A stretch of 64,000 nucleotides of DNA. It comes from Cytobacillus oceanisediminis 2691. GTDB taxonomy: Bacteria; Bacillota; Bacilli; Bacillales; Cytobacillaceae. Numbering within the stretch: position 1 is the stretch's first letter; each line of letters starts with the position of its first letter. The notes beneath the pieces are model-generated. The model saw nothing but the letters and a program-made list of their open reading frames with translations. It had not been told where the DNA came from and did no database searches. The stretch is from NCBI RefSeq assembly GCF_007678455.1, contig NZ_VEEP01000007.1, positions 130,541 to 194,540 of the forward strand. The letters are read 5' to 3'. This document shows, one piece after another, positions 1-64,000 of this stretch. A program made the translations under genes and the position numbers.

Positions 1-3
1 TAA

Positions 4-130
4 TGGACATTTCGAAGGCGGAGCAGCGCCAAAATGTCCAAGAAAGAGGATTTAATGGACATTTCGAAGGCGGGGCAGCGCCAAGATGTCCAAAAAGACC
101 TTTCAAGCCAGAGCATCGCCTACAATATAA
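4..130. repeat. Tandem 52-bp repeat, family 1 (two full units and a remnant)
   Basis: Two 37-bp interrupted palindromes lie at 4-40 and 56-92, exactly 52 bp apart. Each has arms TGGACATTT and AAATGTCCA, and inside them a second short stem GGCG/CGCC around a 6-nt loop. A degraded third copy (gagcatcgcc at 111) follows out of phase. The array may continue beyond the left edge of the window. It shares its geometry (37-bp palindrome, 15-bp linker, GACA-N25-TGTC core) with the arrays at 139, 15339 and 55257. It is non-coding: 52 is not a multiple of three. Confidence 0.9.
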
Positions 131-138
131 CAAGATGA

Positions 139-230
139 CGGCCACTTTTGCTGAATGTTTTCTTATTTCTGTCCATCATAGGCTTGATGACGGACACTTT
201 TGCTGTTCGCTTCCTGAATTCTGTCCATCA
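139..230. repeat. Tandem 52-bp repeat, CGGACA type (two units)
   Basis: Two units start at 139 (CGGCCA...TGTCCA, 139-175) and 191 (CGGACA...TGTCCA, 191-227). Both palindromes span 37 bp and they are 52 bp apart. The left arm is followed by CTTTT in both, as in the array at 55257-55397, so these two distant loci carry the same repeat subtype. It abuts family 1 and ends just before the resA-side terminator. Confidence 0.85.
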
Positions 231-235
231 TAAAC

Positions 236-266
236 AAAAAAGTCACGGCCTGAGCCGTGACTTTCT
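236..266 (-). terminator. Intrinsic terminator after the TlpA gene
   Basis: AAAGTCACGGC ctga GCCGTGACTTT forms an 11-bp perfect stem with a 4-nt loop. The A-run at the left reads as a T-run on the minus strand, just beyond the TlpA stop codon, so it closes the six-gene minus-strand operon. Confidence 0.85.
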
Positions 267-267
267 A

Positions 268-855
268 TTATTTTACCCCTGTAAGTTCCTTCATCATTTT
301 TTCATCCATCGGTCCGACAATTTTCTTTGTTATGACGCCTTTTTCATCGAGGATGTAGCTGGTTGGGATGGTGAAGGCCTGATAGGTTGTTCCTGCGTTT
401 CCTGCCTCATCCAAAGGGATGGTAAAGGTTAAGCCATATTCATCAACGAATTTTTGCACTTCTTCGACGCCTTTGTCCATGTTGGTCAAATTGACAGCTA
501 GGATTTCTACGCCCTGATCGTTATATTCTTCATGAAAATTTTGCATATGAGGCATTTCGGCCTTACATGGAGGGCACCATGTCGCCCAGAAGTTCAGGAT
601 CACTCTTTTGCCGCGGTAATCGGACAGCTTGACTGTCTCTCCTCTCAGGGTTTTCAATTCAAAATCAGGTGCTTCAGCGCCTTCCCTTAATGAAGACAGC
701 TTAGCGCCCGGGATATCTTCAGTTGTTTCTACGGCTTCCTCAGTCGGTGCTGTTGTTTTCTTTTCGCTCTCGGTCGAACCTGGTTTCCAGATATTCACGA
801 CCAAAATGACGACAGCCAATGCTAAAATCGCGAATGATAAAAGATTTTTATTCAA
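268..855 (-). CDS. TlpA/ResA-type membrane-anchored thiol-disulfide oxidoreductase
   Basis: This 195-aa protein has one N-terminal membrane anchor (about residues 7-23), an acidic Ser/Thr/Glu-rich linker to about 58, then a thioredoxin-like AhpC/TSA-Redoxin domain. The active site is WCPPC (Cys94, Cys97) in the context NFWATWCPPCKAEMP, as in ResA, StoA and TlpA, and a cis-Pro region (FTIPTSY) lies near the C-terminus. Such proteins reduce disulfides outside the membrane using electrons from CcdA, which is encoded at the head of the same operon. The start overlaps the preceding stop by 4 bp (ATGA), indicating translational coupling. Whether the target is apocytochrome c or a sulfur compound cannot be told; the operator ahead of ccdA favours a thiol/persulfide role. 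Confidence 0.9.
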   Translation of the reverse strand: MNKNLLSFAILALAVVILVVNIWKPGSTESEKKTTAPTEEAVETTEDIPGAKLSSLREGAEAPDFELKTLRGETVKLSDYRGKRVILNFWATWCPPCKAEMPHMQNFHEEYNDQGVEILAVNLTNMDKGVEEVQKFVDEYGLTFTIPLDEAGNAGTTYQAFTIPTSYILDEKGVITKKIVGPMDEKMMKELTGVK

Positions 856-1463
856 TGCTGTAATTCCTCCTTATTTAAACCCTGAAATACTAGCAAGTAA
901 ATTCCAAGTGCAAAGATCAGCAGGTTTTCCGCTGAAAGCAAATTCGAAAAAAGACTGAGAACGAGTGCTTCAAGCATCAAGAATAATATAGCATATTCCT
1001 TCGAAAGCTCCATTCTTTTAAAATAAAACACTCCAAAGATCAACGCCATTAGTGCCTGCACTCCAGCAGCGATGAACTCCTCTGAAAATGCGAATAGTCC
1101 GGTCCAATAGAGCAAAAAGAAAAGGAAATAAGCCGGAAGATACTCGGTCACTTTGACCATGCTTTCCTTTTTCCTTGCAATCCAATATAAATAGGCCGCA
1201 ATTCCTGCAAAACCAAGGATCTGGCCTTCTGTGCCACCGTTAAAATAGAGAAGGGAGAAGGGGGTGTCAAGGAACATCTTGAAATTGAAAACGACATAGC
1301 TCAGTTTGTAGATGGCTATGTATATGAAAAAGCTGTTCCAATACCAATCACCTATGCTCTTTTTTTCCCTTGCCCGGTAGATCAGGGCACCGATAAATAT
1401 GGCAGCAAACGCCGCGAGCAAATCTGCTGGCACCGTGAATCTGCCAATCGTTATATAATTCAA
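852..1463 (-). CDS. Polytopic membrane protein of unknown function (weak Lgt-like appearance)
   Basis: This 203-aa, strongly hydrophobic protein has about six or seven predicted membrane segments. The opening segment (TIGRFTVPADLLAAFAAIF), the loop FNGGTEGQILGFAG and the overall spacing faintly recall prolipoprotein diacylglyceryl transferase, but it is shorter than Lgt and I do not see the full catalytic signature, so that assignment is only a suggestion. It overlaps both neighbours by 4 bp (OsmC gene upstream, TlpA gene downstream), so it is almost certainly made together with them and probably acts in the same thiol-redox process at the membrane. No function is assigned. Confidence 0.75.
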   Translation of the reverse strand: MNYITIGRFTVPADLLAAFAAIFIGALIYRAREKKSIGDWYWNSFFIYIAIYKLSYVVFNFKMFLDTPFSLLYFNGGTEGQILGFAGIAAYLYWIARKKESMVKVTEYLPAYFLFFLLYWTGLFAFSEEFIAAGVQALMALIFGVFYFKRMELSKEYAILFLMLEALVLSLFSNLLSAENLLIFALGIYLLVFQGLNKEELQH

Positions 1464-1873
1464 GCAACATCACCTTTTTTGGGCTGGTCTGACGTGAATT
1501 CAATCTGGTATCTGATGTCGATGCTTCCAATGACCGATTGAATCATGCCGCAATTTTTCAGGACAAGGGCGGCAATCTTCTCAGCTTGCTTCGCCTTATC
1601 CAATGTGTCGGTCTGCACGGCAACATCGAATGTCAACCGTTCAATCCGGTTTGCCTCTTCTGGATTCCTGACTGCTGACACATTAACGTCGATTCTTTTA
1701 TAGTCTATTCTCTTCTTGTCCAGAATATTTGCCAGCACCGAAGTACTGCAGCCAGTCAAGGAGGATACGAACAGTTCCATAGGTCTGTATCCCATTTCTG
1801 CGTTCGGGGATATTGGAAGGAAACCATATTCCATCTGTCCGATAAGTTTCTCATTATAATAAGTGAATTCCAT
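1460..1873 (-). CDS. OsmC/Ohr-family protein
   Basis: This 137-aa protein has the OsmC fold signature and the two conserved peroxidatic cysteines: Cys42 in SSLTGCSTSVLA and Cys108 in LVLKNCGMIQSV. The family reduces organic hydroperoxides, and some members act on persulfides, using a Cys pair. I use the ATG at 1873, preceded by AAAGGAGCG at good distance; a longer reading frame upstream would run back into the kinase gene and is rejected. The stop overlaps the next start by 4 bp. Its place between a two-component pair and membrane thiol carriers under a CsoR/CstR-like operator suggests a thiol or persulfide peroxidase role; substrate unknown. Confidence 0.88.
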   Translation of the reverse strand: MEFTYYNEKLIGQMEYGFLPISPNAEMGYRPMELFVSSLTGCSTSVLANILDKKRIDYKRIDVNVSAVRNPEEANRIERLTFDVAVQTDTLDKAKQAEKIAALVLKNCGMIQSVIGSIDIRYQIEFTSDQPKKGDVA

Positions 1874-1940
1874 CAAAATCGCTCCTTTAATTCGAAAACT
1901 ACTTTTCAGTCCAGTATGTAATCGTATTGTTAAGGATTGA

Positions 1941-3008
1941 TTAAGAAACGGAATGGAGGGGGAGCCTGATCCAAAATGAGTGATTATGCCCATCTGTCTC
2001 AAGGCCAATATGTCCCTGATGGGCATTCATGATACTTTTGGCGATCGCCAGGCCGAGGCCGGCCCCCTCCGCTTTCGTGCTGCGGGATTCTTCAAGCCTG
2101 TAAAACCGTTCGAAAATCAGCTCTTTATTTTCCGGGTCAATATAGGTACCTTCATGGGAAAAAGTCACTCTGTATTCTGCATCAATACGCTGTCCCACTA
2201 TGGCAAGATGCCCGCCAGTATCATAATCGATAATATTTTGCAGCAGATTGGACAGAACTTGTTTCAAGCCGTCTTTATGTCCAAGAACAGGAGCGTGTTC
2301 GATTTGCTGGCTCAATGTCTCGAACCTGCCTGATAGCTTCAGGTGGAACGCTGCAAGTGATTCAGCCAATGCTTGTTTCATATCGATTTCCTCGAATTGT
2401 TTTTCGGGTAAATGGGACTCCTGGCTCCATGCATCAAGCTCAGCAATCAAATCGACAATTCTTGTGATCCGTCTGGATTCTTCGAGAAGAGACCCGAAAA
2501 GTTCCTGTTCACCTTCCAATACACCGCTGTGAAGAGCTTCTAGATACCCATTGATATTCGTCAGCGGAGTCCTTAATTCATGGGCGATATCCCTTAACAT
2601 TTCTTCACGCCTTGTTTGGACAACCGATAGGGTTTCGGTCATGGCATTGAAATTTGTTACGAGTTCGCCAAGTTCACCGCCTGCCTGTACATCAATCTTC
2701 GAAGGGATTGTTCCTGTTTTCACCTGAATTGCGGCAGCAGCCATCGCCTTAACTGGATTCACAATTCTTTTTACCGAAAAATAATGCAAAAGCCCGGCGG
2801 CGATGAAAGCGATGATGCTTACTTTGATCAGGAATGAATTCAGGGTTTCAACGAGCTGCTGCCCGGTCACTTGTTCATGATTGACGAGGAAGCAGGCATA
2901 GTCTTTTACAGATATTCCTGCCAGCATGATGACCAGCAGAATGACAATACTGTTGACCGCTACCAGCTTCGATAACAACAAGTTCGTGATGCTTTTAATT
3001 CGCCGCAA
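1941..3008 (-). CDS. Sensor histidine kinase (HAMP, HisKA, HATPase_c)
   Basis: This 355-aa membrane kinase has TM1 at about residues 10-30, a short extracellular loop of about 30 residues, TM2 at about 52-72, a HAMP domain, HisKA with the phospho-acceptor in DIAHELRTPLTNI, an N-box around QVLSNLLQNI, and a G2 box AGLGLAIAKS. It starts at TTG 3008 and overlaps the response-regulator stop by 14 bp, so the two form a pair. The tiny sensor loop suggests sensing within or close to the membrane, or through a partner such as CcdA or TlpA. The signal is not known. Confidence 0.92.
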   Translation of the reverse strand: MRRIKSITNLLLSKLVAVNSIVILLVIMLAGISVKDYACFLVNHEQVTGQQLVETLNSFLIKVSIIAFIAAGLLHYFSVKRIVNPVKAMAAAAIQVKTGTIPSKIDVQAGGELGELVTNFNAMTETLSVVQTRREEMLRDIAHELRTPLTNINGYLEALHSGVLEGEQELFGSLLEESRRITRIVDLIAELDAWSQESHLPEKQFEEIDMKQALAESLAAFHLKLSGRFETLSQQIEHAPVLGHKDGLKQVLSNLLQNIIDYDTGGHLAIVGQRIDAEYRVTFSHEGTYIDPENKELIFERFYRLEESRSTKAEGAGLGLAIAKSIMNAHQGHIGLETDGHNHSFWIRLPLHSVS

Positions 3009-3690
3009 ATTTATACCCCATTCCTCTTACTGTCTGAATATAATCCTTCGGCGTTTTTTCTTTGATTTTCTCACGGAGATTCTTGATATGTACATCGATT
3101 GTCCGCTCCGTCACGGCCTTTTCGTTATTTTCATAAATGGTATCGAGTATTTGCGTCCGCGAAAGAATTTGTCCAGGATGCTGCATGAACATATGGAGAA
3201 GCCTGAACTCAAAATTTGTCAAGTCGAGTGTTTCCCCATCAACCAGCGCCTGGCCTTTTGCCGGTTTGAGGGTAAGACCTGTAAAAGTCAGTTTCCCGCA
3301 TCTGCTTGCCGTCCTTCGTAACACCGCTTCAATCCGGACCATCAGCTCGGCCGGACTGAATGGTTTTACCACATAGTCGTCAGCGCCAAGCTTAAAGCCT
3401 TCAATCCGGCTCTTTTCCGAAGCTTTTGCTGTCAACATGATGACAGGCATCATGCTTTCCAAATCGTTCCGCAGCCAGCGGCATATTTCTTCTCCGCTTT
3501 TGCCGGGAAGCATCAGGTCTAGTATAAGGATGCAAGGGTCATATTTTTCAATCATCTCCTGGGCGTCAATTCCATTGTCCGCTTCGAGAACCTCATAGCC
3601 CTCATTCGTTAAATAGATTTTGACAAGCGTCCTTATTTTGGGATCGTCTTCGACTACCAATACACTTTTGCCGATCAGTTCTTTCTTCAC
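2995..3690 (-). CDS. OmpR/PhoB-family response regulator
   Basis: This 231-aa protein has a receiver domain (about residues 8-120) with the phospho-Asp in LILDLMLPGKSG, the switch Thr in IMLTAKAS and Lys in VVKPFSPAEL, followed by a winged-helix Trans_reg_C domain ending in RGMGYKF. It lies 45 bp downstream of ccdA and overlaps the kinase gene, all on the minus strand. A two-component pair inside a CcdA/OsmC/TlpA operon suggests that it controls genes for extracytoplasmic thiol redox, possibly this operon itself; that is inference. Confidence 0.93.
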   Translation of the reverse strand: MKKELIGKSVLVVEDDPKIRTLVKIYLTNEGYEVLEADNGIDAQEMIEKYDPCILILDLMLPGKSGEEICRWLRNDLESMMPVIMLTAKASEKSRIEGFKLGADDYVVKPFSPAELMVRIEAVLRRTASRCGKLTFTGLTLKPAKGQALVDGETLDLTNFEFRLLHMFMQHPGQILSRTQILDTIYENNEKAVTERTIDVHIKNLREKIKEKTPKDYIQTVRGMGYKFAAN

Positions 3691-3735
3691 AAAAATAAGT
3701 CACTCCTTCAGGCATTAAGGTGGATCCTTTTAAAA

Positions 3736-4461
3736 TCAGAATCCAAATAAACTGTAAGCTGACAGCCATGCACTGATTTTCTGCATCTGGCCTGACAGGA
3801 CCAGAAAGCCCATGCCTACCATAATCATACCATTTACGAGTGCGAGCTTAGACAGATATTTATTGATCTTCTTGATTGCTTTTAATGAATAGGAAATGAC
3901 GAAAGAAATGACCAGGAAAGGCACGGCCATTCCAAGAGAGTAAGAAGTCAGCAGGTACATTCCCTGATATAAAGTATCGGATGAACTGGCCAGCAGCAAG
4001 ATGGATGATAGTGCCAATCCTACACAAGGTGACCATCCGCTTGCAAACGCCATTCCTAGAAAGACAGAACCGAAAGCGCCCTTTGATTTTGTTTCAGAAT
4101 GGACCTTTTTCTCCATCATCAGGAATTTAATATTCAGCAAACCTGCCATCTGCAATCCGAAAATGATGATCAGTAAACCGGCAATCTGCATGACGATTGT
4201 CCTGTAATTTGCGAAAACCTGTCCCAGGAATGATGCCGAAGCCCCCATGACAATAAAAATTATACTAAAACCGATGATAAATCCGAATGAACGGGTGAAA
4301 AGTGTTGCCCGGTCGACTGCGACCTTTGACCCCTCAATTTTGCCTCCTGTTAAATGAGTTATGTAAGCAGGGAGGAGAGGGAACACGCATGGTGAGAAAA
4401 ATGATAAAATCCCGGCGGTAAAAGCAAAAAATAAACCGATATCTAACATATTTATATTCAC
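3736..4461 (-). CDS. ccdA: CcdA-type cytochrome c biogenesis/thiol-electron transporter
   Basis: This 241-aa protein has six predicted membrane helices and the two signature cysteines of the CcdA/DsbD-beta family, in FFSPCVFPLLPAY near residue 25 and GWSPCVGLALSSI near residue 145. It carries electrons from cytoplasmic thioredoxin across the membrane to proteins such as ResA/TlpA. It is the first gene of the minus-strand operon and its length is typical. An ATACC-N6-GGTAT palindrome with a TATAAT -10 sits 64-80 bp upstream. It may serve cytochrome c maturation for the nearby cbb3 oxidase, or reactive-sulfur defence, or both. Confidence 0.92.
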   Translation of the reverse strand: MNINMLDIGLFFAFTAGILSFFSPCVFPLLPAYITHLTGGKIEGSKVAVDRATLFTRSFGFIIGFSIIFIVMGASASFLGQVFANYRTIVMQIAGLLIIIFGLQMAGLLNIKFLMMEKKVHSETKSKGAFGSVFLGMAFASGWSPCVGLALSSILLLASSSDTLYQGMYLLTSYSLGMAVPFLVISFVISYSLKAIKKINKYLSKLALVNGMIMVGMGFLVLSGQMQKISAWLSAYSLFGF

Positions 4462-4524
4462 TCCTTTTCTATAAACTATATTGGGTTGTCTTTGTTAAGG
4501 ATTAATGAAGAAGAACTCCCTATT

Positions 4525-4540
4525 ATACCCCTATTGGTAT
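4525..4540 (-). promoter_or_regulatory. CsoR/CstR-like operator and -10 for the ccdA operon
   Basis: ATACCCCTATTGGTAT is a palindrome of the form ATACC-N6-GGTAT, identical in design to sites at 11722 and 49960. On the minus strand its end overlaps TATAAT (4522-4527), so a bound repressor would cover the -10. CsoR-family repressors, including persulfide-sensing CstR, use GC-centred sites flanked by ATAC/GTAT. The repressor identity is inferred. Confidence 0.65.
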
Positions 4541-4653
4541 ATAACGTAATATATTGTATAATGACTGAGTGTGACTTTCAATTTTTTTCTCTCTCAAATG
4601 TAAACCAATTTATAATCCCGCTCGCTTGTTAGTATACTGTCTGGGTAAAAAAA

Positions 4654-4683
4654 ATAAAACCCAGGAGAGCTCCCAGGTTTTAT
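4654..4683. terminator. Bidirectional terminator-like hairpin
   Basis: ATAAAACC-CA-GGAG-AG-CTCC-CA-GGTTTTAT is a stem with one internal mismatch pair, flanked by A-run and T-run. It lies 50 bp beyond the end of the small membrane protein gene at 4734 and separates it from the ccdA promoter. Confidence 0.7.
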
Positions 4684-4733
4684 CCTTATGTTTTTTTATC
4701 TCCACATTTAAACCCTGTGTGGTATAATGCCAA

Positions 4734-4919
4734 TTAATGATTTAAATTTCTTCTAATCCCGAAATAAGTGAACAGTGATACGGATGATAAAATGACCATC
4801 GACGCGATTTCAAATTTTACATCACGATAGCTAATTGAATCGTCTTTTGTGAAGTACATTAAACCAAAAATAAATACAGATAATACGATAACTGTAACGG
4901 CGATATCTAATTTCTTCAT
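4734..4919 (-). CDS. Small two-helix membrane protein, unknown
   Basis: This 61-aa protein has two predicted membrane helices (about residues 6-25 and 37-56) and a positively charged C-terminus (IRRNLNH). Start ATG 4919 is preceded by GGAGGGAATAA. I do not recognise a family. It is transcribed divergently from the LysR gene, with only 40 bp between the two starts, so the regulator could control it. Confidence 0.7.
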   Translation of the reverse strand: MKKLDIAVTVIVLSVFIFGLMYFTKDDSISYRDVKFEIASMVILSSVSLFTYFGIRRNLNH

Positions 4920-4959
4920 TTTATTCCCTCCAATCTATTAGTAAAGGGGTGCGATCATA

Positions 4960-5862
4960 TTGAATCTTGAACATCTTAAGACATTCATAGCGGCTGCAAA
5001 ATATGAAAGCTTCTCCCAGGCGGGGAAGATGCTGAACCTTTCGCAGCCTGCAGTCAGCCATCAAATCAGCCAGCTGGAGACCTACTACAATAAGCAGTTG
5101 TTCATAAGGGCCAACCGTAAAATAAGGCTGTCAGAGGCAGGCAAAACCCTGTATGAGCATGGCCAGCAGCTGCTGGCGTTAAATGATAAACTGGAAAGCC
5201 TGCTTGCTGAAGGGAATTCAAGCGAAACAATCAAAATTGGCTGCAGCAATACAATTGGTGAATGCCTTATATCCAAAATGATCCAGGATATTATAAAATT
5301 GAACCCTGATATAGCGAGCCATCAAATCCAGGTCACAATCGGTACTTCGGTTGAAATAACCGATTTGCTTTATGCATCCGAAATTGACCTTGCTCTTGTT
5401 GAGGGACAAGCTGGACGCTATGATTTTATTTCCCATGAATTCTATGATGACCTGCTCGTTCTGGGCGTGTCCCCGCAGCTCAGAGTTAATCCGGAAAACC
5501 AGGATCCTGAAAGACTAGAAGAAATGACCTGGCTGATCCGCGAACCAGGCTGCGCTATGAGACAGGCTACGCTTGATTTATGGAGATGCCTGAACATCGA
5601 ACCCAAGTCCGTCCTTGTTTATAACAGTAATACGCTCATCAAGGAAGGGGTGAAGAATGGTCTTGGCGTCGCAATCTTTTCCAAGCTGGCCATCTGTCCG
5701 GAGGTTCAATCCAGGCAGCTCATTGTCAGTCATTTTATAGACAGGGACCGTTCCCGTCCATTCTACCTGTTAAGGAAGGATAAACAGTTCAAGTCAAGTC
5801 TCCATGAAAGAGTATGGAACTTTATTAGAAATCTAGATGAAAATCCTAATGCTTCTTGTTAA
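4960..5862 (+). CDS. LysR-family transcriptional regulator
   Basis: This 300-aa protein has a typical LysR length: an N-terminal winged helix-turn-helix (residues 1-60; SFSQAGKMLNLSQPAVSHQI) and a periplasmic-binding-protein-like effector domain (about 90-295). It starts at TTG 4960, supported by AGGGGTG eight bases upstream. It is divergent from the 61-aa membrane protein gene and followed by its own terminator. The effector is unknown; CysL/CysB-like sulfur sensing would fit the neighbourhood, but nothing in the sequence proves it. Confidence 0.9.
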   Translation: MNLEHLKTFIAAAKYESFSQAGKMLNLSQPAVSHQISQLETYYNKQLFIRANRKIRLSEAGKTLYEHGQQLLALNDKLESLLAEGNSSETIKIGCSNTIGECLISKMIQDIIKLNPDIASHQIQVTIGTSVEITDLLYASEIDLALVEGQAGRYDFISHEFYDDLLVLGVSPQLRVNPENQDPERLEEMTWLIREPGCAMRQATLDLWRCLNIEPKSVLVYNSNTLIKEGVKNGLGVAIFSKLAICPEVQSRQLIVSHFIDRDRSRPFYLLRKDKQFKSSLHERVWNFIRNLDENPNASC

Positions 5863-5884
5863 AAGGGCATTAGGATTTTTCTTT
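5842..5884 (+). terminator. Intrinsic terminator after the LysR gene
   Basis: AATCCTAATGC and GCATTAGGATT pair perfectly, followed by a T-rich tract (TTTTTCTTTT). The left arm lies inside the last codons of the LysR gene. Confidence 0.85.
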
Positions 5885-5978
5885 TATTTTGGCTGTTTTC
5901 GTAAAGATTGTTGTTAAAATCTTAAAGCCGATTTTAACGTGCTATAAGCAATTTTGCAGTTCGTTTTTAAGTGTGCAA

Positions 5979-6073
5979 GCTCTTTTCTCATAATAAGCTT
6001 GAATTTTATAAAGAAAACTAGGTCATTCAATCCAACTTAGTAGTCAATAGCAACAAAGTTGGAGAAAAGAGCC
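5979..6073 (-). terminator. Nested inverted repeat at the end of the cbb3/d1 operon
   Basis: TCCAACTT (6030s) pairs with AAAGTTGGA (6055-6063), and outside these GCTCTTTTCTC (5979) can pair with GAGAAAAGAGC (6062-6072). The structure lies immediately past the d1-cytochrome stop on the minus strand. It is an irregular terminator or 3' processing structure rather than a textbook one. Confidence 0.5.
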
Positions 6074-6074
6074 T

Positions 6075-7655
6075 TTATTTTTTATTTTGTTCTGCTATCT
6101 CCAGTTCAAGCTCGGTTTGGATCTTAAGGGCCTTGTGTGCATCAGATGCAAGATAATCGATGATCTGCTGTCTTTGTTCATCTGTCATCTTTGCTCCATT
6201 ACCAGCCATCCGGTCCACAACAGATGTCCACTGTTCGGCGCCTTTGCTTGAATTCTTCATGATTCGGCCGATATCATGGCACTGCAGGCATGTTCCGAGG
6301 AATGCTTCCTCATTAACATCTTTTGGCTCAGGGAATACAAGGGTAGAAGCTTTTTTGATTCTGTTTGCTTCCTCCTCATTGCCTTTTTGATAAGCCAGAA
6401 TCTGATCTTTTGGAACATTTGTTTTAAGTGCGATGCCGTTTGGATTCAACCCAACAGGAATTGTCTGTCTGAAATCCTTCTTTTTCGTTAAGTCAATTTT
6501 TGTGAGCGTTTTGTCGCCCCAGTTAGATCCAAACATCATGCTTCCGTCCGGACTCCATGACAGCCAGTGAATATTCTGTACTCCCCAGATCTTCCTGACA
6601 ATTTTGTAATTATCCTTTGGATCAAGGACTGTCAAGAAGCCAGCACCGTTTTGCGAAGTATACCAGTACCCGTCTGGACCAAGGTATGCAATGTTCGTAC
6701 CGGCTCCAGTTTTTACTGTCTTGATGAACTTTAGCTTATCAGTATCAATGATTGAAATTGACCCATCATTACGATTGCCTGTAACCAAATCATGCGTATT
6801 GCCCATAAAGCTTAAGTTAACTGGTTTAGGGATATCTCCAAATTTCTTTAAAAGCTTTTCTGTTTTAGCGTCATAAACCGCAACTTCATTATCAGCAGTG
6901 TTTGCAACTGCAACATATTTTCCGTCATTTGACATATCAAGGCCGGAACCTGTCCCTTTGCCATAGTCTGTTTCTGTCCGTTCAAGGTGTCTCATTTCCC
7001 CGGTATCAATATCGATAACAGTGATAAATGGTTCTGCCTGCAAGCTGACAAAGAGTTTTTTTCCATCAGGAGTGACGTTCAAATCCCTTGGCTTTTTACC
7101 GACATTTTTAAACACCTTAACGAGTTTAGCTGTTTTTGCATCAATCATTCCGACTGCTTCTACACCATTCAATGAAGTGAAGGCGTATTTGCCGTCATGA
7201 GATAAGGTCATGTGCTGTGGCGCAGGAGGCTTTTCGAAGCCAGGGAAATCAATATTATGAGACTCTAAAGTTTCCATATTGATCGCTAAGACGCTAGTTC
7301 CATAACGCTGTGTCGCAAATGCCCAAGTCTGGTCCTTGTTCAAATGGATGTGGTGCGGTGTACCTGAGCTTTGGATATATTTTACCGGATTCCCCGTTTT
7401 GATGTCAGCAATGGCCACCCCATTACTAACTTCGTTCGCTGAGAGGATCCAGCCTTCTCCATCCCAGTCCTTATTGGAGTCTGCGTTTCCGTTCGGCTGG
7501 TCTTTCCACCAGTTAGAAGAATAGTCTTCATGGAGTGGAGGAAGTTCCTTGCTGTTTTTATCATCAAGTGATGTATCTTTAACTGCGGCCTCAGAACATG
7601 CGGTAAGTGAGACGGCCAGTAAAGCGAATGCAGATAGTTTTAAAATCTTATTCAT
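6075..7655 (-). CDS. Lipoprotein with cytochrome d1-like beta-propeller and C-terminal cytochrome c domain
   Basis: This 526-aa protein starts at ATG 7655 (GAGGTG upstream). A lipoprotein signal (LLAVSLTAC) is followed by a propeller of YVTN/cytochrome-d1 type (about residues 60-400) with repeated blade motifs such as SHDGKYAFTS, SNDGKYVAVANTAD and SPDGSMMFGSNW. A class-I cytochrome c domain follows with GTCLQCHDIG (CXXCH) near residue 457. It should sit on the outer face of the membrane. In NirS the cytochrome c domain precedes the d1 domain; here the order is reversed. It is last in a cbb3 oxidase operon, 29 bp after the CcoG-like gene. It could be an electron donor to the oxidase or an oxidoreductase. 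Whether it binds heme d1 is not evident. Confidence 0.85.
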   Translation of the reverse strand: MNKILKLSAFALLAVSLTACSEAAVKDTSLDDKNSKELPPLHEDYSSNWWKDQPNGNADSNKDWDGEGWILSANEVSNGVAIADIKTGNPVKYIQSSGTPHHIHLNKDQTWAFATQRYGTSVLAINMETLESHNIDFPGFEKPPAPQHMTLSHDGKYAFTSLNGVEAVGMIDAKTAKLVKVFKNVGKKPRDLNVTPDGKKLFVSLQAEPFITVIDIDTGEMRHLERTETDYGKGTGSGLDMSNDGKYVAVANTADNEVAVYDAKTEKLLKKFGDIPKPVNLSFMGNTHDLVTGNRNDGSISIIDTDKLKFIKTVKTGAGTNIAYLGPDGYWYTSQNGAGFLTVLDPKDNYKIVRKIWGVQNIHWLSWSPDGSMMFGSNWGDKTLTKIDLTKKKDFRQTIPVGLNPNGIALKTNVPKDQILAYQKGNEEEANRIKKASTLVFPEPKDVNEEAFLGTCLQCHDIGRIMKNSSKGAEQWTSVVDRMAGNGAKMTDEQRQQIIDYLASDAHKALKIQTELELEIAEQNKK

Positions 7656-7684
7656 ATGAATTTTCACCTCGCTTTGAATTTTGA

Positions 7685-8296
7685 TTAGAACCATCCAACA
7701 AGCAGGACTAGTACAAGGGCTGCTGTTGTACCCCATGTAATCCATACGCCAGGATGTGTAAGCCATTTTGTTTTGTCATCCACACGTGAAATGCCCTGGG
7801 CAAGTCCGTATGGGCAGACTTTACAAAAAGAGTTTCTTGCCTTGTAAGATAATGCTGTATATAGAACAGCAGTAGAAGTGACAAGGAAGAAGTATTTATC
7901 CATTTTGAAGTTGACGAGTGACTCCCAGATTGTCATTGGGTTGTAGAAGTAACTCACAGTCGAGTAAGCCATGAAGATGCTGACAACCAAAGCGAGCAGA
8001 AATGTAACTGCTTTGCCTTTGTCACCTAACTTCGATTCGATTTTGTTCAAAAGCATGCTGAAGGTATTATGCGGGCATGCATACTGGCAAAAAGCCCTGT
8101 ACACGATCATTGACAGTGCGAGGAAAGCCATCAGGAACAAGAATAAGAAAACGAAAAATAAATAGCCAGCTTCATAGGATAATTGGAAGCCGAACAAGAA
8201 AAGCTTTTCGTTGTCGATATCCATCCGGAAACCATTCCACAACGGCAATGTGAAAATAATGATAAAAAATGCCCATCTAGTTATTGTTTTACCCAC
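7685..8296 (-). CDS. CcoG/NapH-like 4Fe-4S membrane protein
   Basis: This 203-aa protein has about five membrane helices and two cysteine clusters: FCQYACPHN near residue 70 and FCKVCPYGLAQ near residue 158. Cys-X3-Cys-Pro and Cys-X2-Cys-Pro pairs like these are seen in the membrane part of CcoG/RdxA, NapH and NosR proteins. It is shorter than CcoG and lacks the soluble ferredoxin domain. In cbb3 systems CcoG reduces copper during oxidase assembly; here a copper-delivery or electron-transfer role is likely from position, 17 bp after the CcoP-like gene. Start ATG 8296 follows AAAGGAGG. Confidence 0.85.
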   Translation of the reverse strand: MGKTITRWAFFIIIFTLPLWNGFRMDIDNEKLFLFGFQLSYEAGYLFFVFLFLFLMAFLALSMIVYRAFCQYACPHNTFSMLLNKIESKLGDKGKAVTFLLALVVSIFMAYSTVSYFYNPMTIWESLVNFKMDKYFFLVTSTAVLYTALSYKARNSFCKVCPYGLAQGISRVDDKTKWLTHPGVWITWGTTAALVLVLLVGWF

Positions 8297-8312
8297 GTAA
8301 ATCCTCCTTTCC

Positions 8313-8708
8313 TTATCTGTAATCCTCTAAGTATTCATATACCTTGTCGATTTCTTTTTCTGTGTAAAGATGTCCGATTGCCGGCATCGTGTTGCGGCCT
8401 TTTTTGATGACATTTTTAATGTCCTCTTCCGACATCCTGTCTGTAACACCCTTTAAGTCAGGGGCAGCACCCGTAGCATGGCAATTCAGGCAAGTTCCAG
8501 TGAAAATAAGCTCTCCCTTGTTATCCTGTGGAGCCGCCGCAGGCTCGACTGCAAGCTTTCCAGGCATGAAGATCGCATACCCAATCGCCCAGATGGCCAC
8601 AACATAAAATACAGCTACAAGGAGTTTCGGCACCTTGTTATGTTCAATTTTAATACCGGAGACAATATCCTCATGTTTGCTTTCATGTTGCTGATATTCT
8701 TTTTTCAT
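8313..8708 (-). CDS. ccoP: CcoP-like monoheme cytochrome c subunit of cbb3 oxidase
   Basis: This 131-aa protein has an N-terminal cytoplasmic stretch with the CcoP-like phrase GIKIEHNKVPKLL, one membrane helix (about residues 30-48), then one cytochrome c domain with GTCLNCHATG (CXXCH, about residue 72) and a distal Met in NTMPAIG. Classical proteobacterial CcoP carries two c hemes in about 300 residues; this version has one, as is common in compact Gram-positive forms. It lies in the same operon as CcoN and CcoO homologues, 89 bp after ccoO. It passes electrons to the catalytic subunit at the outer membrane face. Confidence 0.85.
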   Translation of the reverse strand: MKKEYQQHESKHEDIVSGIKIEHNKVPKLLVAVFYVVAIWAIGYAIFMPGKLAVEPAAAPQDNKGELIFTGTCLNCHATGAAPDLKGVTDRMSEEDIKNVIKKGRNTMPAIGHLYTEKEIDKVYEYLEDYR

Positions 8709-8797
8709 GATTTACACCTGCCTTTTAATGCTGTTATAGGAACTCATCGCCTTAAATCGCTGGGGTTCAAGGCGATGAGCAATTAATGAATTTTTAA

Positions 8798-9337
8798 TTA
8801 TTGTCCCTTGATTTTTGCTTCTTCCCGCTCTTTCTGGTACTCTTCCAATCTTTCTTCAGTTGGCTTGAGGCTCATCAAGTAAGCAACAAGGTCATCCAGT
8901 TCCTGATTGGTCAGGTAATCGAAGGATGGCATGATAGAACCAGGGCTCGTTGATTGAGGATCAATCAAGTGCTGGCGCTGCCAGTCTTCGTTGTATTTCA
9001 AGCCAACCCACATTAAATCCGGGCCAGTACGGTTAGAACCTAAAAGATGTGGTAAATCATATTTGTAGTCGCCGCCCTGGGATACTGGTCCAAGGTTTTG
9101 GTTCGTATCGGCAGGCAACGCCCTGACAAATTGTGTATGGCATGTCTGGCAGCCGTTCTGGATATAAACATCTCGTCCTCTTGCTTCAGCAGAATCCTCT
9201 GGATAGTTGCGGAGTTCACCGCTTGCAGTCGCAGAGTTGATTTCCTGGTCGAAGAGGGGAAGGATGACCGTTCCGGCTACGCCGAACATCCATAAAATCA
9301 ATGCAACGATTAATACAGCTGATGGTTTACGTTCCAA
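8798..9337 (-). CDS. ccoO: CcoO-like monoheme cytochrome c subunit of cbb3 oxidase
   Basis: This 179-aa protein has an N-terminal membrane helix (about residues 8-27) and a cytochrome c domain whose heme site GRDVYIQNGCQTCHTQFVR is the recognisable CcoO/FixO signature. RTGPDLMWVG and the distal Met in GSIMPSFDYL follow. A charged helical tail ends the protein. It lies 15 bp after ccoN. The function is transfer of electrons from the soluble or CcoP heme to heme b of CcoN. Confidence 0.9.
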   Translation of the reverse strand: MERKPSAVLIVALILWMFGVAGTVILPLFDQEINSATASGELRNYPEDSAEARGRDVYIQNGCQTCHTQFVRALPADTNQNLGPVSQGGDYKYDLPHLLGSNRTGPDLMWVGLKYNEDWQRQHLIDPQSTSPGSIMPSFDYLTNQELDDLVAYLMSLKPTEERLEEYQKEREEAKIKGQ

Positions 9338-9352
9338 CGTGTTCCCTCCTCA

Positions 9353-10726
9353 TTAAGCAGTAGCAGCTTGCTGCTGTGCTTGCTGTTTTTTCTCAAGTTT
9401 TGCAAGTTTAATAGTCTTATACATATTCCATGCAAGGAAGAACTGGGCTACATACATCATCGTTCCGCCAATTGCGCGGCCTTGTACGTACGGTTCCATC
9501 ATCAAGACAGTTTGCAGGAATGGTACACCTTCGATCCAGGCGAATCCCTGGACGACACCTGCAATCCATAATGAGAATGCGAAGACAAGGAAACCGACAG
9601 TAGAGAACCAGAAGTGTGCTTCCATTGCTCTCTTGCTGAACATTTCGCGGCCAACGATTTTAGGCAGAATGTAATAGATAGCTGCGAACGATGTGAACGA
9701 AAACGCGCCGAATGGTCCCATATGTGCATGCCCGACTGTCCAGTGCGTGAACTTAATGACTGAACTTACGGATGGAAGGGCTTGCAGTGGCCCCTGAAGA
9801 CATGCGAAAAGGTAGAAAATCGTACCAGCCATTGTGAAGCGGAGCGGTACGCTCGTCCTTGTCTGTGACCATGAACCTTTCATCGTACCCCAGAAGTTAG
9901 CCAATACGGCCCAAACCGGTATCAATAGAACGATTGAAGGAATGACACCTGCTTTTGAAATCCAGCTTGGAATTGGACCATTCATCAAATGGTGAGGACC
10001 ATTCCAAACATAGAATGTAGCAATTGCCCAGAATCCAATCATGGAAAGCTGGTGACTGTATAAAGGACGTCCTGTCAGTTTAGGAAGCAGGTAGTAAATC
10101 TGTCCGACACCGACTGTCGTCATCCAGAGACCGATTGCGTTATGTCCCAGGAACCAGCCCATCAAACCTTGCTGGACGCCACTTGGAATCCATTGTGCCG
10201 GGAAGTTTCCGACAATCCATGTCAATGGCAGCCACAGCAATGAGCCGAGGAAGTACCAAAGGCTGACGTAAAGCATTTTTTCTGTTCTTTGTCCAACCGT
10301 CTTGAAAAGGTTATAAGCAACTAGCCCGATTGCGACAAGGAGTTGAACGTCAACCCATAGCGGGAATTCGCCGTACTCGATGACCGATGTCTGTCCGAAT
10401 AGCAATGCGAAGAAACCTTCTAAAATGACAATGTTATAAAATACTAGTGCGAAGTTTCCCAGCTTTTCGCTGTAAACCTTTGTTTTTGCAAGCTTTGGAA
10501 TCATGTAGAACATTGATCCTACATATGCCATAGATAACCAAGCATAGATGACGAGCATTACATGCGCAGAGCGAACATGCCCGTATGTTGTCCAGCGATT
10601 GTTCAACAATTCTGGCCAGATTTGTTTTGTTGCAGTAAGAAGTCCCATACTCATGCCGATGATGATCCAAAAAACAGCAGCGATGAACCAATTCTTGGAA
10701 GAACTCCATTTTTCGTCTGTAAACAT
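9353..10726 (-). CDS. ccoN: cbb3-type cytochrome c oxidase subunit I
   Basis: This 457-aa protein starts at ATG 10726 (AAGGGAGTG upstream) and has about 12 membrane helices of the heme-copper oxidase superfamily. Heme and CuB ligands are visible in HVRSAHVML, FLGHNAIGLW, WNGPHHLMNG and HWTVGHAHMG. The Tyr six residues before the His-His pair (FYVWNGPHH) matches the cross-linked active-site Tyr of cbb3 oxidases, which NO reductases lack, so an oxygen reductase is favoured. The enzyme reduces O2 to water with high affinity and conserves energy. Three TGTG half-sites spaced 11 bp apart lie upstream. Confidence 0.9.
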   Translation of the reverse strand: MFTDEKWSSSKNWFIAAVFWIIIGMSMGLLTATKQIWPELLNNRWTTYGHVRSAHVMLVIYAWLSMAYVGSMFYMIPKLAKTKVYSEKLGNFALVFYNIVILEGFFALLFGQTSVIEYGEFPLWVDVQLLVAIGLVAYNLFKTVGQRTEKMLYVSLWYFLGSLLWLPLTWIVGNFPAQWIPSGVQQGLMGWFLGHNAIGLWMTTVGVGQIYYLLPKLTGRPLYSHQLSMIGFWAIATFYVWNGPHHLMNGPIPSWISKAGVIPSIVLLIPVWAVLANFWGTMKGSWSQTRTSVPLRFTMAGTIFYLFACLQGPLQALPSVSSVIKFTHWTVGHAHMGPFGAFSFTSFAAIYYILPKIVGREMFSKRAMEAHFWFSTVGFLVFAFSLWIAGVVQGFAWIEGVPFLQTVLMMEPYVQGRAIGGTMMYVAQFFLAWNMYKTIKLAKLEKKQQAQQQAATA

Positions 10727-10752
10727 TTTGACACTCCCTTGTTCATAAAATA

Positions 10753-10780
10753 ACCACAAATATTTCACATTTTCTTCACA
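10753..10780 (-). promoter_or_regulatory. Three 11-bp-phased TGTGAA-type half-sites upstream of ccoN
   Basis: On the plus strand ACCACA (10753), TTCACA (10764) and TTCACA (10775) recur every 11 bp, so the minus strand reads TGTGAA-N5-TGTGAA-N5-TGTGGT, 27-54 bp before the ccoN start. Direct TTTGTGAA-like repeats are the reported ResD target style in Bacillus. ResD control is inferred. Confidence 0.5.
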
Positions 10781-10905
10781 ATCTGCTATGTTACATGATA
10801 CATCTCAACAAGAAATAAAGTTATTCAACTTTTTTATAGTGTTATCCAATTGTTTTATACTTGCTAACTAACTGGTAAAATCACAGCGTTTTTTAACAAT
10901 TATGG

Positions 10906-10940
10906 CAAAAAAAAACAGAACGAATTTATTCGCTCTGTTT
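10906..10940 (-). terminator. Intrinsic terminator after the 40-aa gene
   Basis: AACAGAACGAAT and ATTCGCTCTGTT pair with one mismatch around a 2-3-nt loop. The A9 run to the left is a T-run on the minus strand, so it ends the small gene at 10949 and separates it from ccoN. Confidence 0.8.
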
Positions 10941-10948
10941 GGGAAGTT

Positions 10949-11071
10949 TTAGTTTTGTTCTTCTTTTTTATTATTCTTTTTACGAAGTGTATCAAGGATG
11001 AAGATAATCAGGATGGGCACTCCGATGTAATAGAAGAAATCGAAGAAAAAGCCAAGGGATTGATGGTCCAT
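10949..11071 (-). CDS. 40-aa single-helix membrane protein (possible CcoQ-like)
   Basis: The ATG at 11071 is preceded by a strong AAGGAGGT eight bases upstream and the frame ends at TAA 10949. The product has a hydrophobic helix (about residues 7-27; YYIGVPILIIFIL) followed by a very basic/acidic tail (RKKNNKKEE). This is the layout of CcoQ/FixQ, a small cbb3 accessory subunit, but similarity at residue level is too weak for proof. It has its own terminator and faces the divergent ccoS-like gene. Confidence 0.65.
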   Translation of the reverse strand: MDHQSLGFFFDFFYYIGVPILIIFILDTLRKKNNKKEEQN

Positions 11072-11214
11072 TTTTGTACCTCCTTCATTATTTGACCACA
11101 TTGTAATCCGATAGATTTTTTTTTACAACCCCTTAAATATACTCTGGACGGTTTATGGAATTTCTGTTAGAGTAATTCGATAGTGATGATGATTTTAAAA
11201 AAGGGGGTGTAGGA

Positions 11215-11349
11215 ATGGCACCGGGAGCATGGATTTTACTAATCGTCATGTTCGCATTCACCGCTTCAGCAGGAATCATCTGGGCATGGAGCAAGAAAAA
11301 CGGACTTTACGATGAAAGTGTTAAATATAGAATGCTTGACGAAGACTAA
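11215..11349 (+). CDS. ccoS: CcoS-like cbb3 oxidase maturation protein
   Basis: This 44-aa protein starts at ATG 11215 after AAGGGGGTG. One membrane helix (about residues 5-26) is followed by WAWSKKNGLYDESVKYRML and Asp-Glu-Asp. This is the characteristic CcoS/FixS pattern: a Trp-rich helix end, then a short loop with G-[QL]-[FY]-[DE]-D and a conserved small acidic tail. In cbb3 assembly CcoS is needed for heme and copper insertion. It is transcribed away from the ccoNOP operon, which supports a shared role. Confidence 0.72.
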   Translation: MAPGAWILLIVMFAFTASAGIIWAWSKKNGLYDESVKYRMLDED

Positions 11350-11692
11350 AAAGCCAGGATCACAATCTTTACAATCTGCTAATTGAAAGATTCTTCACAC
11401 CGGGCTTTGGTTTTATTTATTTTCCGCATAAATTCCTTCTGATGAACTCACAATCCTTTTCATTTTATACCAGTAAACTAACTTATCTTTATATCAGGAA
11501 ACTACTTTCTTCTATTAAATAGAAATAATCGGCACAATGAGCTTTTACTTTGTTTTTTCAATATAATCATAGAAACATTAATCAACTTTTGCTGAGTCGT
11601 GCATAAGATGAATGTATCCGTGTTGAGAACGGCCATAATTTGCTTGAAGCATTCCTAAAAGAAAAAAAGTCATAAAAAATTCATAATTACGG
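11350..11692. other. 343-bp AT-rich intergenic stretch
   Basis: After the ccoS stop, AAAGCC (11349) and GGCTTT (11402) can pair around an inner AATCTTT/AAAGATT stem, a possible long-loop terminator. The rest, to the yrkE promoter, is AT-rich with no reading frame, RNA motif or repeat that I can support. Confidence 0.5.
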
Positions 11693-11737
11693 TTGACAAT
11701 GGGATGAATCTTTTATATTATATACCCTGTGAGGTAT
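11693..11737 (+). promoter_or_regulatory. yrkE operon promoter with CsoR/CstR-like operator
   Basis: TTGACA (11693-11698) and TATTAT (11716-11721) are separated by 17 bp, a near-consensus sigma-A promoter. The palindrome ATACCCTGTGAGGTAT (11722-11737) follows at once and would cover the transcription start, so repressor binding should block initiation. The same palindrome design occurs at 4525 and 49960. Related yrk and cst operons are controlled by CsoR-family persulfide sensors; the sensor gene itself is not in this window. Confidence 0.75.
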
Positions 11738-11824
11738 TTAACAACGTTATCACGTTAGAAAACATATTTTATTTTTTGCCGTTTAAAATACCCATTACCG
11801 TAATTAAAGAGAGGGAGTTAGATA

Positions 11825-12304
11825 ATGGGAGAACAGAAAAAAACGACAATCATTTTATTCAGTGGAGATTATGACAAAGTCATGGCTGCTTATATCATTG
11901 CCAATGGTGCAGCTGCTTATGATCATGAAGTGACAATTTTCCACACTTTCTGGGGATTGAACGCACTGCGTAAAGATGAGCCGATCCAGGCTGACAAAGG
12001 TTTCATTGAAAAGATGTTTGCCAAGATGATGCCAAGAGGTGCGAACAAATTGGGATTGTCAAAAATGAACTATGCAGGCTTTGGCCCTAAGATGATTAAG
12101 GATGTCATGAAGAAGCATAATGCAATGCCGCTTCCAGACTTGATTGATATGGCTAAAGAACAGGATGTAAAACTTGTTGCCTGCCAGATGACAGTAGACT
12201 TATTTGGTCTAAAACAAGAGGAAATCATGGAAGGTGTCGAATTTGCTGGTGTAGCAGCGTATCTGGCTGATGCTGAAAACGGCAACGTCAACCTGTTCAT
12301 CTAA
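11825..12304 (+). CDS. yrkE: DsrE/DsrF-like sulfurtransferase-family protein (YrkE type)
   Basis: This 159-aa DsrE/F/H-like protein opens with TIILFSGDYDKVMAAYIIANGAA, an alpha/beta start typical of the family, and has a single conserved Cys in KLVACQMTVDLFGL near residue 120, the likely persulfide carrier. It is first in an operon whose order (DsrE, TusA-rhodanese, rhodanese-MBL, TusA, TauE) matches B. subtilis yrkE-F-H-I-J. AGAGGGAG supports ATG 11825. The protein probably passes sulfane sulfur among the other operon products in the cytoplasm. Confidence 0.85.
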   Translation: MGEQKKTTIILFSGDYDKVMAAYIIANGAAAYDHEVTIFHTFWGLNALRKDEPIQADKGFIEKMFAKMMPRGANKLGLSKMNYAGFGPKMIKDVMKKHNAMPLPDLIDMAKEQDVKLVACQMTVDLFGLKQEEIMEGVEFAGVAAYLADAENGNVNLFI

Positions 12305-12331
12305 TAGATATTATTAATTGGAGGTCGACAA

Positions 12332-12910
12332 ATGGAAACTGTTAAGACAAATGCTACAGTCGATGCAAAAGGGCTTGCATGCCCAATGCCGATTGTCAGA
12401 ACGAAAAAAGCAATCAACAATTTGAATCCGGGCGAGGTTTTAGAAGTGCTCGCAACGGATAAAGGTTCAAGGGCAGATATCCAGGCATGGTCTAAAAGCT
12501 CTGGCAACCAATACCTTGGAACAATTGAAGAAGGCGATGTTCTAAAGCACTACATCCGCAAAGGCGGTTCAGGTGAAGAACAGGAAGAAACAAAATTCGA
12601 GAACATTGTTTCCAACGAAGATGTTCTTAAGAAGCTGGAAGCAAACGAAGATGTTCTTGTACTGGATGTTAGGGAACCAGCTGAATATGCATTTGGACAT
12701 ATTCCAAATGCGGTCTCAGTTCCTTTCGGGGATCTTGAAAACCGGATGGGAGAACTTGATAAATCCAAAACAATCCTTGTAGTTTGCCGCACAGGCAACA
12801 GAAGTGATATGGCATCCCAGGCACTAGCTAGCAATGGCTTCAAGAAAGTTTGGAATGTTGTACCAGGCATGTCCGAATGGAACGGGCCAACTGAAACGAA
12901 AGTTAATTAA
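12332..12910 (+). CDS. yrkF: TusA-rhodanese fusion (YrkF type)
   Basis: This 192-aa protein has two domains. The N-terminal TusA domain carries the signature [17 protein letters not shown] with catalytic Cys17, and a C-terminal rhodanese domain (about residues 90-190) has the active-site loop [10 protein letters not shown] with Cys152. Both cysteines carry persulfides, so sulfur can be passed within one polypeptide. The gene follows yrkE by 27 bp with its own GGAGGTCG. It would accept sulfane sulfur and hand it to biosynthesis or to the downstream dioxygenase-like protein. Confidence 0.92.
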
Positions 12911-12951
12911 TTTTTTTAGAAAAATTCATACCCAGGGAGGTAAAGTACACT

Positions 12952-14073
12952 ATGAAAGCAATGACGTCTAAAGAAGTAACAAAAAAAGTATTCAATAAAG
13001 AACCTTTATTTATCCTTGATGTCCGTAACGAGAGCGACTTCAATGATTGGAAAATCGAAGGCGAAAACTTCGAACATTTGAACATCCCTTACTTCGACCT
13101 TCTGGATGGAGTAGAAGAAATACTTGATCAGGTGCCAACTGACAAAGAAGTGCTTGTTGTCTGTGCAAAAGAGGGATCTTCTGTAATGGTCGCTGAAATG
13201 CTTGACGAGGCTGGCCGCGAAGTTTCATATCTTCAAGGCGGAATGAAAGCATGGAGTGAACACCTTGAGCCAGTTAAGGTTGGAGAGCTTAAAGATGGCG
13301 GATCCATGTACCAGTTCGTCCGTATCGGAAAAGGCTGCCTTTCTTACGCGGTCGTTTCAAACGGGGAAGCTGCTTTGATCGACGCAACAAGAATGACAGA
13401 TGTATATCTTGATTTCGCTAAAGAGCTTGGCGTTGAAATCAAGCATGTATTCGATACACATCTGCACGCAGACCACATTTCTGGCGGCAGAAAAATTGCC
13501 GAAGCAACAGGTGCAACATACTGGCTGCCTCCAAAAGATGCTGATGAAGTAACATTCAACTACCAGCCTCTAGAAGATGGCAATAACGTTAAAATCGGTG
13601 AAACAAACATCGACATCAACGCTCTTTACACACCTGGCCACACAATTGGTTCCACTTCATTCGTGGTAGATGAAAAATATCTTCTGTCAGGGGATATACT
13701 ATTCATTGACTCAATTGGTCGTCCGGACTTAGCTGGTAAAGCAGAAGACTGGGTAGCAGATTTAAGAAACTCACTATACAATCGCTACAAGCAGCTTTCT
13801 GATGACCTGGTTGTTCTTCCAGCACACTTCATGATCATCGAAGAGCTGAACGAAGATGGCAGTGTATCTGAAAAATTAGGTACTCTTTTCGCGAAAAACC
13901 ATGGCTTGAACATCGAAGACGAAGCGGAATTCCGCAGACTTGTAACGGAGAACCTGCCACCGCAGCCAAATGCATACCAGGAAATCCGTGAAACAAATAT
14001 GGGCAAAATCAACCCAGACGATGAGAAACAAAGAGAAATGGAAATCGGACCAAACCGCTGTGCGGTAAGATAA
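12952..14073 (+). CDS. yrkH: Rhodanese-metallo-beta-lactamase fusion, persulfide dioxygenase-like (YrkH type)
   Basis: This 373-aa protein has an N-terminal rhodanese domain (about residues 1-105) with VVCAKEGSS (Cys71), followed by a metallo-beta-lactamase fold (about 120-340) with [11 protein letters not shown] (His170, His172, Asp174, His175), [10 protein letters not shown] and [16 protein letters not shown]. The glyoxalase II/ETHE1-like motif set suggests a persulfide dioxygenase or related hydrolase that oxidises glutathione- or bacillithiol-type persulfides to sulfite. The domain order is the reverse of the CstB-like protein at 33933. AGGGAGG supports ATG 12952. It is the third gene of the yrk operon. 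Confidence 0.9.
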
Positions 14074-14075
14074 AT

Positions 14076-14105
14076 CTGGCAAGGGGGCTTTGCTCCCCGG
14101 CCAGT
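14076..14105 (+). other. Intercistronic hairpin between yrkH and yrkI
   Basis: CTGG, GGGG, CCCC and CCAG form a two-part GC-rich stem (CTGGcaaGGGG...CCCCggCCAG) with no T-run. It could stabilise mRNA ends or uncouple expression of the upstream and downstream parts of the operon. Confidence 0.55.
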
Positions 14106-14148
14106 ATTGAAAAATACAACTTTCTAAACAACCAAGGAGGATTTTAAC

Positions 14149-14376
14149 ATGAACGTAGCAAAAGTATTAGACGCAAAAGGACTTGCATGTCCAATGCCAA
14201 TCGTAAAAACAAAGAAGGCCATCACTGACCTTCAATCCGGAGACGTACTCGAAATCCATACAACTGATAAAGGCGCTGTAAAAGATCTAGCAGCTTGGGC
14301 ACAATCAACTGGAAACGAACTACTGAAGCATGAAGAAGAAAACGGTGTGTTCAAGTTCTGGATGAAGAAGGCCTAA
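14149..14376 (+). CDS. yrkI: TusA-family sulfur carrier (YrkI type)
   Basis: This 75-aa single-domain TusA protein carries the motif [17 protein letters not shown], nearly the same as the N-terminal domain of the upstream YrkF-like protein, which suggests duplication. The Cys of the CPMP motif (Cys15) carries sulfur as a persulfide. The start follows AAGGAGG. It lies 75 bp after yrkH and 120 bp before the membrane protein gene, and likely hands sulfur between operon members. Confidence 0.93.
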   Translation: MNVAKVLDAKGLACPMPIVKTKKAITDLQSGDVLEIHTTDKGAVKDLAAWAQSTGNELLKHEEENGVFKFWMKKA

Positions 14377-14382
14377 TTGAAC

Positions 14383-14412
14383 GAAGGGGGAGCTTGTCTC
14401 CCTTTTCTTTTG
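14383..14412 (+). terminator. Intra-operon terminator/attenuator between yrkI and yrkJ
   Basis: GAAGGGGGAG cttgt CTCCCTTTTC forms a stable stem followed by TTTTCTTTT. It is placed to reduce transcription into the TauE/SafE gene. Confidence 0.65.
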
Positions 14413-14496
14413 GTTATAAAAAGGTTATTTTTCGCGACTAACCTATTACAGAAGCATTAAATACGAAACAATGATTCAAATTAAGGAGGAAGCCTG

Positions 14497-15273
14497 ATGG
14501 ATTTATCATTTTTTATCGTCATATTTTTAATTGGCTTTATCGGTTCTTATATTTCCGGGATGGTTGGAATTGGCGGTTCAATCATTAAATACCCAATGCT
14601 ATTATACATTCCGCCATTGTTTGGTCTTGCCGCATTCAGCGCACATGAGGTTTCAGGGATCAGTGCTGTCCAGGTTTTCTTCGCGACCATCGGCGGTGTC
14701 TGGGCTTACCGTAAAGGCGGATATCTGAACAAAACATTGATCATTTACATGGGCGCATCGATCCTGGTTGGTTCCTTAATCGGAAGTTACGGTTCCCGCT
14801 TCATGTCAGAAGGCGGCATCAACCTTGTATACGGTATTCTTGCTTTGATTGCAGCAGTCATGATGTTCATCCCTAAGAAAAACGTCGATGACATCCCGCT
14901 TGATCAGGTAACATTCAACAAATGGCTTGCCGCATTTTTCGCCCTGATCGTCGGAATTGGCGCCGGTATCGTCGGCGCAGCTGGAGCATTCCTGCTAGTG
15001 CCAATCATGCTCGTCGTCCTGAAAATACCAACAAGGATGACCATCGCCACTTCACTGGCAATCACATTCATTTCATCAATCGGTTCAACAGTAGGTAAGA
15101 TAGCCACTGGCCAAGTAGATTTCTGGCCGGCACTCATCATGGTTGTAGCAAGTCTGATCGCTTCACCGCTGGGAGCAACCGCTGGTAAAAAAGTAAACAC
15201 AAAAGTTCTTCAATACATCCTTGCAGTACTGATCCTAGGTACAGCAATCAAAATCTGGATGGATATTCTTTAG
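14497..15273 (+). CDS. yrkJ: TauE/SafE-family sulfite/sulfur-compound exporter (YrkJ type)
   Basis: This 258-aa protein has seven or eight membrane helices. Two related halves each begin with a glycine-rich helix: [18 protein letters not shown] at residues 10-30 and [17 protein letters not shown] at about 150-170, the TauE/SafE internal repeat. Members move anions such as sulfite, thiosulfate or sulfoacetate. As the last yrk gene it may expel sulfite formed when persulfides are oxidised. AAGGAGG supports ATG 14497. Confidence 0.9.
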
Positions 15274-15287
15274 AATTCATGTATGGA

Positions 15288-15320
15288 AAAGACTTCGCCC
15301 CCGGCGAAGTCTTTTTGTTG
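15288..15320 (+). terminator. Intrinsic terminator of the yrk operon
   Basis: AAAGACTTCGCC ccc GGCGAAGTCTTT is a 12-bp perfect stem followed by TTTTG. It lies 15 bp beyond the yrkJ stop and just before the 52-bp repeat array. Confidence 0.9.
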
Positions 15321-15338
15321 TGTGTTTGGATGGTTATT

Positions 15339-16051
15339 TTGACAGGTTTTAAGAGTGGAGGCTCGAAGCTGTCAAGAACCCTTCGTTATTTTGACAGGTT
15401 TTAAGAGTGGAGGCTCGAAGCTGTCAAGAAACCTTCGTTATTTTGACAGGTTTTGAGAGGGGAAGCTAGAAGTTGTCAAGAAAGCGTGTTAATTTTGACA
15501 GGTTTCAAGAGTGGGGGCTCGAAGTTGTCAAGAAAGCGTGTTTATTCTGACAGGTTTCACGAGGGGAGGCTCGAAGCTGTCAAGAAACCATCGTTATTTT
15601 GACAGGTTTTAAGAGGGGAAGCTAGAAGTTGTCAAGAAAGCGTGTTAATTTTGACAGGTTTCAAGAGTGGGGACTCGAAGTTGTCAAGAAAGCGTGTTAA
15701 TTTTGACAGGTTTCACGTGGGGAGGCTCGAAGTTGTCAAGAACCCGTGTTTATTCTGACAGGTTTCAAGAGTGGAGGCTCGAAGCTGTCAAGAACCCTTC
15801 GTTATTTTGACAGGTTTTAAGAGTGGAGGCTCGAAGCTGTCAAGAACCCTTCGTTATTTTGACAGGTTTTGAGAGGGGAAGCTCGAAGTTGTCAAGAAAG
15901 CGTGTTAATTTTGACAGGTTTCACGTGGGGAGGCTCGAAGTTGTCAAGAACCCGTGTTTATTCTGACAGGTTTCAAGAGTGGAGGCTCGAAGCTGTCAAG
16001 AAACCATCGTTATTTTGACAATTTTTAAGAGGGAAGGCACAAAACTGTCAA
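15339..16051. repeat. 14-unit 52-bp tandem array with 37-bp interrupted palindromes
   Basis: Units start (at GACAGG) at 15341, 15393, 15445, 15497, 15549, 15601, 15653, 15705, 15757, 15809, 15861, 15913, 15965 and 16017: fourteen copies with an exact 52-bp period. Each has arms TTGACAG and CTGTCAA (or TTGACA/TGTCAA) spanning 37 bp, an inner GAG/CTC stem with a 6-nt loop, and a 15-bp linker ending in TTATTTT or TTAATTTT. Variant units recur in mixed order, suggesting exchange between copies. There is no spacer diversity, so this is not CRISPR. It lies between the yrk terminator and the protease gene. Confidence 0.95.
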
Positions 16052-16317
16052 GAACCCTGTTGTAATTTGATAGCTTTCGGAGAGAAAAGAAAAGAGTCAT
16101 AATAGAAAAACGATAAGAAGCTCTCTTAGCCAGATTTTTTCTTATATTGTTAATGGATTATTATGGAAGAATAATAATGACTTATATGGTGGATCTGGAA
16201 ATTAAGCCTTTCGGCACATCGGAAAACCTATCAAATAAGCCGTTATCCCTATTTAGAATATACTGAATATTTTATATTATTTAGGAAATAGAAACATTCT
16301 GATAGGGAGTGAGTGAA

Positions 16318-18144
16318 TTGTTAAAGGTCCTTTCAACTTCGGCGTTATCCCTTGCTTTGGCAGGAAGCGCAGTTTTTGCGGGAGTCAGTGCAAATGATTC
16401 CGCGGTTAAGCCGCAAAGTAAATATGAACTAAGTCTTGCTCACCATGTAGGTGCAGCTCCTGAGCTTGTTGATAGAGCTAAGGAATTAGGGATTGATATT
16501 TCCAAGGTTGATCCTGCAGAGAAAATTGCCCAGACTGGAGCAAAGTTCCAGCAGCCTGGTGACAATCATGTTGCATATAAGGAAGCAACTGGTGATATCC
16601 CGGTACTGGTTATTTTGGCTAAGTACAAAGATGGAGATGAGCCGGTTGGCGATATGAAGGGTCAAGTCCCAGCTCATTACTATGAAGATTTAATTTTTGG
16701 AAGTGAATATAATCCTTATGAGCTGCCGCAATTCCAAAAGTATGATGGCCCAGATGTTCCAAAAGACCGTACGATGCAAAATGCTTACAAGGAATCAAGT
16801 TACGGAAAAACTAACCTTATCCGCAAAGAGAACACTGAATTTGTATGGGTTGAGCTGCCAAGGGGAGCTTCTTACTATCTTGACCAGGAAGGCACATACG
16901 CTGAAGGCGGAGTGTACAAGCTTGGAAACGTAAACGGTGACGCTCATACTGGCGAATTCATTCGTGACCTGTTAAAAGCAGCAGATGATCAAGTGGATTT
17001 CTCTAAATACGCTAATGAAGATGGCGAAGTTCCAAATGTATTCGTCGTTCATGAAGGTACTGGCGCTGAATACAGCCGTGACCCGGCGCAATTCTGGTCT
17101 CATAAGTGGAGCTTGCTAAGTGCATTGTACTATGGAAAGTATTATGAAACTGGCAAGACTGCACCTCAATATGAAGGAATCAGCCAGGGCGCATGGATTG
17201 ACAGAACAGTCAAAGAAGACATGACCTACGATGGAGTAGTCGTTAACAACTACAACATCCAGCCAGGTATCGGCGGTAACGTAGCTGGTTTCGATGCTGC
17301 GACTAACACGTATAAAGAAGAATCGAAAACAGGACCATTCCCAGTACAAACTGGTGTTTATGCTCACGAATTTGGACATGCTTTAGGATTGCCTGATTTC
17401 TACGACACACTTTACTCATCAGAAGGTGTAGGAAACTATTCCATGATGGCAGGCGGCTCATGGATGCGCTATCCGAATAAAGCTGAGTACGGCGGCAACT
17501 CACCAACACACTTCGATCCATTCTCAAAGGTTTTCCTAGGATGGGCTAATCCAATCGAAGTCAAGCCAGGTGAAGTAAGAGAAATAACATTGCCTGCAGC
17601 AAACAAAGCTACGGCAGACAATGGAATCGTGAAAATGGAAGTTCCGGGTTCAAATGGTACTGAATACTTCCTGTTTGAAAACATGCAACAGGATGGTTTT
17701 AACAAAGGTATGATCCGTCAGGGTGAAAACGCCCATGGTCTGGTTGCATGGCATGTGGATGAAAATGTCATTAACTTATACCAGACAGCTGGTTTCCGTC
17801 CGAATAATGTTGAAAACTGGATGAACAAGCGCTTCCAGTACAACCAGTCACAAACGGCAAGCAATGGTGATGTGGTAACACACTATGGATTATCTGTCCT
17901 TCAGGCAGATGGTTTGTATGACCTTGAGAAGAACATGAATCGCGGCGATGCTGGTGACTTCTTCAAGACTGGCAGCAAGATCACTCCTGTTTCTGGAAAT
18001 GTACACTCTGGTTCTTACTACTTCTGGAAAGGCTTAAGTGATACACCTGCTGATTCTGGAATCCACGTGACGAACATCAAGGAAAACAAAGATGGATCAA
18101 TCACAGCTAAATTTTTCTATAATGTTAATTCAAGCGTGAAATAA
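16318..18144 (+). CDS. Secreted M6-family (immune inhibitor A-like) metalloprotease
   Basis: This protein of about 608 aa is read from TTG 16318, which gives good spacing from AGGGAGTGAG and a standard signal peptide (LKVLSTSALSLALAGSAVFA); GTG 16309 is possible but overlaps the ribosome-binding site. The zinc motif HEFGHALGLPD, with its first His at about residue 350, defines the M6 peptidase family. It is shorter than immune inhibitor A (about 790 aa). It should be exported and degrade extracellular protein. It stands alone, with the repeat array upstream and a shared terminator downstream. Confidence 0.88.
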   Translation: MLKVLSTSALSLALAGSAVFAGVSANDSAVKPQSKYELSLAHHVGAAPELVDRAKELGIDISKVDPAEKIAQTGAKFQQPGDNHVAYKEATGDIPVLVILAKYKDGDEPVGDMKGQVPAHYYEDLIFGSEYNPYELPQFQKYDGPDVPKDRTMQNAYKESSYGKTNLIRKENTEFVWVELPRGASYYLDQEGTYAEGGVYKLGNVNGDAHTGEFIRDLLKAADDQVDFSKYANEDGEVPNVFVVHEGTGAEYSRDPAQFWSHKWSLLSALYYGKYYETGKTAPQYEGISQGAWIDRTVKEDMTYDGVVVNNYNIQPGIGGNVAGFDAATNTYKEESKTGPFPVQTGVYAHEFGHALGLPDFYDTLYSSEGVGNYSMMAGGSWMRYPNKAEYGGNSPTHFDPFSKVFLGWANPIEVKPGEVREITLPAANKATADNGIVKMEVPGSNGTEYFLFENMQQDGFNKGMIRQGENAHGLVAWHVDENVINLYQTAGFRPNNVENWMNKRFQYNQSQTASNGDVVTHYGLSVLQADGLYDLEKNMNRGDAGDFFKTGSKITPVSGNVHSGSYYFWKGLSDTPADSGIHVTNIKENKDGSITAKFFYNVNSSVK

Positions 18145-18150
18145 GGCTGA

Positions 18151-18190
18151 AAAAACCTGAGCAAGGAGTTAATCCCTGCTCAGGTTTTCT
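18151..18190. terminator. Bidirectional terminator between protease and lipid kinase genes
   Basis: AAAACCTGAGCA and TGCTCAGGTTTT form a 12-bp stem with A-run and T-run on either side. It serves the converging genes. Confidence 0.88.
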
Positions 18191-19073
18191 TTATGACCGG
18201 TACAAAAATATTCAGATGTCCTGGAAGAACTTTTGCACTGAATGGAAGCGGCTCGCCTTCTTCTCCGTCGATGTTGACCACATGAGGTTTGTTGGAGGAT
18301 ACATTCAGATAGGAGGTTCGTATATATTCGACCTCCTTGCTTTCTTCCAATTCACCTCTCAAAAGTGAAGGGATGAGGGTTGCGATTTTTGGGATGGATA
18401 ACTTTTTTATGATAAAAGTGTGGAATTTACCATCATTCACGTCTGCCTCAGGGGCAAGTGCCTCAAATCCGCCCACAGAATTTGTGAGGGCAGTAAGCAA
18501 AAGGAAAGTCTCGCCTTCCCATTTCCCTCCCTCGTGTTCAACATTGATTTTAATAGCTTCGCCATTCAGGAAGGATTTTGTACCTTCCATAAAATAAGCC
18601 AGTGGGCCAAGTTTGGTTTTTTGCTCGGCGCTTACGTTGTAAGATGCTTCTGCGATCGCCCCAACTGCAAGAACATTGGCAAAATAAGACTCATTGACCT
18701 TTCCGACATCAACAGGACGAAGATATTGCTCTTCTAAAATAGAGATGGCCTCATAAGGTTCCAGCGGAATATTGAGTGCCCTGGCAAAATCATTGACTGT
18801 CCCAAGCGGTATTATGCCGAGAGCGGGCCGGTGTGCCTGTTCGGCCAGTCCATTGATGGCCTCATTGATGGTTCCGTCACCGCCCATAGCGATGACCGCA
18901 TCATATAAAGCAACGCATGCTTCGGTGGCAAATGCAGCGGCATCTCCCTCTTTTTCCGTTCTTCTGATCTCTATGTCCTCATAATTGTTTCGCAATGTTT
19001 CTTCAATTTTTTCTGCATAATCATTCGCTTTTTCTTTACCTGAAGAAGGATTCACTATAACCATCGCTTTCAT
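18180..19073 (-). CDS. YegS/BmrU/DagK-type lipid kinase
   Basis: This 297-aa protein is of the diacylglycerol-kinase catalytic family: MVIVNPSSGKEKA at the N-terminus, the nucleotide-binding GGDGTINEAINGL near residue 65, and PLGTVNDFARAL near residue 95. ATG 19073 is used because GGAGG lies nine bases upstream; TTG 19082 would sit against the ribosome-binding site. Members phosphorylate diacylglycerol or related lipids with ATP at the cytoplasmic membrane face. It is monocistronic, so its exact substrate cannot be inferred. Confidence 0.9.
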   Translation of the reverse strand: MKAMVIVNPSSGKEKANDYAEKIEETLRNNYEDIEIRRTEKEGDAAAFATEACVALYDAVIAMGGDGTINEAINGLAEQAHRPALGIIPLGTVNDFARALNIPLEPYEAISILEEQYLRPVDVGKVNESYFANVLAVGAIAEASYNVSAEQKTKLGPLAYFMEGTKSFLNGEAIKINVEHEGGKWEGETFLLLTALTNSVGGFEALAPEADVNDGKFHTFIIKKLSIPKIATLIPSLLRGELEESKEVEYIRTSYLNVSSNKPHVVNIDGEEGEPLPFSAKVLPGHLNIFVPVIKKT

Positions 19074-19365
19074 CCGCAACAACCTCCAAACTGTTTTGAC
19101 AATCTTATTATTTACCTTTAATTCCCCGGCTATAAACCGCGTACAGGTGTGGAGAAAGGTGTTAATGAGTTAACGGAAGTGTAAAACAAAGAAAAACAGC
19201 GATTCAGTGAGAAAGTCCTTGATTTCATGTCATTATTGGGAAGAAATGAATAAAATAAGTCATTTTTGCGTTCCTTTTCATGTTTACAACCGAAATCCGG
19301 AGGAGTATGATTACAACAGTTTCAGATTTCTGGAACAAAAAACTGAATGAGTTTCATATTTCTAA

Positions 19366-19567
19366 ATCGCTGAATCCGGCAGGAGCGGGGGAACCAATAT
19401 TGTGGATGCGTCCACTTGGGGTGAAGCCTTTTCAAAAGGCAGGGCTATTCTGAGTCCTAATCCGACAGCTAACTTCGCAAGCGTTACAGAAGAGGAAGAT
19501 GAAGCTTGTGTGACGACTATTCAAAAGTCCACAAGGCTGAAATCTTTTAGCCTCCGGGGGCTTTTTT
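19366..19567 (+). ncRNA. ydaO/yuaA (cyclic di-AMP) riboswitch with terminator
   Basis: The highly conserved ydaO elements are present in order: CGCTGAATCCGGCAGGAGCG, GGGGAACCAA, TTGGGGTGAAGCC, AGGGC, TCCGACAGCTAACTTCG and closing AAGCG (core about 19366-19484). AGGCT/AGCCT and AGCC-CC/GG-GGCT hairpins followed by TTTTTT (19533-19567) form the expression platform. The class is a genetic OFF switch for cyclic di-AMP and often precedes K+ uptake genes, as here (ktrBA starts at 19680). Confidence 0.93.
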
Positions 19568-19679
19568 GTTTTGCGTGATTTTAGATATGCCGGCTATATC
19601 TTGAACCAGTTAAACATAACTCCCTGCCAGGAAATATTAGACGCGTAATTCCTCATACTAAGGAAAGAAGGAAAACACC

Positions 19680-21020
19680 ATGCGTAGGAGATTGTTTATT
19701 GAGCTGGACCCTCCAAAGATACTCGTCTTAGGTTTTGGGACGATTATCCTGCTGGGGGCATTGCTGCTGTCACTGCCCTCTGCTACAACTGATGGTAAGG
19801 GGCTTCCGCTGCTTGATGCATTTTTCACTGCAACATCGGCTACATGTGTGACAGGGCTGGTTGTCGTGGATACCGGTGACACCTTTACTGCCTTTGGAGA
19901 AGTGGTCATCCTGTCGATGATCCAGGTCGGCGGTTTAGGATTTATGAGCTTTGCTACATTGCTCGCATTCATCTTGGGGAAAAGAATCTCATTAAAAGAA
20001 AGATTGATCATCCAGGAGTCTTTCAACAACGAGACCGTTGAAGGAGTCGTAAGGCTTGTAAAAAGAATCCTGATTTTCACAGCAACTGCCGAGATTGTCG
20101 GCGGAATCCTGTTATCATTCAGGTTTTCGCAGGATATGGCTGCGGGAAAAGCTATTTATTTCGGCTTCTTCCACGCAGTGTCAAACTTTAATAATGCCGG
20201 ATTTGACTTGATGGGAGGCTTCAGGGGCCTTACTGCCTATGCTGAAGACCCGATCGTCAATCTTACGGTGACGTCACTGATCAGCCTGGGAGGCATCGGG
20301 TTCATTGTAATGAATGAACTATTCGAATATCGAAGCACTCGCCGCTTGTCCCTGCATTCGAAAATGGCACTATCTGTTTCAAGTATTCTGGTTGTTGGCG
20401 GGGCTCTCCTGATTTTTATCCTGGAGTATAATAACCCTGCTACCCTGAAGCCTTTATCAGCGGCTGGTAAAATTTTCGGGGCATTTTATCAGGCTGTCAC
20501 TCCAAGGACTGCGGGTTCAAATACCTTAAGCATTCCTGATTTAAAACAATCAACCTTGTTTTTGATCATCTTCCTGATGTTTATCGGCGCTTCTCCCGGA
20601 TCAACGGGAGGGGGGATCAAGACTACCACATTTGCCGTCTTGATCGGTGCTGTCAAATCGCAAATCCGCGGCAGGGAAGATGTGACCTTCTTTGGAAGGA
20701 GGATGGATTTCTCCATCGTTTCCAAGTCTTTGACGGTTACACTTATTGCTATTTTCTTAGTGATATCCATGACAATGGTGTTAACAATCACTGAACCGGG
20801 CAAAGATTTTCTTATGATCTTTTTTGAAGTGGTGTCAGCGTTCTCGACTGTAGGACTTTCAATGGGCTTGACCCCTGAGCTGTCCTCATTCGGGAAAGTT
20901 CTAATACTTATTACGATGTTTGCGGGCCGGGTTGGTCCATTGACACTTGCTTATGCAGTGGCCAAAAAAAGAAAAGAGGACCATTATCGATATCCAGCTG
21001 GAAAAGTGATGATTGGGTAG
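19680..21020 (+). CDS. ktrB: KtrB/TrkH-family potassium transporter subunit
   Basis: This 446-aa membrane protein has four M1-P-M2 repeats with selectivity-filter segments visible in TSATCVTGLVVV, SNFNNAGFDLMGGF, VTPRTAGSNTLS and FSTVGLSMGLTP. Its length matches Bacillus KtrB/KtrD. It imports K+ (Na+-dependent in known members) and is gated by the RCK protein encoded 12 bp downstream. A c-di-AMP riboswitch precedes it, so high c-di-AMP should shut it off. KtrB and KtrD cannot be separated confidently from sequence; the riboswitch favours the KtrAB naming. Confidence 0.92.
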   Translation: MRRRLFIELDPPKILVLGFGTIILLGALLLSLPSATTDGKGLPLLDAFFTATSATCVTGLVVVDTGDTFTAFGEVVILSMIQVGGLGFMSFATLLAFILGKRISLKERLIIQESFNNETVEGVVRLVKRILIFTATAEIVGGILLSFRFSQDMAAGKAIYFGFFHAVSNFNNAGFDLMGGFRGLTAYAEDPIVNLTVTSLISLGGIGFIVMNELFEYRSTRRLSLHSKMALSVSSILVVGGALLIFILEYNNPATLKPLSAAGKIFGAFYQAVTPRTAGSNTLSIPDLKQSTLFLIIFLMFIGASPGSTGGGIKTTTFAVLIGAVKSQIRGREDVTFFGRRMDFSIVSKSLTVTLIAIFLVISMTMVLTITEPGKDFLMIFFEVVSAFSTVGLSMGLTPELSSFGKVLILITMFAGRVGPLTLAYAVAKKRKEDHYRYPAGKVMIG

Positions 21021-21032
21021 GAGGAGTATATT

Positions 21033-21689
21033 ATGGCAAAGCAATACGCAGTAATCGGGATGGGGCGTTTTGGGTCCAGTGTAGCGACAACACTGTATTA
21101 TGAAGGAAATGAAGTGCTGGCGATTGATAAGAGCGAGCAGCATATTGAGGAATATAAAGAGTTTGTTACACATGCGGTAATCGGAGACTCAACTGATGAA
21201 CAAACCTTGAAGGCTGTGGGGATCAGGAACTTCGATACGGTCATCGTGGCCATTGGCGATGATATCCAGGCAAGTATCCTCACCGTTCTGATTTTAAAAG
21301 AAATGGGCGTTTCCAATGTCGTGGCCAAAGCGCTCAACAAACACCATGCACAAGTATTATTCAAGGTTGGCGCTGACAAAGTCATCTTCCCTGAACGGGA
21401 CATGGGGGAACGTGTTGCCCATCAACTGATGGCGTCTCCGAATGTATTGAATTTCATCGAGCTTTCAGATGATTACAGTATTGAGGAAATCAAGCTGCCA
21501 ATGAGCATGGCAGGCAAAAACCTGATTGAAATCAATCTCCGTGCAAAATACAATATTACCGTAATCGGCGTCAAAACAGCAAATAAGGTAGATATTTCTC
21601 CAGATCCGGAGAAGACACTTCGAGCAGAGGATATTCTGATTGTCCTGGGAGAAAATGGCGACTTGCATAAATTCGCGAAAATTAAATAA
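21033..21689 (+). CDS. ktrA: KtrA-type RCK regulatory subunit of K+ transporter
   Basis: This 218-aa cytosolic protein has RCK_N with Rossmann motif VIGMGRFGSSVA and acidic ribose-binding residues (LAIDKSEQHIEEY), plus RCK_C (about residues 135-218). It binds ATP/ADP or NAD(H) and, in many Gram-positives, c-di-AMP at RCK_C, and gates the KtrB pore. It lies directly after ktrB with GGAGGAG upstream of ATG 21033. With the riboswitch, c-di-AMP could act at both RNA and protein level. Confidence 0.93.
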   Translation: MAKQYAVIGMGRFGSSVATTLYYEGNEVLAIDKSEQHIEEYKEFVTHAVIGDSTDEQTLKAVGIRNFDTVIVAIGDDIQASILTVLILKEMGVSNVVAKALNKHHAQVLFKVGADKVIFPERDMGERVAHQLMASPNVLNFIELSDDYSIEEIKLPMSMAGKNLIEINLRAKYNITVIGVKTANKVDISPDPEKTLRAEDILIVLGENGDLHKFAKIK

Positions 21690-21699
21690 TGACAGTATG

Positions 21700-21733
21700 A
21701 GGCAGGCTGGGAAGAAGACAGCCTGCTTTTTTA
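21700..21733 (+). terminator. Intrinsic terminator after ktrBA
   Basis: GCAGGCTG ggaagaaga CAGCCTGC is followed by TTTTTT. Confidence 0.88.
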
Positions 21734-21851
21734 TTCGTTCACTATTTTGAAAATTTACAAAAAATAGACTTTCTGTTCTGGCATTAATAAAAATAGACGG
21801 CGGCCGATGAAATAAATATAAATTTACTTGAAAAGGGAGCAGGACATCAAG

Positions 21852-22832
21852 ATGAAACGAATTATGTATATATTTTTTATCGCAGTTTTACTCGCAGGGG
21901 GACTTGCTGGCTGCGCCAACACAGAGTTGAAGGCGAAGGAAAGGGTTAAAATTGGCATCATGTTGTCTGACGTCGGACTTGGCGATCAATCTTTTAGTGA
22001 TGCAGCGTTTGCCGGACTGACAAAAGCAAGGGATGAATTGGATATTCTTTTTGATTATCGTGAGCTGCAGGAAGCAGGCAGCTATGAAAAGGGGTTTACT
22101 GAGCTGGTGGAAGACGGAAATGATCTTGTCATCGGGCTTGGTTTCATGGTTCTTGAGGATTTGGAAAAAGTCGCAAAGAAATATCCGGAACAACAGTTTA
22201 TACTGGTGGATTCGGTATCAGAAATGGAGAATATCACATCGATTACTTTTAAAGAAGAACAGGGCAGCTTCCTGGCCGGTGCGGTTGCCGGGATGACCAC
22301 CAAATCAAAGGTCGTCGGATTTGTGGGCGGTGCGGATGTGCCGCTGATCCGCAAATTCAAATCGGGATTTGAGCAGGGTGTGAAAGCAGTCAAGCCGGAT
22401 GCTGAGATAAAGGTCGCTTACTCTGAGGATTTTGGCAATGCTGACCTTGGAGGAAAGATTGCTGCAGGAATGATCGATGAAGGTGCTGATGTTCTTTATG
22501 CTGCCGCTGGTTTTACGGGAGTAGGTGTCTTGAAGGAAGCGCAAGCGAGGAAAAAGTTTGCGATCGGTGTAGATAGCGACCAATACTTTTTTGCCGAAAA
22601 GGCCATTATTACTTCCATGCTGAAGAATGTGGATATCGCACTATATGAAGCAGTTAAGGAGTTCCAATCCGAGAAGAAGCTTAAATCAAGGCAAATCGAA
22701 CTGGGCATTAATGAAAAGGGTGTCGGGCTTGCACCAATCCGGGTCATCAAGCTGAGTCCAGAACAGGAAAAAACCTTGAAAGACTTGGAAGAGAAATTAT
22801 CAACAAATGAAGTTTCAATTCAGCTAGATTAA
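21852..22832 (+). CDS. BMP-family (PnrA/Med-like) substrate-binding lipoprotein
   Basis: This 326-aa protein starts at ATG 21852. A lipoprotein signal with lipobox LAGC is followed by a periplasmic-binding fold of the basic membrane protein family, with VKIGIMLSDVGLGDQSFSDAAFAGL and GSFLAGAVAGMTT. Most relatives bind nucleosides for ABC importers, but no ABC genes are nearby. Instead a chemoreceptor gene follows 23 bp downstream in the same direction, so the lipoprotein may present a ligand to that receptor. This pairing is inference. Confidence 0.87.
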   Translation: MKRIMYIFFIAVLLAGGLAGCANTELKAKERVKIGIMLSDVGLGDQSFSDAAFAGLTKARDELDILFDYRELQEAGSYEKGFTELVEDGNDLVIGLGFMVLEDLEKVAKKYPEQQFILVDSVSEMENITSITFKEEQGSFLAGAVAGMTTKSKVVGFVGGADVPLIRKFKSGFEQGVKAVKPDAEIKVAYSEDFGNADLGGKIAAGMIDEGADVLYAAAGFTGVGVLKEAQARKKFAIGVDSDQYFFAEKAIITSMLKNVDIALYEAVKEFQSEKKLKSRQIELGINEKGVGLAPIRVIKLSPEQEKTLKDLEEKLSTNEVSIQLD

Positions 22833-22855
22833 CAGCTGCAACTGGGGGAACAGAC

Positions 22856-24511
22856 ATGACAATTAAAAAGAAATTATTATTGAACTTATTGCTCGCCATT
22901 GGCTTATCGATTGTGATGATTTCTTTTATCATTTACAGAATGCTGATGGTCCAGGCATCTAATCAAGATTATGTACAGGTACTGCTGACCGTTCAGAACC
23001 TGGAGGCTGAAACATCGGCAACCAAACAATCGCTAAGCAATTTTTCCTTCAGTCCGACCGAAGGGAACAGGCAGGATGCATTAGCGAAAATGGAGAAGAC
23101 CTCTAAAATTTTTGCTCAGGCAGAAGGATTGATTCAGCAGGAAAACAGCAAGAAAGTGTTGGACAAAGCTTTTGAAAAGTTCAATGCATTGAAGTCCGAA
23201 GCTGAGAAGGCACTTGATGATAAAATCAGTGCCGAAGTGAAGCGGCAATCGCTGCGCAGTGAGGGCGTCCTAAATGATCTGTACCTCTTGAATATCCAGG
23301 TAAATGATTATTACGATTATCTTCAGGAGGATTTGAAGAACCAGATTCAATTCATAATCCTCTCGGCAATCATCGGCAGCATCCTGCTTGTTGTTGTTGC
23401 CGGGGGAATCGGGATCAGGCTGACGAGTTCGATTACAAGGCCATTGAAGCAGATTGCCATCAATGCCCAGGAAATCGCCAAAGGAAACCTGATGATTGAA
23501 AAAGTCCCATACAAGCATAAGGATGAGCTGGGGACTTTGAATGAGTCCTTCGACATGATGGCATCTCAATTGACTTCCTTGCTGCAAAAGGTGAATAGGA
23601 CAAGCAAAGAAGTGGAAGAGTTTGCAGCGGAAATTGAACAGGAAAATGTATCGCTGACAGAGATTTCTAATCAGGTAGCTGTATCAACGGATGAGCTTTC
23701 AGCAGGTGCCCAAACTGTTTCGGAAGATCTGCAGCAATCCGTCGAACTGATTGACGACATGGATAAGGAAATCATGCTGAATCTGGACTACAGCCAGGAG
23801 TCATCCTCATATAGCCAGGAAGCAGTGGAAGCAATCGGAGAAGGCAGAAAAGCAATAGAAGGGCAAAAAGTGTTAATTACAGAAAACAAAGCGGCATCCT
23901 ATTCCATCCAGACAGCAACGGGCAAGTTTGTTGGTTATGCCGCTAAAATTGAAGACATGGCCAAATCTGTTTCGGCAATCGCAGCCCAGACCAATCTGCT
24001 TGCGTTGAATGCAGCGATCGAAGCTGCAAGGGCTGGAGAGGCGGGCAAAGGATTTGCGGTCGTTGCGTCCGAGGTCAGGAAGCTGGCTGAAGAGTCAAAC
24101 CTCGCAACAACGCAAATTTTCGATATGGTCAATCTGTTGAAGACTGGACTAGATGAAATCGGAGAAGCTGTGAACAAAGGCGGCGCCATCGCTGATGAGC
24201 AAATGGATTCGATGAACCTGACAATGTCAGCTTTTGAAAATATCGAAGCCAGAGTCAGCGGCATCTCTGAAAAAATCACCCAGCTTGTAAGCGGAATGGA
24301 AGCCTCCAAGGAACTGGGAGCCAAGGTCCTGCACAATGTTGAATCCATCAGTGCCGTCGTCGAAGAAACAGCAGCTGGAAGTGAAGAAATTTCAGCCTCC
24401 ACAACGGAACAATTATCGGCATTCGGCAACCTTTCGAAAAAGGTAACAGACTTGAGGAAACTGACCAATGAGTTGAATGAATCTGTTTCTATCTTTAAGT
24501 TTAATAAATGA
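22856..24511 (+). CDS. Methyl-accepting chemotaxis protein
   Basis: This 551-aa protein has TM1 (about residues 7-27), an extracytoplasmic helical region (28-160; four-helix-bundle size), TM2 (165-190), HAMP (about 192-245) and a long coiled-coil signalling domain. The invariant hairpin tip IAAQTNLLALNAAIEAARAG and EAGKGFAVVASEVRKLAEES lies near residues 378-415. It signals to CheA/CheW. The extracytoplasmic part lacks a Cache or PAS signature, consistent with indirect sensing through the BMP lipoprotein encoded just upstream. Confidence 0.93.
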   Translation: MTIKKKLLLNLLLAIGLSIVMISFIIYRMLMVQASNQDYVQVLLTVQNLEAETSATKQSLSNFSFSPTEGNRQDALAKMEKTSKIFAQAEGLIQQENSKKVLDKAFEKFNALKSEAEKALDDKISAEVKRQSLRSEGVLNDLYLLNIQVNDYYDYLQEDLKNQIQFIILSAIIGSILLVVVAGGIGIRLTSSITRPLKQIAINAQEIAKGNLMIEKVPYKHKDELGTLNESFDMMASQLTSLLQKVNRTSKEVEEFAAEIEQENVSLTEISNQVAVSTDELSAGAQTVSEDLQQSVELIDDMDKEIMLNLDYSQESSSYSQEAVEAIGEGRKAIEGQKVLITENKAASYSIQTATGKFVGYAAKIEDMAKSVSAIAAQTNLLALNAAIEAARAGEAGKGFAVVASEVRKLAEESNLATTQIFDMVNLLKTGLDEIGEAVNKGGAIADEQMDSMNLTMSAFENIEARVSGISEKITQLVSGMEASKELGAKVLHNVESISAVVEETAAGSEEISASTTEQLSAFGNLSKKVTDLRKLTNELNESVSIFKFNK

Positions 24512-24518
24512 TTATAAG

Positions 24519-24552
24519 AGTATCATGGCCTGGAGCTGTGGTACTTTTTTTA
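24519..24552 (+). terminator. Terminator after the chemoreceptor gene
   Basis: AGTATCA and TGGTACT pair (one G-U) around a 13-nt loop, followed by a run of seven T. Confidence 0.65.
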
Positions 24553-24569
24553 TGGAGCAAAATGGACAC

Positions 24570-24665
24570 TTGGTCGAATTATTTGAAAAAGTGGTCGAAA
24601 TAATCCAAAATGTGGTCGATATATCCGGAAATTTGGTCGAAATAATCTAAAAAGTGTTCGAAAAA
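24570..24665. repeat. Five-unit 21-bp tandem repeat (TGGTCGAAATAATC)
   Basis: GGTCGA or a close variant starts at 24572, 24593, 24614, 24635 and 24656, giving an exact 21-bp period. The unit is close to TGGTCGAAATAATCCAAAAAG. 21 bp is two helical turns. Although 21 is divisible by three, no start codon or ribosome-binding site accompanies it and the stretch carries stops. It lies between the chemoreceptor terminator and the chromate transporter genes. Confidence 0.9.
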
Positions 24666-24865
24666 ATGAAAAAATCGCCAAAATAATGAGTTGCGCAGTA
24701 AATCATTGCATATAAAATGGCGGAAATTATGATAAATGATTCCCGACGGTGATATGATCCCTTTAATTTACATGCAGTTTCCAATATATGAGTCTATAAT
24801 AAAATAAAAGAAATAAGAATTATAGAAAGAGACTGCATAGGGCTAAAAACAGAAGAGAAGGTGAA

Positions 24866-25444
24866 GTGTTGAAACAAAAAGATTTATTCCTGGCATTTTT
24901 CCGCGTGGGAATCCTTGGCTATGGCGGCGGGCCGTCATCGATTCCGCTCGTACATAAGGAAGTGGTAGATAAGTATAAATGGATGGACTCTGATGAGTTC
25001 GGTGATATTCTGGCTTTGGGAAATGCGCTCCCCGGTCCGATCGCGACGAAAATGGCAGGGTATATCGGCTATCGAGTGGGCGGGACCCTGGGCATGGTCA
25101 ATGCCCTGGCCGCAACGATGATTCCGACGATTATCCTGATGATTATCCTGCTTACGACTCTGAACTCATACAAGGATCAGCCGTGGGTAAAAGGAATGGC
25201 AGATGCTGTTGTACCGGTTGTTGCCGTCATGCTCGCTGTCATGACATGGGACTTCATTAAGAAATCGGGAAAATCGAAGCTTGGCTGGGCCTGGACAGCT
25301 ATTGCGCTGATTGCCAGCCTGGTGCTCCTCCAGATCTTGAATATACATCCGGCAATCTTGATTGTCATTTTGCTGCTTGGCGCTTTAATAAAAAAAGACC
25401 CTTCTCCAATTGAAAAGAAACAAATGGGAGGGGAGCAGAAATGA
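24866..25444 (+). CDS. Chromate transporter family, first half-size subunit
   Basis: This 192-aa CHR-domain membrane protein has FLAFFRVGILGYGGGPSSIPL, the diagnostic N-terminal Gly-rich motif, and ALGNALPGPIATKMAGYIGY. It is a short-chain form; a second half-size subunit follows, overlapping by 4 bp, and the two probably form a heterodimer that exports chromate or moves sulfate-like anions. Start may be GTG 24866 or TTG 24869; the latter is better spaced from AAGGTGA. Confidence 0.9.
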   Translation: MLKQKDLFLAFFRVGILGYGGGPSSIPLVHKEVVDKYKWMDSDEFGDILALGNALPGPIATKMAGYIGYRVGGTLGMVNALAATMIPTIILMIILLTTLNSYKDQPWVKGMADAVVPVVAVMLAVMTWDFIKKSGKSKLGWAWTAIALIASLVLLQILNIHPAILIVILLLGALIKKDPSPIEKKQMGGEQK

Positions 25445-25971
25445 TCTATTTCCAAATATTTTTGGCCTTTTTCATTCCTGGTATTTTAGGCTATGGCGGA
25501 GGGCCTGCCTCCATCCCTTTGATTGAAAATGAAGTCGTCGACCGATACGATTGGATGACGGTCAATGAATTCAGTGAAGTACTGGCGATGGGCAATGCAC
25601 TCCCTGGACCAATCGCGACCAAGATGGCCGGGTATATCGGCTATTCAGAAGGCGGAATCCTCGGTGCCATTGTCGGTGTGTTTGCAGCCGTGGCACCATC
25701 GCTGGTTCTGATGATCGGTCTGCTAGGACTGTTGATGAAATTCAAGGATTCTCCTCGTGTCAAAAGGCTGACAATCGTCGTCCGGCCAGTCATTGCGGTG
25801 CTCCTGGGAGTCATGACCTATGATTTCTTTTTTTCTTCCTATGAAGGAGTAGGATTGACACAGACCATCCTGATTGGCGGCATCAGCTTCGTCCTGATGG
25901 AAAAACTGAAGGTACACCCGGCGTATGTCATAGCCGGTGCCCTCGTCTATGGTGCCCTTGTTTTAGCGTAA
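25441..25971 (+). CDS. Chromate transporter family, second half-size subunit
   Basis: This 176-aa protein is homologous to its upstream partner: FLAFFIPGILGYGGGPASIPL and AMGNALPGPIATKMAGYIGY repeat the same motifs. The ATG overlaps the previous stop (ATGA). Together they make a two-gene CHR transporter. Whether chromate itself is the physiological substrate cannot be seen. Confidence 0.9.
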   Translation: MIYFQIFLAFFIPGILGYGGGPASIPLIENEVVDRYDWMTVNEFSEVLAMGNALPGPIATKMAGYIGYSEGGILGAIVGVFAAVAPSLVLMIGLLGLLMKFKDSPRVKRLTIVVRPVIAVLLGVMTYDFFFSSYEGVGLTQTILIGGISFVLMEKLKVHPAYVIAGALVYGALVLA

Positions 25972-25985
25972 ACAAGGGTTTTTCT
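25955..25985 (+). terminator. Intrinsic terminator after the chromate transporter pair
   Basis: CCCTTGTTT and AAACAAGGG pair across the stop codon of the second gene and are followed by TTTTTCTTTTT. Confidence 0.85.
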
Positions 25986-26114
25986 TTTTGAAAATAAATT
26001 CTCTTACAGCCCCAATGATGTAAGCGATTGCAACCTGAAAAAGACTAAAAAACTCTGTTGACAAATATTTCAGAGAGTTTTAATATTTCAATTATCTAAA
26101 TGAATTTAATAAGT

Positions 26115-26268
26115 TACTTATCAAGAGAGACTGAGGGATTAGGCCCGATGACGTCCGGCAACCTCCTTTATGGAAAGGTGCCACTTCCTACAGAATGGTT
26201 TCATTCTGAAAGATAAGTCGTATAGATATTTACGATGCCTCTTTCTTTGAATGAAAGAGGCTTTTTTT
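26115..26268 (+). ncRNA. SAM-I (S-box) riboswitch with terminator
   Basis: The S-box core is clear: ACTTATCAAGAGAG at P1, CTGAGGGATTAGGCCCGATG, ACGTCCGGCAACC, GGTGCCA and closing AGATAAGT (26115-26219). A terminator, GCCTCTTTC tttgaat GAAAGAGGC with T7, follows at 26237-26268. When S-adenosylmethionine is abundant the terminator forms and the methionine transporter genes downstream are off. Confidence 0.96.
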
Positions 26269-26293
26269 ATTGAGTGAAAATGGGGGTGCAAAA

Positions 26294-27307
26294 ATGATTG
26301 AAGTGAAGAATCTGGTCAAGGTATATGACACGAAAAAGGGATCGGTGACAGGCGTTGACGATGTTTCGTTAAAAGTAGAAAAGGGCGAAATTTACGGGAT
26401 TGTCGGATACAGCGGCGCAGGCAAAAGTTCTTTGCTTAGATGCCTGAACCTCCTTGAGAAGCCGACATCGGGAGAGGTTTTTATTGAGGGTGTGGAGCTA
26501 ACCTCTTTAGGCAAAGGCGATTTAAGGAAATCCCGGTTGAAAATCGGGATGATTTTTCAGCATTTCCATCTTGTAAGTGCAAAGACAGTCAGCGAAAACA
26601 TCGCGTTTGCGCTAAAAGCTGCCGGCACTCCAAAAACAAAGATAAATGAGAGAGTGCTAGAGCTTTTACATATGGTGGGTCTTTCCGACAAGAAAGATGT
26701 CTATCCTGCACAGTTGTCCGGCGGCCAGAAACAGCGTGTTGGCATAGCCAGGGCGCTGGCGAATAATCCAACCGTCCTGCTCTGCGATGAAGCAACCTCT
26801 GCTCTTGACCCAAGCACGACCCGCTCTATTTTATCTTTACTAAAAAAGATTAATAGAGAGTTAGGAATCACAATCGTGCTTATAACGCATGAAATGGAAG
26901 TGGTCAAGACGATTTGTGACCGAATGGCTGTGATGCAAGATGGAAAAATCATTGAAGAGGGAAATGTCTACGATGTTTTTGCCAATCCACAGGAGCCGCT
27001 GACAAAGGATTTCGTCAACTCCATCCTACAATTCGAATTGCCGGAAAGACTGATGAAGGAGCGGGAAGGCAAATTGATCAAGATTTATTTCCAGGGCGAG
27101 ATTGCCGAGCAGGGGGTCATCTCGGATGTATTCCAGAAATTCAAGGTGAGGGGAAACATCCTTCACGGCAAAATCGAGTATATTCAGGAAATCCCACTAG
27201 GAATTTTCATTATGGAAGTTTCGGGCGAGACACTTGAAATCGACCGGGCCATTGAATACATCGCAGCAAGGACAAGAAATCTGGAGGTGATTGAAGATGC
27301 TGCTTGA
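26294..27307 (+). CDS. metN: Methionine ABC transporter ATP-binding protein
   Basis: This 337-aa ATPase has Walker A GYSGAGKSS, signature LSGGQKQRVGIARAL, Walker B VLLCDEATSALDP, H-loop LITHEM, and a C-terminal NIL (ACT-like) domain from about residue 260 that binds methionine for feedback inhibition. ATG 26294 with GGGGGTG upstream is chosen over the earlier TTG. It lies directly after the S-box and overlaps metI by 11 bp. Confidence 0.95.
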   Translation: MIEVKNLVKVYDTKKGSVTGVDDVSLKVEKGEIYGIVGYSGAGKSSLLRCLNLLEKPTSGEVFIEGVELTSLGKGDLRKSRLKIGMIFQHFHLVSAKTVSENIAFALKAAGTPKTKINERVLELLHMVGLSDKKDVYPAQLSGGQKQRVGIARALANNPTVLLCDEATSALDPSTTRSILSLLKKINRELGITIVLITHEMEVVKTICDRMAVMQDGKIIEEGNVYDVFANPQEPLTKDFVNSILQFELPERLMKEREGKLIKIYFQGEIAEQGVISDVFQKFKVRGNILHGKIEYIQEIPLGIFIMEVSGETLEIDRAIEYIAARTRNLEVIEDAA

Positions 27308-27962
27308 TAACCTGGTCGCACTGCTGCCGGAACTGAATAAAGCATTCTTTGAAACAATTTATATGGTCGGCATCTCCATCCTTGTCTCGATCATTGTTGG
27401 GCTGCCGACAGGTGTTCTTCTTTTTGTCACCGATAAAGGCCTGTTCCTGGAGAACCAGCTTTTTAAAACTATTGCTGGTTTTATCGTCAATATGATCCGC
27501 TCGGTTCCGTTCATCATCCTGTTGATCGCACTGCTGCCGCTGGCGAATTTAATCGCCGGCACGACAATCGGGCCGACTGCGGCATCTGTTTCATTATCTG
27601 TCGCGGCGATTCCGTTCTTTGCGAGAATCGTAGAGCAAAGCTTGCGCGAAATTGATAAAGGGGTCATCGAGGCAGCGGTGGCCACCGGAGCGACTCCGTG
27701 GATGATCATCAAGGATGTCCTCATTCCAGAGGCAAAGCCTGGAATCGTCCAGGGTATCACCATCACGATCATCAGCCTTGTAGCATACTCGGCAATGGCC
27801 GGAATCGTTGGCGGCGGCGGAGTCGGTGACCTGGCAATCCGCTTCGGTTATTACCGGTACGACAATACCATCATGATTACGACGGTTATTATCCTGATAT
27901 GCCTTGTCCAGCTGATTCAGTTTGGCGGCGACAGGATTGCTAAATTAGTAGACAAAAGATAA
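27297..27962 (+). CDS. metI: Methionine ABC transporter permease
   Basis: This 221-aa permease has five predicted membrane helices and the binding-protein-dependent EAA-type loop IEAAVATGATPWMIIKDV that contacts MetN. Start ATG 27297 follows CTGGAGGTGA inside the end of metN. It forms the channel of the MetNIQ importer for methionine. Confidence 0.94.
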   Translation: MLLDNLVALLPELNKAFFETIYMVGISILVSIIVGLPTGVLLFVTDKGLFLENQLFKTIAGFIVNMIRSVPFIILLIALLPLANLIAGTTIGPTAASVSLSVAAIPFFARIVEQSLREIDKGVIEAAVATGATPWMIIKDVLIPEAKPGIVQGITITIISLVAYSAMAGIVGGGGVGDLAIRFGYYRYDNTIMITTVIILICLVQLIQFGGDRIAKLVDKR

Positions 27963-27982
27963 AAATTGGGGGTTATTTTAAA

Positions 27983-28810
27983 ATGAAGAAATTATTATTC
28001 TCTTTACTGTTACTTCTATCAATCAGCTTGTTGGCTGCATGCGGCAGTGACTCAGCCTCAGGCGGCGATGCGAAGGCTGACAAAAAGCAGGTTACATTCG
28101 GAGCGACATCCGGACCGTACAGTGATATGGTCACAAAAGGAATCAAGCCTCTGCTTGAGAAAAAAGGCTATCAAGTGAAAGTGGTCGAATTCAGCGATTA
28201 CATCCAGCCTAATTTGGCTTTGTCAAAAGGAGACCTTGACGCCAACCTGTTCCAGCATAAAGTGTACATGGAGAATTTCGCAAAAGAACACGATCTTGAA
28301 CTGTCTGAAGTGATTGTCGTACCAACAGCGCCAATGGGGATCTACTCCAAGAAGTTCAATTCACTGGATGAAGTCGCAGAGGGTTCAGACATCGCGATTC
28401 CAAACGATCCAACAAATGCTGCGCGTGCCTTCCTGATCCTTGAGGATGCCGGCCTGATCACACTTGATCCTAATGCTGATCCGCTGACTGTTTCTGAAAA
28501 AGATGTAAAAGATAATGTCAAAAACCTGCAGTTCAAGCCAATCGAAGCCGCACAGCTTCCAAGAGCCGTCGAAAGCGTTGACCTGTCGGCTGTACCTGGC
28601 AACTTTGCCCTTGCAGCAAAAATGGATTTATTAACTGCGCTTCAGCTTGAAAACATGCCGGACCAATATCGCAACCGTGTCGTTATTAACACAAAGGACC
28701 AGGATGCCCAATTCGCAAAGGACATCAAAGAAGTTGTCGAGTCCGATGAATTTGAAAAAATCATCGATAATGATTTCAAAGGTTTTGGAAAGCCAGAGTG
28801 GATGAAGTAA
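27983..28810 (+). CDS. metQ: Methionine-binding lipoprotein
   Basis: This 275-aa NlpA/MetQ-family protein has signal peptide and lipobox LLAAC and mature segments such as KVVEFSDYIQPNLAL and NLFQHKVYMENF, typical of MetQ. It delivers methionine to MetNI at the outer membrane face. It is the last gene of the S-box-controlled operon and is followed by a terminator. Confidence 0.95.
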   Translation: MKKLLFSLLLLLSISLLAACGSDSASGGDAKADKKQVTFGATSGPYSDMVTKGIKPLLEKKGYQVKVVEFSDYIQPNLALSKGDLDANLFQHKVYMENFAKEHDLELSEVIVVPTAPMGIYSKKFNSLDEVAEGSDIAIPNDPTNAARAFLILEDAGLITLDPNADPLTVSEKDVKDNVKNLQFKPIEAAQLPRAVESVDLSAVPGNFALAAKMDLLTALQLENMPDQYRNRVVINTKDQDAQFAKDIKEVVESDEFEKIIDNDFKGFGKPEWMK

Positions 28811-28824
28811 GAGAGTGACCATCA

Positions 28825-28866
28825 GGAAGTCCCCGAGCGTCTGCTTCTGGGACTTTTCCTTTTTTA
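28825..28866 (+). terminator. Terminator of the metNIQ operon
   Basis: AAGTCCC and GGGACTT pair around a 15-nt loop, followed by TTCCTTTTTT. Confidence 0.7.
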
Positions 28867-28989
28867 TAGCTTTCTCCCCTATAAATTGGGTAAAATATTG
28901 AAGAGACTCTTTTTCCGAAATTCACATTGGGGGCTCCAGAACTAGAAACATTACACAAATTTCAATCAAACAGTAACAGAGGGAGATAT

Positions 28990-30249
28990 ATGGAAAAACG
29001 AAATAATAGATCTAGACATTTAGCCGCTATTTCGCTGGCGATTATGGGAGCGGGGTTCCTTGCGATGATTCCTTTCCAGGACTCGCTGATCGGGAAACTG
29101 CTGATGGGCGGCTTTGAGGCGGGGCTGGTCGGCGGACTCGCTGACTGGTTTGCTGTGACGGCGCTGTTCAGGCATCCGCTCGGCATCCCGATTCCGCATA
29201 CGGCACTTTTGCCTAAAAACCGTGATAAGGTAACGCGTGCGTTAATCAATATGCTTGAGAATGACTGGCTCACAAAAGAAAGCATCATGGAAAAGTTCAA
29301 GCAGATTCATATTTTGGATAAAATTTTTGAAACAGTTGAGAAGGAACTTCACTCTGAATCTGTTAAAAACAGCATCCAGGCATTCAGCCTGGATGTGGCT
29401 AGGAAAGTGGACGTTGAAAGATTTGCGCCAACAATCGAAGAAGAAATCAAAGGCTTCCTGCTCTCAGCGGATTCTTCCGAGTTTTTGCAAAAGGCCTCAA
29501 GCCATATCCTGGCGAAGGAATATGATTCAGCTGCATTTGACTATGTCCTGCAAGAGACAGAAAAATGGGCATCACAGGCTGAAGCGAAAATAGTCCTTGG
29601 CAAGCTTGGAAAACAGGCAATTGATACAACCGAAGCGGATGGTCTCCTGAAATTCGCAATTCAATCTTTCAGCAATATGATCACCGAAGAAAAGGTCGGC
29701 AACATCTTGCAATCATTTATTTTAAAAAGAATGAAAAACCTGCAGCAGGAGGATAACCGATACCGCCATATGATTCTTGAAAAGATCCAAAAAGAACTGG
29801 GAAGTATCAGTGAGCGCGAAGCCCTCATGTCGGAAATCCAATCCTGGAAAAATAAAATGGTCGAAGAAATGGATTTGACCGGACAAATCAAAGGAGTCCT
29901 GGCTAAGTCTAAGGATCGCTTGATGGCTTTTGTCGAAAAGGACAGTTTTGTGGATGACACGGTGATTCCCGTAGTGAAAAAATTCATTGATGAAATCAAA
30001 GCAGACGATGAAAAAGTTTCAGCGACCGAAACATGGCTTCATGCTAAAATAGCTGGGCTGATTGAAAGAAACCATTCAAAAATCGGGAAGCTTGTTAGAG
30101 AAAACCTGGATAAGCTTGATACAGAAACACTGATTGACATGATGGAAAACAATGTTGGAAAAGACCTGCAATGGATCAGGGTGAACGGCGCGGTATGCGG
30201 TTTCCTGATCGGGCTGGGCTTAACCATCTTCAAACTCATTGTCATGTGA
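28990..30249 (+). CDS. DUF445 family membrane protein
   Basis: This 419-aa protein starts at ATG 28990 after GAGGGAGA. An N-terminal hydrophobic pair of helices contains GGFEAGLVGGLADWFAVTALF and HPLGIPIPHTALLP, the DUF445 signature; a long helical, charged middle follows, and a C-terminal membrane helix (VCGFLIGLGLTIFKLIVM). The family (YjiN, YheB and relatives) has no agreed function. It is monocistronic with its own terminator. Confidence 0.88.
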   Translation: MEKRNNRSRHLAAISLAIMGAGFLAMIPFQDSLIGKLLMGGFEAGLVGGLADWFAVTALFRHPLGIPIPHTALLPKNRDKVTRALINMLENDWLTKESIMEKFKQIHILDKIFETVEKELHSESVKNSIQAFSLDVARKVDVERFAPTIEEEIKGFLLSADSSEFLQKASSHILAKEYDSAAFDYVLQETEKWASQAEAKIVLGKLGKQAIDTTEADGLLKFAIQSFSNMITEEKVGNILQSFILKRMKNLQQEDNRYRHMILEKIQKELGSISEREALMSEIQSWKNKMVEEMDLTGQIKGVLAKSKDRLMAFVEKDSFVDDTVIPVVKKFIDEIKADDEKVSATETWLHAKIAGLIERNHSKIGKLVRENLDKLDTETLIDMMENNVGKDLQWIRVNGAVCGFLIGLGLTIFKLIVM

Positions 30250-30253
30250 ACTT

Positions 30254-30285
30254 GAGACCAATTCGTTATCGGATTGGTCTTTTTA
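30254..30285 (+). terminator. Intrinsic terminator after the DUF445 gene
   Basis: GACCAAT tcgttatcgg ATTGGTC followed by TTTTTAC. Confidence 0.8.
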
Positions 30286-30338
30286 CTAAATTCGGGAATA
30301 AGAAATAAATGGTAGTATAATGGCAGGGAGGGGGATGT

Positions 30339-30731
30339 ATGGTTAAAAGCGGATTGCTTTTGAAACTTGGGTTGCTAATTGTGTTCATGACTGCTTTAAC
30401 GGTGTATGGAGCTTATCACTGCAAAATTGTGAATGGACCGTACGATAAGCTGACAATCAGTAACATGGATGGCATCATTCACGTGATTGAGGACAAGGTT
30501 GAAATCGAAAAGATCGTATCCAAAATCAATGAAGACAAACGTTCATTCAACTATAATAATGGCTTTACCTACGATTCTTTACCCCATGGCATCCTGAGCT
30601 TTGAAAATGAAGCGGAAAAAGTCCAGATAGGATACATAGTAACAACCGGGAATACGGTAACAAAATTTTGGGAGATAGAGACGGATTTTCTATTTGAAAC
30701 CCTTCCGAATGCAACATCTAAAAAGGAGTGA
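30339..30731 (+). CDS. Hypothetical protein with one N-terminal membrane segment
   Basis: This 130-aa protein has a signal anchor or signal peptide (about residues 7-26) and a soluble mixed alpha/beta domain outside the membrane. No family is recognised. Start ATG 30339 has AGGGAGGGGG upstream. The stop overlaps the GTG of the cupin gene (GTGA), so the two are translationally coupled and probably act together. Confidence 0.75.
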   Translation: MVKSGLLLKLGLLIVFMTALTVYGAYHCKIVNGPYDKLTISNMDGIIHVIEDKVEIEKIVSKINEDKRSFNYNNGFTYDSLPHGILSFENEAEKVQIGYIVTTGNTVTKFWEIETDFLFETLPNATSKKE

Positions 30732-31096
30732 TTGAGCTGGAAAAGGTTAATATCAGTGAAAAGTTTTCGCTTTTTAATGACTATTGGAGCCCGAAAATAG
30801 CGGGGGAAATCAATGATATGCATGTGAAATTCGCCAAGCTGAAGGGGGAATTCATCTGGCATAAGCATGAACATGAGGATGAGATGTTCCTCGTTATGAA
30901 AGGAAAGCTCTTGCTCAAGTTTCGGGATAAAGATGTGCATTTGAATGAGGGAGAATTTATCATTGTGCCAAAAGGCGTAGAGCACCTTCCGATTGCCGAG
31001 GAGGAAGCACATGTCATCTTTTTCGAGCCAAAGTCCACCTTGAATACCGGTAATGAACAGAATGACCGAACGGTGTCTGATCTTCAATCGATATAA
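30728..31096 (+). CDS. Small cupin-domain protein
   Basis: This 122-aa protein folds as one cupin domain: motif 1 FIWHKHEHEDEMFLVMKG with His, His and Glu as likely metal ligands, and motif 2 FIIVPKGVEHLPIAEEEA with the fourth His. The start is GTG 30728, overlapping the previous stop. Small cupins act as isomerases, dioxygenases or metabolite-binding proteins; no specific reaction can be assigned. Confidence 0.88.
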   Translation: MIELEKVNISEKFSLFNDYWSPKIAGEINDMHVKFAKLKGEFIWHKHEHEDEMFLVMKGKLLLKFRDKDVHLNEGEFIIVPKGVEHLPIAEEEAHVIFFEPKSTLNTGNEQNDRTVSDLQSI

Positions 31097-31109
31097 ATGG
31101 CTATATGAC

Positions 31110-31140
31110 AAAAGCCTCCTGAGTTGACTCAGGAGGCTAG
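31110..31140. terminator. Terminator between converging cupin and DoxX genes
   Basis: AGCCTCCTGAGT tg ACTCAGGAGGCT is a 12-bp perfect stem between the two stop codons. Confidence 0.8.
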
Positions 31141-31146
31141 CGTAAT

Positions 31147-31647
31147 TCATTTAGCTGCCGCTTTGTTCTTAAAGATTGTTTTTCGGATGAATGGGATCAC
31201 CCAGCGGTCCAGCCCATATCTTCCTGCGTTATATCCGGCGAAAAGGAGGATGAAGCCAAAGAAGATATCTGTTGGGTTATGTGATACGGTTCCGGCAAGG
31301 AAGAAACTGAAGTTCATGATCAATCCGAAGAACATTGCTGCTGTTGTCAGACAGCCAAGAATGAGTCCCAATCCAACGAGGAATTCACCGACAGGAACGA
31401 TAAAGTTGAAAAGCTCAATATTTGGAAGTGCGAAATTTTCCAGAAAAGATACATACCATCCATAAACAATTCCATCAGGGCCTTTGACAGGGTTGGCAAT
31501 GGCATTGGTCAAATACCCTGTTGCATCAAATCCCTCTCCGGTCAATTTTCCCCATCCGGCAGTCATCCAGTTATAGCCTAGCCAGATCCGAATGAATGTC
31601 AGCAGGCCAGCTGCCACATTGTTTTCCCTTAACCACTTTGCGAACAT
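31147..31647 (-). CDS. DoxX-family membrane protein (paralogue 1)
   Basis: This 166-aa protein has four predicted membrane helices and the DoxX motif WLGYNWMTAGWGKLTGEGFDA near the N-terminus. It is the most diverged of three close paralogues here (others at 31841 and 49298). DoxX/DoxD proteins take part in thiosulfate:quinone oxidoreduction in archaea and in redox-stress complexes in bacteria; the role in Bacillaceae is unsettled. Upstream it shares TGATTACACTA (31681) and a TTCACA half-site (31738) with the other two copies. Confidence 0.9.
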   Translation of the reverse strand: MFAKWLRENNVAAGLLTFIRIWLGYNWMTAGWGKLTGEGFDATGYLTNAIANPVKGPDGIVYGWYVSFLENFALPNIELFNFIVPVGEFLVGLGLILGCLTTAAMFFGLIMNFSFFLAGTVSHNPTDIFFGFILLFAGYNAGRYGLDRWVIPFIRKTIFKNKAAAK

Positions 31648-31798
31648 ATGAATCGCATCCCTTCAAAATGAATGATTATTTGATTACACTACAATATATT
31701 GGTTTTCGGCCTTTTGATGCGGGCCAGAGAACGCTGTTCACAAAATAGCAATAACATATTGTCAAGAATTTGAACGAGCGATAATCTGCAAGGAAATG

Positions 31799-31828
31799 AA
31801 AAAGAGCCTGCAGAAAACAGGCTCTTTA
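31799..31828 (-). terminator. Terminator after DoxX paralogue 2
   Basis: AAAGAGCCTG cagaaaa CAGGCTCTTT is a 10-bp stem flanked by an A-rich tract that is T-rich on the minus strand. Confidence 0.8.
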
Positions 31829-31840
31829 AGGTCTTTAATG

Positions 31841-32356
31841 TTAAACGGTTTTATGTGCAGCTTCCGGTTCTCTCTTTAAAACAGTCTTGCGGATGAAAGG
31901 AACTACCCAGCGGTCTAAACCGTATTTGCCAGCATTGTAGCCAGCGAACAGAATGATGAAGCCGAAGAAGATGTCAGTTGGGTTATGAGATACAGTGCCG
32001 GCAAGGAAGAAACTGAAGTTCATCACAAGTCCGAAGAACATCGCAGCAGTTGTCAAACAACCTAGGATCAATCCAAGACCGATAAGGAATTCACCAAGCG
32101 GCACGATGAAGTTGAATAGGTCGACGTTTGGAATCGCGAAGTTTTCAAGGAAATTCACATACCATCCATAAACCATGTGTCCATCCGGGCCTTTCACTGG
32201 ATTGGCAACTGCATTTTTCAGATATCCGGTAGCATCGAATCCTTCACCAGTCAATTTACCCCATCCAGCAGTCATCCAGTTATATCCGAGCCATACCCTG
32301 ATGACAGTCAACAGGCCAGCAGCAACATTGTTTTCTCTTAACCATTTCGCTAACAT
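31841..32356 (-). CDS. DoxX-family membrane protein (paralogue 2)
   Basis: This 171-aa, four-helix DoxX protein differs from the copy at 49298 at only about ten positions, indicating recent duplication, while the tandem neighbour at 31147 is more distant. It contains WLGYNWMTAGWGKLTGEGF and LGEFLIGLGLILGCLTTAA. Start ATG 32356 follows GAAGGGAAG. Upstream are TGATTACACTT (32390) and a perfect TGTGA-N6-TCACA palindrome (32437), suggesting control by oxygen or redox state. Confidence 0.9.
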   Translation of the reverse strand: MLAKWLRENNVAAGLLTVIRVWLGYNWMTAGWGKLTGEGFDATGYLKNAVANPVKGPDGHMVYGWYVNFLENFAIPNVDLFNFIVPLGEFLIGLGLILGCLTTAAMFFGLVMNFSFFLAGTVSHNPTDIFFGFIILFAGYNAGKYGLDRWVVPFIRKTVLKREPEAAHKTV

Positions 32357-32436
32357 CTAAATCGCTTCCCTTCAAAAATTAGTAATTATTGATTACACTT
32401 ACAATATATCAAAATCCGAAATAAAAATGAGTTATC

Positions 32437-32452
32437 TGTGAAGTTGTTCACA
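32437..32452. promoter_or_regulatory. TGTGA-N6-TCACA palindrome upstream of DoxX paralogue 2
   Basis: TGTGAAGTTGTTCACA matches the Fnr/CRP-type consensus TGTGA-N6-TCACA exactly and lies about 80 bp before the doxX start. Its half TGTGAA also matches the ResD-like half-sites upstream of ccoN and the third doxX. The factor is inferred. Confidence 0.6.
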
Positions 32453-32552
32453 AAAACGCAACAACAAATTGACGGAATATTGAACATGATCCTTTTTTAA
32501 AGGAAAAGTGGCAACAGTGCCTTATCAATTCAGTCAGAAAGGAAGAAAGCAT

Positions 32553-33740
32553 ATGGATCAATCAGCAAGAGAAGCTCAGCAAAATCAGGGCACTGAGAAA
32601 ATTTGGAGCAAGGATTTCCTGTTTATATTCCTGGCGAATTTCTTCATATTCCTCGGGTTTCAAATGACCTTGCCTACCATCCCGCTATTCGTGGAGCATT
32701 TGGGCGGAAATGACCAATTGATCGGTTTTGTCGTAGGAATTTTCACCTTTTCGGCATTGCTCGTGCGCCCATTCGCCGGCCGGATGCTGGAAACGAAAGG
32801 GAGAGGCTTCATTTACCTCACAGGTCTGGCAATCTTTGTGTTCTCAGTAGGTTCATTTGGATTCGCATCTGGAATTGCCTTCTTGTTTCTAATGCGAATT
32901 ATCCAGGGGGTTGGCTGGGGATTTTCGACAACAGCATCTGGCACGATCGCAACGGATTTAATCCCGCCGAGGCGCAGGGGAGAAGGAATGGGATACTTCG
33001 GGCTCTCCGGAAACGTTGCTCTCGCGATGGGACCTACGCTTGGACTTGCTTTGGCTGCTGCCATTACCTTCAAACAATTATTTCTAATCAGTGCCGCTCT
33101 GGGCATTGCTGCATTTCTCCTTGCATCACGTATCACCTATAAAAAGGTGGAACAGTCCGAAGAGAAAACAGTGAAGCGAAGGTGGGATGTAAATGAAAGA
33201 TCTGCCCTGCAGCCGTCCTTGCTATTATTGTTCATTACGATCACCTTTGGAGGAATCGCTTCATTCCTGCCGCTCTACTCAGCGCAGAAGGGAATCGCAG
33301 GGATCGAGTGGTACTTTTTTATTTTTGCGTTGACGCTGATGCTCTCCAGGTCATTCGCAGGCCAACTTTATGATAAAAAAGGACATGGTGCTGTCTTCCT
33401 GCCAGGAACATTTTTAATCATGATTGCTATGATCCTTTTGGCGTGGCTGCCTAACAGCCTTGTGATGTTTATTGCAGCCGGCCTGTATGGATTCGGTTTT
33501 GGCTCCGTCCAGCCCGCATTACAGGCTTGGGCTGTCCAGGATGCTCCGATGAACAGGAAAGGGATGGCGAATGCCACTTTCTTCTCCTTTTTCGATTTAG
33601 GTGTTGGAGTCGGGGCGATGGCTTTCGGCCAGATTGGCCACTGGCTTGGATATGGAAGTATCTACATTGCTTCCGCCATTTCCGTTTTTGCTTCAATTCT
33701 TCTCTATATTTTAATGATGAAAAAGACCCCAAGAACCTAG
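32553..33740 (+). CDS. Major facilitator superfamily transporter
   Basis: This 395-aa protein with 12 predicted helices starts at ATG 32553 (AAAGGAAG upstream). The MFS loop 2-3 signature appears as GRMLETKGRGFI, and FSTTASGTIATDLIPPRRRGEGMGYFG is typical of DHA1 drug:proton antiporters. It is probably an efflux pump; the substrate is unknown. It stands alone between doxX and the cstB-like gene. Confidence 0.9.
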   Translation: MDQSAREAQQNQGTEKIWSKDFLFIFLANFFIFLGFQMTLPTIPLFVEHLGGNDQLIGFVVGIFTFSALLVRPFAGRMLETKGRGFIYLTGLAIFVFSVGSFGFASGIAFLFLMRIIQGVGWGFSTTASGTIATDLIPPRRRGEGMGYFGLSGNVALAMGPTLGLALAAAITFKQLFLISAALGIAAFLLASRITYKKVEQSEEKTVKRRWDVNERSALQPSLLLLFITITFGGIASFLPLYSAQKGIAGIEWYFFIFALTLMLSRSFAGQLYDKKGHGAVFLPGTFLIMIAMILLAWLPNSLVMFIAAGLYGFGFGSVQPALQAWAVQDAPMNRKGMANATFFSFFDLGVGVGAMAFGQIGHWLGYGSIYIASAISVFASILLYILMMKKTPRT

Positions 33741-33775
33741 ACCTGCTTCCGGCTTTGGAGCAGGTTCTTTTTATT
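33740..33775 (+). terminator. Terminator after the MFS gene
   Basis: ACCTGCT and AGCAGGT pair around an 11-nt loop, followed by TCTTTTTATTT. Confidence 0.82.
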
Positions 33776-33801
33776 TGAAGTAGAAATTTTAATAGAGTAA
33801 A

Positions 33802-33817
33802 ATACTTGTGTAGGTAT
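33802..33817 (+). promoter_or_regulatory. CsoR/CstR-like operator (one mismatch) upstream of the cstB-like gene
   Basis: ATACTTGTGTAGGTAT differs by one base from the ATACC-N6-GGTAT palindrome seen at 4525, 11722 and 49960. It lies about 115 bp before the start codon. A short CCC/GGG hairpin with T6 (33838-33856) lies between operator and gene. Confidence 0.5.
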
Positions 33818-33932
33818 ATTTTGGAATTAGAGCAGCACCCGGCACCGGGGTTTTTTACTTTTAAAAAATATGGTGTGGGGTATAAAAGAATGAACTCTTC
33901 ATAAACCTATTAAAAATGAAGGAGGAATTCAT

Positions 33933-35318
33933 ATGTATTTCAAATCATTTTTTGATGACCAGCTAGCACATATGTCGTACTTGATCGGCTGCCAGAGGAC
34001 GGGCGAGGCGCTTGTCATCGACCCGGCAAGGAATATCCAGCCTTATCTGGATATCGCAAAAAAAGAAGGATTCAATATTTCAGCCGCAACCGAAACCCAT
34101 ATTCATGCGGATTATCTGTCAGGAGCAAGGGAGCTTGCTCACCACCATGGCGCCAAGCTGTATGTATCAGATGAAGGGGATAAGGACTGGAAATATCAAT
34201 ATGTCGACCAGTATGAGCATGAATTGCTGACTGAGGGCTCGACTTTCAATATTGGGAATATTTATTTTGAAGTGATCCACACGCCAGGACATACGCCGGA
34301 AAGCATCTCATTCCTGCTGACGGATAAGGGCGGCGGTGCCAATGAACCAATGGGCATCTTTACGGGCGACTTCCTGTTTGTAGGCGATGTCGGCCGTCCT
34401 GACCTTCTCGAAAAAGCAGCTGGCATCAAGGATACATCGGAAGCAGGCGCCCGCCAGATGTACGAATCGCTCCGCAAAGTGGAAAACCTGTCTGACTTCC
34501 TGCAAATATGGCCAGCACACGGAGCAGGAAGCGCCTGTGGAAAATCCCTAGGCGCGGTGCCAATGTCGACATTAGGCTATGAAAAAAAATTCAACTGGGC
34601 TTTCCAGATCAAAGAAGAGGACCAATTTGTTCAGGAGCTGCTAGCCGGACAACCAGAGCCTCCGAAATACTTCGCTCAGATGAAAAAGCTGAACAAGGAA
34701 GGCCCTGAATTGCTCAGACGCGAGGAAACCCCTGAAGTGTCATTGTCCGACACAGGGAATGCTGCAGTCGTAGATACCCGGCAGGCAAGTGACTATGCCG
34801 CGGGGCATGCAGAAGGAACGATCAACATTCCATACAATAAATCCTTCGCAAACTGGGCAGGCTGGCTATTAAGCTATGGCCAGGACATCGTATTGATCGC
34901 AGAACCGGAAAAACTGCCTGATGTGAAAAAATCCCTGCAATCAATCGGTCTTGACCAGGTAACCGGGTATGTTGATCCGGAAGAGCTCGGAGGAAGCCAC
35001 GAGGAATATAAGTCTGTAACTGCCAGCGAGGCAAAAGAGCTAATGGAAGACGAAAACTACTTTGTCATCGACGTCCGCAACCAGAGCGAATGGGACAGCG
35101 GCCATATCCCCGGTGCCCATCATATGATGCTCGGCAACCTGACCGACAAGCTTGACGAAGTGCCAAAAGACAAGAAAATCATCGCCCATTGCCAATCAGG
35201 AGCACGCTCTGCCATCGGAACAAGCCTGCTGCTGAAAAATGACTTCAAGGATGTATTAAACCTCGAAGGCGGCTTCTCCGCATGGGAACAAGAAGGATTG
35301 CCTGTTAAAAAAGATTAA
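33933..35318 (+). CDS. cstB: CstB-like persulfide dioxygenase-rhodanese
   Basis: This 461-aa protein has three parts. The N-terminal metallo-beta-lactamase/ETHE1-type dioxygenase domain (about residues 1-240) has THIHADYLSGA, IHTPGHTPES and FTGDFLFVGDVGRPDL. A degenerate rhodanese domain (about 265-345) has no active-site Cys where one is expected. A C-terminal rhodanese domain (about 365-461) has a complete loop AHCQSGARSA. This order, with the Cys-less middle domain, is the architecture of staphylococcal CstB, which converts persulfides to thiosulfate. The HxHxDH motif ends in Tyr instead of His, which suits a mononuclear iron site. AAGGAGG supports ATG 33933. Confidence 0.88.
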   Translation: MYFKSFFDDQLAHMSYLIGCQRTGEALVIDPARNIQPYLDIAKKEGFNISAATETHIHADYLSGARELAHHHGAKLYVSDEGDKDWKYQYVDQYEHELLTEGSTFNIGNIYFEVIHTPGHTPESISFLLTDKGGGANEPMGIFTGDFLFVGDVGRPDLLEKAAGIKDTSEAGARQMYESLRKVENLSDFLQIWPAHGAGSACGKSLGAVPMSTLGYEKKFNWAFQIKEEDQFVQELLAGQPEPPKYFAQMKKLNKEGPELLRREETPEVSLSDTGNAAVVDTRQASDYAAGHAEGTINIPYNKSFANWAGWLLSYGQDIVLIAEPEKLPDVKKSLQSIGLDQVTGYVDPEELGGSHEEYKSVTASEAKELMEDENYFVIDVRNQSEWDSGHIPGAHHMMLGNLTDKLDEVPKDKKIIAHCQSGARSAIGTSLLLKNDFKDVLNLEGGFSAWEQEGLPVKKD

Positions 35319-35325
35319 GACCAGA

Positions 35326-35360
35326 GCCAGCTCATTCTGTGAGCTGGCTTCTTTTTTTTA
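35326..35360 (+). terminator. Intrinsic terminator after the cstB-like gene
   Basis: GCCAGCTCA ttctg TGAGCTGGC followed by TTCTTTTTTTT. Confidence 0.9.
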
Positions 35361-35411
35361 CAAGAGTTAGTGCTGATGCATGTGAATGTGAAAAAGCAAA
35401 GCTCCCTTGTT

Positions 35412-35840
35412 TGTAAGAATATAATAGTTGTCACCAATAGAGGTTATTGGAGCCTTGATTTGTAAGAATATAGGAGAACTGGGTCACCAATAGAGCGTAT
35501 TGAGGCCTTGATTTGTAAGAATATAGGAGAATCGTGTCACCAATAGAGCGTATTGGGACCTTGATTTGTAAGAATATAGGAGAATCGTGTCACCAATAGA
35601 GCGTATTGGGGCCTTGATTTGTAAGAATATAGGAGAATTGTGTCACCAATAGAGCGTGTTGGGACCTTGATTTGTAAGAATATAGGAGAACCGTGACACC
35701 AATAGGGTGTATTGGGACTTTGATTTGTAAGAATATAGGAGAATCTTGTCACCAATAGGGCGTATTGGAGCTGTGATTTGTAAGAATATAGTAGGGTCGT
35801 GGCATCAATACAGCTTATAGGAACCCTAATTTTTAAAGAG
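35412..35840. repeat. 53-bp tandem array, CCAATA/TATTGG hairpin type (eight units)
   Basis: TAAGAATATA starts at 35414, 35463, 35516, 35569, 35622, 35675, 35728 and 35781: one 49-bp step, then six exact 53-bp steps, with a decayed ninth unit. Each unit holds a compact hairpin CCAATA gagcg TATTGG and the text TTGATTTGTAAGAATATAGGAGAATCGTG. It lies between the cstB terminator and the response-regulator gene. A spurious minus-strand reading frame crosses it. Confidence 0.93.
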
Positions 35841-35989
35841 ACTAGGAAAAAGAGGTAATTGTCCCTTTTAATCATGAACAAACTATGTCCAATCCATTAA
35901 ATAATCTGTAACATTACCCTAATCAGTTGATTATGTTCCTGTTGCGCTATAATTTAGAGATAACAGATTTCGTAATAGAGGGGATTGCC

Positions 35990-36688
35990 GTGAAAATATT
36001 AGTGATTGAGGATAATGAGAGTGTGTGCGCGATGATTGAGATGTTTTTTTCGAAAGAGGGCATTGAAGGCAGGTTTGTGAATGATGGCCTAGAGGGTTAT
36101 GAGGCTTATAAAAATGAGGATTGGGATTTAATGATTGTCGACTGGATGCTGCCGGGGATGGATGGTGTCACCTTATGCAGGAAGATCAGGCAGGAGGGCA
36201 GTGATATTCCCATTATCATGCTGACGGCAAAGGACAGTGAGTCGGACCAGGTTCTTGGGCTTGAAATGGGGGCGGATGATTATGTGACGAAGCCGTTCAG
36301 TCCGCTGGCTTTGATGGCGAGGATCAAGGCTGTGGCACGCCGTTACCAAAAACAGAAGCCTGACGAGAACAGCGATGTCGGGACAAGCCGGCTGAAAATC
36401 AACAAAGAAACACGTGAGGTGAGCCTGGACGGCAAGCCAGTGACGAATTTGACACCAAAAGAGTTTGACCTGCTCCTGCTTTTCGCCCAGCATCCGCGTC
36501 AGGTGTTTACGAGGGAACAGCTTCTCGAGCGTGTCTGGGGTTATCAGTTTTACGGAGATGAGCGTACGGTCGATGTCCATATCAAGCGTTTAAGGAAGAA
36601 GCTTGGCACAGCTGAACAGCCATTCTTCCACACTGTATGGGGAGTCGGCTATAAATTCGACGAATGTGTTGATGGGCATGAAGGTTAA
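35990..36688 (+). CDS. OmpR-family response regulator
   Basis: This 232-aa protein starts at GTG 35990 (GAGGGGATT upstream), which places the receiver motif KILVIEDNES at the N-terminus as usual. The phospho-Asp is in LMIVDWMLPGMDG; Thr in IMLTAKDS and Lys in VTKPFSPLAL complete the switch. The winged-helix domain ends in WGVGYKFDE. It overlaps the kinase gene. Targets are unknown. Confidence 0.93.
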   Translation: MKILVIEDNESVCAMIEMFFSKEGIEGRFVNDGLEGYEAYKNEDWDLMIVDWMLPGMDGVTLCRKIRQEGSDIPIIMLTAKDSESDQVLGLEMGADDYVTKPFSPLALMARIKAVARRYQKQKPDENSDVGTSRLKINKETREVSLDGKPVTNLTPKEFDLLLLFAQHPRQVFTREQLLERVWGYQFYGDERTVDVHIKRLRKKLGTAEQPFFHTVWGVGYKFDECVDGHEG

Positions 36689-38084
36689 GTATATCTACCA
36701 GCAATTCCTCAGCCATATCAGCATTATCATTGTCGCTTTCCTCATCCTTAGTCTTGTTTTCACACAATATGTTGAAACACTGGTCTATAAAAACAAGACG
36801 GAGGAGCTGGTTTCCTATGGTGAGAATATCCTGCGGGATCTCGACCGGGGTAGGGAACAGCCGGACCAGGTGATCAACCAGTATGCCCGCGTCCTGTTTG
36901 GACGTGATATCCAATTCAGTGTGTTTGATGAAAATATCCAGCTGCTGAATCCCATCCGGTGGAGAGGGCCGGCGATTGAATTATCGGAAAAAGAGTGGAG
37001 CCAGCTTACAAACGGAAAACCGATTGTGAAAAATTATGACCTTGAAAGGTATGACCGTGCTGTGACCTTGGTTGTTTTGCCATATTTGGACCGCGGGAAT
37101 TTCGTTGGCGGCATTCTCCTTACCTCTCCAATCAGCGGGACACGGGAAATGATTACCGAAATCAATAAGTATTTGTTTTATACGATGCTGATTGGCCTTG
37201 GCGTTTCGTTTTTGCTGAGCTGGGTGTTATCGCGAATTCACGTCAACAGGATCAAAAAGCTCCAGGAAGCAACATCGGCCGTCTCAGCTGGGGACTATAC
37301 TGTAAAAGTACCAAGTTCGGATTTTGATGAGATTGGCGAGTTGGCAAATGATTTTAACGGCATGGTCGACAGGCTGAATGAATCAAAATCCGAAATCGAG
37401 AACCTGGAGAACCGGCGGCGCCAGTTTATGTCCGATGTGTCACATGAATTGAGGACGCCGCTCACGACCATCAGCGGGATCATCGAAGGCCTGAGGAATA
37501 ATATGATTCCCGAGGCGGAAAAAGAGCGGGGAATCAACCTGGTCAGCCAGGAAACGAAGCGGCTGATCAGACTCGTCAATGAGAATCTTGATTATGATAA
37601 GATCCGTTCAAACCAGGTTCAGCTTGTAAAAGAAGATATTGAACTGATCGAAGTGCTCGAAATCATCCAGGATCAGCTCGGATTGCAGGCAGAGGAACGC
37701 AATAATAGAATCGAGATCGAGGCAGAGGAAGCGGCGATGGTCCATGCTGATTATGACCGTCTCGTCCAGATTTTGATCAATATTACGAAAAACAGCATCC
37801 AGTTCACGGATAACGGAACAGTCTGGCTCCGTGGCAGGATGAAAGGCAGCACAACGGTGATTGAGATAGAGGACACTGGCATCGGTATTGAACCGGCCGA
37901 AATTGAAAAAATCTGGCATCGTTTTTACAAAGCCGATATCTCGAGGACGAGCAATCCGTTTGGGGAATTCGGTCTCGGTTTGTCCATCGTCAAACAGCTG
38001 GTGCAGATGCATGCCGGGAAGATTTCTGTGGAAAGCGAGCATGGAAAAGGGACCAGGTTTGTGATTGAGCTCCCTTTTCGCTAA
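36678..38084 (+). CDS. Sensor histidine kinase with extracytoplasmic domain
   Basis: This 468-aa protein has TM1 (about residues 10-30), an extracytoplasmic sensor domain of about 130 residues, TM2 (about 165-185), HAMP (DYTVKVPSSDFDEIGEL), HisKA with DVSHELRTPLTTISG, and HATPase_c with N-box IINITKNSI-like sequence and GLGLSIVKQLV. ATG 36678 is preferred over ATG 36672; both lie inside the end of the regulator gene, so the two are coupled. The ligand is unknown. Confidence 0.92.
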   Translation: MKVKYIYQQFLSHISIIIVAFLILSLVFTQYVETLVYKNKTEELVSYGENILRDLDRGREQPDQVINQYARVLFGRDIQFSVFDENIQLLNPIRWRGPAIELSEKEWSQLTNGKPIVKNYDLERYDRAVTLVVLPYLDRGNFVGGILLTSPISGTREMITEINKYLFYTMLIGLGVSFLLSWVLSRIHVNRIKKLQEATSAVSAGDYTVKVPSSDFDEIGELANDFNGMVDRLNESKSEIENLENRRRQFMSDVSHELRTPLTTISGIIEGLRNNMIPEAEKERGINLVSQETKRLIRLVNENLDYDKIRSNQVQLVKEDIELIEVLEIIQDQLGLQAEERNNRIEIEAEEAAMVHADYDRLVQILINITKNSIQFTDNGTVWLRGRMKGSTTVIEIEDTGIGIEPAEIEKIWHRFYKADISRTSNPFGEFGLGLSIVKQLVQMHAGKISVESEHGKGTRFVIELPFR

Positions 38085-38144
38085 GATAATAAAGAAGCTG
38101 TGGGCATTGCCCCCGGCTTTTGCTATTGGAAAGGGTGAACCGAC

Positions 38145-39128
38145 ATGGTGCGTTTCGGAGTGGTAGGAACAAATTGGATTACGGAAGCGTTTATTAAAGG
38201 AGCACGCCATCAGAAGGATTTTAAGCTGGCTGCAGTATATTCCCGTTCAGAGGACCGTGCTGCGGACTTTGCAGGGAAGTTCGGAGTGGATACCGTTTTT
38301 ACAGACCTGGAAGAGATGGCGAAAAGCGATGCCATTGATGCTGTCTACCTTGCCAGCCCAAATTCTTTGCATGCCAGCCAGGCGATCATGCTAATGGAAA
38401 ATGGCAAGCATGTTCTTTGTGAAAAAGCGATCGCGTCTAACAGCCGCGAACTGAACGATATGATCCGAGCGGCAAAAGAAAATCAAGTTGTTTTGATGGA
38501 GGCGCTGAAATCGACCTTGATGCCGAACTTCAAGGCAGTCCAGCAAAACCTGGGCAAAATTGGCACAATCAGAAGGTACTTCGCAAGCTATTGCCAGTAT
38601 TCTTCCCGCTATGACAAATATAAAGAAGGTACCGTCCTGAACGCATTTAACCCGGAATTCTCGGCAGGTTCGCTGATGGATATCGGTATTTACTGCATTT
38701 ATCCGCTCGTTGTCTTGTTTGGAGAGCCAAAGTCTATCCAGGCAAATGGCTACATACTTGAGTCAGGAGTTGATGGGGAAGGAAGCCTGATTTTGAAGTA
38801 TGATGAAATGGATGCTGTCATCATGTTTTCGAAAATCACTGATTCAACACTCCCTTCTGAAATACACGGTGAGAACGGCTGCATCAGGATTGATAAAATC
38901 AGCACTCCTACAAAAGTAGAAATCCTTTACCGTGATGGAAGCAGTGAAGATCTGTCAGTAAAACAGCTTGAGGATAATATGTTTTATGAAGCAGAGGAAT
39001 TCATTACATTGATCCAGCAAGGAAAACTGGAGTCGGTAAACAATTCGCTTGAAAACTCAAGGATCACCATGAAAATCCTTGATGAAGCCAGATTGCAAAT
39101 GGGTGTCAGCTTCCCGAGCGACAAATAG
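38145..39128 (+). CDS. Gfo/Idh/MocA-family oxidoreductase
   Basis: This 327-aa protein has an N-terminal NAD(P)-binding Rossmann domain (FGVVGTNWITEAFIKGA) and the family motif HVLCEKAIASN near residue 87, whose Glu-Lys pair replaces the usual catalytic EKP. The second half is the C-terminal dimer/substrate domain. Members oxidise or reduce sugars, inositols or related polyols. Start ATG 38145 has AAAGGGTGA upstream. It is followed by a strong terminator. Confidence 0.9.
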   Translation: MVRFGVVGTNWITEAFIKGARHQKDFKLAAVYSRSEDRAADFAGKFGVDTVFTDLEEMAKSDAIDAVYLASPNSLHASQAIMLMENGKHVLCEKAIASNSRELNDMIRAAKENQVVLMEALKSTLMPNFKAVQQNLGKIGTIRRYFASYCQYSSRYDKYKEGTVLNAFNPEFSAGSLMDIGIYCIYPLVVLFGEPKSIQANGYILESGVDGEGSLILKYDEMDAVIMFSKITDSTLPSEIHGENGCIRIDKISTPTKVEILYRDGSSEDLSVKQLEDNMFYEAEEFITLIQQGKLESVNNSLENSRITMKILDEARLQMGVSFPSDK

Positions 39129-39130
39129 AA

Positions 39131-39168
39131 AACAGGCAGGTGCTGCTAAGTGCACCTGCCTGTTTTTC
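39131..39168. terminator. Terminator between converging oxidoreductase and lactonase genes
   Basis: AACAGGCAGGTGC tgctaagt GCACCTGCCTGTT with T5 is a 13-bp perfect stem. Confidence 0.9.
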
Positions 39169-39196
39169 ATGGTATCGGCTGTTTATGGAACGATCC

Positions 39197-40252
39197 TTAG
39201 TAATGTAAAAATTTTACGCAGACAGGGTCCGGGACTTGCACATCAGACTGTAATAATGTCAATCTGCCTGTTTCTGTGTTACGAGAATAAAGCGTGACAT
39301 TGCTGGAATTCTGGTTGGCGGCAATCAGGAATTTCTCGCTTGGGTCAAGCATAAAATCCCTTGGCCAATTGCCTTCAGTTGAAGTGTGTTCAACAAAGGT
39401 GAGCTTGAAGCTTTCTGGATCCACCTTGAAAACGGCAATACTGTCATGGCCGCGATTGGCAGCGTAGATGTAGTTTCCGTCAGAAGAAATATGGATGGCA
39501 CTTCCCTGATTGTTTTCGGTGAAGTCTGCTGGCAAGGTTGTGATTGTCTGAAGTTGTTCAAAGCTTCCATCTTCAACATTGTATTTTAAGACAAGCACCT
39601 CAGAGCTGAATTCTGTCATCAGATAGGCAATTGTGTTGTTTGGATGGAAAACAAGATGTCTTGGACCGCTTCCTGGTGCAATATTCAATACACTCTTTTC
39701 AATCAGCTGACCGTTGTCCAGGGTGTAGGTGATCAGTTGGTCGATGCCAAGGTCGATCACTGCCGCATATTTCCCGTCAGGAGTGAAGCCGGCATAATGC
39801 GTGTGCGCTTTTTCCTGCCGCTCATCCGGTCCTGAACCCTCATGGACCACGCTTGATAACACATTTTCAATACTGCCGGTTTCAGCGTTCAGCAGATAAG
39901 AATCTGCAGTCCCTTTATGGTAATTAGCGGATAAAAGCAGAGTGTTTTCCGGGTTCACGCTCACATGGCAGGGAGATGCTCCTGGAGCAAGCTGTGAATC
40001 GATGAAAGATAATTTTCCGGAGTCAAGAATGTTGAAGCCTGCAACTCCTCCGGAATCACCTTCTTTTGCGACTGCATAAAGGAAGCGGTTGTCATCGCTG
40101 ATTGTCAGGTAAGTAGGGTTTTCCAGAGCTGCAGCTGGTTCCACATCAAGGATTTTTCCATTTGCCGCATCCAATGTGAAAGAATAGATCCCCTCGCTGT
40201 TGCCTTTTGTATAGGTACCGAAATAGCCTTTGAACTTTTCATGGGTTGCCAT
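39197..40252 (-). CDS. Lactonase family beta-propeller (6-phosphogluconolactonase-like)
   Basis: This 351-aa, seven-bladed propeller protein of the YkgB/Pgl (lactonase, 3-carboxymuconate cyclase-like) family contains GYFGTYTKGNSEGIY at the N-terminus and KAHTHYAGFTPDGKYAAVID. ATG 40252 with GGAGG eight bases upstream is used; an upstream TTG is less likely. Relatives hydrolyse 6-phosphogluconolactone in the pentose phosphate pathway, but the family is broad, so the substrate remains open. Confidence 0.88.
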   Translation of the reverse strand: MATHEKFKGYFGTYTKGNSEGIYSFTLDAANGKILDVEPAAALENPTYLTISDDNRFLYAVAKEGDSGGVAGFNILDSGKLSFIDSQLAPGASPCHVSVNPENTLLLSANYHKGTADSYLLNAETGSIENVLSSVVHEGSGPDERQEKAHTHYAGFTPDGKYAAVIDLGIDQLITYTLDNGQLIEKSVLNIAPGSGPRHLVFHPNNTIAYLMTEFSSEVLVLKYNVEDGSFEQLQTITTLPADFTENNQGSAIHISSDGNYIYAANRGHDSIAVFKVDPESFKLTFVEHTSTEGNWPRDFMLDPSEKFLIAANQNSSNVTLYSRNTETGRLTLLQSDVQVPDPVCVKFLHY

Positions 40253-40471
40253 TATGAATGCCTCCAATTTAATTCGCGTTAATACTATGGTTTATAGTCT
40301 AGCAAAAAAATCATGGCAGACAAAATGTTACGTCCACCATGGTAATGGGTAAAATAAACATGAGCATTTTTGGTATTGGGATGTTAGGTTTTCTGACGAA
40401 AATCTGGACTTTGGACTTTAGAAGGGATATGCTCTTTTTTGAATAGTTTTTCGTGAATTAGGAGGGTTATC

Positions 40472-41293
40472 ATGAGCTTTCAAAAGCAGATAATTGAAGA
40501 TTTGAATGTGCAGCCGCAAATTGATCCCCAGCAAGAAATCAGGAAAAGAATCGATTTTTTGAAGGAATATTTGCTTACATCAAGGGCGAAAGGGTTCGTT
40601 CTAGGCATCAGCGGCGGCCAGGATTCCACTCTGGCGGGGAAACTTGCGCAAATGGCTGCGGAGGAATTGCGGTCAGAAGGCAAGGATGCCAAATTCGTCG
40701 CTGTCAGACTTCCTTATGCGGTGCAAAAAGATGAGGATGATGCTCAGAAAGCACTGGAATTCATCAAGCCGGATCAAACGATCACCTTCAATATCCAGCC
40801 TGCTGTCGACACCTTCAATACCCAGTTCGAGGAAGCGATTGGCGAGAAGATGACAGACTTTAACAAAGGAAATGCAAAGGCAAGGATCCGGATGATCACC
40901 CAATATGCTATCGGCGGGCAGGACGGCTTGCTGGTGATTGGGACAGACCATGCTGCTGAAGCAGTAACCGGATTTTTCACAAAATACGGGGATGGAGGAG
41001 CTGACCTGCTGCCGCTTACCGGCTTGAACAAGCGCCAGGGCAGGGAACTGCTCAAAGCATTGAATGCAGAATCAAGACTGTATCTGAAAGAGCCTACCGC
41101 TGACCTTTTAGACAACAAGCCGCTTCAATCGGATGAAACCGAACTTGGCGTCAGCTATGAAGTAATCGATGATTATCTTGAAGGAAAGCAGATTGATGAA
41201 CCAGCAGCAGCCAAAATTGAGGGCAGATATCTTGCTTCAGAGCATAAACGGCATGTTCCAGCGTCCATGTTTGATTCATGGTGGAAGGAATAA
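40472..41293 (+). CDS. nadE: Ammonia-dependent NAD+ synthetase
   Basis: This 273-aa protein has the PP-loop ATP-pyrophosphatase motif [14 protein letters not shown] near residue 45 and family motifs [20 protein letters not shown] and [10 protein letters not shown]. Its length matches Bacillus NadE. It amidates deamido-NAD+ with ammonia and ATP in the cytoplasm as the last step of NAD biosynthesis. Start ATG 40472 follows AGGAGGGT. Single gene with its own terminator. Confidence 0.95.
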
Positions 41294-41297
41294 GCAC

Positions 41298-41345
41298 AAA
41301 AAAGGCCTGGCTAAGATTTTCGATCAAAAGCCAGGCTTTCCTTTT
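41298..41345. terminator. Terminator between nadE and the coiled-coil gene
   Basis: GCCTGGCT and AGCCAGGC pair around a 16-nt loop with A-run and T-run flanks. It suits both converging genes. Confidence 0.8.
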
Positions 41346-41689
41346 TATTCAGTTTGCGCAATAGCTAACTGTGGCGCATCCTCTTTGTCTGTCACTTTGT
41401 CGATTTTATCGGTGAACATCTGGAAGACCCGCTTTTTTTCTTCCAACTCCTTGATATACTCTTTCAAATCATTGAATTTCTCCTCAAATGGCTGATGATA
41501 CAATTCGCGAATCTTCCTGTTCAGGTCCGGATTCACTGTCGACTGGACAACCTGCTTCGTGATGTTAAATTTATATGTATACACTTTAAGCTCATTTTTT
41601 ACTTCGTCATACTCCGCATCTATTTCTTTAAGAATCTCTTCAATTTCTGCTTTCCATTCATCTAGCGACTTTTTAACATGCTGTTCCAT
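41345..41689 (-). CDS. Small coiled-coil protein, unknown
   Basis: This 114-aa, highly charged, almost entirely helical protein has heptad-like stretches (EIEEILKEIDAEYDEVKNEL; YIKELEEKKRVFQMF). No cysteine and no membrane segment. Start ATG 41689 is supported by GGAGGATCC. I do not recognise the family. It converges on nadE and has the c-di-GMP riboswitch divergently behind it. Confidence 0.78.
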   Translation of the reverse strand: MEQHVKKSLDEWKAEIEEILKEIDAEYDEVKNELKVYTYKFNITKQVVQSTVNPDLNRKIRELYHQPFEEKFNDLKEYIKELEEKKRVFQMFTDKIDKVTDKEDAPQLAIAQTE

Positions 41690-41936
41690 AAGGATCCTCC
41701 TGCCATTCGCCTGTAATAAAGCTTCTTCCTTTTATTCTAGCAACTGAACTTTACATAGAGATTGCTGGGATATTACATTGTGAAAACAATGCGCTAATCA
41801 AAGTTGGCGCCTGAAAGGGTTGTCTATCTTTCATGCGATCACAAAGTTATAGGAAATTAGACTCATCTTTGTAATTAATTGGCGAATTTTGTTGAAAGTA
41901 TGGTTCTAAAGTTTTATATTTTAAGTAGAACTGAAA

Positions 41937-42110
41937 AAGGCAAACTTATCGAAAGGTGAGGACGCAAAGCCACGAGTCTAAGGCCATGCTGCTAGGATAG
42001 TCGGGTTGCCAATAAAAGATCGGATGAGTATAGAACATATCGGTGAATGGTATTGGTTGACTGTTTGCCAAAGGAAATCCGCCGTCTTTTTTGGAGGGTT
42101 TTTTTTATTC
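41937..42110 (+). ncRNA. Cyclic di-GMP-I (GEMM-I) riboswitch with downstream terminator
   Basis: The aptamer (about 41937-42010) shows the GEMM-I sequence: AAAGGCAAACTTATCGAAAG, GGTGAGGACGCAAAGCCAC, GAGTCTAAGG and closing TCGGGTTGCC. About 65 bp later AATCCGCC and GGAGGGTT form a stem with T8 (42078-42110), a likely terminator platform. The first gene downstream is the small orphan at 42288. The class binds the bacterial second messenger c-di-GMP. Confidence 0.92.
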
Positions 42111-42287
42111 TTCCTGGTCCATTCTGCACAATCATGCAAAAAGAACTGAATTTTACGTTTGCCGAGTGTGAGAAAGGATAAATAAAACTTAAGCATCTTG
42201 ACAGGACGAGTGAAAATAATCCTTTTGGCAGGTTTTGTTTTTGGGACAAAGGATTTTTGAAAAATAGAATGGAAGGTGGAGGAAACG

Positions 42288-42512
42288 TTGACTGTTTTGT
42301 TTGGGACGGTAGAGTACTTTGAACGGGAGATTGAGTTTCATTTAACAGATGTTGAAAAAAGGGAAAGGTTCCAGGAAGAAATTCAGCAGATACAAATGAA
42401 GCTGGAAGAAGAGCTTCGGAATGATTTCATCTGTGACGAGAGGCTAAGAAGGGAATGCCTTGAGAATCTATCAAATGCATGCAGTAAATTAACTGAAGAT
42501 TATGTAGTTTGA
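42288..42512 (+). CDS. 74-aa acidic helical protein downstream of the c-di-GMP riboswitch
   Basis: TTG 42288 is placed well after AAGGTGGAGG; GTG 42276 would start inside the ribosome-binding site. The product is 74 residues, rich in Glu and Arg, mostly helical, with two Cys (RNDFICDERL and LSNACSKL). No family is recognised. It is the only plausible gene that the GEMM-I riboswitch could control on this strand, and a strong terminator follows 17 bp after the stop. Confidence 0.7.
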   Translation: MTVLFGTVEYFEREIEFHLTDVEKRERFQEEIQQIQMKLEEELRNDFICDERLRRECLENLSNACSKLTEDYVV

Positions 42513-42528
42513 TAACTACTAAAATATG

Positions 42529-42558
42529 AAAGCCTGTGGTGCGGACCACAGGCTTTTT
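42529..42558. terminator. Terminator shared by the 74-aa gene and the thiolase gene
   Basis: AAAGCCTGTGGT gcgg ACCACAGGCTTT with T-run is a 12-bp perfect stem. Confidence 0.9.
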
Positions 42559-42565
42559 GTATTGA

Positions 42566-43750
42566 TTAAACATTTTCGATGATCGTTGCGACACCCATTC
42601 CGCCGCCTATGCAGAGGGTGGCCAGTCCGTATTTTTGTTCTCGTTTCTTAAGTTCGTGGATGAGTGTGACTAGAATTCTTGCTCCGCTTGCTCCAATTGG
42701 GTGGCCAAGCGCAATGGCACCGCCGTTGACATTTACATTCTCCTCGCTCATGCCAAGTTCCTTCGTGACGGAAAGAGCCTGTGCCGCAAATGCCTCATTC
42801 GCCTCTACTAAATCGAGATCCGTTAACTCCATTTCCGCTTTCTTAAGGGCTTTCTTAACAGCGCTAACAGGCCCAATACCCATGATGGATGGATCAACGC
42901 CCGCAGAAGCATTAGCCTTGATGGTTACAAGTGGAGTAACTCCTAGTTCTTTTGCTTTTTTGCCACTCATCACCACAACTGCAGCTGCGCCATCATTGAT
43001 TCCAGAAGCATTGGCTGCGGTTACGGTTCCGTCTTTCTTGAATGCAGGCCGTAACTTGCCAATCTTTTCAAGAGTGCTGCCGAATTTAGGATGCTCATCC
43101 TGATCGACAATAATAGGATCGCCTTTACGCTGTTTCACTTCTACAGGGACGATTTCATCCTTGAAGCGTCCGGATGTGATCGCTGCTTCTGCCCGATTCT
43201 GGCTCTTGACTGCGAAAGTGTCCTGTTCATTGCGCGAGATTTCATATTTTTCGGCAAGGTTTTCGGCAGTAATACCCATATGGTAGTCATTAAATGCACA
43301 TACGAGTCCATCGCCAAGCAATGTATCAACGAGTTTTTGGTCGCCCATTTTGAAGCCTTCACGCGCACCTTTGAGAACGAAAGGCGCCTGGCTCATATTC
43401 TCCATTCCGCCAGCGACAACGATATCGGCTTCACCTGCTGCAATTGCCTGATATGCCAGGTGAACGGCCTTCAAACCTGAGCCGCATAGTTTATTGATTG
43501 TCATGGATGGGCATGTCTCTGGAAGTCCTGCTCTCATGGCAGCCTGGCGTGCCGGATTTTGACCAAGCCCGGCTTGAAGGACATTTCCCATGATGACTTC
43601 ATCGACGGAATCAGCACTAATATTTGCTTTTTCCAATGCAGCCTTAATAGCGGCCGCTCCAAGATCAACTGCAGATACCTTTGAAAAAGCTCCGCCAAAA
43701 GCTCCTGTAGCGGTCCTGACCGCACTTGCAATCACAATTGAATTTTCCAT
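42566..43750 (-). CDS. Acetyl-CoA acetyltransferase (thiolase)
   Basis: This 394-aa protein has the thiolase active-site residues in order: nucleophile Cys89 in [11 protein letters not shown], His in [13 protein letters not shown] near residue 350, and the acid/base Cys in LCIGGGMG near 380. It interconverts two acetyl-CoA with acetoacetyl-CoA. It is the last gene of a minus-strand operon with SDR reductase, CoA transferase and GntP permease, a set suited to uptake and breakdown of 3-hydroxybutyrate, acetoacetate or related acids. Confidence 0.93.
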
Positions 43751-43781
43751 TTTTACTGCCCCTTCCGAATTAAAGTTAAGA

Positions 43782-43804
43782 AAGGGGGAATTGCTCCCCC
43801 TTTG
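43782..43804 (-). other. Intercistronic hairpin between permease and thiolase genes
   Basis: AAAGGGGGA attgc TCCCCCTTT is a 9-bp stem without a following T-run on the minus strand. It is likely an mRNA stability or attenuation element within the operon. Confidence 0.6.
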
Positions 43805-43813
43805 TTGTTATTA

Positions 43814-45256
43814 TTATACTAGTCCAGTTAACTTGTAGACTGCAATAATGAAGAATACAGCCAATGTTTTTATTACAGTAATAGCAAAAATATCTTTATA
43901 AGATTGTTTATGAGTTAATCCGGTAACAGCAAGCAAAGTAATAACTGCACCGTTGTGAGGAAGTGTATCCATTCCGCCTGATGCCATCGAGATGACACGG
44001 TGCATGACTTCTGGCGGGATATTGAATTCTGTGATTGCCTTCATGTAAGTATCAGCCATTGCACTCAAAGCAATCCCCATACCGCCTGAAGCAGATCCAG
44101 TCACACCTGCAAGAGTTGTAGTCGTTACTGCTCCATTGATGAGCGGATCTGTGAATGTTGTTGAAATTCCTTTACTCACAACAGAGAATCCTGGAAGAGA
44201 GGAAATGACTCCGCCAAAACCGTATTCAGCCCCAGTATTCATCGATGCAAGCAAGGCACCGCCTATTGCAGTGTTGACTCCAACTTTAAATCCTCCGGTA
44301 ACCTTCTTCCAGTCATATAAAAGAGTAGCCAGGATGCCAAGAATCAACGCCAGTTCAACGGACCAGATTCCAACTACTCCAGCCATCTGGACCGTACCAT
44401 AGGATTCAAGACCAATCTTTGAAAAATCAAACCCATTCGGATACCATTTTGGCAGATTCACTGTGAAGAATTTGTTAGCTACACCAACAAGCACTAATGG
44501 TACGAATGCAAGTACAGCTCTTATTGTGCTCGTTTTAGCAGTCATGTCAATGTTGCTGACACCTTCATCTAGTGCCTCAGCTTCTGCTGCAGCAGCGGAT
44601 TCTGCATTATCAAATCCGTAGAAACCTTCGCCGCGTTTTGCAGCTCTCTTTCTAAGAGTTTCAAGATAAAGCATGCCTAATGTGAAAACAAGGATTGCAC
44701 CAATGATCCCGAGGGCAGGTGCCGCGTAAATATCAGTCCCGAAGAAGCTTGTTGGAATAACGTTTTGGATCTGGGGCGTGCCTGGAAGTGCGTCCATCGT
44801 GAATGTGAACGCTCCAAGGGCAATCGTTCCCGGAATAAGCCTTTTAGGAATGTTCGCTTCTCTGAATAAGTTTTTAGCAAAAGGATAGATGGCAAATACC
44901 ACAACGAACAAGCTAACCCCGCTGTATGTTAATATAGCGCCCATCAACACGATTGCTAGAATGGCACGGGTGCCGCCAACCAATTTAATGATGGACTTAG
45001 CGATGGATTCGGCAATCCCAGACATTTCGACTACCTTACCGAAAATTGCACCAAGCAGGAAAACTGGAAAATAGTTTTTGATGAATCCGACCATCTTTTC
45101 CATGAAGATGTTGCTGAAAAAGGGCAGTACGTGGCTTGGGTCCGTCAGCAGCACAGCCAAAAGGGCAGCGATTGGTGCAAAAAGGATGACTGAATACCCT
45201 TTGTAAGCTGTGAACATCAATAATCCAAGGGCTAATAGTATAATGAATAGCTCCAT
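43814..45256 (-). CDS. GntP-family permease
   Basis: This 480-aa protein has 12 or more membrane helices of the GntP/CitM superfamily, with GAILTYSGVSLFVVVFAIYP, ALPGTPQIQNVIPTSFFGTD and SASGGMGIALSAM. Family members carry gluconate or short hydroxy acids. Its place between a CoA transferase and a thiolase points to 3-hydroxybutyrate or another ketone-body-type acid. Start ATG 45256 follows AAAGGAG. Confidence 0.9.
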   Translation of the reverse strand: MELFIILLALGLLMFTAYKGYSVILFAPIAALLAVLLTDPSHVLPFFSNIFMEKMVGFIKNYFPVFLLGAIFGKVVEMSGIAESIAKSIIKLVGGTRAILAIVLMGAILTYSGVSLFVVVFAIYPFAKNLFREANIPKRLIPGTIALGAFTFTMDALPGTPQIQNVIPTSFFGTDIYAAPALGIIGAILVFTLGMLYLETLRKRAAKRGEGFYGFDNAESAAAAEAEALDEGVSNIDMTAKTSTIRAVLAFVPLVLVGVANKFFTVNLPKWYPNGFDFSKIGLESYGTVQMAGVVGIWSVELALILGILATLLYDWKKVTGGFKVGVNTAIGGALLASMNTGAEYGFGGVISSLPGFSVVSKGISTTFTDPLINGAVTTTTLAGVTGSASGGMGIALSAMADTYMKAITEFNIPPEVMHRVISMASGGMDTLPHNGAVITLLAVTGLTHKQSYKDIFAITVIKTLAVFFIIAVYKLTGLV

Positions 45257-45293
45257 ATGGGGAACTCCTTTCTAATACACAAGTTTTGATGGA

Positions 45294-46889
45294 TCAGATT
45301 GCTGCAATATTTCGTAAGCCAGGAGTTTTTTTATCCTTTAAACCCATAGGTTCATCCATGAAAATCCTGCTGTCCATTAATTTTAAGTCTTTGGCAATCA
45401 ATGGCCTGAAATTCATCTGGGAAAGGATATCTCTTTCTAAATTGATGCCAGGGGCAATCTCTGTAAGCGTCAATCCATCAGGCAAAAGTTCAAAAACGGC
45501 TCGTTCGGTAATATAGATGATTCTTTTATTATTTTCACGTGCCACATCACCACTGAAAGTGATTTGCTCTACATCCTCGATGAATTTCTTTGCTTTGCCC
45601 TCCTGGAGGATTTCAAGCTTCCCTTTGCCGGTCCCTACCTTTAAGCCACCGGCAGTGAAGGTTCCGCAAAAAGCGATTTGCCTGGCGTTTTGGGTAATGT
45701 TGATGAATCCGCCGCATCCGGCAATTTTAGGGCCGAACTTTGAAACATTAATATTTCCTTTAGTATCACATTGAGCCAGGCCAAGGAATGCAGCATCAAT
45801 TCCGCCGCCATCGTAATAGTCAAACATATATGGTTGATCAATGATCGCCTGTGGCCCGATTGAGCAGCCAAAATCCAGCCCGCCTGCTGCTGTGCCGCCA
45901 ATTGCACCAGGCTCAAGAGTTGGAGTGAATTGGTCATTCATTCCTTCCTCCTGGAGGATATGTGCGATAATTTCAGGCACTCCGATTCCATAATTCAGTA
46001 CTTTGATATCCTCGTTCAATAGCATGGCTGCACGGCGCGCTATCACCTTGCGTTCGTTAAGGGGATATTTTTTATCGGATTGCTTATGAACAACATCGCT
46101 CCGGTAAAAATCTTCATTGTGCTGTGTTCCGAATGTCTGCATATGGTTGGCCGGGTTTTCAACAACAACCACATAATCGACGAGTATTCCCGGTATAGCC
46201 ACAAGCTTAGGATCTATTGAACCGTTTTTGACAATCTTTTCTACCTGGACAATCACCTTGCCTCCGCTGTTGCGTGCATTCATGGCGATGGATAGGATTT
46301 CTAGTGTAAGCGGTTCCTTTTCGAAGCTGATGTTACCGTTTTCATCGGAAACCGAACCTTTCAGCAGAGCAAAATCAAGCTTCTGTGTTTTATAGGCAAG
46401 ATAAGATTTGCCGTCAAAGTTTACTTTTTCAACGATTTCCTCTTTTGTAGCTTGATTAAGCTTGCCGCCGTCAATATCCGGGTCGACAAATGTTCCTAAT
46501 CCTACATGTGTGACCGTGCGCGGTTTACCAGCTGCTCCATCACGAAACATCTGTGAAATGACACCCTGCGGCAGGTTATAGGCTTCAATTTTGTCATTGA
46601 CCACCAATGGCTGGAATTTGGGCGCAAGTCCCATATGACCGCCGATGATTCGCTTCACAAGTCCTTCATGAGCGTAATGGTTCATGCCCCGGTCAACACC
46701 ATCACCGTTTCCTGCTGCATACATAAGGGTTAGGTTTCTTGGAGACTGGCTTTCAAGGAATCTCTTTTCTACCTCGATATATATTTCTTCTGCAACGCCA
46801 ACGCCAATAAAACCGCCCAGGCCCACAACCGCATTGTCGGTGATCAAATTTGCTGCTTTCTGTGATGAAATGATTTTTACAGAAGACAT
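45294..46889 (-). CDS. Fused acyl-CoA:acetate/3-oxoacid CoA transferase
   Basis: This 531-aa protein fuses the alpha and beta CoA-transferase halves, as in E. coli YdiF and mitochondrial SCOT. The first half has GLGGFIGVGVAEE and the CoA-binding GAAGKPRTVTHVGLGTFVDP; the second has NYGIGVPEIIA and LEPGAIGGTAAGG, where the catalytic Glu is expected. ATG 46889 with GAGGTG upstream is used in preference to GTG 46898. It would activate an imported acid such as acetoacetate with acetyl-CoA or succinyl-CoA. Confidence 0.92.
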   Translation of the reverse strand: MSSVKIISSQKAANLITDNAVVGLGGFIGVGVAEEIYIEVEKRFLESQSPRNLTLMYAAGNGDGVDRGMNHYAHEGLVKRIIGGHMGLAPKFQPLVVNDKIEAYNLPQGVISQMFRDGAAGKPRTVTHVGLGTFVDPDIDGGKLNQATKEEIVEKVNFDGKSYLAYKTQKLDFALLKGSVSDENGNISFEKEPLTLEILSIAMNARNSGGKVIVQVEKIVKNGSIDPKLVAIPGILVDYVVVVENPANHMQTFGTQHNEDFYRSDVVHKQSDKKYPLNERKVIARRAAMLLNEDIKVLNYGIGVPEIIAHILQEEGMNDQFTPTLEPGAIGGTAAGGLDFGCSIGPQAIIDQPYMFDYYDGGGIDAAFLGLAQCDTKGNINVSKFGPKIAGCGGFINITQNARQIAFCGTFTAGGLKVGTGKGKLEILQEGKAKKFIEDVEQITFSGDVARENNKRIIYITERAVFELLPDGLTLTEIAPGINLERDILSQMNFRPLIAKDLKLMDSRIFMDEPMGLKDKKTPGLRNIAAI

Positions 46890-46934
46890 AGTCAACACCT
46901 CATTGTCGTTTTCTATTTCAGTCCAGGGGTCGGA

Positions 46935-47660
46935 TTAAAGTCTTAATCCACCGGTCACTTCCAGGACATGCCCATTGACATAACTTGACTCGTCGCTTGC
47001 AAGGAATATTACTGCGTTTGCAATTTCCTGCGGCTGACCAAGGCGTCCAAGCGGGGTTTTCTCTCTGATTGGCTGGAGGACTTTATCAGGTACAGTTGCC
47101 ATCATTTCTGTTTCAACATACCCCGGGGCAATAGCATTTGACCGTACTGCAGCCCCTTTGCGAGTGAACTCTTTCGCCCAGGTATAGGTCATGCCAATGA
47201 CACCTGCTTTTGTTGCTGCATAGTTTGTCTGTCCAACATTTCCATATACGCCAACAACAGAAGAGATACTGACAATTGAGCCCTTTCCATTTTCCATCAT
47301 GATTGGCGCCACAGCTTGAGTCAGGTTGAATACTCCTTTAAGATTTACATCTATTACTGCATCCCACATATCTTCAGTCATTTTCTGAATCAAAGCATCC
47401 CGGGTAATTCCGGCGTTGTTGACAAGGACATCGATTTTTTCGAACTCAGTTTTCACGTCTTCAACAAATTTAGCAACCTGGTCGCGATTCGTCACATTTA
47501 ACTGCACATGGCGTACATTTGGCAATTGATATTCTCCGACTCCCATATCGAGAGAATAGACGATCGCAGCACCCTCTTGCGCAAGCGTTTCCACTATTTT
47601 GCGGCCGATTCCACGTGCTCCTCCTGTTACAATAGCCACTTTACCTTCCATTCTAATCAT
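46935..47660 (-). CDS. Short-chain dehydrogenase (acetoacetyl-CoA reductase/FabG-like)
   Basis: This 241-aa SDR has cofactor motif VTGGARGIGRKIVETL, NNAGITRDALIQKM and the catalytic Ser-Tyr-Lys set in SISSVVGVYGNVGQTNYAATKAG. It is NAD(P)H-linked and of the FabG/PhaB type. First gene of the ketone-body-like operon, so 3-hydroxybutyryl-CoA oxidation or acetoacetyl-CoA reduction is likely. Start ATG 47660 lies downstream of a TGTAAT -10 and a cre-like site. Confidence 0.92.
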   Translation of the reverse strand: MIRMEGKVAIVTGGARGIGRKIVETLAQEGAAIVYSLDMGVGEYQLPNVRHVQLNVTNRDQVAKFVEDVKTEFEKIDVLVNNAGITRDALIQKMTEDMWDAVIDVNLKGVFNLTQAVAPIMMENGKGSIVSISSVVGVYGNVGQTNYAATKAGVIGMTYTWAKEFTRKGAAVRSNAIAPGYVETEMMATVPDKVLQPIREKTPLGRLGQPQEIANAVIFLASDESSYVNGHVLEVTGGLRL

Positions 47661-47687
47661 ATTGTAAGCCCCCTACACGATATTAAA

Positions 47688-47716
47688 TGATTACACTAAT
47701 AATGTAAGCGGTAACA
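47688..47716 (-). promoter_or_regulatory. Promoter with cre-like (CcpA) site ahead of the SDR operon
   Basis: On the minus strand TTGTTA-N16-TGTAAT forms the promoter, with TGATTACACTA (47688-47698, plus strand) covering the -10. TGTAAGCGGTAACA (47703-47716) matches the cre consensus TGWAARCGYTWNCW at 13 of 14 positions and overlaps the -35 region, so CcpA should repress the operon when preferred sugars are present. Confidence 0.65.
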
Positions 47717-47775
47717 ATATTAAAATAAAATACATATAAATCATGATTGTTATAACTTTAAGTTATGGAATAAAA

Positions 47776-47815
47776 AAAGCAGGAGTACAAGGTAATTGCC
47801 TTGTAATCCTGCCAT
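47776..47815. terminator. Terminator downstream of the LysR gene
   Basis: GCAGGAgTACAAGG taatt GCCTTGTAaTCCTGC forms a long stem with one mismatch, flanked by A7 and a T-rich tract. It closes the minus-strand LysR transcript before the SDR promoter region. Confidence 0.75.
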
Positions 47816-47845
47816 TTTGTCTGGAATGCTAAATTCGAAAATAAG

Positions 47846-48727
47846 TTATTTAATATGTTCTCGGATGTATTCGATGAATTTCTTCGCAGCAAAAGAGATA
47901 TATCTATTTTTTTTCAAGATGATTGCAATCCGCCATTTCATTTCCGGATGATCAATCGGGATTTGCTTAATGCTATTGCTGTTGAATCTGGCCAGGATTG
48001 GACGCGGTAAAATCGAAATCCCCTGGTTAAGACAGACCAATTCAGTTAGGAAGTCCCATTGGGAGCTCTTAAAATAAACATTTGGTTCAAAGCCAGCTTC
48101 ACGGCAAGCCTTGAGGACATGGTGATGGAGCAGGAAGGTTTCATTGAGGAGTGCAAACGACTCGTCCTTTAAGTCTTCGAATGTAACTTTCTCCCTTTCA
48201 GCAAGCGGATGGTCGTTATGGACGATTAAGACCACTTCATCTTCAGTTACTGGAATGTACTCAATTCGATCAGAAAGCTCAGGCAATATAACCAGCCCAA
48301 GGTCGACGAACCCCTTTTCGACCATTTCATAGACTGTGACAGCTCCATTTTCAATAATTGAAAGGTTAATTCCTGGGTAATCTTGCCGGAAATTAGCAAT
48401 AAGAGGAGGGAAGTAGCTTGTCCCTATTACAGGCGGGATTCCCACGCTTACATTTCCAGTCCTTAAATTTTTTGTATCCTGAATCGCTTCTGTGATCGAG
48501 TCCATCTCCAACAGAATTTTTTGCCCCTCTTCGAATAGTTTTTCTCCTGCATCAGTCAAAGTCATTTTATGCTCGGACCGGTCAAAGAGCTGGACACCGA
48601 GATCTTCTTCCAGTTTTTTAATCATTTTGCTTAAAGCAGGCTGAGAGAGATGGAGATTCCTCGCTGCGACTGTAAAACTATTATCTTTTGCAACCTGGAC
48701 AAAATACGCTAACTGACGTGTATCCAT
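47846..48727 (-). CDS. LysR-family transcriptional regulator
   Basis: This 293-aa protein has an N-terminal helix-turn-helix (SFTVAARNLHLSQPALSKMIKKLEE) and a LysR effector domain. ATG 48727 lies seven bases from GGAGG; ATG 48730 is also possible. It is encoded upstream of, and in the same direction as, the SDR-CoA transferase-GntP-thiolase operon, so it may activate that operon in response to an acid or acyl-CoA. The general fold resembles CidR/AlsR-type regulators, but the assignment is not firm. Confidence 0.9.
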   Translation of the reverse strand: MDTRQLAYFVQVAKDNSFTVAARNLHLSQPALSKMIKKLEEDLGVQLFDRSEHKMTLTDAGEKLFEEGQKILLEMDSITEAIQDTKNLRTGNVSVGIPPVIGTSYFPPLIANFRQDYPGINLSIIENGAVTVYEMVEKGFVDLGLVILPELSDRIEYIPVTEDEVVLIVHNDHPLAEREKVTFEDLKDESFALLNETFLLHHHVLKACREAGFEPNVYFKSSQWDFLTELVCLNQGISILPRPILARFNSNSIKQIPIDHPEMKWRIAIILKKNRYISFAAKKFIEYIREHIK

Positions 48728-48914
48728 CATTATTCCTCCGTATTAATCCCATAAGTACCGCTATTGTAACATAGGCTGAGCATAGAAAAATAATGGTTTA
48801 GAAGCACTACTTAATGAGGCAAGCAGGATGATTGCCATGTATTATATGAAAATGCGTTTGAACATATAGATTTAAGGTTATGTTTATCAGTAAGACAGCA
48901 AAAGGGGAATCGCC

Positions 48915-49250
48915 ATGGAAAAAAAAGAATACAACAAACTCGTAAGGGACTTTTTTCCGGATTTGATGAAGGATAAAGGCAAGAAAATTGAATATGAAAT
49001 CTTGGAAGGCAGTGCCTATAGTGAAAAGCTAATGGAAAAATTCAATGAGGAAGTTGAAAAATTCCGGAATGCCGGAACCGATAGGCTGCTGAGTGAAATA
49101 GTGGACTTGCTTGAGGTGGTCTATGCGATTGCGGAACATCGAGGAATCACCGAATCGGAAGTGGAGTTCATGCGCCAGCTGAAGAAGAACCGAAGCGGCG
49201 GCTTCCGCAAAAAAATCCTTCTCAAATCAGTAGATGAACGTTCAAAATAA
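48915..49250 (+). CDS. MazG-like/phosphoribosyl-ATP pyrophosphohydrolase-type protein
   Basis: This 111-aa all-helical protein has the start EKKEYNKLVRDFFPDLM, as in house-cleaning NTP pyrophosphatases, and the acidic metal-binding pattern EEVEKF followed by EIVDLLEVVYAIAE. It should hydrolyse non-canonical nucleoside triphosphates. The metal-binding motif is slightly degenerate compared with MazG. Start ATG 48915 follows AAGGGGA. Single gene with its own terminator. Confidence 0.85.
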   Translation: MEKKEYNKLVRDFFPDLMKDKGKKIEYEILEGSAYSEKLMEKFNEEVEKFRNAGTDRLLSEIVDLLEVVYAIAEHRGITESEVEFMRQLKKNRSGGFRKKILLKSVDERSK

Positions 49251-49251
49251 A

Positions 49252-49288
49252 AATAAGCCCTCTGCCATAGTTGGCGGAGGGCTTTATC
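49252..49288. terminator. Terminator between MazG-like and DoxX genes
   Basis: AAGCCCTCtGCC and GGCgGAGGGCTT pair around a 6-nt loop with a T-run. It suits both converging genes. Confidence 0.82.
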
Positions 49289-49297
49289 TATATCGTG

Positions 49298-49813
49298 TTA
49301 AGCAGTTTTATGCGCAGCTTCTGGTGCCTGTTTTAAAACAGTTTTGCGGATGAAAGGAACCACCCAGCGGTCTAAACCGTATTTGCCAGCATTGAAACCG
49401 GCAAACAGAATGATGAAACCGAAGAAGATGTCAGTTGGGTTGTGGGATACAGTGCCGGCAAGGAAGAAACTGAAGTTCATGACAAGGCCGAAGAACATGG
49501 CAGCAGTAGTCAAGCATCCAAGAATCAAACCAAGGCCGATAAGGAATTCACCAAGCGGAACGATGAAGTTGAACAGATCCACATTAGGAATCGCAAAGCT
49601 TTCAAGGAAGTTTACATACCATCCATACACCATATGTCCGTCTGGACCTTTTACAGGATTGGCAGCAGCATTTTTTAAAAATCCAGTTGCGTCAAAACCG
49701 TCACCCGTCAACTTTCCCCACCCAGCAGTCATCCAGTTGTAACCAAGCCATACACGAATCACTGTCAACAGGCCAGCAGCAATATTGTTTTCCCTTAACC
49801 ATTTAGCGAACAT
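49298..49813 (-). CDS. DoxX-family membrane protein (paralogue 3)
   Basis: This 171-aa, four-helix protein is almost the same as paralogue 2 at 31841 (about ten differences), and even the leader (GAAGGGAAGCGATTTAG before the ATG) is conserved, so a recent dispersed duplication that included the promoter is likely. Upstream are TGATTACACTA (49842) and two TGTGAA half-sites 11 bp apart (49882, 49893). The divergent neighbour is a dinB gene behind a CsoR/CstR-like operator, which keeps this DoxX in a sulfur/thiol setting. Confidence 0.9.
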   Translation of the reverse strand: MFAKWLRENNIAAGLLTVIRVWLGYNWMTAGWGKLTGDGFDATGFLKNAAANPVKGPDGHMVYGWYVNFLESFAIPNVDLFNFIVPLGEFLIGLGLILGCLTTAAMFFGLVMNFSFFLAGTVSHNPTDIFFGFIILFAGFNAGKYGLDRWVVPFIRKTVLKQAPEAAHKTA

Positions 49814-49881
49814 CTAAATCGCTTCCCTTCAAAATATATAATGATTACACTAATAAAATATCAAAGAAAAATATGGAAATC

Positions 49882-49898
49882 TGTGAATAAAGTGTGAA
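49882..49898 (-). promoter_or_regulatory. Two 11-bp-phased TGTGAA half-sites upstream of DoxX paralogue 3
   Basis: TGTGAA at 49882 and 49893 (plus strand) have the same 11-bp phasing as the half-sites before ccoN. They lie about 70-85 bp from the doxX start. ResD-type binding is inferred. Confidence 0.45.
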
Positions 49899-49931
49899 GA
49901 CACATATCAGCCATAATGTTTTGAACAATTT

Positions 49932-49976
49932 TTGACAGAGAGTTCCTTTTATGGATAGTATACCCTGATAGGTATA
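49932..49976 (+). promoter_or_regulatory. dinB promoter with CsoR/CstR-like operator
   Basis: TTGACA (49932-49937) and TAGTAT (49956-49961) are 18 bp apart. ATACCCTGATAGGTAT (49960-49975) follows and overlaps the -10, within the longer palindrome TATACCCTGATAGGTATA. The layout is almost identical to the yrkE promoter at 11693-11737. Confidence 0.68.
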
Positions 49977-50061
49977 ATGGTATTTCTTTTCCTTGTCACA
50001 TATGTTGGAAATATATAGAATAAACATAAGGAGATAACAAGCAGGAAAGGGGAATGGAGTA

Positions 50062-50514
50062 ATGAGCGAACTATTGTTTAAACACTTTGAATTAACAAGA
50101 GGGAATTTTATAAAAGATATTGAGGGATTGGATCCTGAGCAGGCGAGTTTTCAGCCCGAGGGCTTCAATAATAACATCCACTGGCAAATCGGGCATGTTT
50201 TGACGGTCGCAGAACAATTCATGCTGGGTTATCCTAAAAAATCAAATCATCTTCCAGAGAGTTACATAGAGCTATTTGGGAATGGTACGCGCCCATCTGA
50301 TTGGTCGGGCGATGTTCCTTCTGTCGAGCTATTGACTGAACAATTAAAAACGCAGCTTGGAAGAATCAAAGAGGTCCCGGCTTCGATGCTGGACGAGAAG
50401 CTGAAAAAGCCTTTTCTCGGACTGGAGACGTTTGGGGAACTTGCCAATATGGCCTTGTTTCACGAATCCTATCATCTAGGCCAAATCCATGCGATGAAAA
50501 AATTAGCGAAGTAA
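50062..50514 (+). CDS. DinB-family protein (possible bacillithiol S-transferase-like)
   Basis: This 150-aa four-helix-bundle DinB protein has the metal-binding His residues visible in NIHWQIGHVLTV (near residue 47) and FHESYHLGQIHAM (near 137-141), the usual DinB/YfiT three-His set. Related Bacillus DinB proteins transfer bacillithiol or other low-molecular-weight thiols. A promoter with an operator like that of the yrk operon precedes it, which suits a thiol-linked function. The enzymatic role is inferred. Confidence 0.85.
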   Translation: MSELLFKHFELTRGNFIKDIEGLDPEQASFQPEGFNNNIHWQIGHVLTVAEQFMLGYPKKSNHLPESYIELFGNGTRPSDWSGDVPSVELLTEQLKTQLGRIKEVPASMLDEKLKKPFLGLETFGELANMALFHESYHLGQIHAMKKLAK

Positions 50515-50521
50515 TGACAGA

Positions 50522-50553
50522 TATGGCAGTGACCGTTTGGCCACTGCTTTATA
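50522..50553 (+). terminator. Weak terminator after dinB
   Basis: GGCAGTG and CACTGC pair around a short loop, followed by TTTATATAATT. The T-run is interrupted. Confidence 0.5.
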
Positions 50554-50604
50554 TAATTGCAGGCATCGGCCTAAATTAGACCATGCGAGAAATGGAGGCT
50601 GCCA

Positions 50605-51000
50605 ATGTACCAGGAGACTTGTCCATATTGCAATATACATGCGGATGAGGAGCAGAATGTCGTTTTTGAAAATGAAACCTGTTATTTTATCCAAAAGGAA
50701 TCAGAGCAGCAAATCCTGCAGGGGAGCGGACTGATCATCCCGAAACAACATAAGCAGAATGTATTTGAACTGTCAGATCAAGAGTGGATGGATTCAAGGG
50801 AATTGCTGGCCGCAGCAAAGAATCTGCTTGACACAAAGTACTCGCCAGATGGATACAGCGTAGGCTGGAATACTGGCAGAGCAGGCGGCCAATCGATCTT
50901 CCATGCTCATTTGCATGTCATTCCGCGTTTTAAAGATGAGCCTCTCGCCGGGCGGGGGATCAGATACTGGATCAAGCAGGAGGAAAATAGGAGAAACTAG
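50605..51000 (+). CDS. HIT-family nucleotide-binding hydrolase
   Basis: This 131-aa histidine-triad protein has the motif SIFHAHLHVIPRF (H-x-H-x-H) near residue 100 and an N-terminal CPYCNI that may bind zinc. Members hydrolyse nucleoside phosphoramidates or dinucleotides. Start ATG 50605 follows AATGGAGG. It is a separate unit with a terminator. Confidence 0.92.
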   Translation: MYQETCPYCNIHADEEQNVVFENETCYFIQKESEQQILQGSGLIIPKQHKQNVFELSDQEWMDSRELLAAAKNLLDTKYSPDGYSVGWNTGRAGGQSIFHAHLHVIPRFKDEPLAGRGIRYWIKQEENRRN

Positions 51001-51013
51001 TTATATTGGTACG

Positions 51014-51046
51014 AAAAAATGGCTCTGCAAATGCAGGGCCATTTTT
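51014..51046. terminator. Terminator between HIT and zinc-finger genes
   Basis: AAAATGGCtCTGC aaat GCAGgGCCATTTTT forms a stem with A-run and T-run and touches the stop of the minus-strand gene. Confidence 0.82.
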
Positions 51047-51263
51047 AGGTTGTGCTCTCATGCCAATCTGAGTATAATCCGCTTCCATTGCAGCCGGGAC
51101 ATTCGTATGGTGCCGCGTAATAAACAAATTCATTCGCGGAAAAAGCGTAGTAACCCCTGCCATGGCAGTCAGGGCATTTATTTTGATCCTTCATATTGGC
51201 AAGGTGGTTTTCGTATCTTGCATTTCTCCATTGATTAAGCGCATTGAATAAACCCAAAATCAT
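51045..51263 (-). CDS. Small DnaJ-type zinc-finger protein
   Basis: This 72-aa protein has two CXXCXGXG motifs, CPDCHGRGYY and CPGCNGSGLY, separated by about 20 residues, as in the central zinc domain of DnaJ. Together they should bind one zinc ion. No J domain is present. Start ATG 51263 has GGAGG close upstream. The function is unknown; such minimal domains are often redox or chaperone adapters. Confidence 0.85.
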   Translation of the reverse strand: MILGLFNALNQWRNARYENHLANMKDQNKCPDCHGRGYYAFSANEFVYYAAPYECPGCNGSGLYSDWHESTT

Positions 51264-51462
51264 ACACCTCCAGTTCTATGCATAGTTTGGAGAAATTCAC
51301 ATGTTTTTATGTATAGTTTATGGAGAAATTTGGTTTTTGCCCCTGGTACGAGCACATACCATAATTGAAAGTTGACATTAATGTGAACAATCCATCATTA
51401 ACAAACCTTACTGGATAATCTTGGACTATAATGAACCTGAATAAAAAATCCAGGAGGAATTC

Positions 51463-51906
51463 ATGATGAAAAATGAATTGACACAAATGGTCAACCAGCA
51501 AATTGCAAACTGGACAGTCCTTTACATCAAACTCCATAACTACCACTGGTATGTAACGGGACCAGAATTCTTCACTCTGCATGCGAAATTCGAAGAACTG
51601 TACAATGAAGCTGCATTGCATATTGATGAATTAGCCGAAAGATTGCTGGCGATGGGGGACAAGCCGGTGGCAACGATGACTGGTGCGCTCGAGCTTGCTT
51701 CGGTAAAAGAAGCCGCAGGAAATGAGTCCGCTTCAGAAATGGTTGCAAGCATTGTTCATGACTATTCAACCATGATCGAAGAATTAAAGCGGGGAATGGA
51801 ACTGGCTGGAGAAGTACACGATGAAACAACAAGCGATCTTCTTTTGTCCATTCATTCAGGGCTGGAAAAACATGTTTGGATGCTGAATTCATTTTTAGGC
51901 AGATAA
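51463..51906 (+). CDS. Dps/MrgA-family ferritin-like protein
   Basis: This 147-aa protein has the Dps ferroxidase pattern [20 protein letters not shown], then [15 protein letters not shown] about 30 residues later, supplying His, Asp and Glu ligands at the subunit interface. It forms a 12-subunit shell that stores iron and protects DNA from peroxide. Start may be ATG 51463 or 51466; both follow AGGAGG. No PerR box is visible immediately upstream. A strong terminator follows. Confidence 0.93.
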
Positions 51907-51918
51907 GAGAGGAAATGA

Positions 51919-51953
51919 AAGAGACGTATGCCGATGCATACGTCTCTTTTTTA
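51919..51953. terminator. Terminator after dps
   Basis: AAAGAGACGTATGC cgat GCATACGTCTCTTT with T6 is a 14-bp perfect stem. Confidence 0.92.
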
Positions 51954-51995
51954 TCCTAATCCTTTTAGGCTCTGTTGGTGTACTTTGTTAGTTTT

Positions 51996-52304
51996 TCAGT
52001 CTTTCAGCCAGCTCTGGGACCAATCTTCAATTTTCCCCATAAGAGGTTCAAGTGCCTCGCCTTTATCGGTCAGAGAGTATTCAATCCGCACAGGAGTCTC
52101 TGGGTAGACTTTTCTTTTAACAATCCCTTCATTCTCCAAATCCTTTAAGCGTTCAGAAAGAACCCTGCCGCTGATCCCGATTGCAGACTCGATGCTGCAG
52201 AATCGTTGTGGACCAGATAGGAGCTGGTAAATGATCAGCCCGGTCCATCTTAAGCTCAGGATGGTCATGGCTTTTTCAAATCTAGGACAAATAATCTTAT
52301 CCAT
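51996..52304 (-). CDS. HxlR/DUF24-family regulator (YodB/CatR-like)
   Basis: This 102-aa winged-helix protein has HxlR-family features: KIICPRFEKAMTILSLRWTG with a conserved N-terminal Cys6 and ISGRVLSERLKDLENEGIV as the recognition region. In YodB and CatR of Bacillus subtilis an equivalent Cys senses quinones and diamide. ATG 52304 after GGAGTG is used. It is divergent from catDE-type genes, and the shared intergenic region holds a TTACTT-centred palindrome, so it is the likely repressor of the genes to its right. Confidence 0.9.
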   Translation of the reverse strand: MDKIICPRFEKAMTILSLRWTGLIIYQLLSGPQRFCSIESAIGISGRVLSERLKDLENEGIVKRKVYPETPVRIEYSLTDKGEALEPLMGKIEDWSQSWLKD

Positions 52305-52375
52305 TCTAATCACTCCTTACTTAATATTATAATCATATTAAATTAAAAATAAATTACTTTTAACAAAAAGATTAC

Positions 52376-52420
52376 TTGACGTATATAGTTAACTAAAATA
52401 TAATTACTTACATAAAGTAA
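52376..52420 (+). promoter_or_regulatory. catDE promoter with palindromic operator
   Basis: TTGACG (52376) and TATAAT (52399) are 17 bp apart, a near-consensus promoter. TTACTT-ACATA-AAGTAA (52404-52420) overlaps the end of the -10 and the transcription start. Further TTACTT copies lie upstream near 52354 and at 52372. This fits a YodB/CatR-type repressor site. Confidence 0.7.
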
Positions 52421-52487
52421 CCAACTAACGATATTGTAACTGCAGTGCTGTTTTCGTTAAAGTAAATGAAAAAGGAGAATAATACAA

Positions 52488-52895
52488 ATGATAAAGATGA
52501 ATGAAGTTGGAGCAACAATTTTAAGAATTGTTTTAGGAGCAACTTTCCTGATCCATGGCGCGGCCAAGTTCCAGGGTGGTATCGAAAACACAGTGGGTTT
52601 CTTTGAAAGTCTTGGCCTGCCAGGTTTTTCGGCATACCTTGTAGCTTTAATAGAATTAGTAGGCGGTATCGCGATGATACTGGGAGTTGGGACAAGGATT
52701 GTTTCGATTTTGTTTGCGGTTGTTTTGGCCGTAGCGGTCATTAAAGTAAAGCTCGCCGGAGGATTCCTTGGAAACGGCCAGATGGCGGGATATGAACTTG
52801 ACCTTTCGTTAATGGCCATCTCAATTTATCTGGCAATCACTAATAAATCACTCTTCGCTATTGATAATGTCATTTTTCAAACTAAAAACGCCTAA
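52488..52895 (+). CDS. catD: DoxX-family protein of CatD/MhqP type
   Basis: This 135-aa, four-helix DoxX-like protein has LRIVLGATFLIHGAAKFQGGI at the N-terminus and GIAMILGVGTRIVSI. It is distinct from the three 170-aa DoxX paralogues. In B. subtilis the catDE pair combines such a DoxX protein with catechol 2,3-dioxygenase under HxlR-type control, and the same arrangement is seen here. It is probably a membrane partner in quinone detoxification. Confidence 0.85.
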   Translation: MIKMNEVGATILRIVLGATFLIHGAAKFQGGIENTVGFFESLGLPGFSAYLVALIELVGGIAMILGVGTRIVSILFAVVLAVAVIKVKLAGGFLGNGQMAGYELDLSLMAISIYLAITNKSLFAIDNVIFQTKNA

Positions 52896-52908
52896 AGGAG
52901 GAAATCCA

Positions 52909-53763
52909 ATGAATTTTCATCAGCCTCCGGTTACTTTTGTGGGCCGGGTGGATTTAAAGGTGCAAGATCTTGAGCGTTCGGTTGCTTTTTATCAAGATGT
53001 GATCGGTTTTAAACTATTTGAAAAAACGGAGAGATTGGCAAAGTTTACTGCGGATGGCAAGAATGTGCTGCTGTCAATTGAACAGCCAGAGGATGTAATG
53101 CCAAAGCAGAGAAGAACCACTGGACTTTATCATTTTGCCATTTTATTGCCTCATCGCGCCGATTTAGCCAACATACTGAAACATTTTGTACAGTTAAGGC
53201 TTCCGCTTCAGGGAGCATCAGACCACCTGGTGAGTGAGGCACTTTACCTTGCCGATCCAGATGGAAATGGAATTGAGATCTATATAGACCGGCCAGCTTC
53301 AGACTGGACATGGAATGAGTCTCAAGTTGTCATGACCACGGAGCCGTTGGATGCAGAAGGTCTGCTTGAGGAGGACAAAAGAGGGACATGGAATGGTCTG
53401 CCTGCAGGCACTGTAATGGGACATATCCATCTGCATGTTTCTGAATTAGACAAAACGGAAGAGTTTTACACAAAGGGACTTGGCTTTAATGTAGTTTCTC
53501 GATATGGGCCTCAGGCTCTGTTCACTTCAACAGGGAAATATCATCACCATATTGGACTGAACACCTGGAATGGAGTTGGAGCTCCGAAACCAGCGGAAAA
53601 CAGTGTGGGACTCAGATCATTCAGTTTGGTACTGCCAGATGAAGAGTCGGTAAAAGAAACGATTTCCCGGCTGATCAGCGTTGGTGCTGAAGTTACAGAA
53701 GAAAATGGTGTTATTGTTACAGTTGACCCTTCGGGGAACAGGATCAAGTTAGAAACAGCATGA
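52909..53763 (+). CDS. catE: Catechol 2,3-dioxygenase-like VOC protein (CatE type)
   Basis: This 284-aa protein has two vicinal-oxygen-chelate domains: residues about 8-125 (VGRVDLKVQDLERSVAFYQD) and about 165-284 (MGHIHLHVSELDKTEEFYT). Metal ligands His and Glu are expected in the second, catalytic domain (HIHLHV; HHHIGLN). Start ATG 52909 follows AAAGGAGG. It should cleave catechol-type rings extradiol, using Fe(II), to remove catechols and quinone precursors. It lies 13 bp after catD. Confidence 0.88.
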   Translation: MNFHQPPVTFVGRVDLKVQDLERSVAFYQDVIGFKLFEKTERLAKFTADGKNVLLSIEQPEDVMPKQRRTTGLYHFAILLPHRADLANILKHFVQLRLPLQGASDHLVSEALYLADPDGNGIEIYIDRPASDWTWNESQVVMTTEPLDAEGLLEEDKRGTWNGLPAGTVMGHIHLHVSELDKTEEFYTKGLGFNVVSRYGPQALFTSTGKYHHHIGLNTWNGVGAPKPAENSVGLRSFSLVLPDEESVKETISRLISVGAEVTEENGVIVTVDPSGNRIKLETA

Positions 53764-53842
53764 TAGAAAAAGATAACAGGCGGTGGAGAGAATGGGTCTA
53801 TTAAACAAACTATTTGGGAACAAAACGAAGGAGGAAAAAATC

Positions 53843-54391
53843 ATGACTGCAGAAAAAATGAATATCGGGATTATTTTAGGAAGCACAAGACAGGGCCGTG
53901 TGAGCCCGCAAGTTGGCGAATGGGTTAAGGAACTGGCTGACAAGCGCGGGGACGCAAATTATGAAATCGTCGATATAGCTGACTTCGATCTGCCATTTTT
54001 GGGAACAACGGATGGAACTGAGCCGGGGATTGCTGCCTGGAATGAAAAGCTTTCAAACCTCGATGGTTTCGTGTTCATTGTTCAGGAATACAATCACAGT
54101 ATTACCGGAGCATTGAAAAACGCGCTTGATTTTGCACGCGAGGCATGGAATAACAAAGCAGCCGGAATCGTCAGCTATGGTTCAACAGGCGGCGCAAGAG
54201 CAGCTGAACATTTAAGAGGAATCTGCGGAGAATTAAAAATAGCCGATGTCCGAACACATCCAACATTATCTCTATTTACTGACTTTGAAAACGGAACAGA
54301 ATTTAAGCCGCAAGCCCTTCATGGTGATAATGTAAATGCAATGCTGGATGAAGTAGTGGCATGGAGCGGAGCATTAAAGACTTTAAGATAG
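53843..54391 (+). CDS. NADPH-dependent FMN reductase-family protein
   Basis: This 182-aa flavodoxin-like protein opens with NIGIILGSTRQGRVSPQVG, the phosphate-binding loop for FMN, and has VQEYNHSITGALKNALDF and SYGSTGGARAAEHLR. ATG 53843 with GGAGG eight bases before is used; ATG 53792 with GGTGGAG is an alternative that adds 17 residues. Such enzymes (YhdA type) reduce azo dyes, quinones or FMN. It is downstream of catE in the same direction and probably in the same stress unit. Confidence 0.9.
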   Translation: MTAEKMNIGIILGSTRQGRVSPQVGEWVKELADKRGDANYEIVDIADFDLPFLGTTDGTEPGIAAWNEKLSNLDGFVFIVQEYNHSITGALKNALDFAREAWNNKAAGIVSYGSTGGARAAEHLRGICGELKIADVRTHPTLSLFTDFENGTEFKPQALHGDNVNAMLDEVVAWSGALKTLR

Positions 54392-54431
54392 AATGAGCAA
54401 ATTAATTGACCTGCTTTTTTAAACGGGGTAA

Positions 54432-54467
54432 TATCTCGAAGTAAGCTATTTTTACTTCGAGATTTTT
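54432..54467 (+). terminator. Terminator with TTACTT arms before azoR
   Basis: ATCTCGAAGTAA gctattt TTACTTCGAGAT followed by TTTTTC is a 12-bp stem. Its loop-proximal AAGTAA/TTACTT recalls the operator at 52404, so it could have a second role. Confidence 0.8.
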
Positions 54468-54514
54468 CATGAAAATAGCTTGGAGAATAAAAAAGGAATA
54501 GGTGGAATCACATC

Positions 54515-55150
54515 ATGGCAAAAGTTTTATATATCACAGCACACCCACTTACTGAAGAACAGTCATTCAGTTTGTCAGCAGGAAAAGCCTTCATTGACAC
54601 ATACCAGGAGCAAAACCAGAACGATGAAGTCATTCATCTGGATCTATTCAAAGAAAACATCCCACACATCGATGCCGATGTATTAGGCGGCTGGGGAAAA
54701 CTGCAGAAAGGCACTGAATTTTCAGCCCTAACTGCAGAAGAACAGGCAAAAATCGGCCGTCTTGCAGAGCTTGTTGACCAGTTCACAGCAGCAGACAAAT
54801 TCGTTTTCGTGACACCGCTTTGGAACTTCTCATTCCCGCCAGTCATGAAAGCATACCTGGATTCCGTAGCAGTCGCAGGCAAGACATTCAAATATACACA
54901 AGAAGGCCCTGTTGGTTTAATGACCGATAAAAAAGCCCTGCACATCCAGGCTCGCGGCGGATACTACTCAGAAGGACCAGCAGCAAGCATGGAAATGGGA
55001 AATCGCTACATCGAAACAATCATGAACTTCTTCGGAGTACCTTCATTTGAATCCCTTGTTCTTGAAGGTCATAACGCAAACCCTGAAAAAGCACAGGAAA
55101 TCAAAGAAAACGGAATCGACCGTGCGAAGGATCTAGTACATACATTCTAA
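54515..55150 (+). CDS. azoR: FMN-dependent NADH-azoreductase
   Basis: This 211-aa protein of the AzoR/AcpD flavodoxin-like family has [19 protein letters not shown] at the N-terminus, [18 protein letters not shown] in the FMN-binding region and [13 protein letters not shown]. It performs two-electron reduction of quinones and azo compounds, avoiding semiquinone formation. Start ATG 54515 has AGGTGG upstream. In B. subtilis an azoR gene is under YodB, which matches its place beside the HxlR-catDE genes. Confidence 0.93.
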
Positions 55151-55256
55151 TAGAAGATTTACAGGAACAAGCAGGTCAGAGATGGCCTGCTTTTCTATTT
55201 ATTAGAGGGATTCCTGAAGTTAATTGATGTGTGATTGTTTGATAGAGGTTTTGTAA

Positions 55257-55400
55257 GGGGCACTTTTTGGGAAAAGCGTCGTGAGTTTGTCAGATAGAGG
55301 TCTTTTAACGGACACTTTTCGGGGAGATTATCATGAATTTGTCCGATAGGGCTCTTGTAGCGGACACTTTTTCAGGAAATAATCATGGGTTTGTCCAAAA
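55257..55400. repeat. 52-bp tandem repeat, CGGACA type (three units)
   Basis: Units with left arms at about 55257 (degenerate), 55309 and 55361 repeat every 52 bp. CGGACA...TGTCCG (55309-55345) and CGGACA...TGTCCA (55361-55397) span 37 bp, with a 15-bp linker between them. The left arm is followed by CTTTT, as in the copies at 139-227. The array lies between the converging azoR and katA genes. Confidence 0.88.
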
Positions 55401-55433
55401 GAATCATTCAAAAGCCATCTGCTTATTTATGAT

Positions 55434-55469
55434 AAAAACGGATGCCCAATATAGGACATCCGTTTTATC
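55434..55469. terminator. Terminator of katA
   Basis: AAAACGGATG and CATCCGTTTT form a 10-bp stem with internal extra pairing around a 12-nt loop. A-run and T-run on both sides allow use from either strand. Confidence 0.82.
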
Positions 55470-55476
55470 ATATCTT

Positions 55477-56937
55477 TTAAACTTCCTGTGGGACCTGCAG
55501 TCCGAGTCCTTGCGCGATACGGGTTCCGTACTCAGGGTCTGCCTTATAGAAGTGGCCGATCTGGCGGAGTTTGATATCATCGCGTTCAACTGGCTTCATT
55601 GCTGTGACGATATTAGCAACCAGGCGAGCTCGTTCTTCTTCGCTCATCAGGCGGTACAGGTCACCGGCTTGTGTGTAATGGTCATGGTGATCATAGCCCG
55701 CGTTTTCGGCCACACCGCTGACAGGAAATGCTGCCTGTTTTTGCTCATTCACTTCTGTTGGTCCTCCGAAACTATTAGGCTCGTAGTTTACAGATTTGCC
55801 GCCATTTCCATCAAAGCGCATCTGGCCGTCACGCTGGTAGGAATTGACTTCTGTTCTAGCCCTGTTGATCGGCAAATGATTGTGATTTGCGCCTACACGG
55901 TATCGGTGCGCATCAGCATAAGCGAACAGGCGGCCCTGTAGCATTTTGTCTGGCGATACATCGATACCAGGTACCAGCGTTCCAGGAGAGAAGGTTGCCT
56001 GCTCAACTTCCGCAAAGTAATTTTCCGGGTTACGGTCCAAGACCATGCGGCCCACTTCAATTAATGGGTAGTCTTTTTGTGACCAAACCTTTGTAACATC
56101 GAATGGATCAAAACGGTACGTATTCGCATCCTCCAATGGCATGATCTGGACATAAAGCTTCCAGGCAGGGAAGTCTCCCGCTTCGATGGCATTAAATAAA
56201 TCTTCTGTATGGAAATCCGGGTTTTCGCCGGCGATTTGTGCCGCTACATCGGCAGTCAGGTTCTTCACGCCTTGCTCTGTCTTGAAGTGGTACTTGATCC
56301 AGACGCCATCTCCTTCAGCATTAGTCCATTTGAATGTATGGCTGCCAAAACCATGCATATGGCGGAAAGTAGCCGGAATGCCGCGGTCAGACATCAGGAT
56401 CGTTACCTGATGCAACGCCTCAGGTGACAGTGACCAGAAATCCCACACTGCATTTGGATCCTTCAGGTGAGTCTGAGGGTTCCTTTTTTGTGTATGGATG
56501 AAGTCAGGGAACTTGATCGCATCACGGATGAAGAATACCGGCGTATTATTGCCGACAATATCATAGTTTCCTTCCTCTGTATAAAACTTTACGGCAAATC
56601 CGCGTGGGTCACGCACTGTATCAGCTGATCCCAGTTCACCAGCAACCGTTGAGAAACGGACGAATAAAGGTGTTTTCTTTCCTGCCTCTGAAAGAAATGC
56701 TGCCTTCGTATATTTGGTTACATCATTTGTCACTTCAAAATATCCATGTGCTCCGGCACCTTTTGCATGCACAACACGCTCAGGCACACGCTCGCGGTTA
56801 AAGTGCGCCAATTTTTCCAAAAGGTGAACGTCCTGCAGTAAAGTTGGACCTCTTTGGCCAGCTGTCATGGAGTTCTGGTTGTCCCCAACCGGTGCTCCCC
56901 AGCTTGTAGTCAGATTCTTCTTTTGATCATTACTCAT
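55477..56937 (-). CDS. katA: Catalase (monofunctional, heme)
   Basis: This 486-aa protein is a small-subunit clade 3 catalase. The distal His lies in [14 protein letters not shown], the Asn in [18 protein letters not shown], and the proximal heme Tyr in [17 protein letters not shown]. It converts hydrogen peroxide to water and oxygen in the cytoplasm. A PerR-type box sits 73 bp upstream. Single gene with its own terminator. Confidence 0.96.
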
Positions 56938-57009
56938 TCTTCATCCCGCCTTTTTAAAATTTGTTGATGACTAAATGATAACATCTTTCAATTAAAAATC
57001 AATATTAAT

Positions 57010-57024
57010 TTATAATTATTTTAA
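57010..57024 (-). promoter_or_regulatory. PerR-like box upstream of katA
   Basis: TTATAATTATTTTAA matches the per-box consensus TTATAAT-N-ATTATAA with one mismatch, 73-87 bp before the catalase start. Peroxide-sensing PerR is the expected repressor. Confidence 0.65.
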
Positions 57025-57155
57025 ATAAGGAGGTAATACATTAAAATAATTACTATAAATATGGCCCTGTCACAAAATATGGTAGATAAAAAAAGACTGA
57101 AAAGCTGTCGACATTTTTGAATCTCTCCAATCCAACTGAATATGCCTCTGACAAA

Positions 57156-57375
57156 GTTACAAACCTGTAACACTATGTAAAAAATGAACCGGATCCTTAC
57201 AGTGCTGGCTATTGAAGGAAGGGGAAGAAGAATGGTATAAACTGCTAGGTTTATAAAGACTCAAGCGTTATCAATAGATTGAGAAGGTTTATCCTGATTG
57301 GCACTTATTGGACGATGAATCCATATGTTACAACTGCTAGCCTTATTAGTAGAGAAAAAGAGCAACTCTACTGGA
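57156..57375 (+). other. Structured leader region upstream of the LysM hydrolase gene
   Basis: GTTACA-aacc-TGTAAC (57156-57171) is a perfect palindrome and the second half begins a near TGTAA-type repeat. Three short hairpins follow: TATAAAC/GTTTATA (about 57236-57257), CTCAA/TTGAG (about 57266-57289) and AGTAGAG/CTCTACT (57348-57372), the last ending against the GGAGG ribosome-binding site. I cannot match this to a known riboswitch class. Confidence 0.45.
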
Positions 57376-57385
57376 GGTTTAGAAA

Positions 57386-57991
57386 ATGAAAAAGATGAAA
57401 AAGATGAAAAAGACTTTGGCAGCACTCACAGCTGCAGTATCTCTATCTGTATTTTCAATGGGTGCGGCTGCAGAAGCGGCAACTTACCAGGTGAAAACAG
57501 GAGATACACTTTGGGGAATTGCGAGTAAAAATGCAGTGCCTGTGAATCAATTGAAAAAGGCCAATAACCGGACTAGCAATCTACTATATCCAGGACAAAA
57601 GTTGACGATTCCTGCCTCGACGGTATCTGCGGCAGATCAGGACTTGCTTGCAAGACTGGTCCACGCTGAGGCAAAAGGCGAGCCATATGCTGGGAAAGTA
57701 GCAGTAGCGACTGTTGTCTTGAATAGAGTAGCAAGCTCTGAATTCCCTAATACAATCAAGGGAGTCATTTATCAAAAATCAAACGGCTATTATGCATTCA
57801 CACCCGTGAAAAATGGCGCCATCAACAAGGCAGCGGATGCAGAGTCCAAGAAAGCCGTTAAAGAAGCCATTGCATTCAGGGGACAGGGGAATGGATCATT
57901 ATTCTTCTTTAATCCGAAAACCGCAGTAAGCAAATGGGTGTTTTCAAGAGAAGCAACCGTGACAATCGGAAATCATAGATTTGCGAAGTGA
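57386..57991 (+). CDS. Secreted LysM-SleB/CwlJ-type cell wall hydrolase
   Basis: This 201-aa protein has a signal peptide (ALTAAVSLSVFSMGAAAEA), one LysM domain (about residues 33-77; YQVKTGDTLWGIASKN ... LLYPGQKLTIP), then a Hydrolase_2 domain with ARLVHAEAKGEPYAGKVAVA, where Glu is the likely catalytic residue. The start is followed by a triple MKK/MKK repeat caused by a 9-bp duplication. It is close to B. subtilis YkvT and spore cortex-lytic SleB. It should bind and cut peptidoglycan during growth or germination. Confidence 0.9.
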   Translation: MKKMKKMKKTLAALTAAVSLSVFSMGAAAEAATYQVKTGDTLWGIASKNAVPVNQLKKANNRTSNLLYPGQKLTIPASTVSAADQDLLARLVHAEAKGEPYAGKVAVATVVLNRVASSEFPNTIKGVIYQKSNGYYAFTPVKNGAINKAADAESKKAVKEAIAFRGQGNGSLFFFNPKTAVSKWVFSREATVTIGNHRFAK

Positions 57992-57992
57992 C

Positions 57993-58033
57993 TCAAAAAA
58001 GCTGTGTAGATTCTCATTCTGCCCAGCTTTTTC
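57993..58033 (+). terminator. Terminator after the LysM hydrolase gene
   Basis: AAAAAAGCTG and CAGCTTTTTC pair around a long loop, followed by a T-rich tract. Confidence 0.65.
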
Positions 58034-58145
58034 TCAATTAGGCTGCTTTTTTAAAGCCAAAAAACAAAGTGATAAAAAACCTTGTTAAATAATCGAATAA
58101 AACATACTATTTAATTGCAATACATAACGAATGGAGGAATGTTCT

Positions 58146-59060
58146 TTGATAGTTAAATCGCGTGTTGAATCGTTGGAACTACAAATTCTGAGAAAGCTGA
58201 ATTCAAGAATGAAATTGTCTACGAAGGAACATAGTAACTATCTGTACCTGGAAAAAGGATATGAAGGCGAAGTGATTTTTGATCATTGGATGGGGGAGGT
58301 AGAAAAAGGCTTTCTGGTTTTGAACGATTTGCTGCTGGAACATGGAAATACGAAATTCCAAGTCGATTCCCTATTCCTGTCCCAGATAATCCACATGTTC
58401 GAAGTGAAGAATCTCGAGGGAGATTATTATATCGAAGGCGATAGGTGGTACACCCATAATGGAGTAGAAATTAAAAATCCTCTGATACAAATGGAAAGGG
58501 CAGAGTCTCTCCTGCGAAGGATGGTGCGAGACCTTGGGTACAACATAAATATTGAATCAACACTGGTCTTTGTGAACAACAATTTTTACCTCTATCAAGC
58601 TCCGCGTAATTTACCAATTATCTTTCCGAACCAGATTCCAAGACTTCTTAAAAACCTGCAAAAACAATTTTCTCCAATAAAAAATACCCACACAAACCTA
58701 GCCGAACGTCTGCATTCCCTGCATACTCAAGATTCGCCATACTCCCGGCTGCCTCAATATAGTTTCGACAAATTGAAGAAGGGAATAACCTGTTCCCATT
58801 GTCATAGCATGAATACAATCGTGACTCGAAAAACACTAATATGCACCAGTTGCGGGAAACGGGAAACTTTACATGAAGCAGTATTGAGAAGTGTTAGAGA
58901 TATTCAATTACTTTTTCCGGAAGAAGCTTTAACAGTCAATACGGTCCATGAATGGTGCAAGTCTGTCAAAACAAAGAAAGCCATTAGGAACATTCTTTCA
59001 GAAAACTATACATTGGAGGGCCATGGCCCATCTTCCCGCTATATAACTGTTGATAAATGA
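58146..59060 (+). CDS. NERD-domain protein with C-terminal zinc ribbon
   Basis: This 304-aa protein starts at TTG 58146, eight bases after GGAGG; ATG 58131 would overlap the ribosome-binding site. Residues about 45-150 form a NERD (nuclease-related) domain: GYEGEVIFDHWM, then FQVDSLFLSQIIHMFEVKNLEGDYY, matching the D-(x)n-(E)-x-K core of the PD-(D/E)XK nuclease fold. A Cys4 zinc ribbon, CSHCHSMNTIV...LICTSCGKRE, follows near residues 225-247. The function is unknown; DNA or RNA handling is likely from the domains. Confidence 0.87.
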   Translation: MIVKSRVESLELQILRKLNSRMKLSTKEHSNYLYLEKGYEGEVIFDHWMGEVEKGFLVLNDLLLEHGNTKFQVDSLFLSQIIHMFEVKNLEGDYYIEGDRWYTHNGVEIKNPLIQMERAESLLRRMVRDLGYNINIESTLVFVNNNFYLYQAPRNLPIIFPNQIPRLLKNLQKQFSPIKNTHTNLAERLHSLHTQDSPYSRLPQYSFDKLKKGITCSHCHSMNTIVTRKTLICTSCGKRETLHEAVLRSVRDIQLLFPEEALTVNTVHEWCKSVKTKKAIRNILSENYTLEGHGPSSRYITVDK

Positions 59061-59078
59061 TTCTTGAAGGAGAATGAT

Positions 59079-59865
59079 ACCCTTATACAAGCGAAACTGT
59101 CCACATAAGGGTACCACTCAAGCGGAAAAACACCCTTATGCAGGCGAAACTGTCCACATAAGGGCACCATTCAAGCGGAAAGACACCCTTATGAGGGCAA
59201 AACTGTCCACATAAGGGCACCATTCAAGCGGAAAGACACCCTTATGCAAGTGAAACTGTCCACATAAGGGCACCATTCAAGCCAATAGACCCCCTTATGC
59301 AGTCGAAACTGTCCACATAAGGGCACCATTCAAGCGGAAAGACACCCTTATGCAGGTGAAACTGTCCACATAAGGGCACCAATCAAGCGGAAAGACACCC
59401 TTATGCAGGTGAAACTGTCCACATAAGGGCACCATTCAAGCCAAAAGACACCCTTATGCAGGCAAAACCATCCACATAAGGGTACCATTCAAGCCGAAAG
59501 ACACCCTTATGCAGGCAAAACCATCCACATAAGGGTACCATTCAAGCCGAAAGACACCCTTATGCAGGCGAAACTGTCCACATTAGGGTACCACTCAAGC
59601 GGAAAAACACCCTAATGCAGTCGAAACTGTCCACATAAGGACACCATTCAAGCCAAAAGACACCCTTATACAGGCGAAACTGTCCACATAAGGACACCAT
59701 TCAAGCCAAAAGACACCCTTATACAGGAGAAACTGTCCACATAAGGGCACCATTCAAGCGGAAAGACACCCTTATACAAGCAAAACCATCCACATAAGGG
59801 TACCATTCTAGCCGAAACACCCTTATGAAGACCAAACTATCCACATAAGGGTATCATTCAAGCTT
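59079..59865. repeat. 53-bp tandem array, CATAAGGG/CCCTTATG type (15 repeats)
   Basis: ACCCTTAT (or one variant) starts at 59079, 59132, 59185, 59238, 59291, 59344, 59397, 59450, 59503, 59556, 59609, 59662, 59715, 59768 and 59819: thirteen exact 53-bp steps, then one of 51 bp. CATAAGGG-N21-CCCTTATG spans 37 bp and the linker is 16 bp. At 59581-59617 both arms change together (CATTAGGG and CCCTAATG), keeping the pairing. It fills the gap between the converging NERD and carboxypeptidase genes. Confidence 0.95.
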
Positions 59866-59868
59866 CAG

Positions 59869-61371
59869 TCATTGTCTTGAAAGTATTCTAACGATTTGAT
59901 CCTCAACATTCCTGCCATCCCTGTCATCCAGCAGGTTATTCAGCATTATCGTAAAAATTAGTGTCTCGCCGCCGGGCTTTTCCACATATCCTGCGAGGGT
60001 GCTTACTCCAGTCAGCGAGCCTGTTTTGGCCTGAACGGTAACGAACTTCGCCTCTTCTTTCAGTCTGTTTCGCATCGTCCCGCCAACCATCCTATCCTTT
60101 GCTCCGGCCACGGGAAGGGAATTCTTGAAAACAGGAAACCATTCCTCTCCTTGCACTTCATAAAGAATTTTTGTGATCTCATTTGCCGGAACGAGGTTCG
60201 CATGGGATAGACCAGAGCCATCACGGAGGATGATTTTACTTGTATCGACACCGATACTCTCCAACTCATCCATCATTCCCTCAAAACCCTTGTCCCAGCT
60301 GCCGTCACCGTGGACGGCTTTGCCTATTTCTTTCACTAGTACTTCTGCATGGCCATTATTGCTGAGCTTCATGAATGGAATCATCAGGTCAGCAAGGGGA
60401 ATGGATTTATGAAAAATTAATACCGGCATGGCATCTGCAGCCTTGCCATTTTTTATTTTCCCAACAATCTCGATGCCCTGGTCTTCCAGGGCTTTCTTAA
60501 AAAGGGTTCCGGCATATTGCGCTGGATTCCAGACGGCGACCCATTCCCTTACCAGTTGTGAATCCGCAGGAATCGACCCTTTCACGACAATAGCATTTGT
60601 GCCATGCTCCCGTTTGATTTGGATATCTTGCTTTCCTTTAGGTTCGATTGTTTTAGTTTCATTAACGACTGTGACGAAATCTGTATCCGGCTCAAGCGAA
60701 ATCTTGGCTGCTTTGCCTTTTTTGCCGGGGGAAATGGAGACTATTACTGTTCCGGCATCATAGTCCAGATTCGGTGATGCTGTCAGTGCCGATATTTGCG
60801 CTCCATAATATTGATGCTCATCATTCCAGGATAGGTCCTCTGAATACCTGACATCATCATACCAGCTGTCATCGGTGATAATATCACCATCAATCTTGGA
60901 GATTCCTTTCTTCTTCAATTTTTTTGCTATTTCAGCAAAATCAGCTGGAAGGAGTGTTGGATCTCCTTTGCCTTTTAAATAAAGATCTCCTGATAGAGTG
61001 CCGCCTGCTATTTTACCAGTCGTCAAAACTTCGGTTGTAAAACGATAATCTTCCCCTAAAACTGACAGTGATGCGGCGGCAGTGAACATCTTCAGTATAG
61101 AAGCCGGCTGCATTCGAATCTCTCCGTTATGCTCATACAGCAGCTTTCCGTGATCTGCTGACCTGATGCTGATACCCGCCAGCGCACCATCAAGAATCGG
61201 TTCGTTTTCAATGAATTCATTGATTTCCTCTGACAGATCAACACTGGTTGAAACAGCCTGTGCAGGAGGTTCATCCGTATAGAAAAGCGGAATGATGGCT
61301 AAAATGCTAATAAACATGAACAGGACGATGAATGTAGTTTTTTGTTTCAATTTTTCGTTCATTCCCTTCAT
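59869..61371 (-). CDS. D-alanyl-D-alanine carboxypeptidase/endopeptidase (PBP4/DacB family)
   Basis: This protein of about 500 aa is a peptidase S13 penicillin-binding protein with an N-terminal membrane anchor or signal (FIVLFMFISILAIIPLF). The three active-site motifs are clear: SxxK in PASILKMFTAAAS, SxN in KLSNNGHAEVL and KTG in VQAKTGSLTGVS. The long insertion between the first two motifs is typical of the class. It trims or cuts peptidoglycan peptide cross-links outside the cell. Start is uncertain: ATG 61371 or 61362, neither with a strong ribosome-binding site. Confidence 0.9.
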   Translation of the reverse strand: MKGMNEKLKQKTTFIVLFMFISILAIIPLFYTDEPPAQAVSTSVDLSEEINEFIENEPILDGALAGISIRSADHGKLLYEHNGEIRMQPASILKMFTAAASLSVLGEDYRFTTEVLTTGKIAGGTLSGDLYLKGKGDPTLLPADFAEIAKKLKKKGISKIDGDIITDDSWYDDVRYSEDLSWNDEHQYYGAQISALTASPNLDYDAGTVIVSISPGKKGKAAKISLEPDTDFVTVVNETKTIEPKGKQDIQIKREHGTNAIVVKGSIPADSQLVREWVAVWNPAQYAGTLFKKALEDQGIEIVGKIKNGKAADAMPVLIFHKSIPLADLMIPFMKLSNNGHAEVLVKEIGKAVHGDGSWDKGFEGMMDELESIGVDTSKIILRDGSGLSHANLVPANEITKILYEVQGEEWFPVFKNSLPVAGAKDRMVGGTMRNRLKEEAKFVTVQAKTGSLTGVSTLAGYVEKPGGETLIFTIMLNNLLDDRDGRNVEDQIVRILSRQ

Positions 61372-61463
61372 AACTCTTCTGTTTTCGACAGGAATTTTCC
61401 CAATAAACAACTAGTAGAGTCTATGATAATGTTTATATTAATAGAAGGTTGAGGAGGAAAAAT

Positions 61464-61664
61464 ATGTACCGATACGTTTGGAATACTTTATTCATTGTAG
61501 CCATCGGAGCAGGATTTTACTTCTATGTCCAACTGATTTTTTCCAAGGTGACAGATCCGTTGTACGGGACATTGGCACTTCTCGTAGGCTGCCTGTTCGC
61601 AGCCGGGATTTCAAGGGAGATGCTGTTGCTTTTGCAAAATAGAAATGAAAATAGCCAGGTTTAA
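61464..61664 (+). CDS. Small two-helix membrane protein, unknown
   Basis: This 66-aa protein starts at ATG 61464 after GAGGAGG. It has two predicted membrane helices (about residues 6-26 and 36-56) and a short polar tail (QNRNENSQV). I do not recognise the family. It is divergent from the carboxypeptidase gene, so co-regulation is possible. Confidence 0.78.
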   Translation: MYRYVWNTLFIVAIGAGFYFYVQLIFSKVTDPLYGTLALLVGCLFAAGISREMLLLLQNRNENSQV

Positions 61665-61669
61665 CTTAA

Positions 61670-61724
61670 AAAATACTCCTTATTGATCTTCTTTAGATTT
61701 GGAAGCTCAATAGGAGTATTTTGT
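61670..61724. terminator. Long-stem terminator between small membrane protein and gerC-type genes
   Basis: AAATACTCCT-t-ATTGA and TCAAT-AGGAGTATTT pair with one bulge around a 22-nt loop, flanked by A6 and TTTTG. It suits both converging genes. Confidence 0.8.
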
Positions 61725-61740
61725 TTGGTTGAAATCAAGT

Positions 61741-62865
61741 TTATTCTATGATTCCATGTCCGACAATTTCTACAACGACTTTTGGAGTTATGACCACGTT
61801 TGGATATTCCTTTATCCAATCCACATGCTTCCAATAGTCGGGGTATTGCGCAATCAGTCTTCTGCCAATCCCTAAACTATCACTATTTGCTTCCTGAAGA
61901 GTTTTAATTGCGGCTGCTGCATCATTGGTCAGCATCTCGGATAGTTTATTGGTCAATTTGGTAATTTCCTGCTTATCGTATAAATGGTTCTTAACGTAGT
62001 CGGTGATATCAATTTTTAACTTTAAATTTATATTTGCAATAGCCCGATTGTTTTTCACTTTTACCTCTAATGTTTCCTTTGCTTTTTTTACGGTAAAAGA
62101 AACAAAATGTGTCGGCTTGAAAGCTTCACCTTCTGATATTCTTTTTGTGAATTTTGGTGACTTTCCCGAATTGCCGTCAAGCAATAGGAAAATAACCGCT
62201 TCGTCCCCGGTAAGTACCCGACCAGTGAATTTCCTTTCGTTAAATAAGGCAATACCCTCAACACTGGCGGCTTTCCTGTCTTCTGATGGACGAAGGAAAG
62301 GCAAAACGAAATCTTCTCCTGGATCAAACATCTCCGCGCAGATCGATTGAATGTTTTCGGCTGGAATGAGGGAAGCGATTTCCTGGCTCTCTAATAAATC
62401 ATAGAAATATGAACTGGCCTTCTCCTCTTCAATATTTATTCGCAGCAAATCCTTACCCATCCCCTCGGCTACGACTACTTTGGCGCTTAGAGCACTCTTG
62501 GGATCCCGATAGAATAAATCAAGTACAGAATAGATATCCTTTTTTGCGAGCTCATTCCCTATGATTAACACCCTTAGTTTGGATGCATCAAAGACCTTTT
62601 CCGATTTTCTGTCTATGTCCGCCCGTGCCTCTCTTGGTGTATTTCCGAGGCCAGAACTGATGGTATATCCGCTGACCCCTCCTCCCTCTTGATTCTTTTT
62701 TATGATTGGGGAAGTAAGCTCATCGAGTATTTTTCCGTCAGGAGTCAAATCGAAGCTGGCCGCCATGAATAATTTTACATCCTTCAATAAATGCTGATCC
62801 CAGCAGGCACTAAGCAACAGAAGGGTGACAATAGCAAGAATGCCTGTTTTAAGAATTCGGGTCAT
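61741..62865 (-). CDS. Ger(x)C-family spore germination lipoprotein
   Basis: This 374-aa protein starts at ATG 62865 (GGAGGTAAGG upstream). The lipoprotein signal LLLLSACWDQ is the standard Ger(x)C opening (Cys-Trp-Asp), followed by three GerAC-type domains ending in HVDWIKEYPNVVITPKVVVEI. It is the C subunit of a nutrient germinant receptor in the spore inner membrane. The start lies within the end of the gerB-type gene. Confidence 0.94.
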   Translation of the reverse strand: MTRILKTGILAIVTLLLLSACWDQHLLKDVKLFMAASFDLTPDGKILDELTSPIIKKNQEGGGVSGYTISSGLGNTPREARADIDRKSEKVFDASKLRVLIIGNELAKKDIYSVLDLFYRDPKSALSAKVVVAEGMGKDLLRINIEEEKASSYFYDLLESQEIASLIPAENIQSICAEMFDPGEDFVLPFLRPSEDRKAASVEGIALFNERKFTGRVLTGDEAVIFLLLDGNSGKSPKFTKRISEGEAFKPTHFVSFTVKKAKETLEVKVKNNRAIANINLKLKIDITDYVKNHLYDKQEITKLTNKLSEMLTNDAAAAIKTLQEANSDSLGIGRRLIAQYPDYWKHVDWIKEYPNVVITPKVVVEIVGHGIIE

Positions 62866-63961
62866 TGGCCTTACCTCCATGCTCGGATTTTTTGAACAGG
62901 AATGAAACGGTGAGTAAAAAGGCAGGGAAAAGGATGAAAATAAAACCGGCCTTCGGGATATTGCTGCTCATGATATCTAAATATTTGATGTCAATTTCAG
63001 GTAAAAAAGAAAAGCCATAAATGATAAGCGCCATACAATACACAAGTTTCCGTCGATCCCTTTTATAAAAAATTTTAGCGGCTGAGTCAGCGGCCAGAAA
63101 CAGGTAACTGCAGAAAGAAGTGAATACAAGGAATATCCAGATTGACAGAAATAGTAAATCCGTTCGTTCAATGAGTTTGAACGTATAAGATTTTAAGATA
63201 TACAAAAGCGGTTCTGGCAATATTTTTATTTCAGCCGGGCTGAAGTAAATGAAACTGATGATAACCACATAGGCATAAAGTATGGTACTGAACAGGTTAG
63301 CAAAAGATACTGCCTTGAATTTTTGAAGTGTCGTTCCTGATACCATTGGAAAAGTGAGAAGGATGATTTCAAACCCCAGCATGGAAAGGATCGCGTCTTT
63401 ACTGCCAATGACAATATCTTTGATGCCAGCCTGTCCGATCGGTAACATATAATAAATGTTCGCATCCTTCAACGTGTAGGAAACAAGCAGCAAGAGCAAA
63501 AGGATAAGCGGTGTGACCAATGTGTAAAAACGGGCCAGGACTTTCAATCCGCCAACACTTAAATAGATTCCGGACAGCAAAAGCAAACCGCCGATTACCC
63601 AATTTGGAGTATAGGGAAGGATCCAGCGATCGATAATTCTGACATAGAGCACAAGAATCAGACTCCCGACACTGATGAAATATAGCATATAGAAAAGAGA
63701 AATTAGTTTACCAATCTTCCTGCCTAACACAAACGCTGAAATATCAAGGATGTTTTTAGACTTGAATTTTTTAAAAAGCATGAAATACATTAATAAGACC
63801 CCTTGAAGCAAAAGGCCGGCCAGAAGTATCGAAATCCATCCATCTGACTGCGCAGATTTATGCATTTCATATGGGAGAGACAGGGCACCTACACCCAACT
63901 GTGTCTGGATGATCAAAAAGAAAAATTGCTGATGGGTAATCGTATCTTTATCTCGGTTCAT
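62849..63961 (-). CDS. GerAB-family germinant receptor permease-like subunit
   Basis: This 370-aa APC-superfamily protein of the endospore germination permease family has ten predicted membrane helices. The N-terminus FFFLIIQTQLGVGALSLPYEM and the downstream GWISILLAGLLLQG are characteristic. It is the B subunit, which binds germinants such as amino acids in known receptors. It overlaps the gerC-type gene by 17 bp. Start ATG 63961 has GAGGATGG upstream. The A subunit would be encoded just past the right edge. Confidence 0.93.
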   Translation of the reverse strand: MNRDKDTITHQQFFFLIIQTQLGVGALSLPYEMHKSAQSDGWISILLAGLLLQGVLLMYFMLFKKFKSKNILDISAFVLGRKIGKLISLFYMLYFISVGSLILVLYVRIIDRWILPYTPNWVIGGLLLLSGIYLSVGGLKVLARFYTLVTPLILLLLLLVSYTLKDANIYYMLPIGQAGIKDIVIGSKDAILSMLGFEIILLTFPMVSGTTLQKFKAVSFANLFSTILYAYVVIISFIYFSPAEIKILPEPLLYILKSYTFKLIERTDLLFLSIWIFLVFTSFCSYLFLAADSAAKIFYKRDRRKLVYCMALIIYGFSFLPEIDIKYLDIMSSNIPKAGFIFILFPAFLLTVSFLFKKSEHGGKANDPNS

Positions 63962-63975
63962 TTGTTTTCCATCCT

Positions 63976-64000
63976 CTAGAGTCCCGCTGTCTCTTGGTGT
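63976..64000 (-). CDS. Possible 3' end of a gerA-type gene (partial)
   Basis: A TAG at 63976-63978 (minus strand), 15 bp before the gerB-type ATG, ends an open frame encoding HQETAGL at the window edge. Position in the gerA-B-C order makes a GerAA-type subunit the natural candidate, but only a few codons are visible. Confidence 0.35.

Follow-up and report, generated by a model that had tools for sequence, protein, structure and literature searches.

Tandem arrays with a period of 52 or 53 bp, which recur in the 64,000-nucleotide stretch of Cytobacillus oceanisediminis 2691 analysed here (the window), are likely to be the cognate DNA targets of NERD (nuclease-related) proteins and would serve as phased binding platforms for them. 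On the basis of sequence comparison, a probability of nearly four in five was assigned to this reading. The evidence lies in the pairing of NERD genes with neighbouring arrays, in their shared presence or absence at one site, and in the helical phasing and dyad symmetry of the repeat units.

Arrays of the window

Four 52-bp and two 53-bp arrays were detected by TRF in the 64 kb (Table 1). A preliminary description of this DNA had proposed that the arrays at 4, 139, 15339, 55257 and 59079 share one ruler, and this was upheld, with a span of 37 bp and a period of 52 bp in four arrays and 53 bp in the array at 59072. A position scan of the window also recovered GACA-N25-TGTC in the four arrays said to carry it (at 6, 58 and 193; at 15341 and then every 52 bp to 16017, giving 14 units; and at 55311 and 55363). 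In these four arrays NNGACA-N25-TGTCNN spans 37 bp, as does CATAAG-N25-CTTATG, counted by hand, in the array at 59072. The apical short stems described for the arrays at 4 and 15339 are visible there but do not extend to the wider set, as unit positions 9-15 had no pairing excess over 44 arrays (z -2.2 to 0.2).

Table 1. Positions of the arrays and of the NERD-A gene in the window
Feature	Position	Strand	Remarks
52-bp array, AATGGACA class	1..98	.	dispersed; cut by window start; TRF and GACA-N25-TGTC positions
52-bp array, ATGACGGACA class, about 2 units	134..232 (TRF 134-232)	.	dispersed; TRF and box positions
52-bp array, TTGACA-N25-TGTCAA class, 14 units (TRF 13.9 copies)	15333..16054	.	dispersed
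21-bp (2-turn) array, TGGTCG class, 5.6 copies	24571..24687	.	TRF
53-bp array, CCAATA/TATTGG class, 6.8 copies	35429..35791	.	dispersed; TRF; absent from the list in the preliminary description
52-bp array, CGGACA/TGTCCGATA class, about 3 units	55241..55396	.	dispersed; TRF, two overlapping rows
NERD-A gene, 309 aa	58131..59060	+	directly upstream of the array at 59072; NERD domain, zinc ribbon, winged-helix-like C-terminus
53-bp array, CATAAG-N25-CTTATG class, 15 copies	59072..59863	.	NERD-linked; TRF and hand count

The dispersed arrays of the window were compared with arrays that adjoin NERD genes elsewhere. The array at 1..98 had a similarity of 0.75 to the array beside NERD gene L311, and that at 15333..16054 a similarity of 0.79 to the array beside the same-species NERD gene L310. 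The array at 134..232 matched none of the five resident NERD-linked arrays (best 0.46); its half-site is, by eye, the same as in the array next to L327, a NERD gene from another species. Judged likewise by eye, the array at 35429..35791, in which the helical (10.4-bp) harmonic ranks first, falls in the class of the arrays beside NERD genes L316 and L321 and beside a broken NERD gene (G075 block C), the array at 55241..55396 in that of the arrays beside L317 and L323 of other species, and the 21-bp array at 24571..24687 shares its motif with arrays that precede NERD-B genes, L313 among them.

Three riboswitches scored above the Rfam 15 gathering threshold in the window, for c-di-AMP (19358-19499), SAM (26115-26219) and c-di-GMP-I (41929-42013), and none lay inside any array. 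One window protein had 93-97% identity to Mesobacillus counterparts and 98% to a record labelled Chryseobacterium sp. ISL-80; this title, and that of Pseudomonas sp. ISL-84, stand over records with Mesobacillus-like loci (L131, L149) that are probably misnamed. A long 9-bp repeat of about 117 copies, GGTCCTGTT, was also seen at C11:148569-149916, where it is perhaps collagen-like coding sequence.

Genome-wide occurrence and constancy of length

The presence of fixed-ruler arrays was confirmed, and they recur throughout the genome. Across 450 kb of it, GACA-Nk-TGTC with k=25 had 85 matches in contig C11 (200 kb) and 75 in C455 (250 kb), the contig that holds the window, and k=77, the 52-bp echo of k=25, had 73 and 64, while every other k from 0 to 79 gave 0-12 matches. 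The two-unit GACA lattice was found in 138 of 193 genomes of the family and in 17 of 25 genera, with 557 matches in the genome under study; the reversed control had no match in the 193 genomes. Of 398 genomes sampled from the class, 8 carried the lattice, 3 of them of the same genus, and the control matched once, in one genome.

A broad spread of periods, which the preliminary description had named as evidence against its ruler, was not seen: in a sample of 1.25 Mb, taken from two genomes of the species (the C11 and G075 blocks may overlap), intergenic periods clustered at 20-21 and 52-53 bp. The counts were 12 arrays of 20 bp, 10 of 21, one each of 22, 24 and 37, 3 of 40-42, 31 of 52, 2 of 53 and one of 72. 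Sixteen further rows of 52/53 bp overlapped by more than half with longest-ORF picks, so that 33 of 49 rows of this size were mostly outside such picks. After array masking no array overlapped a called gene, a result which the masking itself forces; the gene calls were made by our own ORF scoring.

The unit length was held constant. In 492 of 495 cases the next exact unit lay 52 bp further on, a count conditioned on exact boxes, and adjacent units differed at a mean of 8.24 of 52 positions, N25 included. Gap openings per mismatch amounted to 0.059 for arrays of the GACA type and 0.041 for the other 52/53-bp arrays, about half of the 0.113 of control intergenic DNA (coding DNA, 0.013), and to 0.169 in two-turn arrays. 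Eighteen gap pairs compensated each other within 3-29 bp, and many of the 49 other gaps came from consensus units of 50-51 bp. GACA persisted beyond the right array edge in 21 of 58 cases, the edges being biased by the array-chaining procedure. The array sequence differs between families within one genome; the fixed geometry with free sequence that was originally noted is borne out. Among six loci with solitary arrays, no common neighbour gene was apparent by eye.

NERD-A genes and their downstream arrays

The NERD-A protein of the window scored 53.7 bits against the Pfam NERD domain (PF08378; cut-off 22.1), and six further NERD-A and NERD-B proteins scored 51-70 bits. An array with a period of 53 bp (or 106/159) followed the orthologous gene in 13 of 15 loci, the other two being cut short. 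More generally, 86 distinct NERD loci had 150 bp or more of sequence after the stop codon, and at every one of them an array started between -20 and 250 bp after that codon, against a background of 34 in 1045 genes; two other loci had too little flank, five duplicates were removed, and loci of one family are not independent draws. These loci include the best match of 26 class-sample genomes outside the genus (one duplicate dropped), from families f1, f2, f7, f8, f14, f15, f18, f25, f42, f51 and f54; the class-sample loci are the 30 best of 115 matching genomes, with the best 5 candidates scored in each.

The period of the array follows the NERD subfamily, and the array class differs between paralogs. 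In 74 close relatives the NERD-linked period was 52 bp in 66 cases, 51 in four, 53 in three and 104 in one. At distant loci it was 41 bp in f51 (three loci), 41, 42, 51, 62, 62 and 63 bp in f25, and 21, 103 and 103 bp in f18. NERD-linked periods lay near multiples of 10.4 bp (R 0.98, and 0.96 when periods of 50-54 bp were excluded). In G080, a genome without the GACA lattice, NERD genes were followed by 52-bp arrays of another sequence.

When NERD-B, fragments and weak matches are included, 9-12 NERD matches were found in 19 of 21 genomes of the genus and 5 in G080; there was none in G078, an incomplete genome. In the family, 188 of 193 genomes had NERD-A matches, a count that likewise takes in NERD-B, fragments and weak matches, with at most 12 candidates scored per genome. 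At two NERD loci of other families (L414, L421) arrays flank the gene on both sides, and the L315 NERD gene has an in-frame stop near its end. In draft genomes (for example G076:C65, G082:C41, G084:C38, G087:C24) several NERD genes were located at the start of a contig, a few hundred bases separating the 3' end of the gene from the contig edge, a position that might suggest an assembly interrupted by the array.

The structural model of the window NERD-A protein (pLDDT 93.1) had a nuclease-like part at residues 8-185, matched by 7bdv_A (Can2; Z 8.2, rmsd 5.1, 135 residues aligned) and by 1xmx (Z 8.0, rmsd 3.2, 120 aligned). The winged-helix-like end was matched by 3lmm_B (Z 6.0, rmsd 1.9, 58 aligned) and by the RAP30 DNA-binding domain, 1bby (Z 5.9, rmsd 2.5, 63 aligned). 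These predicted fold matches are of middling Z, and no function follows from them; nor does a fold missing among the matches count as absent. E47, D79, K93 and Q120, which may form a PD-(D/E)XK site, and four cysteines were invariant in 41 sequences.

NERD-B genes and two-turn arrays

In 20 of 21 loci the NERD-B gene (about 325 aa) had an array of 20-21 or 41-42 bp on its upstream side, with 72-163 bp between the end of the array and the estimated start; the exception was L328, where the gene had no array. The loci examined were L312, L313, L329, L330-L347 in part and G072:C1, and one further locus had no NERD-B match. The background was 17 of 1045 genes with an array within 200 bp upstream, at a stricter TRF score. 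This pairing could be autoregulatory. As arrays occur beside both NERD-A and NERD-B genes, both published repeat sizes have a NERD partner here.

Shared presence, dispersed arrays and class specificity

At one site, the NERD gene and its array either both occur or are both missing. At this window NERD locus, both were in view in eleven congeners, and G077 had both by coordinates. Five congeners (G071, G072, G078, G087, G088) had the hydrolase and dac neighbours without the NERD gene and without a 52/53-bp array; a short 20-bp array was present at the orthologous site in G088. In this comparison G070 and G076 were cut by contig ends, and G080 and G086 had no dac match. The dac orthologs (D-Ala-D-Ala carboxypeptidase, window 59869-61410; for example L428-L431, L433-L437) carry in-frame stops in about half of the matching congeners.

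Only 2 of the 49 arrays of 52/53 bp in 1.25 Mb adjoin a NERD-A gene, so that most arrays are dispersed. One of these two genes is broken: split over two frames, it keeps its 52-bp array (G075:C1 3372850-3374588; block C 72850-74588). Twenty-four of 45 dispersed 52-bp arrays reached a similarity of 0.60 to one of the five NERD-linked arrays resident in the species, compared with 1 for foreign arrays, and 21 matched none of the five residents at 0.60. The residents did better than the foreign arrays for 33 of the 45, and foreign arrays were equal or better for 12. Within the genus, the TauE gene was considered as an array partner, as an array follows its ortholog in 15 of 20 loci, the 15333..16054 array of the window included, but it was rejected because array classes elsewhere follow NERD. 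A phage origin was also set aside, with nine viral contigs giving one place each, near chance by our own estimate.

When loci were grouped by eye, the array class was common to orthologs in most groups and differed between paralogs. Over 31 loci, arm distance correlated with protein distance in every protein region tested. The proteins of L317 and L327, which adjoin arrays of different class, had 96.7% identity before the zinc ribbon and 65% beyond it, whereas L317 and L323 share an array class, yet their proteins had 84% identity before and 66% after the zinc ribbon. The NERD C-terminus is therefore put forward as a candidate reader of the half-site, on the strength of the one class-switch pair.

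The arrays might instead be nucleoid-organising or supercoiling sites of a general protein (gyrase, or an HU- or Lrp-like protein), which NERD genes merely adjoin. This would suit the helical AT/GC phasing described below and the intergenic position, and a polymerising protein and a nucleoid role were proposed by Subirana and Messeguer (PMC8161180, in the text available). However, array class and period vary with the paralog and subfamily of the adjoining NERD gene, and gene and array are gained or lost jointly; a general protein would leave this unexplained, and the alternative is considered improbable.

Helical phasing and dyad symmetry

Over 76 arrays, the variable positions alternate in phase between AT-rich and GC-rich, with five cycles per unit (10.4 bp). 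The 10.4-bp harmonic of the mean profile was 4.17, a value that none of 5000 position shuffles reached; no other harmonic as far as the twelfth exceeded 2.09. Phase coherence was 0.92 in the full set of 76 and 0.91 in the 38 arrays that came from other genera. Arrays of other sequence, the 20-21-bp arrays included, had the same AT/GC wave on average, not in each singly: the helical harmonic ranked first in 11 of 33 GACA arrays, 4 of 8 of the GCCC/GGTC type, 5 of 8 other 52/53-bp arrays and 16 of 23 two-turn arrays. The wave is a property of double-stranded DNA.

The units are also symmetric. In 44 arrays the four bases outside GACA/TGTC were complementary far above shuffles (z 4.2 to 8.1), and within N25 the pairing excess was limited to the pair adjoining the boxes (z 3.2). 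With one array taken per arm cluster, 96 of 145 cells paired where 50 were expected, and none of 1000 shuffles reached this value. In 47 NERD-linked arrays, the best 9-bp inverted arms had a mean of 6.98 of 9 pairs compared with 5.51 after shuffling (0 of 200), and a spacer of 25 bp (or its complement, 9) was the best of all spacers scanned; in a 52-bp tandem these two values are indistinguishable, being one dyad pair seen from two sides. This shuffle null comes from the later 9-bp arm scan, the earlier unsupervised dyad scan having had 13 ties in 47 arrays and no null. Array-specific symmetric half-sites would suit a dimeric protein family of differing specificity, and an RNA stem would also be compatible with them.

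It was considered that the arrays are transcribed and act as structured small RNAs, with hairpins between units, as sponges or scaffolds. The idea of structured small RNAs was discussed for such repeats by Subirana and Messeguer (PMC8161180, available text), and the 52-nt repeats of B. coagulans were reported as transcribed in the part of PMC8625621 at hand. A 27-bp TGTC-N19-GACA stem is complementary across arrays, and informative differences slightly favour pairing in the linker (180 vs 150). On the purine-rich strand G.T pairs outnumbered A.C pairs by 253 to 63 (in 42 vs 13 arrays), and RNA would predict a G.T excess; this raw excess, judged from the rows, is largely that of one subfamily. 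With one array per arm cluster the counts were 10 and 7: A.C was as low as 7 in only 1 of 1000 shuffles, but G.T was not enriched, as 917 of 1000 shuffles reached it. The 10.4-bp wave and the quantised periods are features of double-stranded DNA, and the window arrays lack any Rfam match. Small RNAs are thus regarded as an unlikely explanation. The preliminary description had left selection on DNA structure and on RNA structure side by side; phased binding of a dimeric protein now stands as the likely cause, in view of the wave, the inverted half-sites and the constant NERD pairing, while the pair counts do not favour RNA structure.

Relation to known repeats

Repeats of this constant length were reportedly first described in J Bacteriol in 2020. 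In the text available of a later survey (Subirana and Messeguer 2021; PMC8161180), 176 Bacillus genomes contained 1886 repeats with a length of 51-53 nt and 781 with one of 20-21 nt, the latter equal to two helical turns, with constant size and free sequence. Repeats of both sizes were called enigmatic there and had no protein partner; no evidence was seen for a Cas-like protein interacting with the 52-nt repeats, and either an unknown protein polymerising on DNA or small RNAs were proposed (PMC8161180). The preliminary description knew of no such element, a view overtaken by these published 52-nt and 20-21-nt Bacillus repeats. The arrays of this study are of the same kind as those in the portion of PMC8161180 available, with periods of 51-53 or 20-21, free sequence and several families per genome; the published repeats are non-coding. 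A partner gene, the half-site geometry, the composition wave and a subfamily-specific period are not given in that text, in which the words 'NERD', 'nuclease', 'adjacent' and 'downstream' have 0 occurrences. No published link between these repeats and NERD was found in the literature searched, as far as its text was accessible. The repeats are already known; what appears to be new is the partner gene, together with a period specific to the NERD subfamily and the shared gain and loss of gene and array.

REP/RAYT elements are similar in that palindromic repeats are scattered through intergenic DNA and some copies lie next to the gene of a dedicated protein; the REP palindrome bears a GTAG or CGTC tag at one end. 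In contrast to these, the protein here is nuclease-related and not a Y1 transposase, and the repeats form long tandem arrays with fixed helical periods. The resemblance of the dispersed palindromes with a gene-linked copy to REP-RAYT would be explained if a Y1 (RAYT or IS200) transposase had spread them. The distribution of Y1_Tnp does not follow the arrays: it is missing in three genomes with lattice matches (G085 with 543, G088 with 68 and G089 with 544) and present in G080, which has none. RAYT/IS200 was rejected as the spreading machine, and such an origin is judged highly improbable.

Plasmid iterons and tandem-repeat centromeres are helically phased repeats beside the gene of their binding protein; here, several paralogous chromosomal sets are found per genome, with matching arrays far from the gene. 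CRISPR arrays share the regular alternation of a conserved part with a part of fixed length, but the 25-bp parts here are near copies within an array and not unique spacers, a point also made in the available text of PMC8161180. The defence systems Mokosh type I and Nhi-like contain a NERD domain as well (PMC10952713, text available in part), whereas here (PF08378) it is fused to a zinc ribbon and a winged-helix-like end and tied to an array.

Proposed role of the NERD proteins

If the arrays are the targets of NERD proteins, each such protein has an array of its own class next to its gene, and further arrays of that class would be scattered in other intergenic regions. The C-terminal domain would read the half-sites, and dimers would line up along one face of the DNA; the unit length may be held while the sequence drifts because of this alignment. 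With less assurance, the nuclease-like domain might nick or cut array DNA, by which arrays would lengthen and spread. RAYT proteins are thought to lengthen and spread REP elements in a comparable way. The NERD protein is thus a candidate for the repeat-making machinery, and nuclease-driven spread of the arrays is plausible. It is possible, though we would not yet call it probable, that a sequence-specific NERD nuclease is the maker of a helically phased satellite of its own, which it also lengthens and spreads through intergenic regions, with several parallel sets of drifting specificity per genome in many genera of Bacilli.

The array beside every tested NERD locus gives these enigmatic repeats a likely protein partner, which can be tested. 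It also suggests a function for a subfamily of NERD, a domain little studied in bacteria, where its role was unstudied before SmdA according to the available text of PMC9040797. The NERD proteins and their arrays would offer natural pairs of protein and DNA site in which changes in specificity may be followed.
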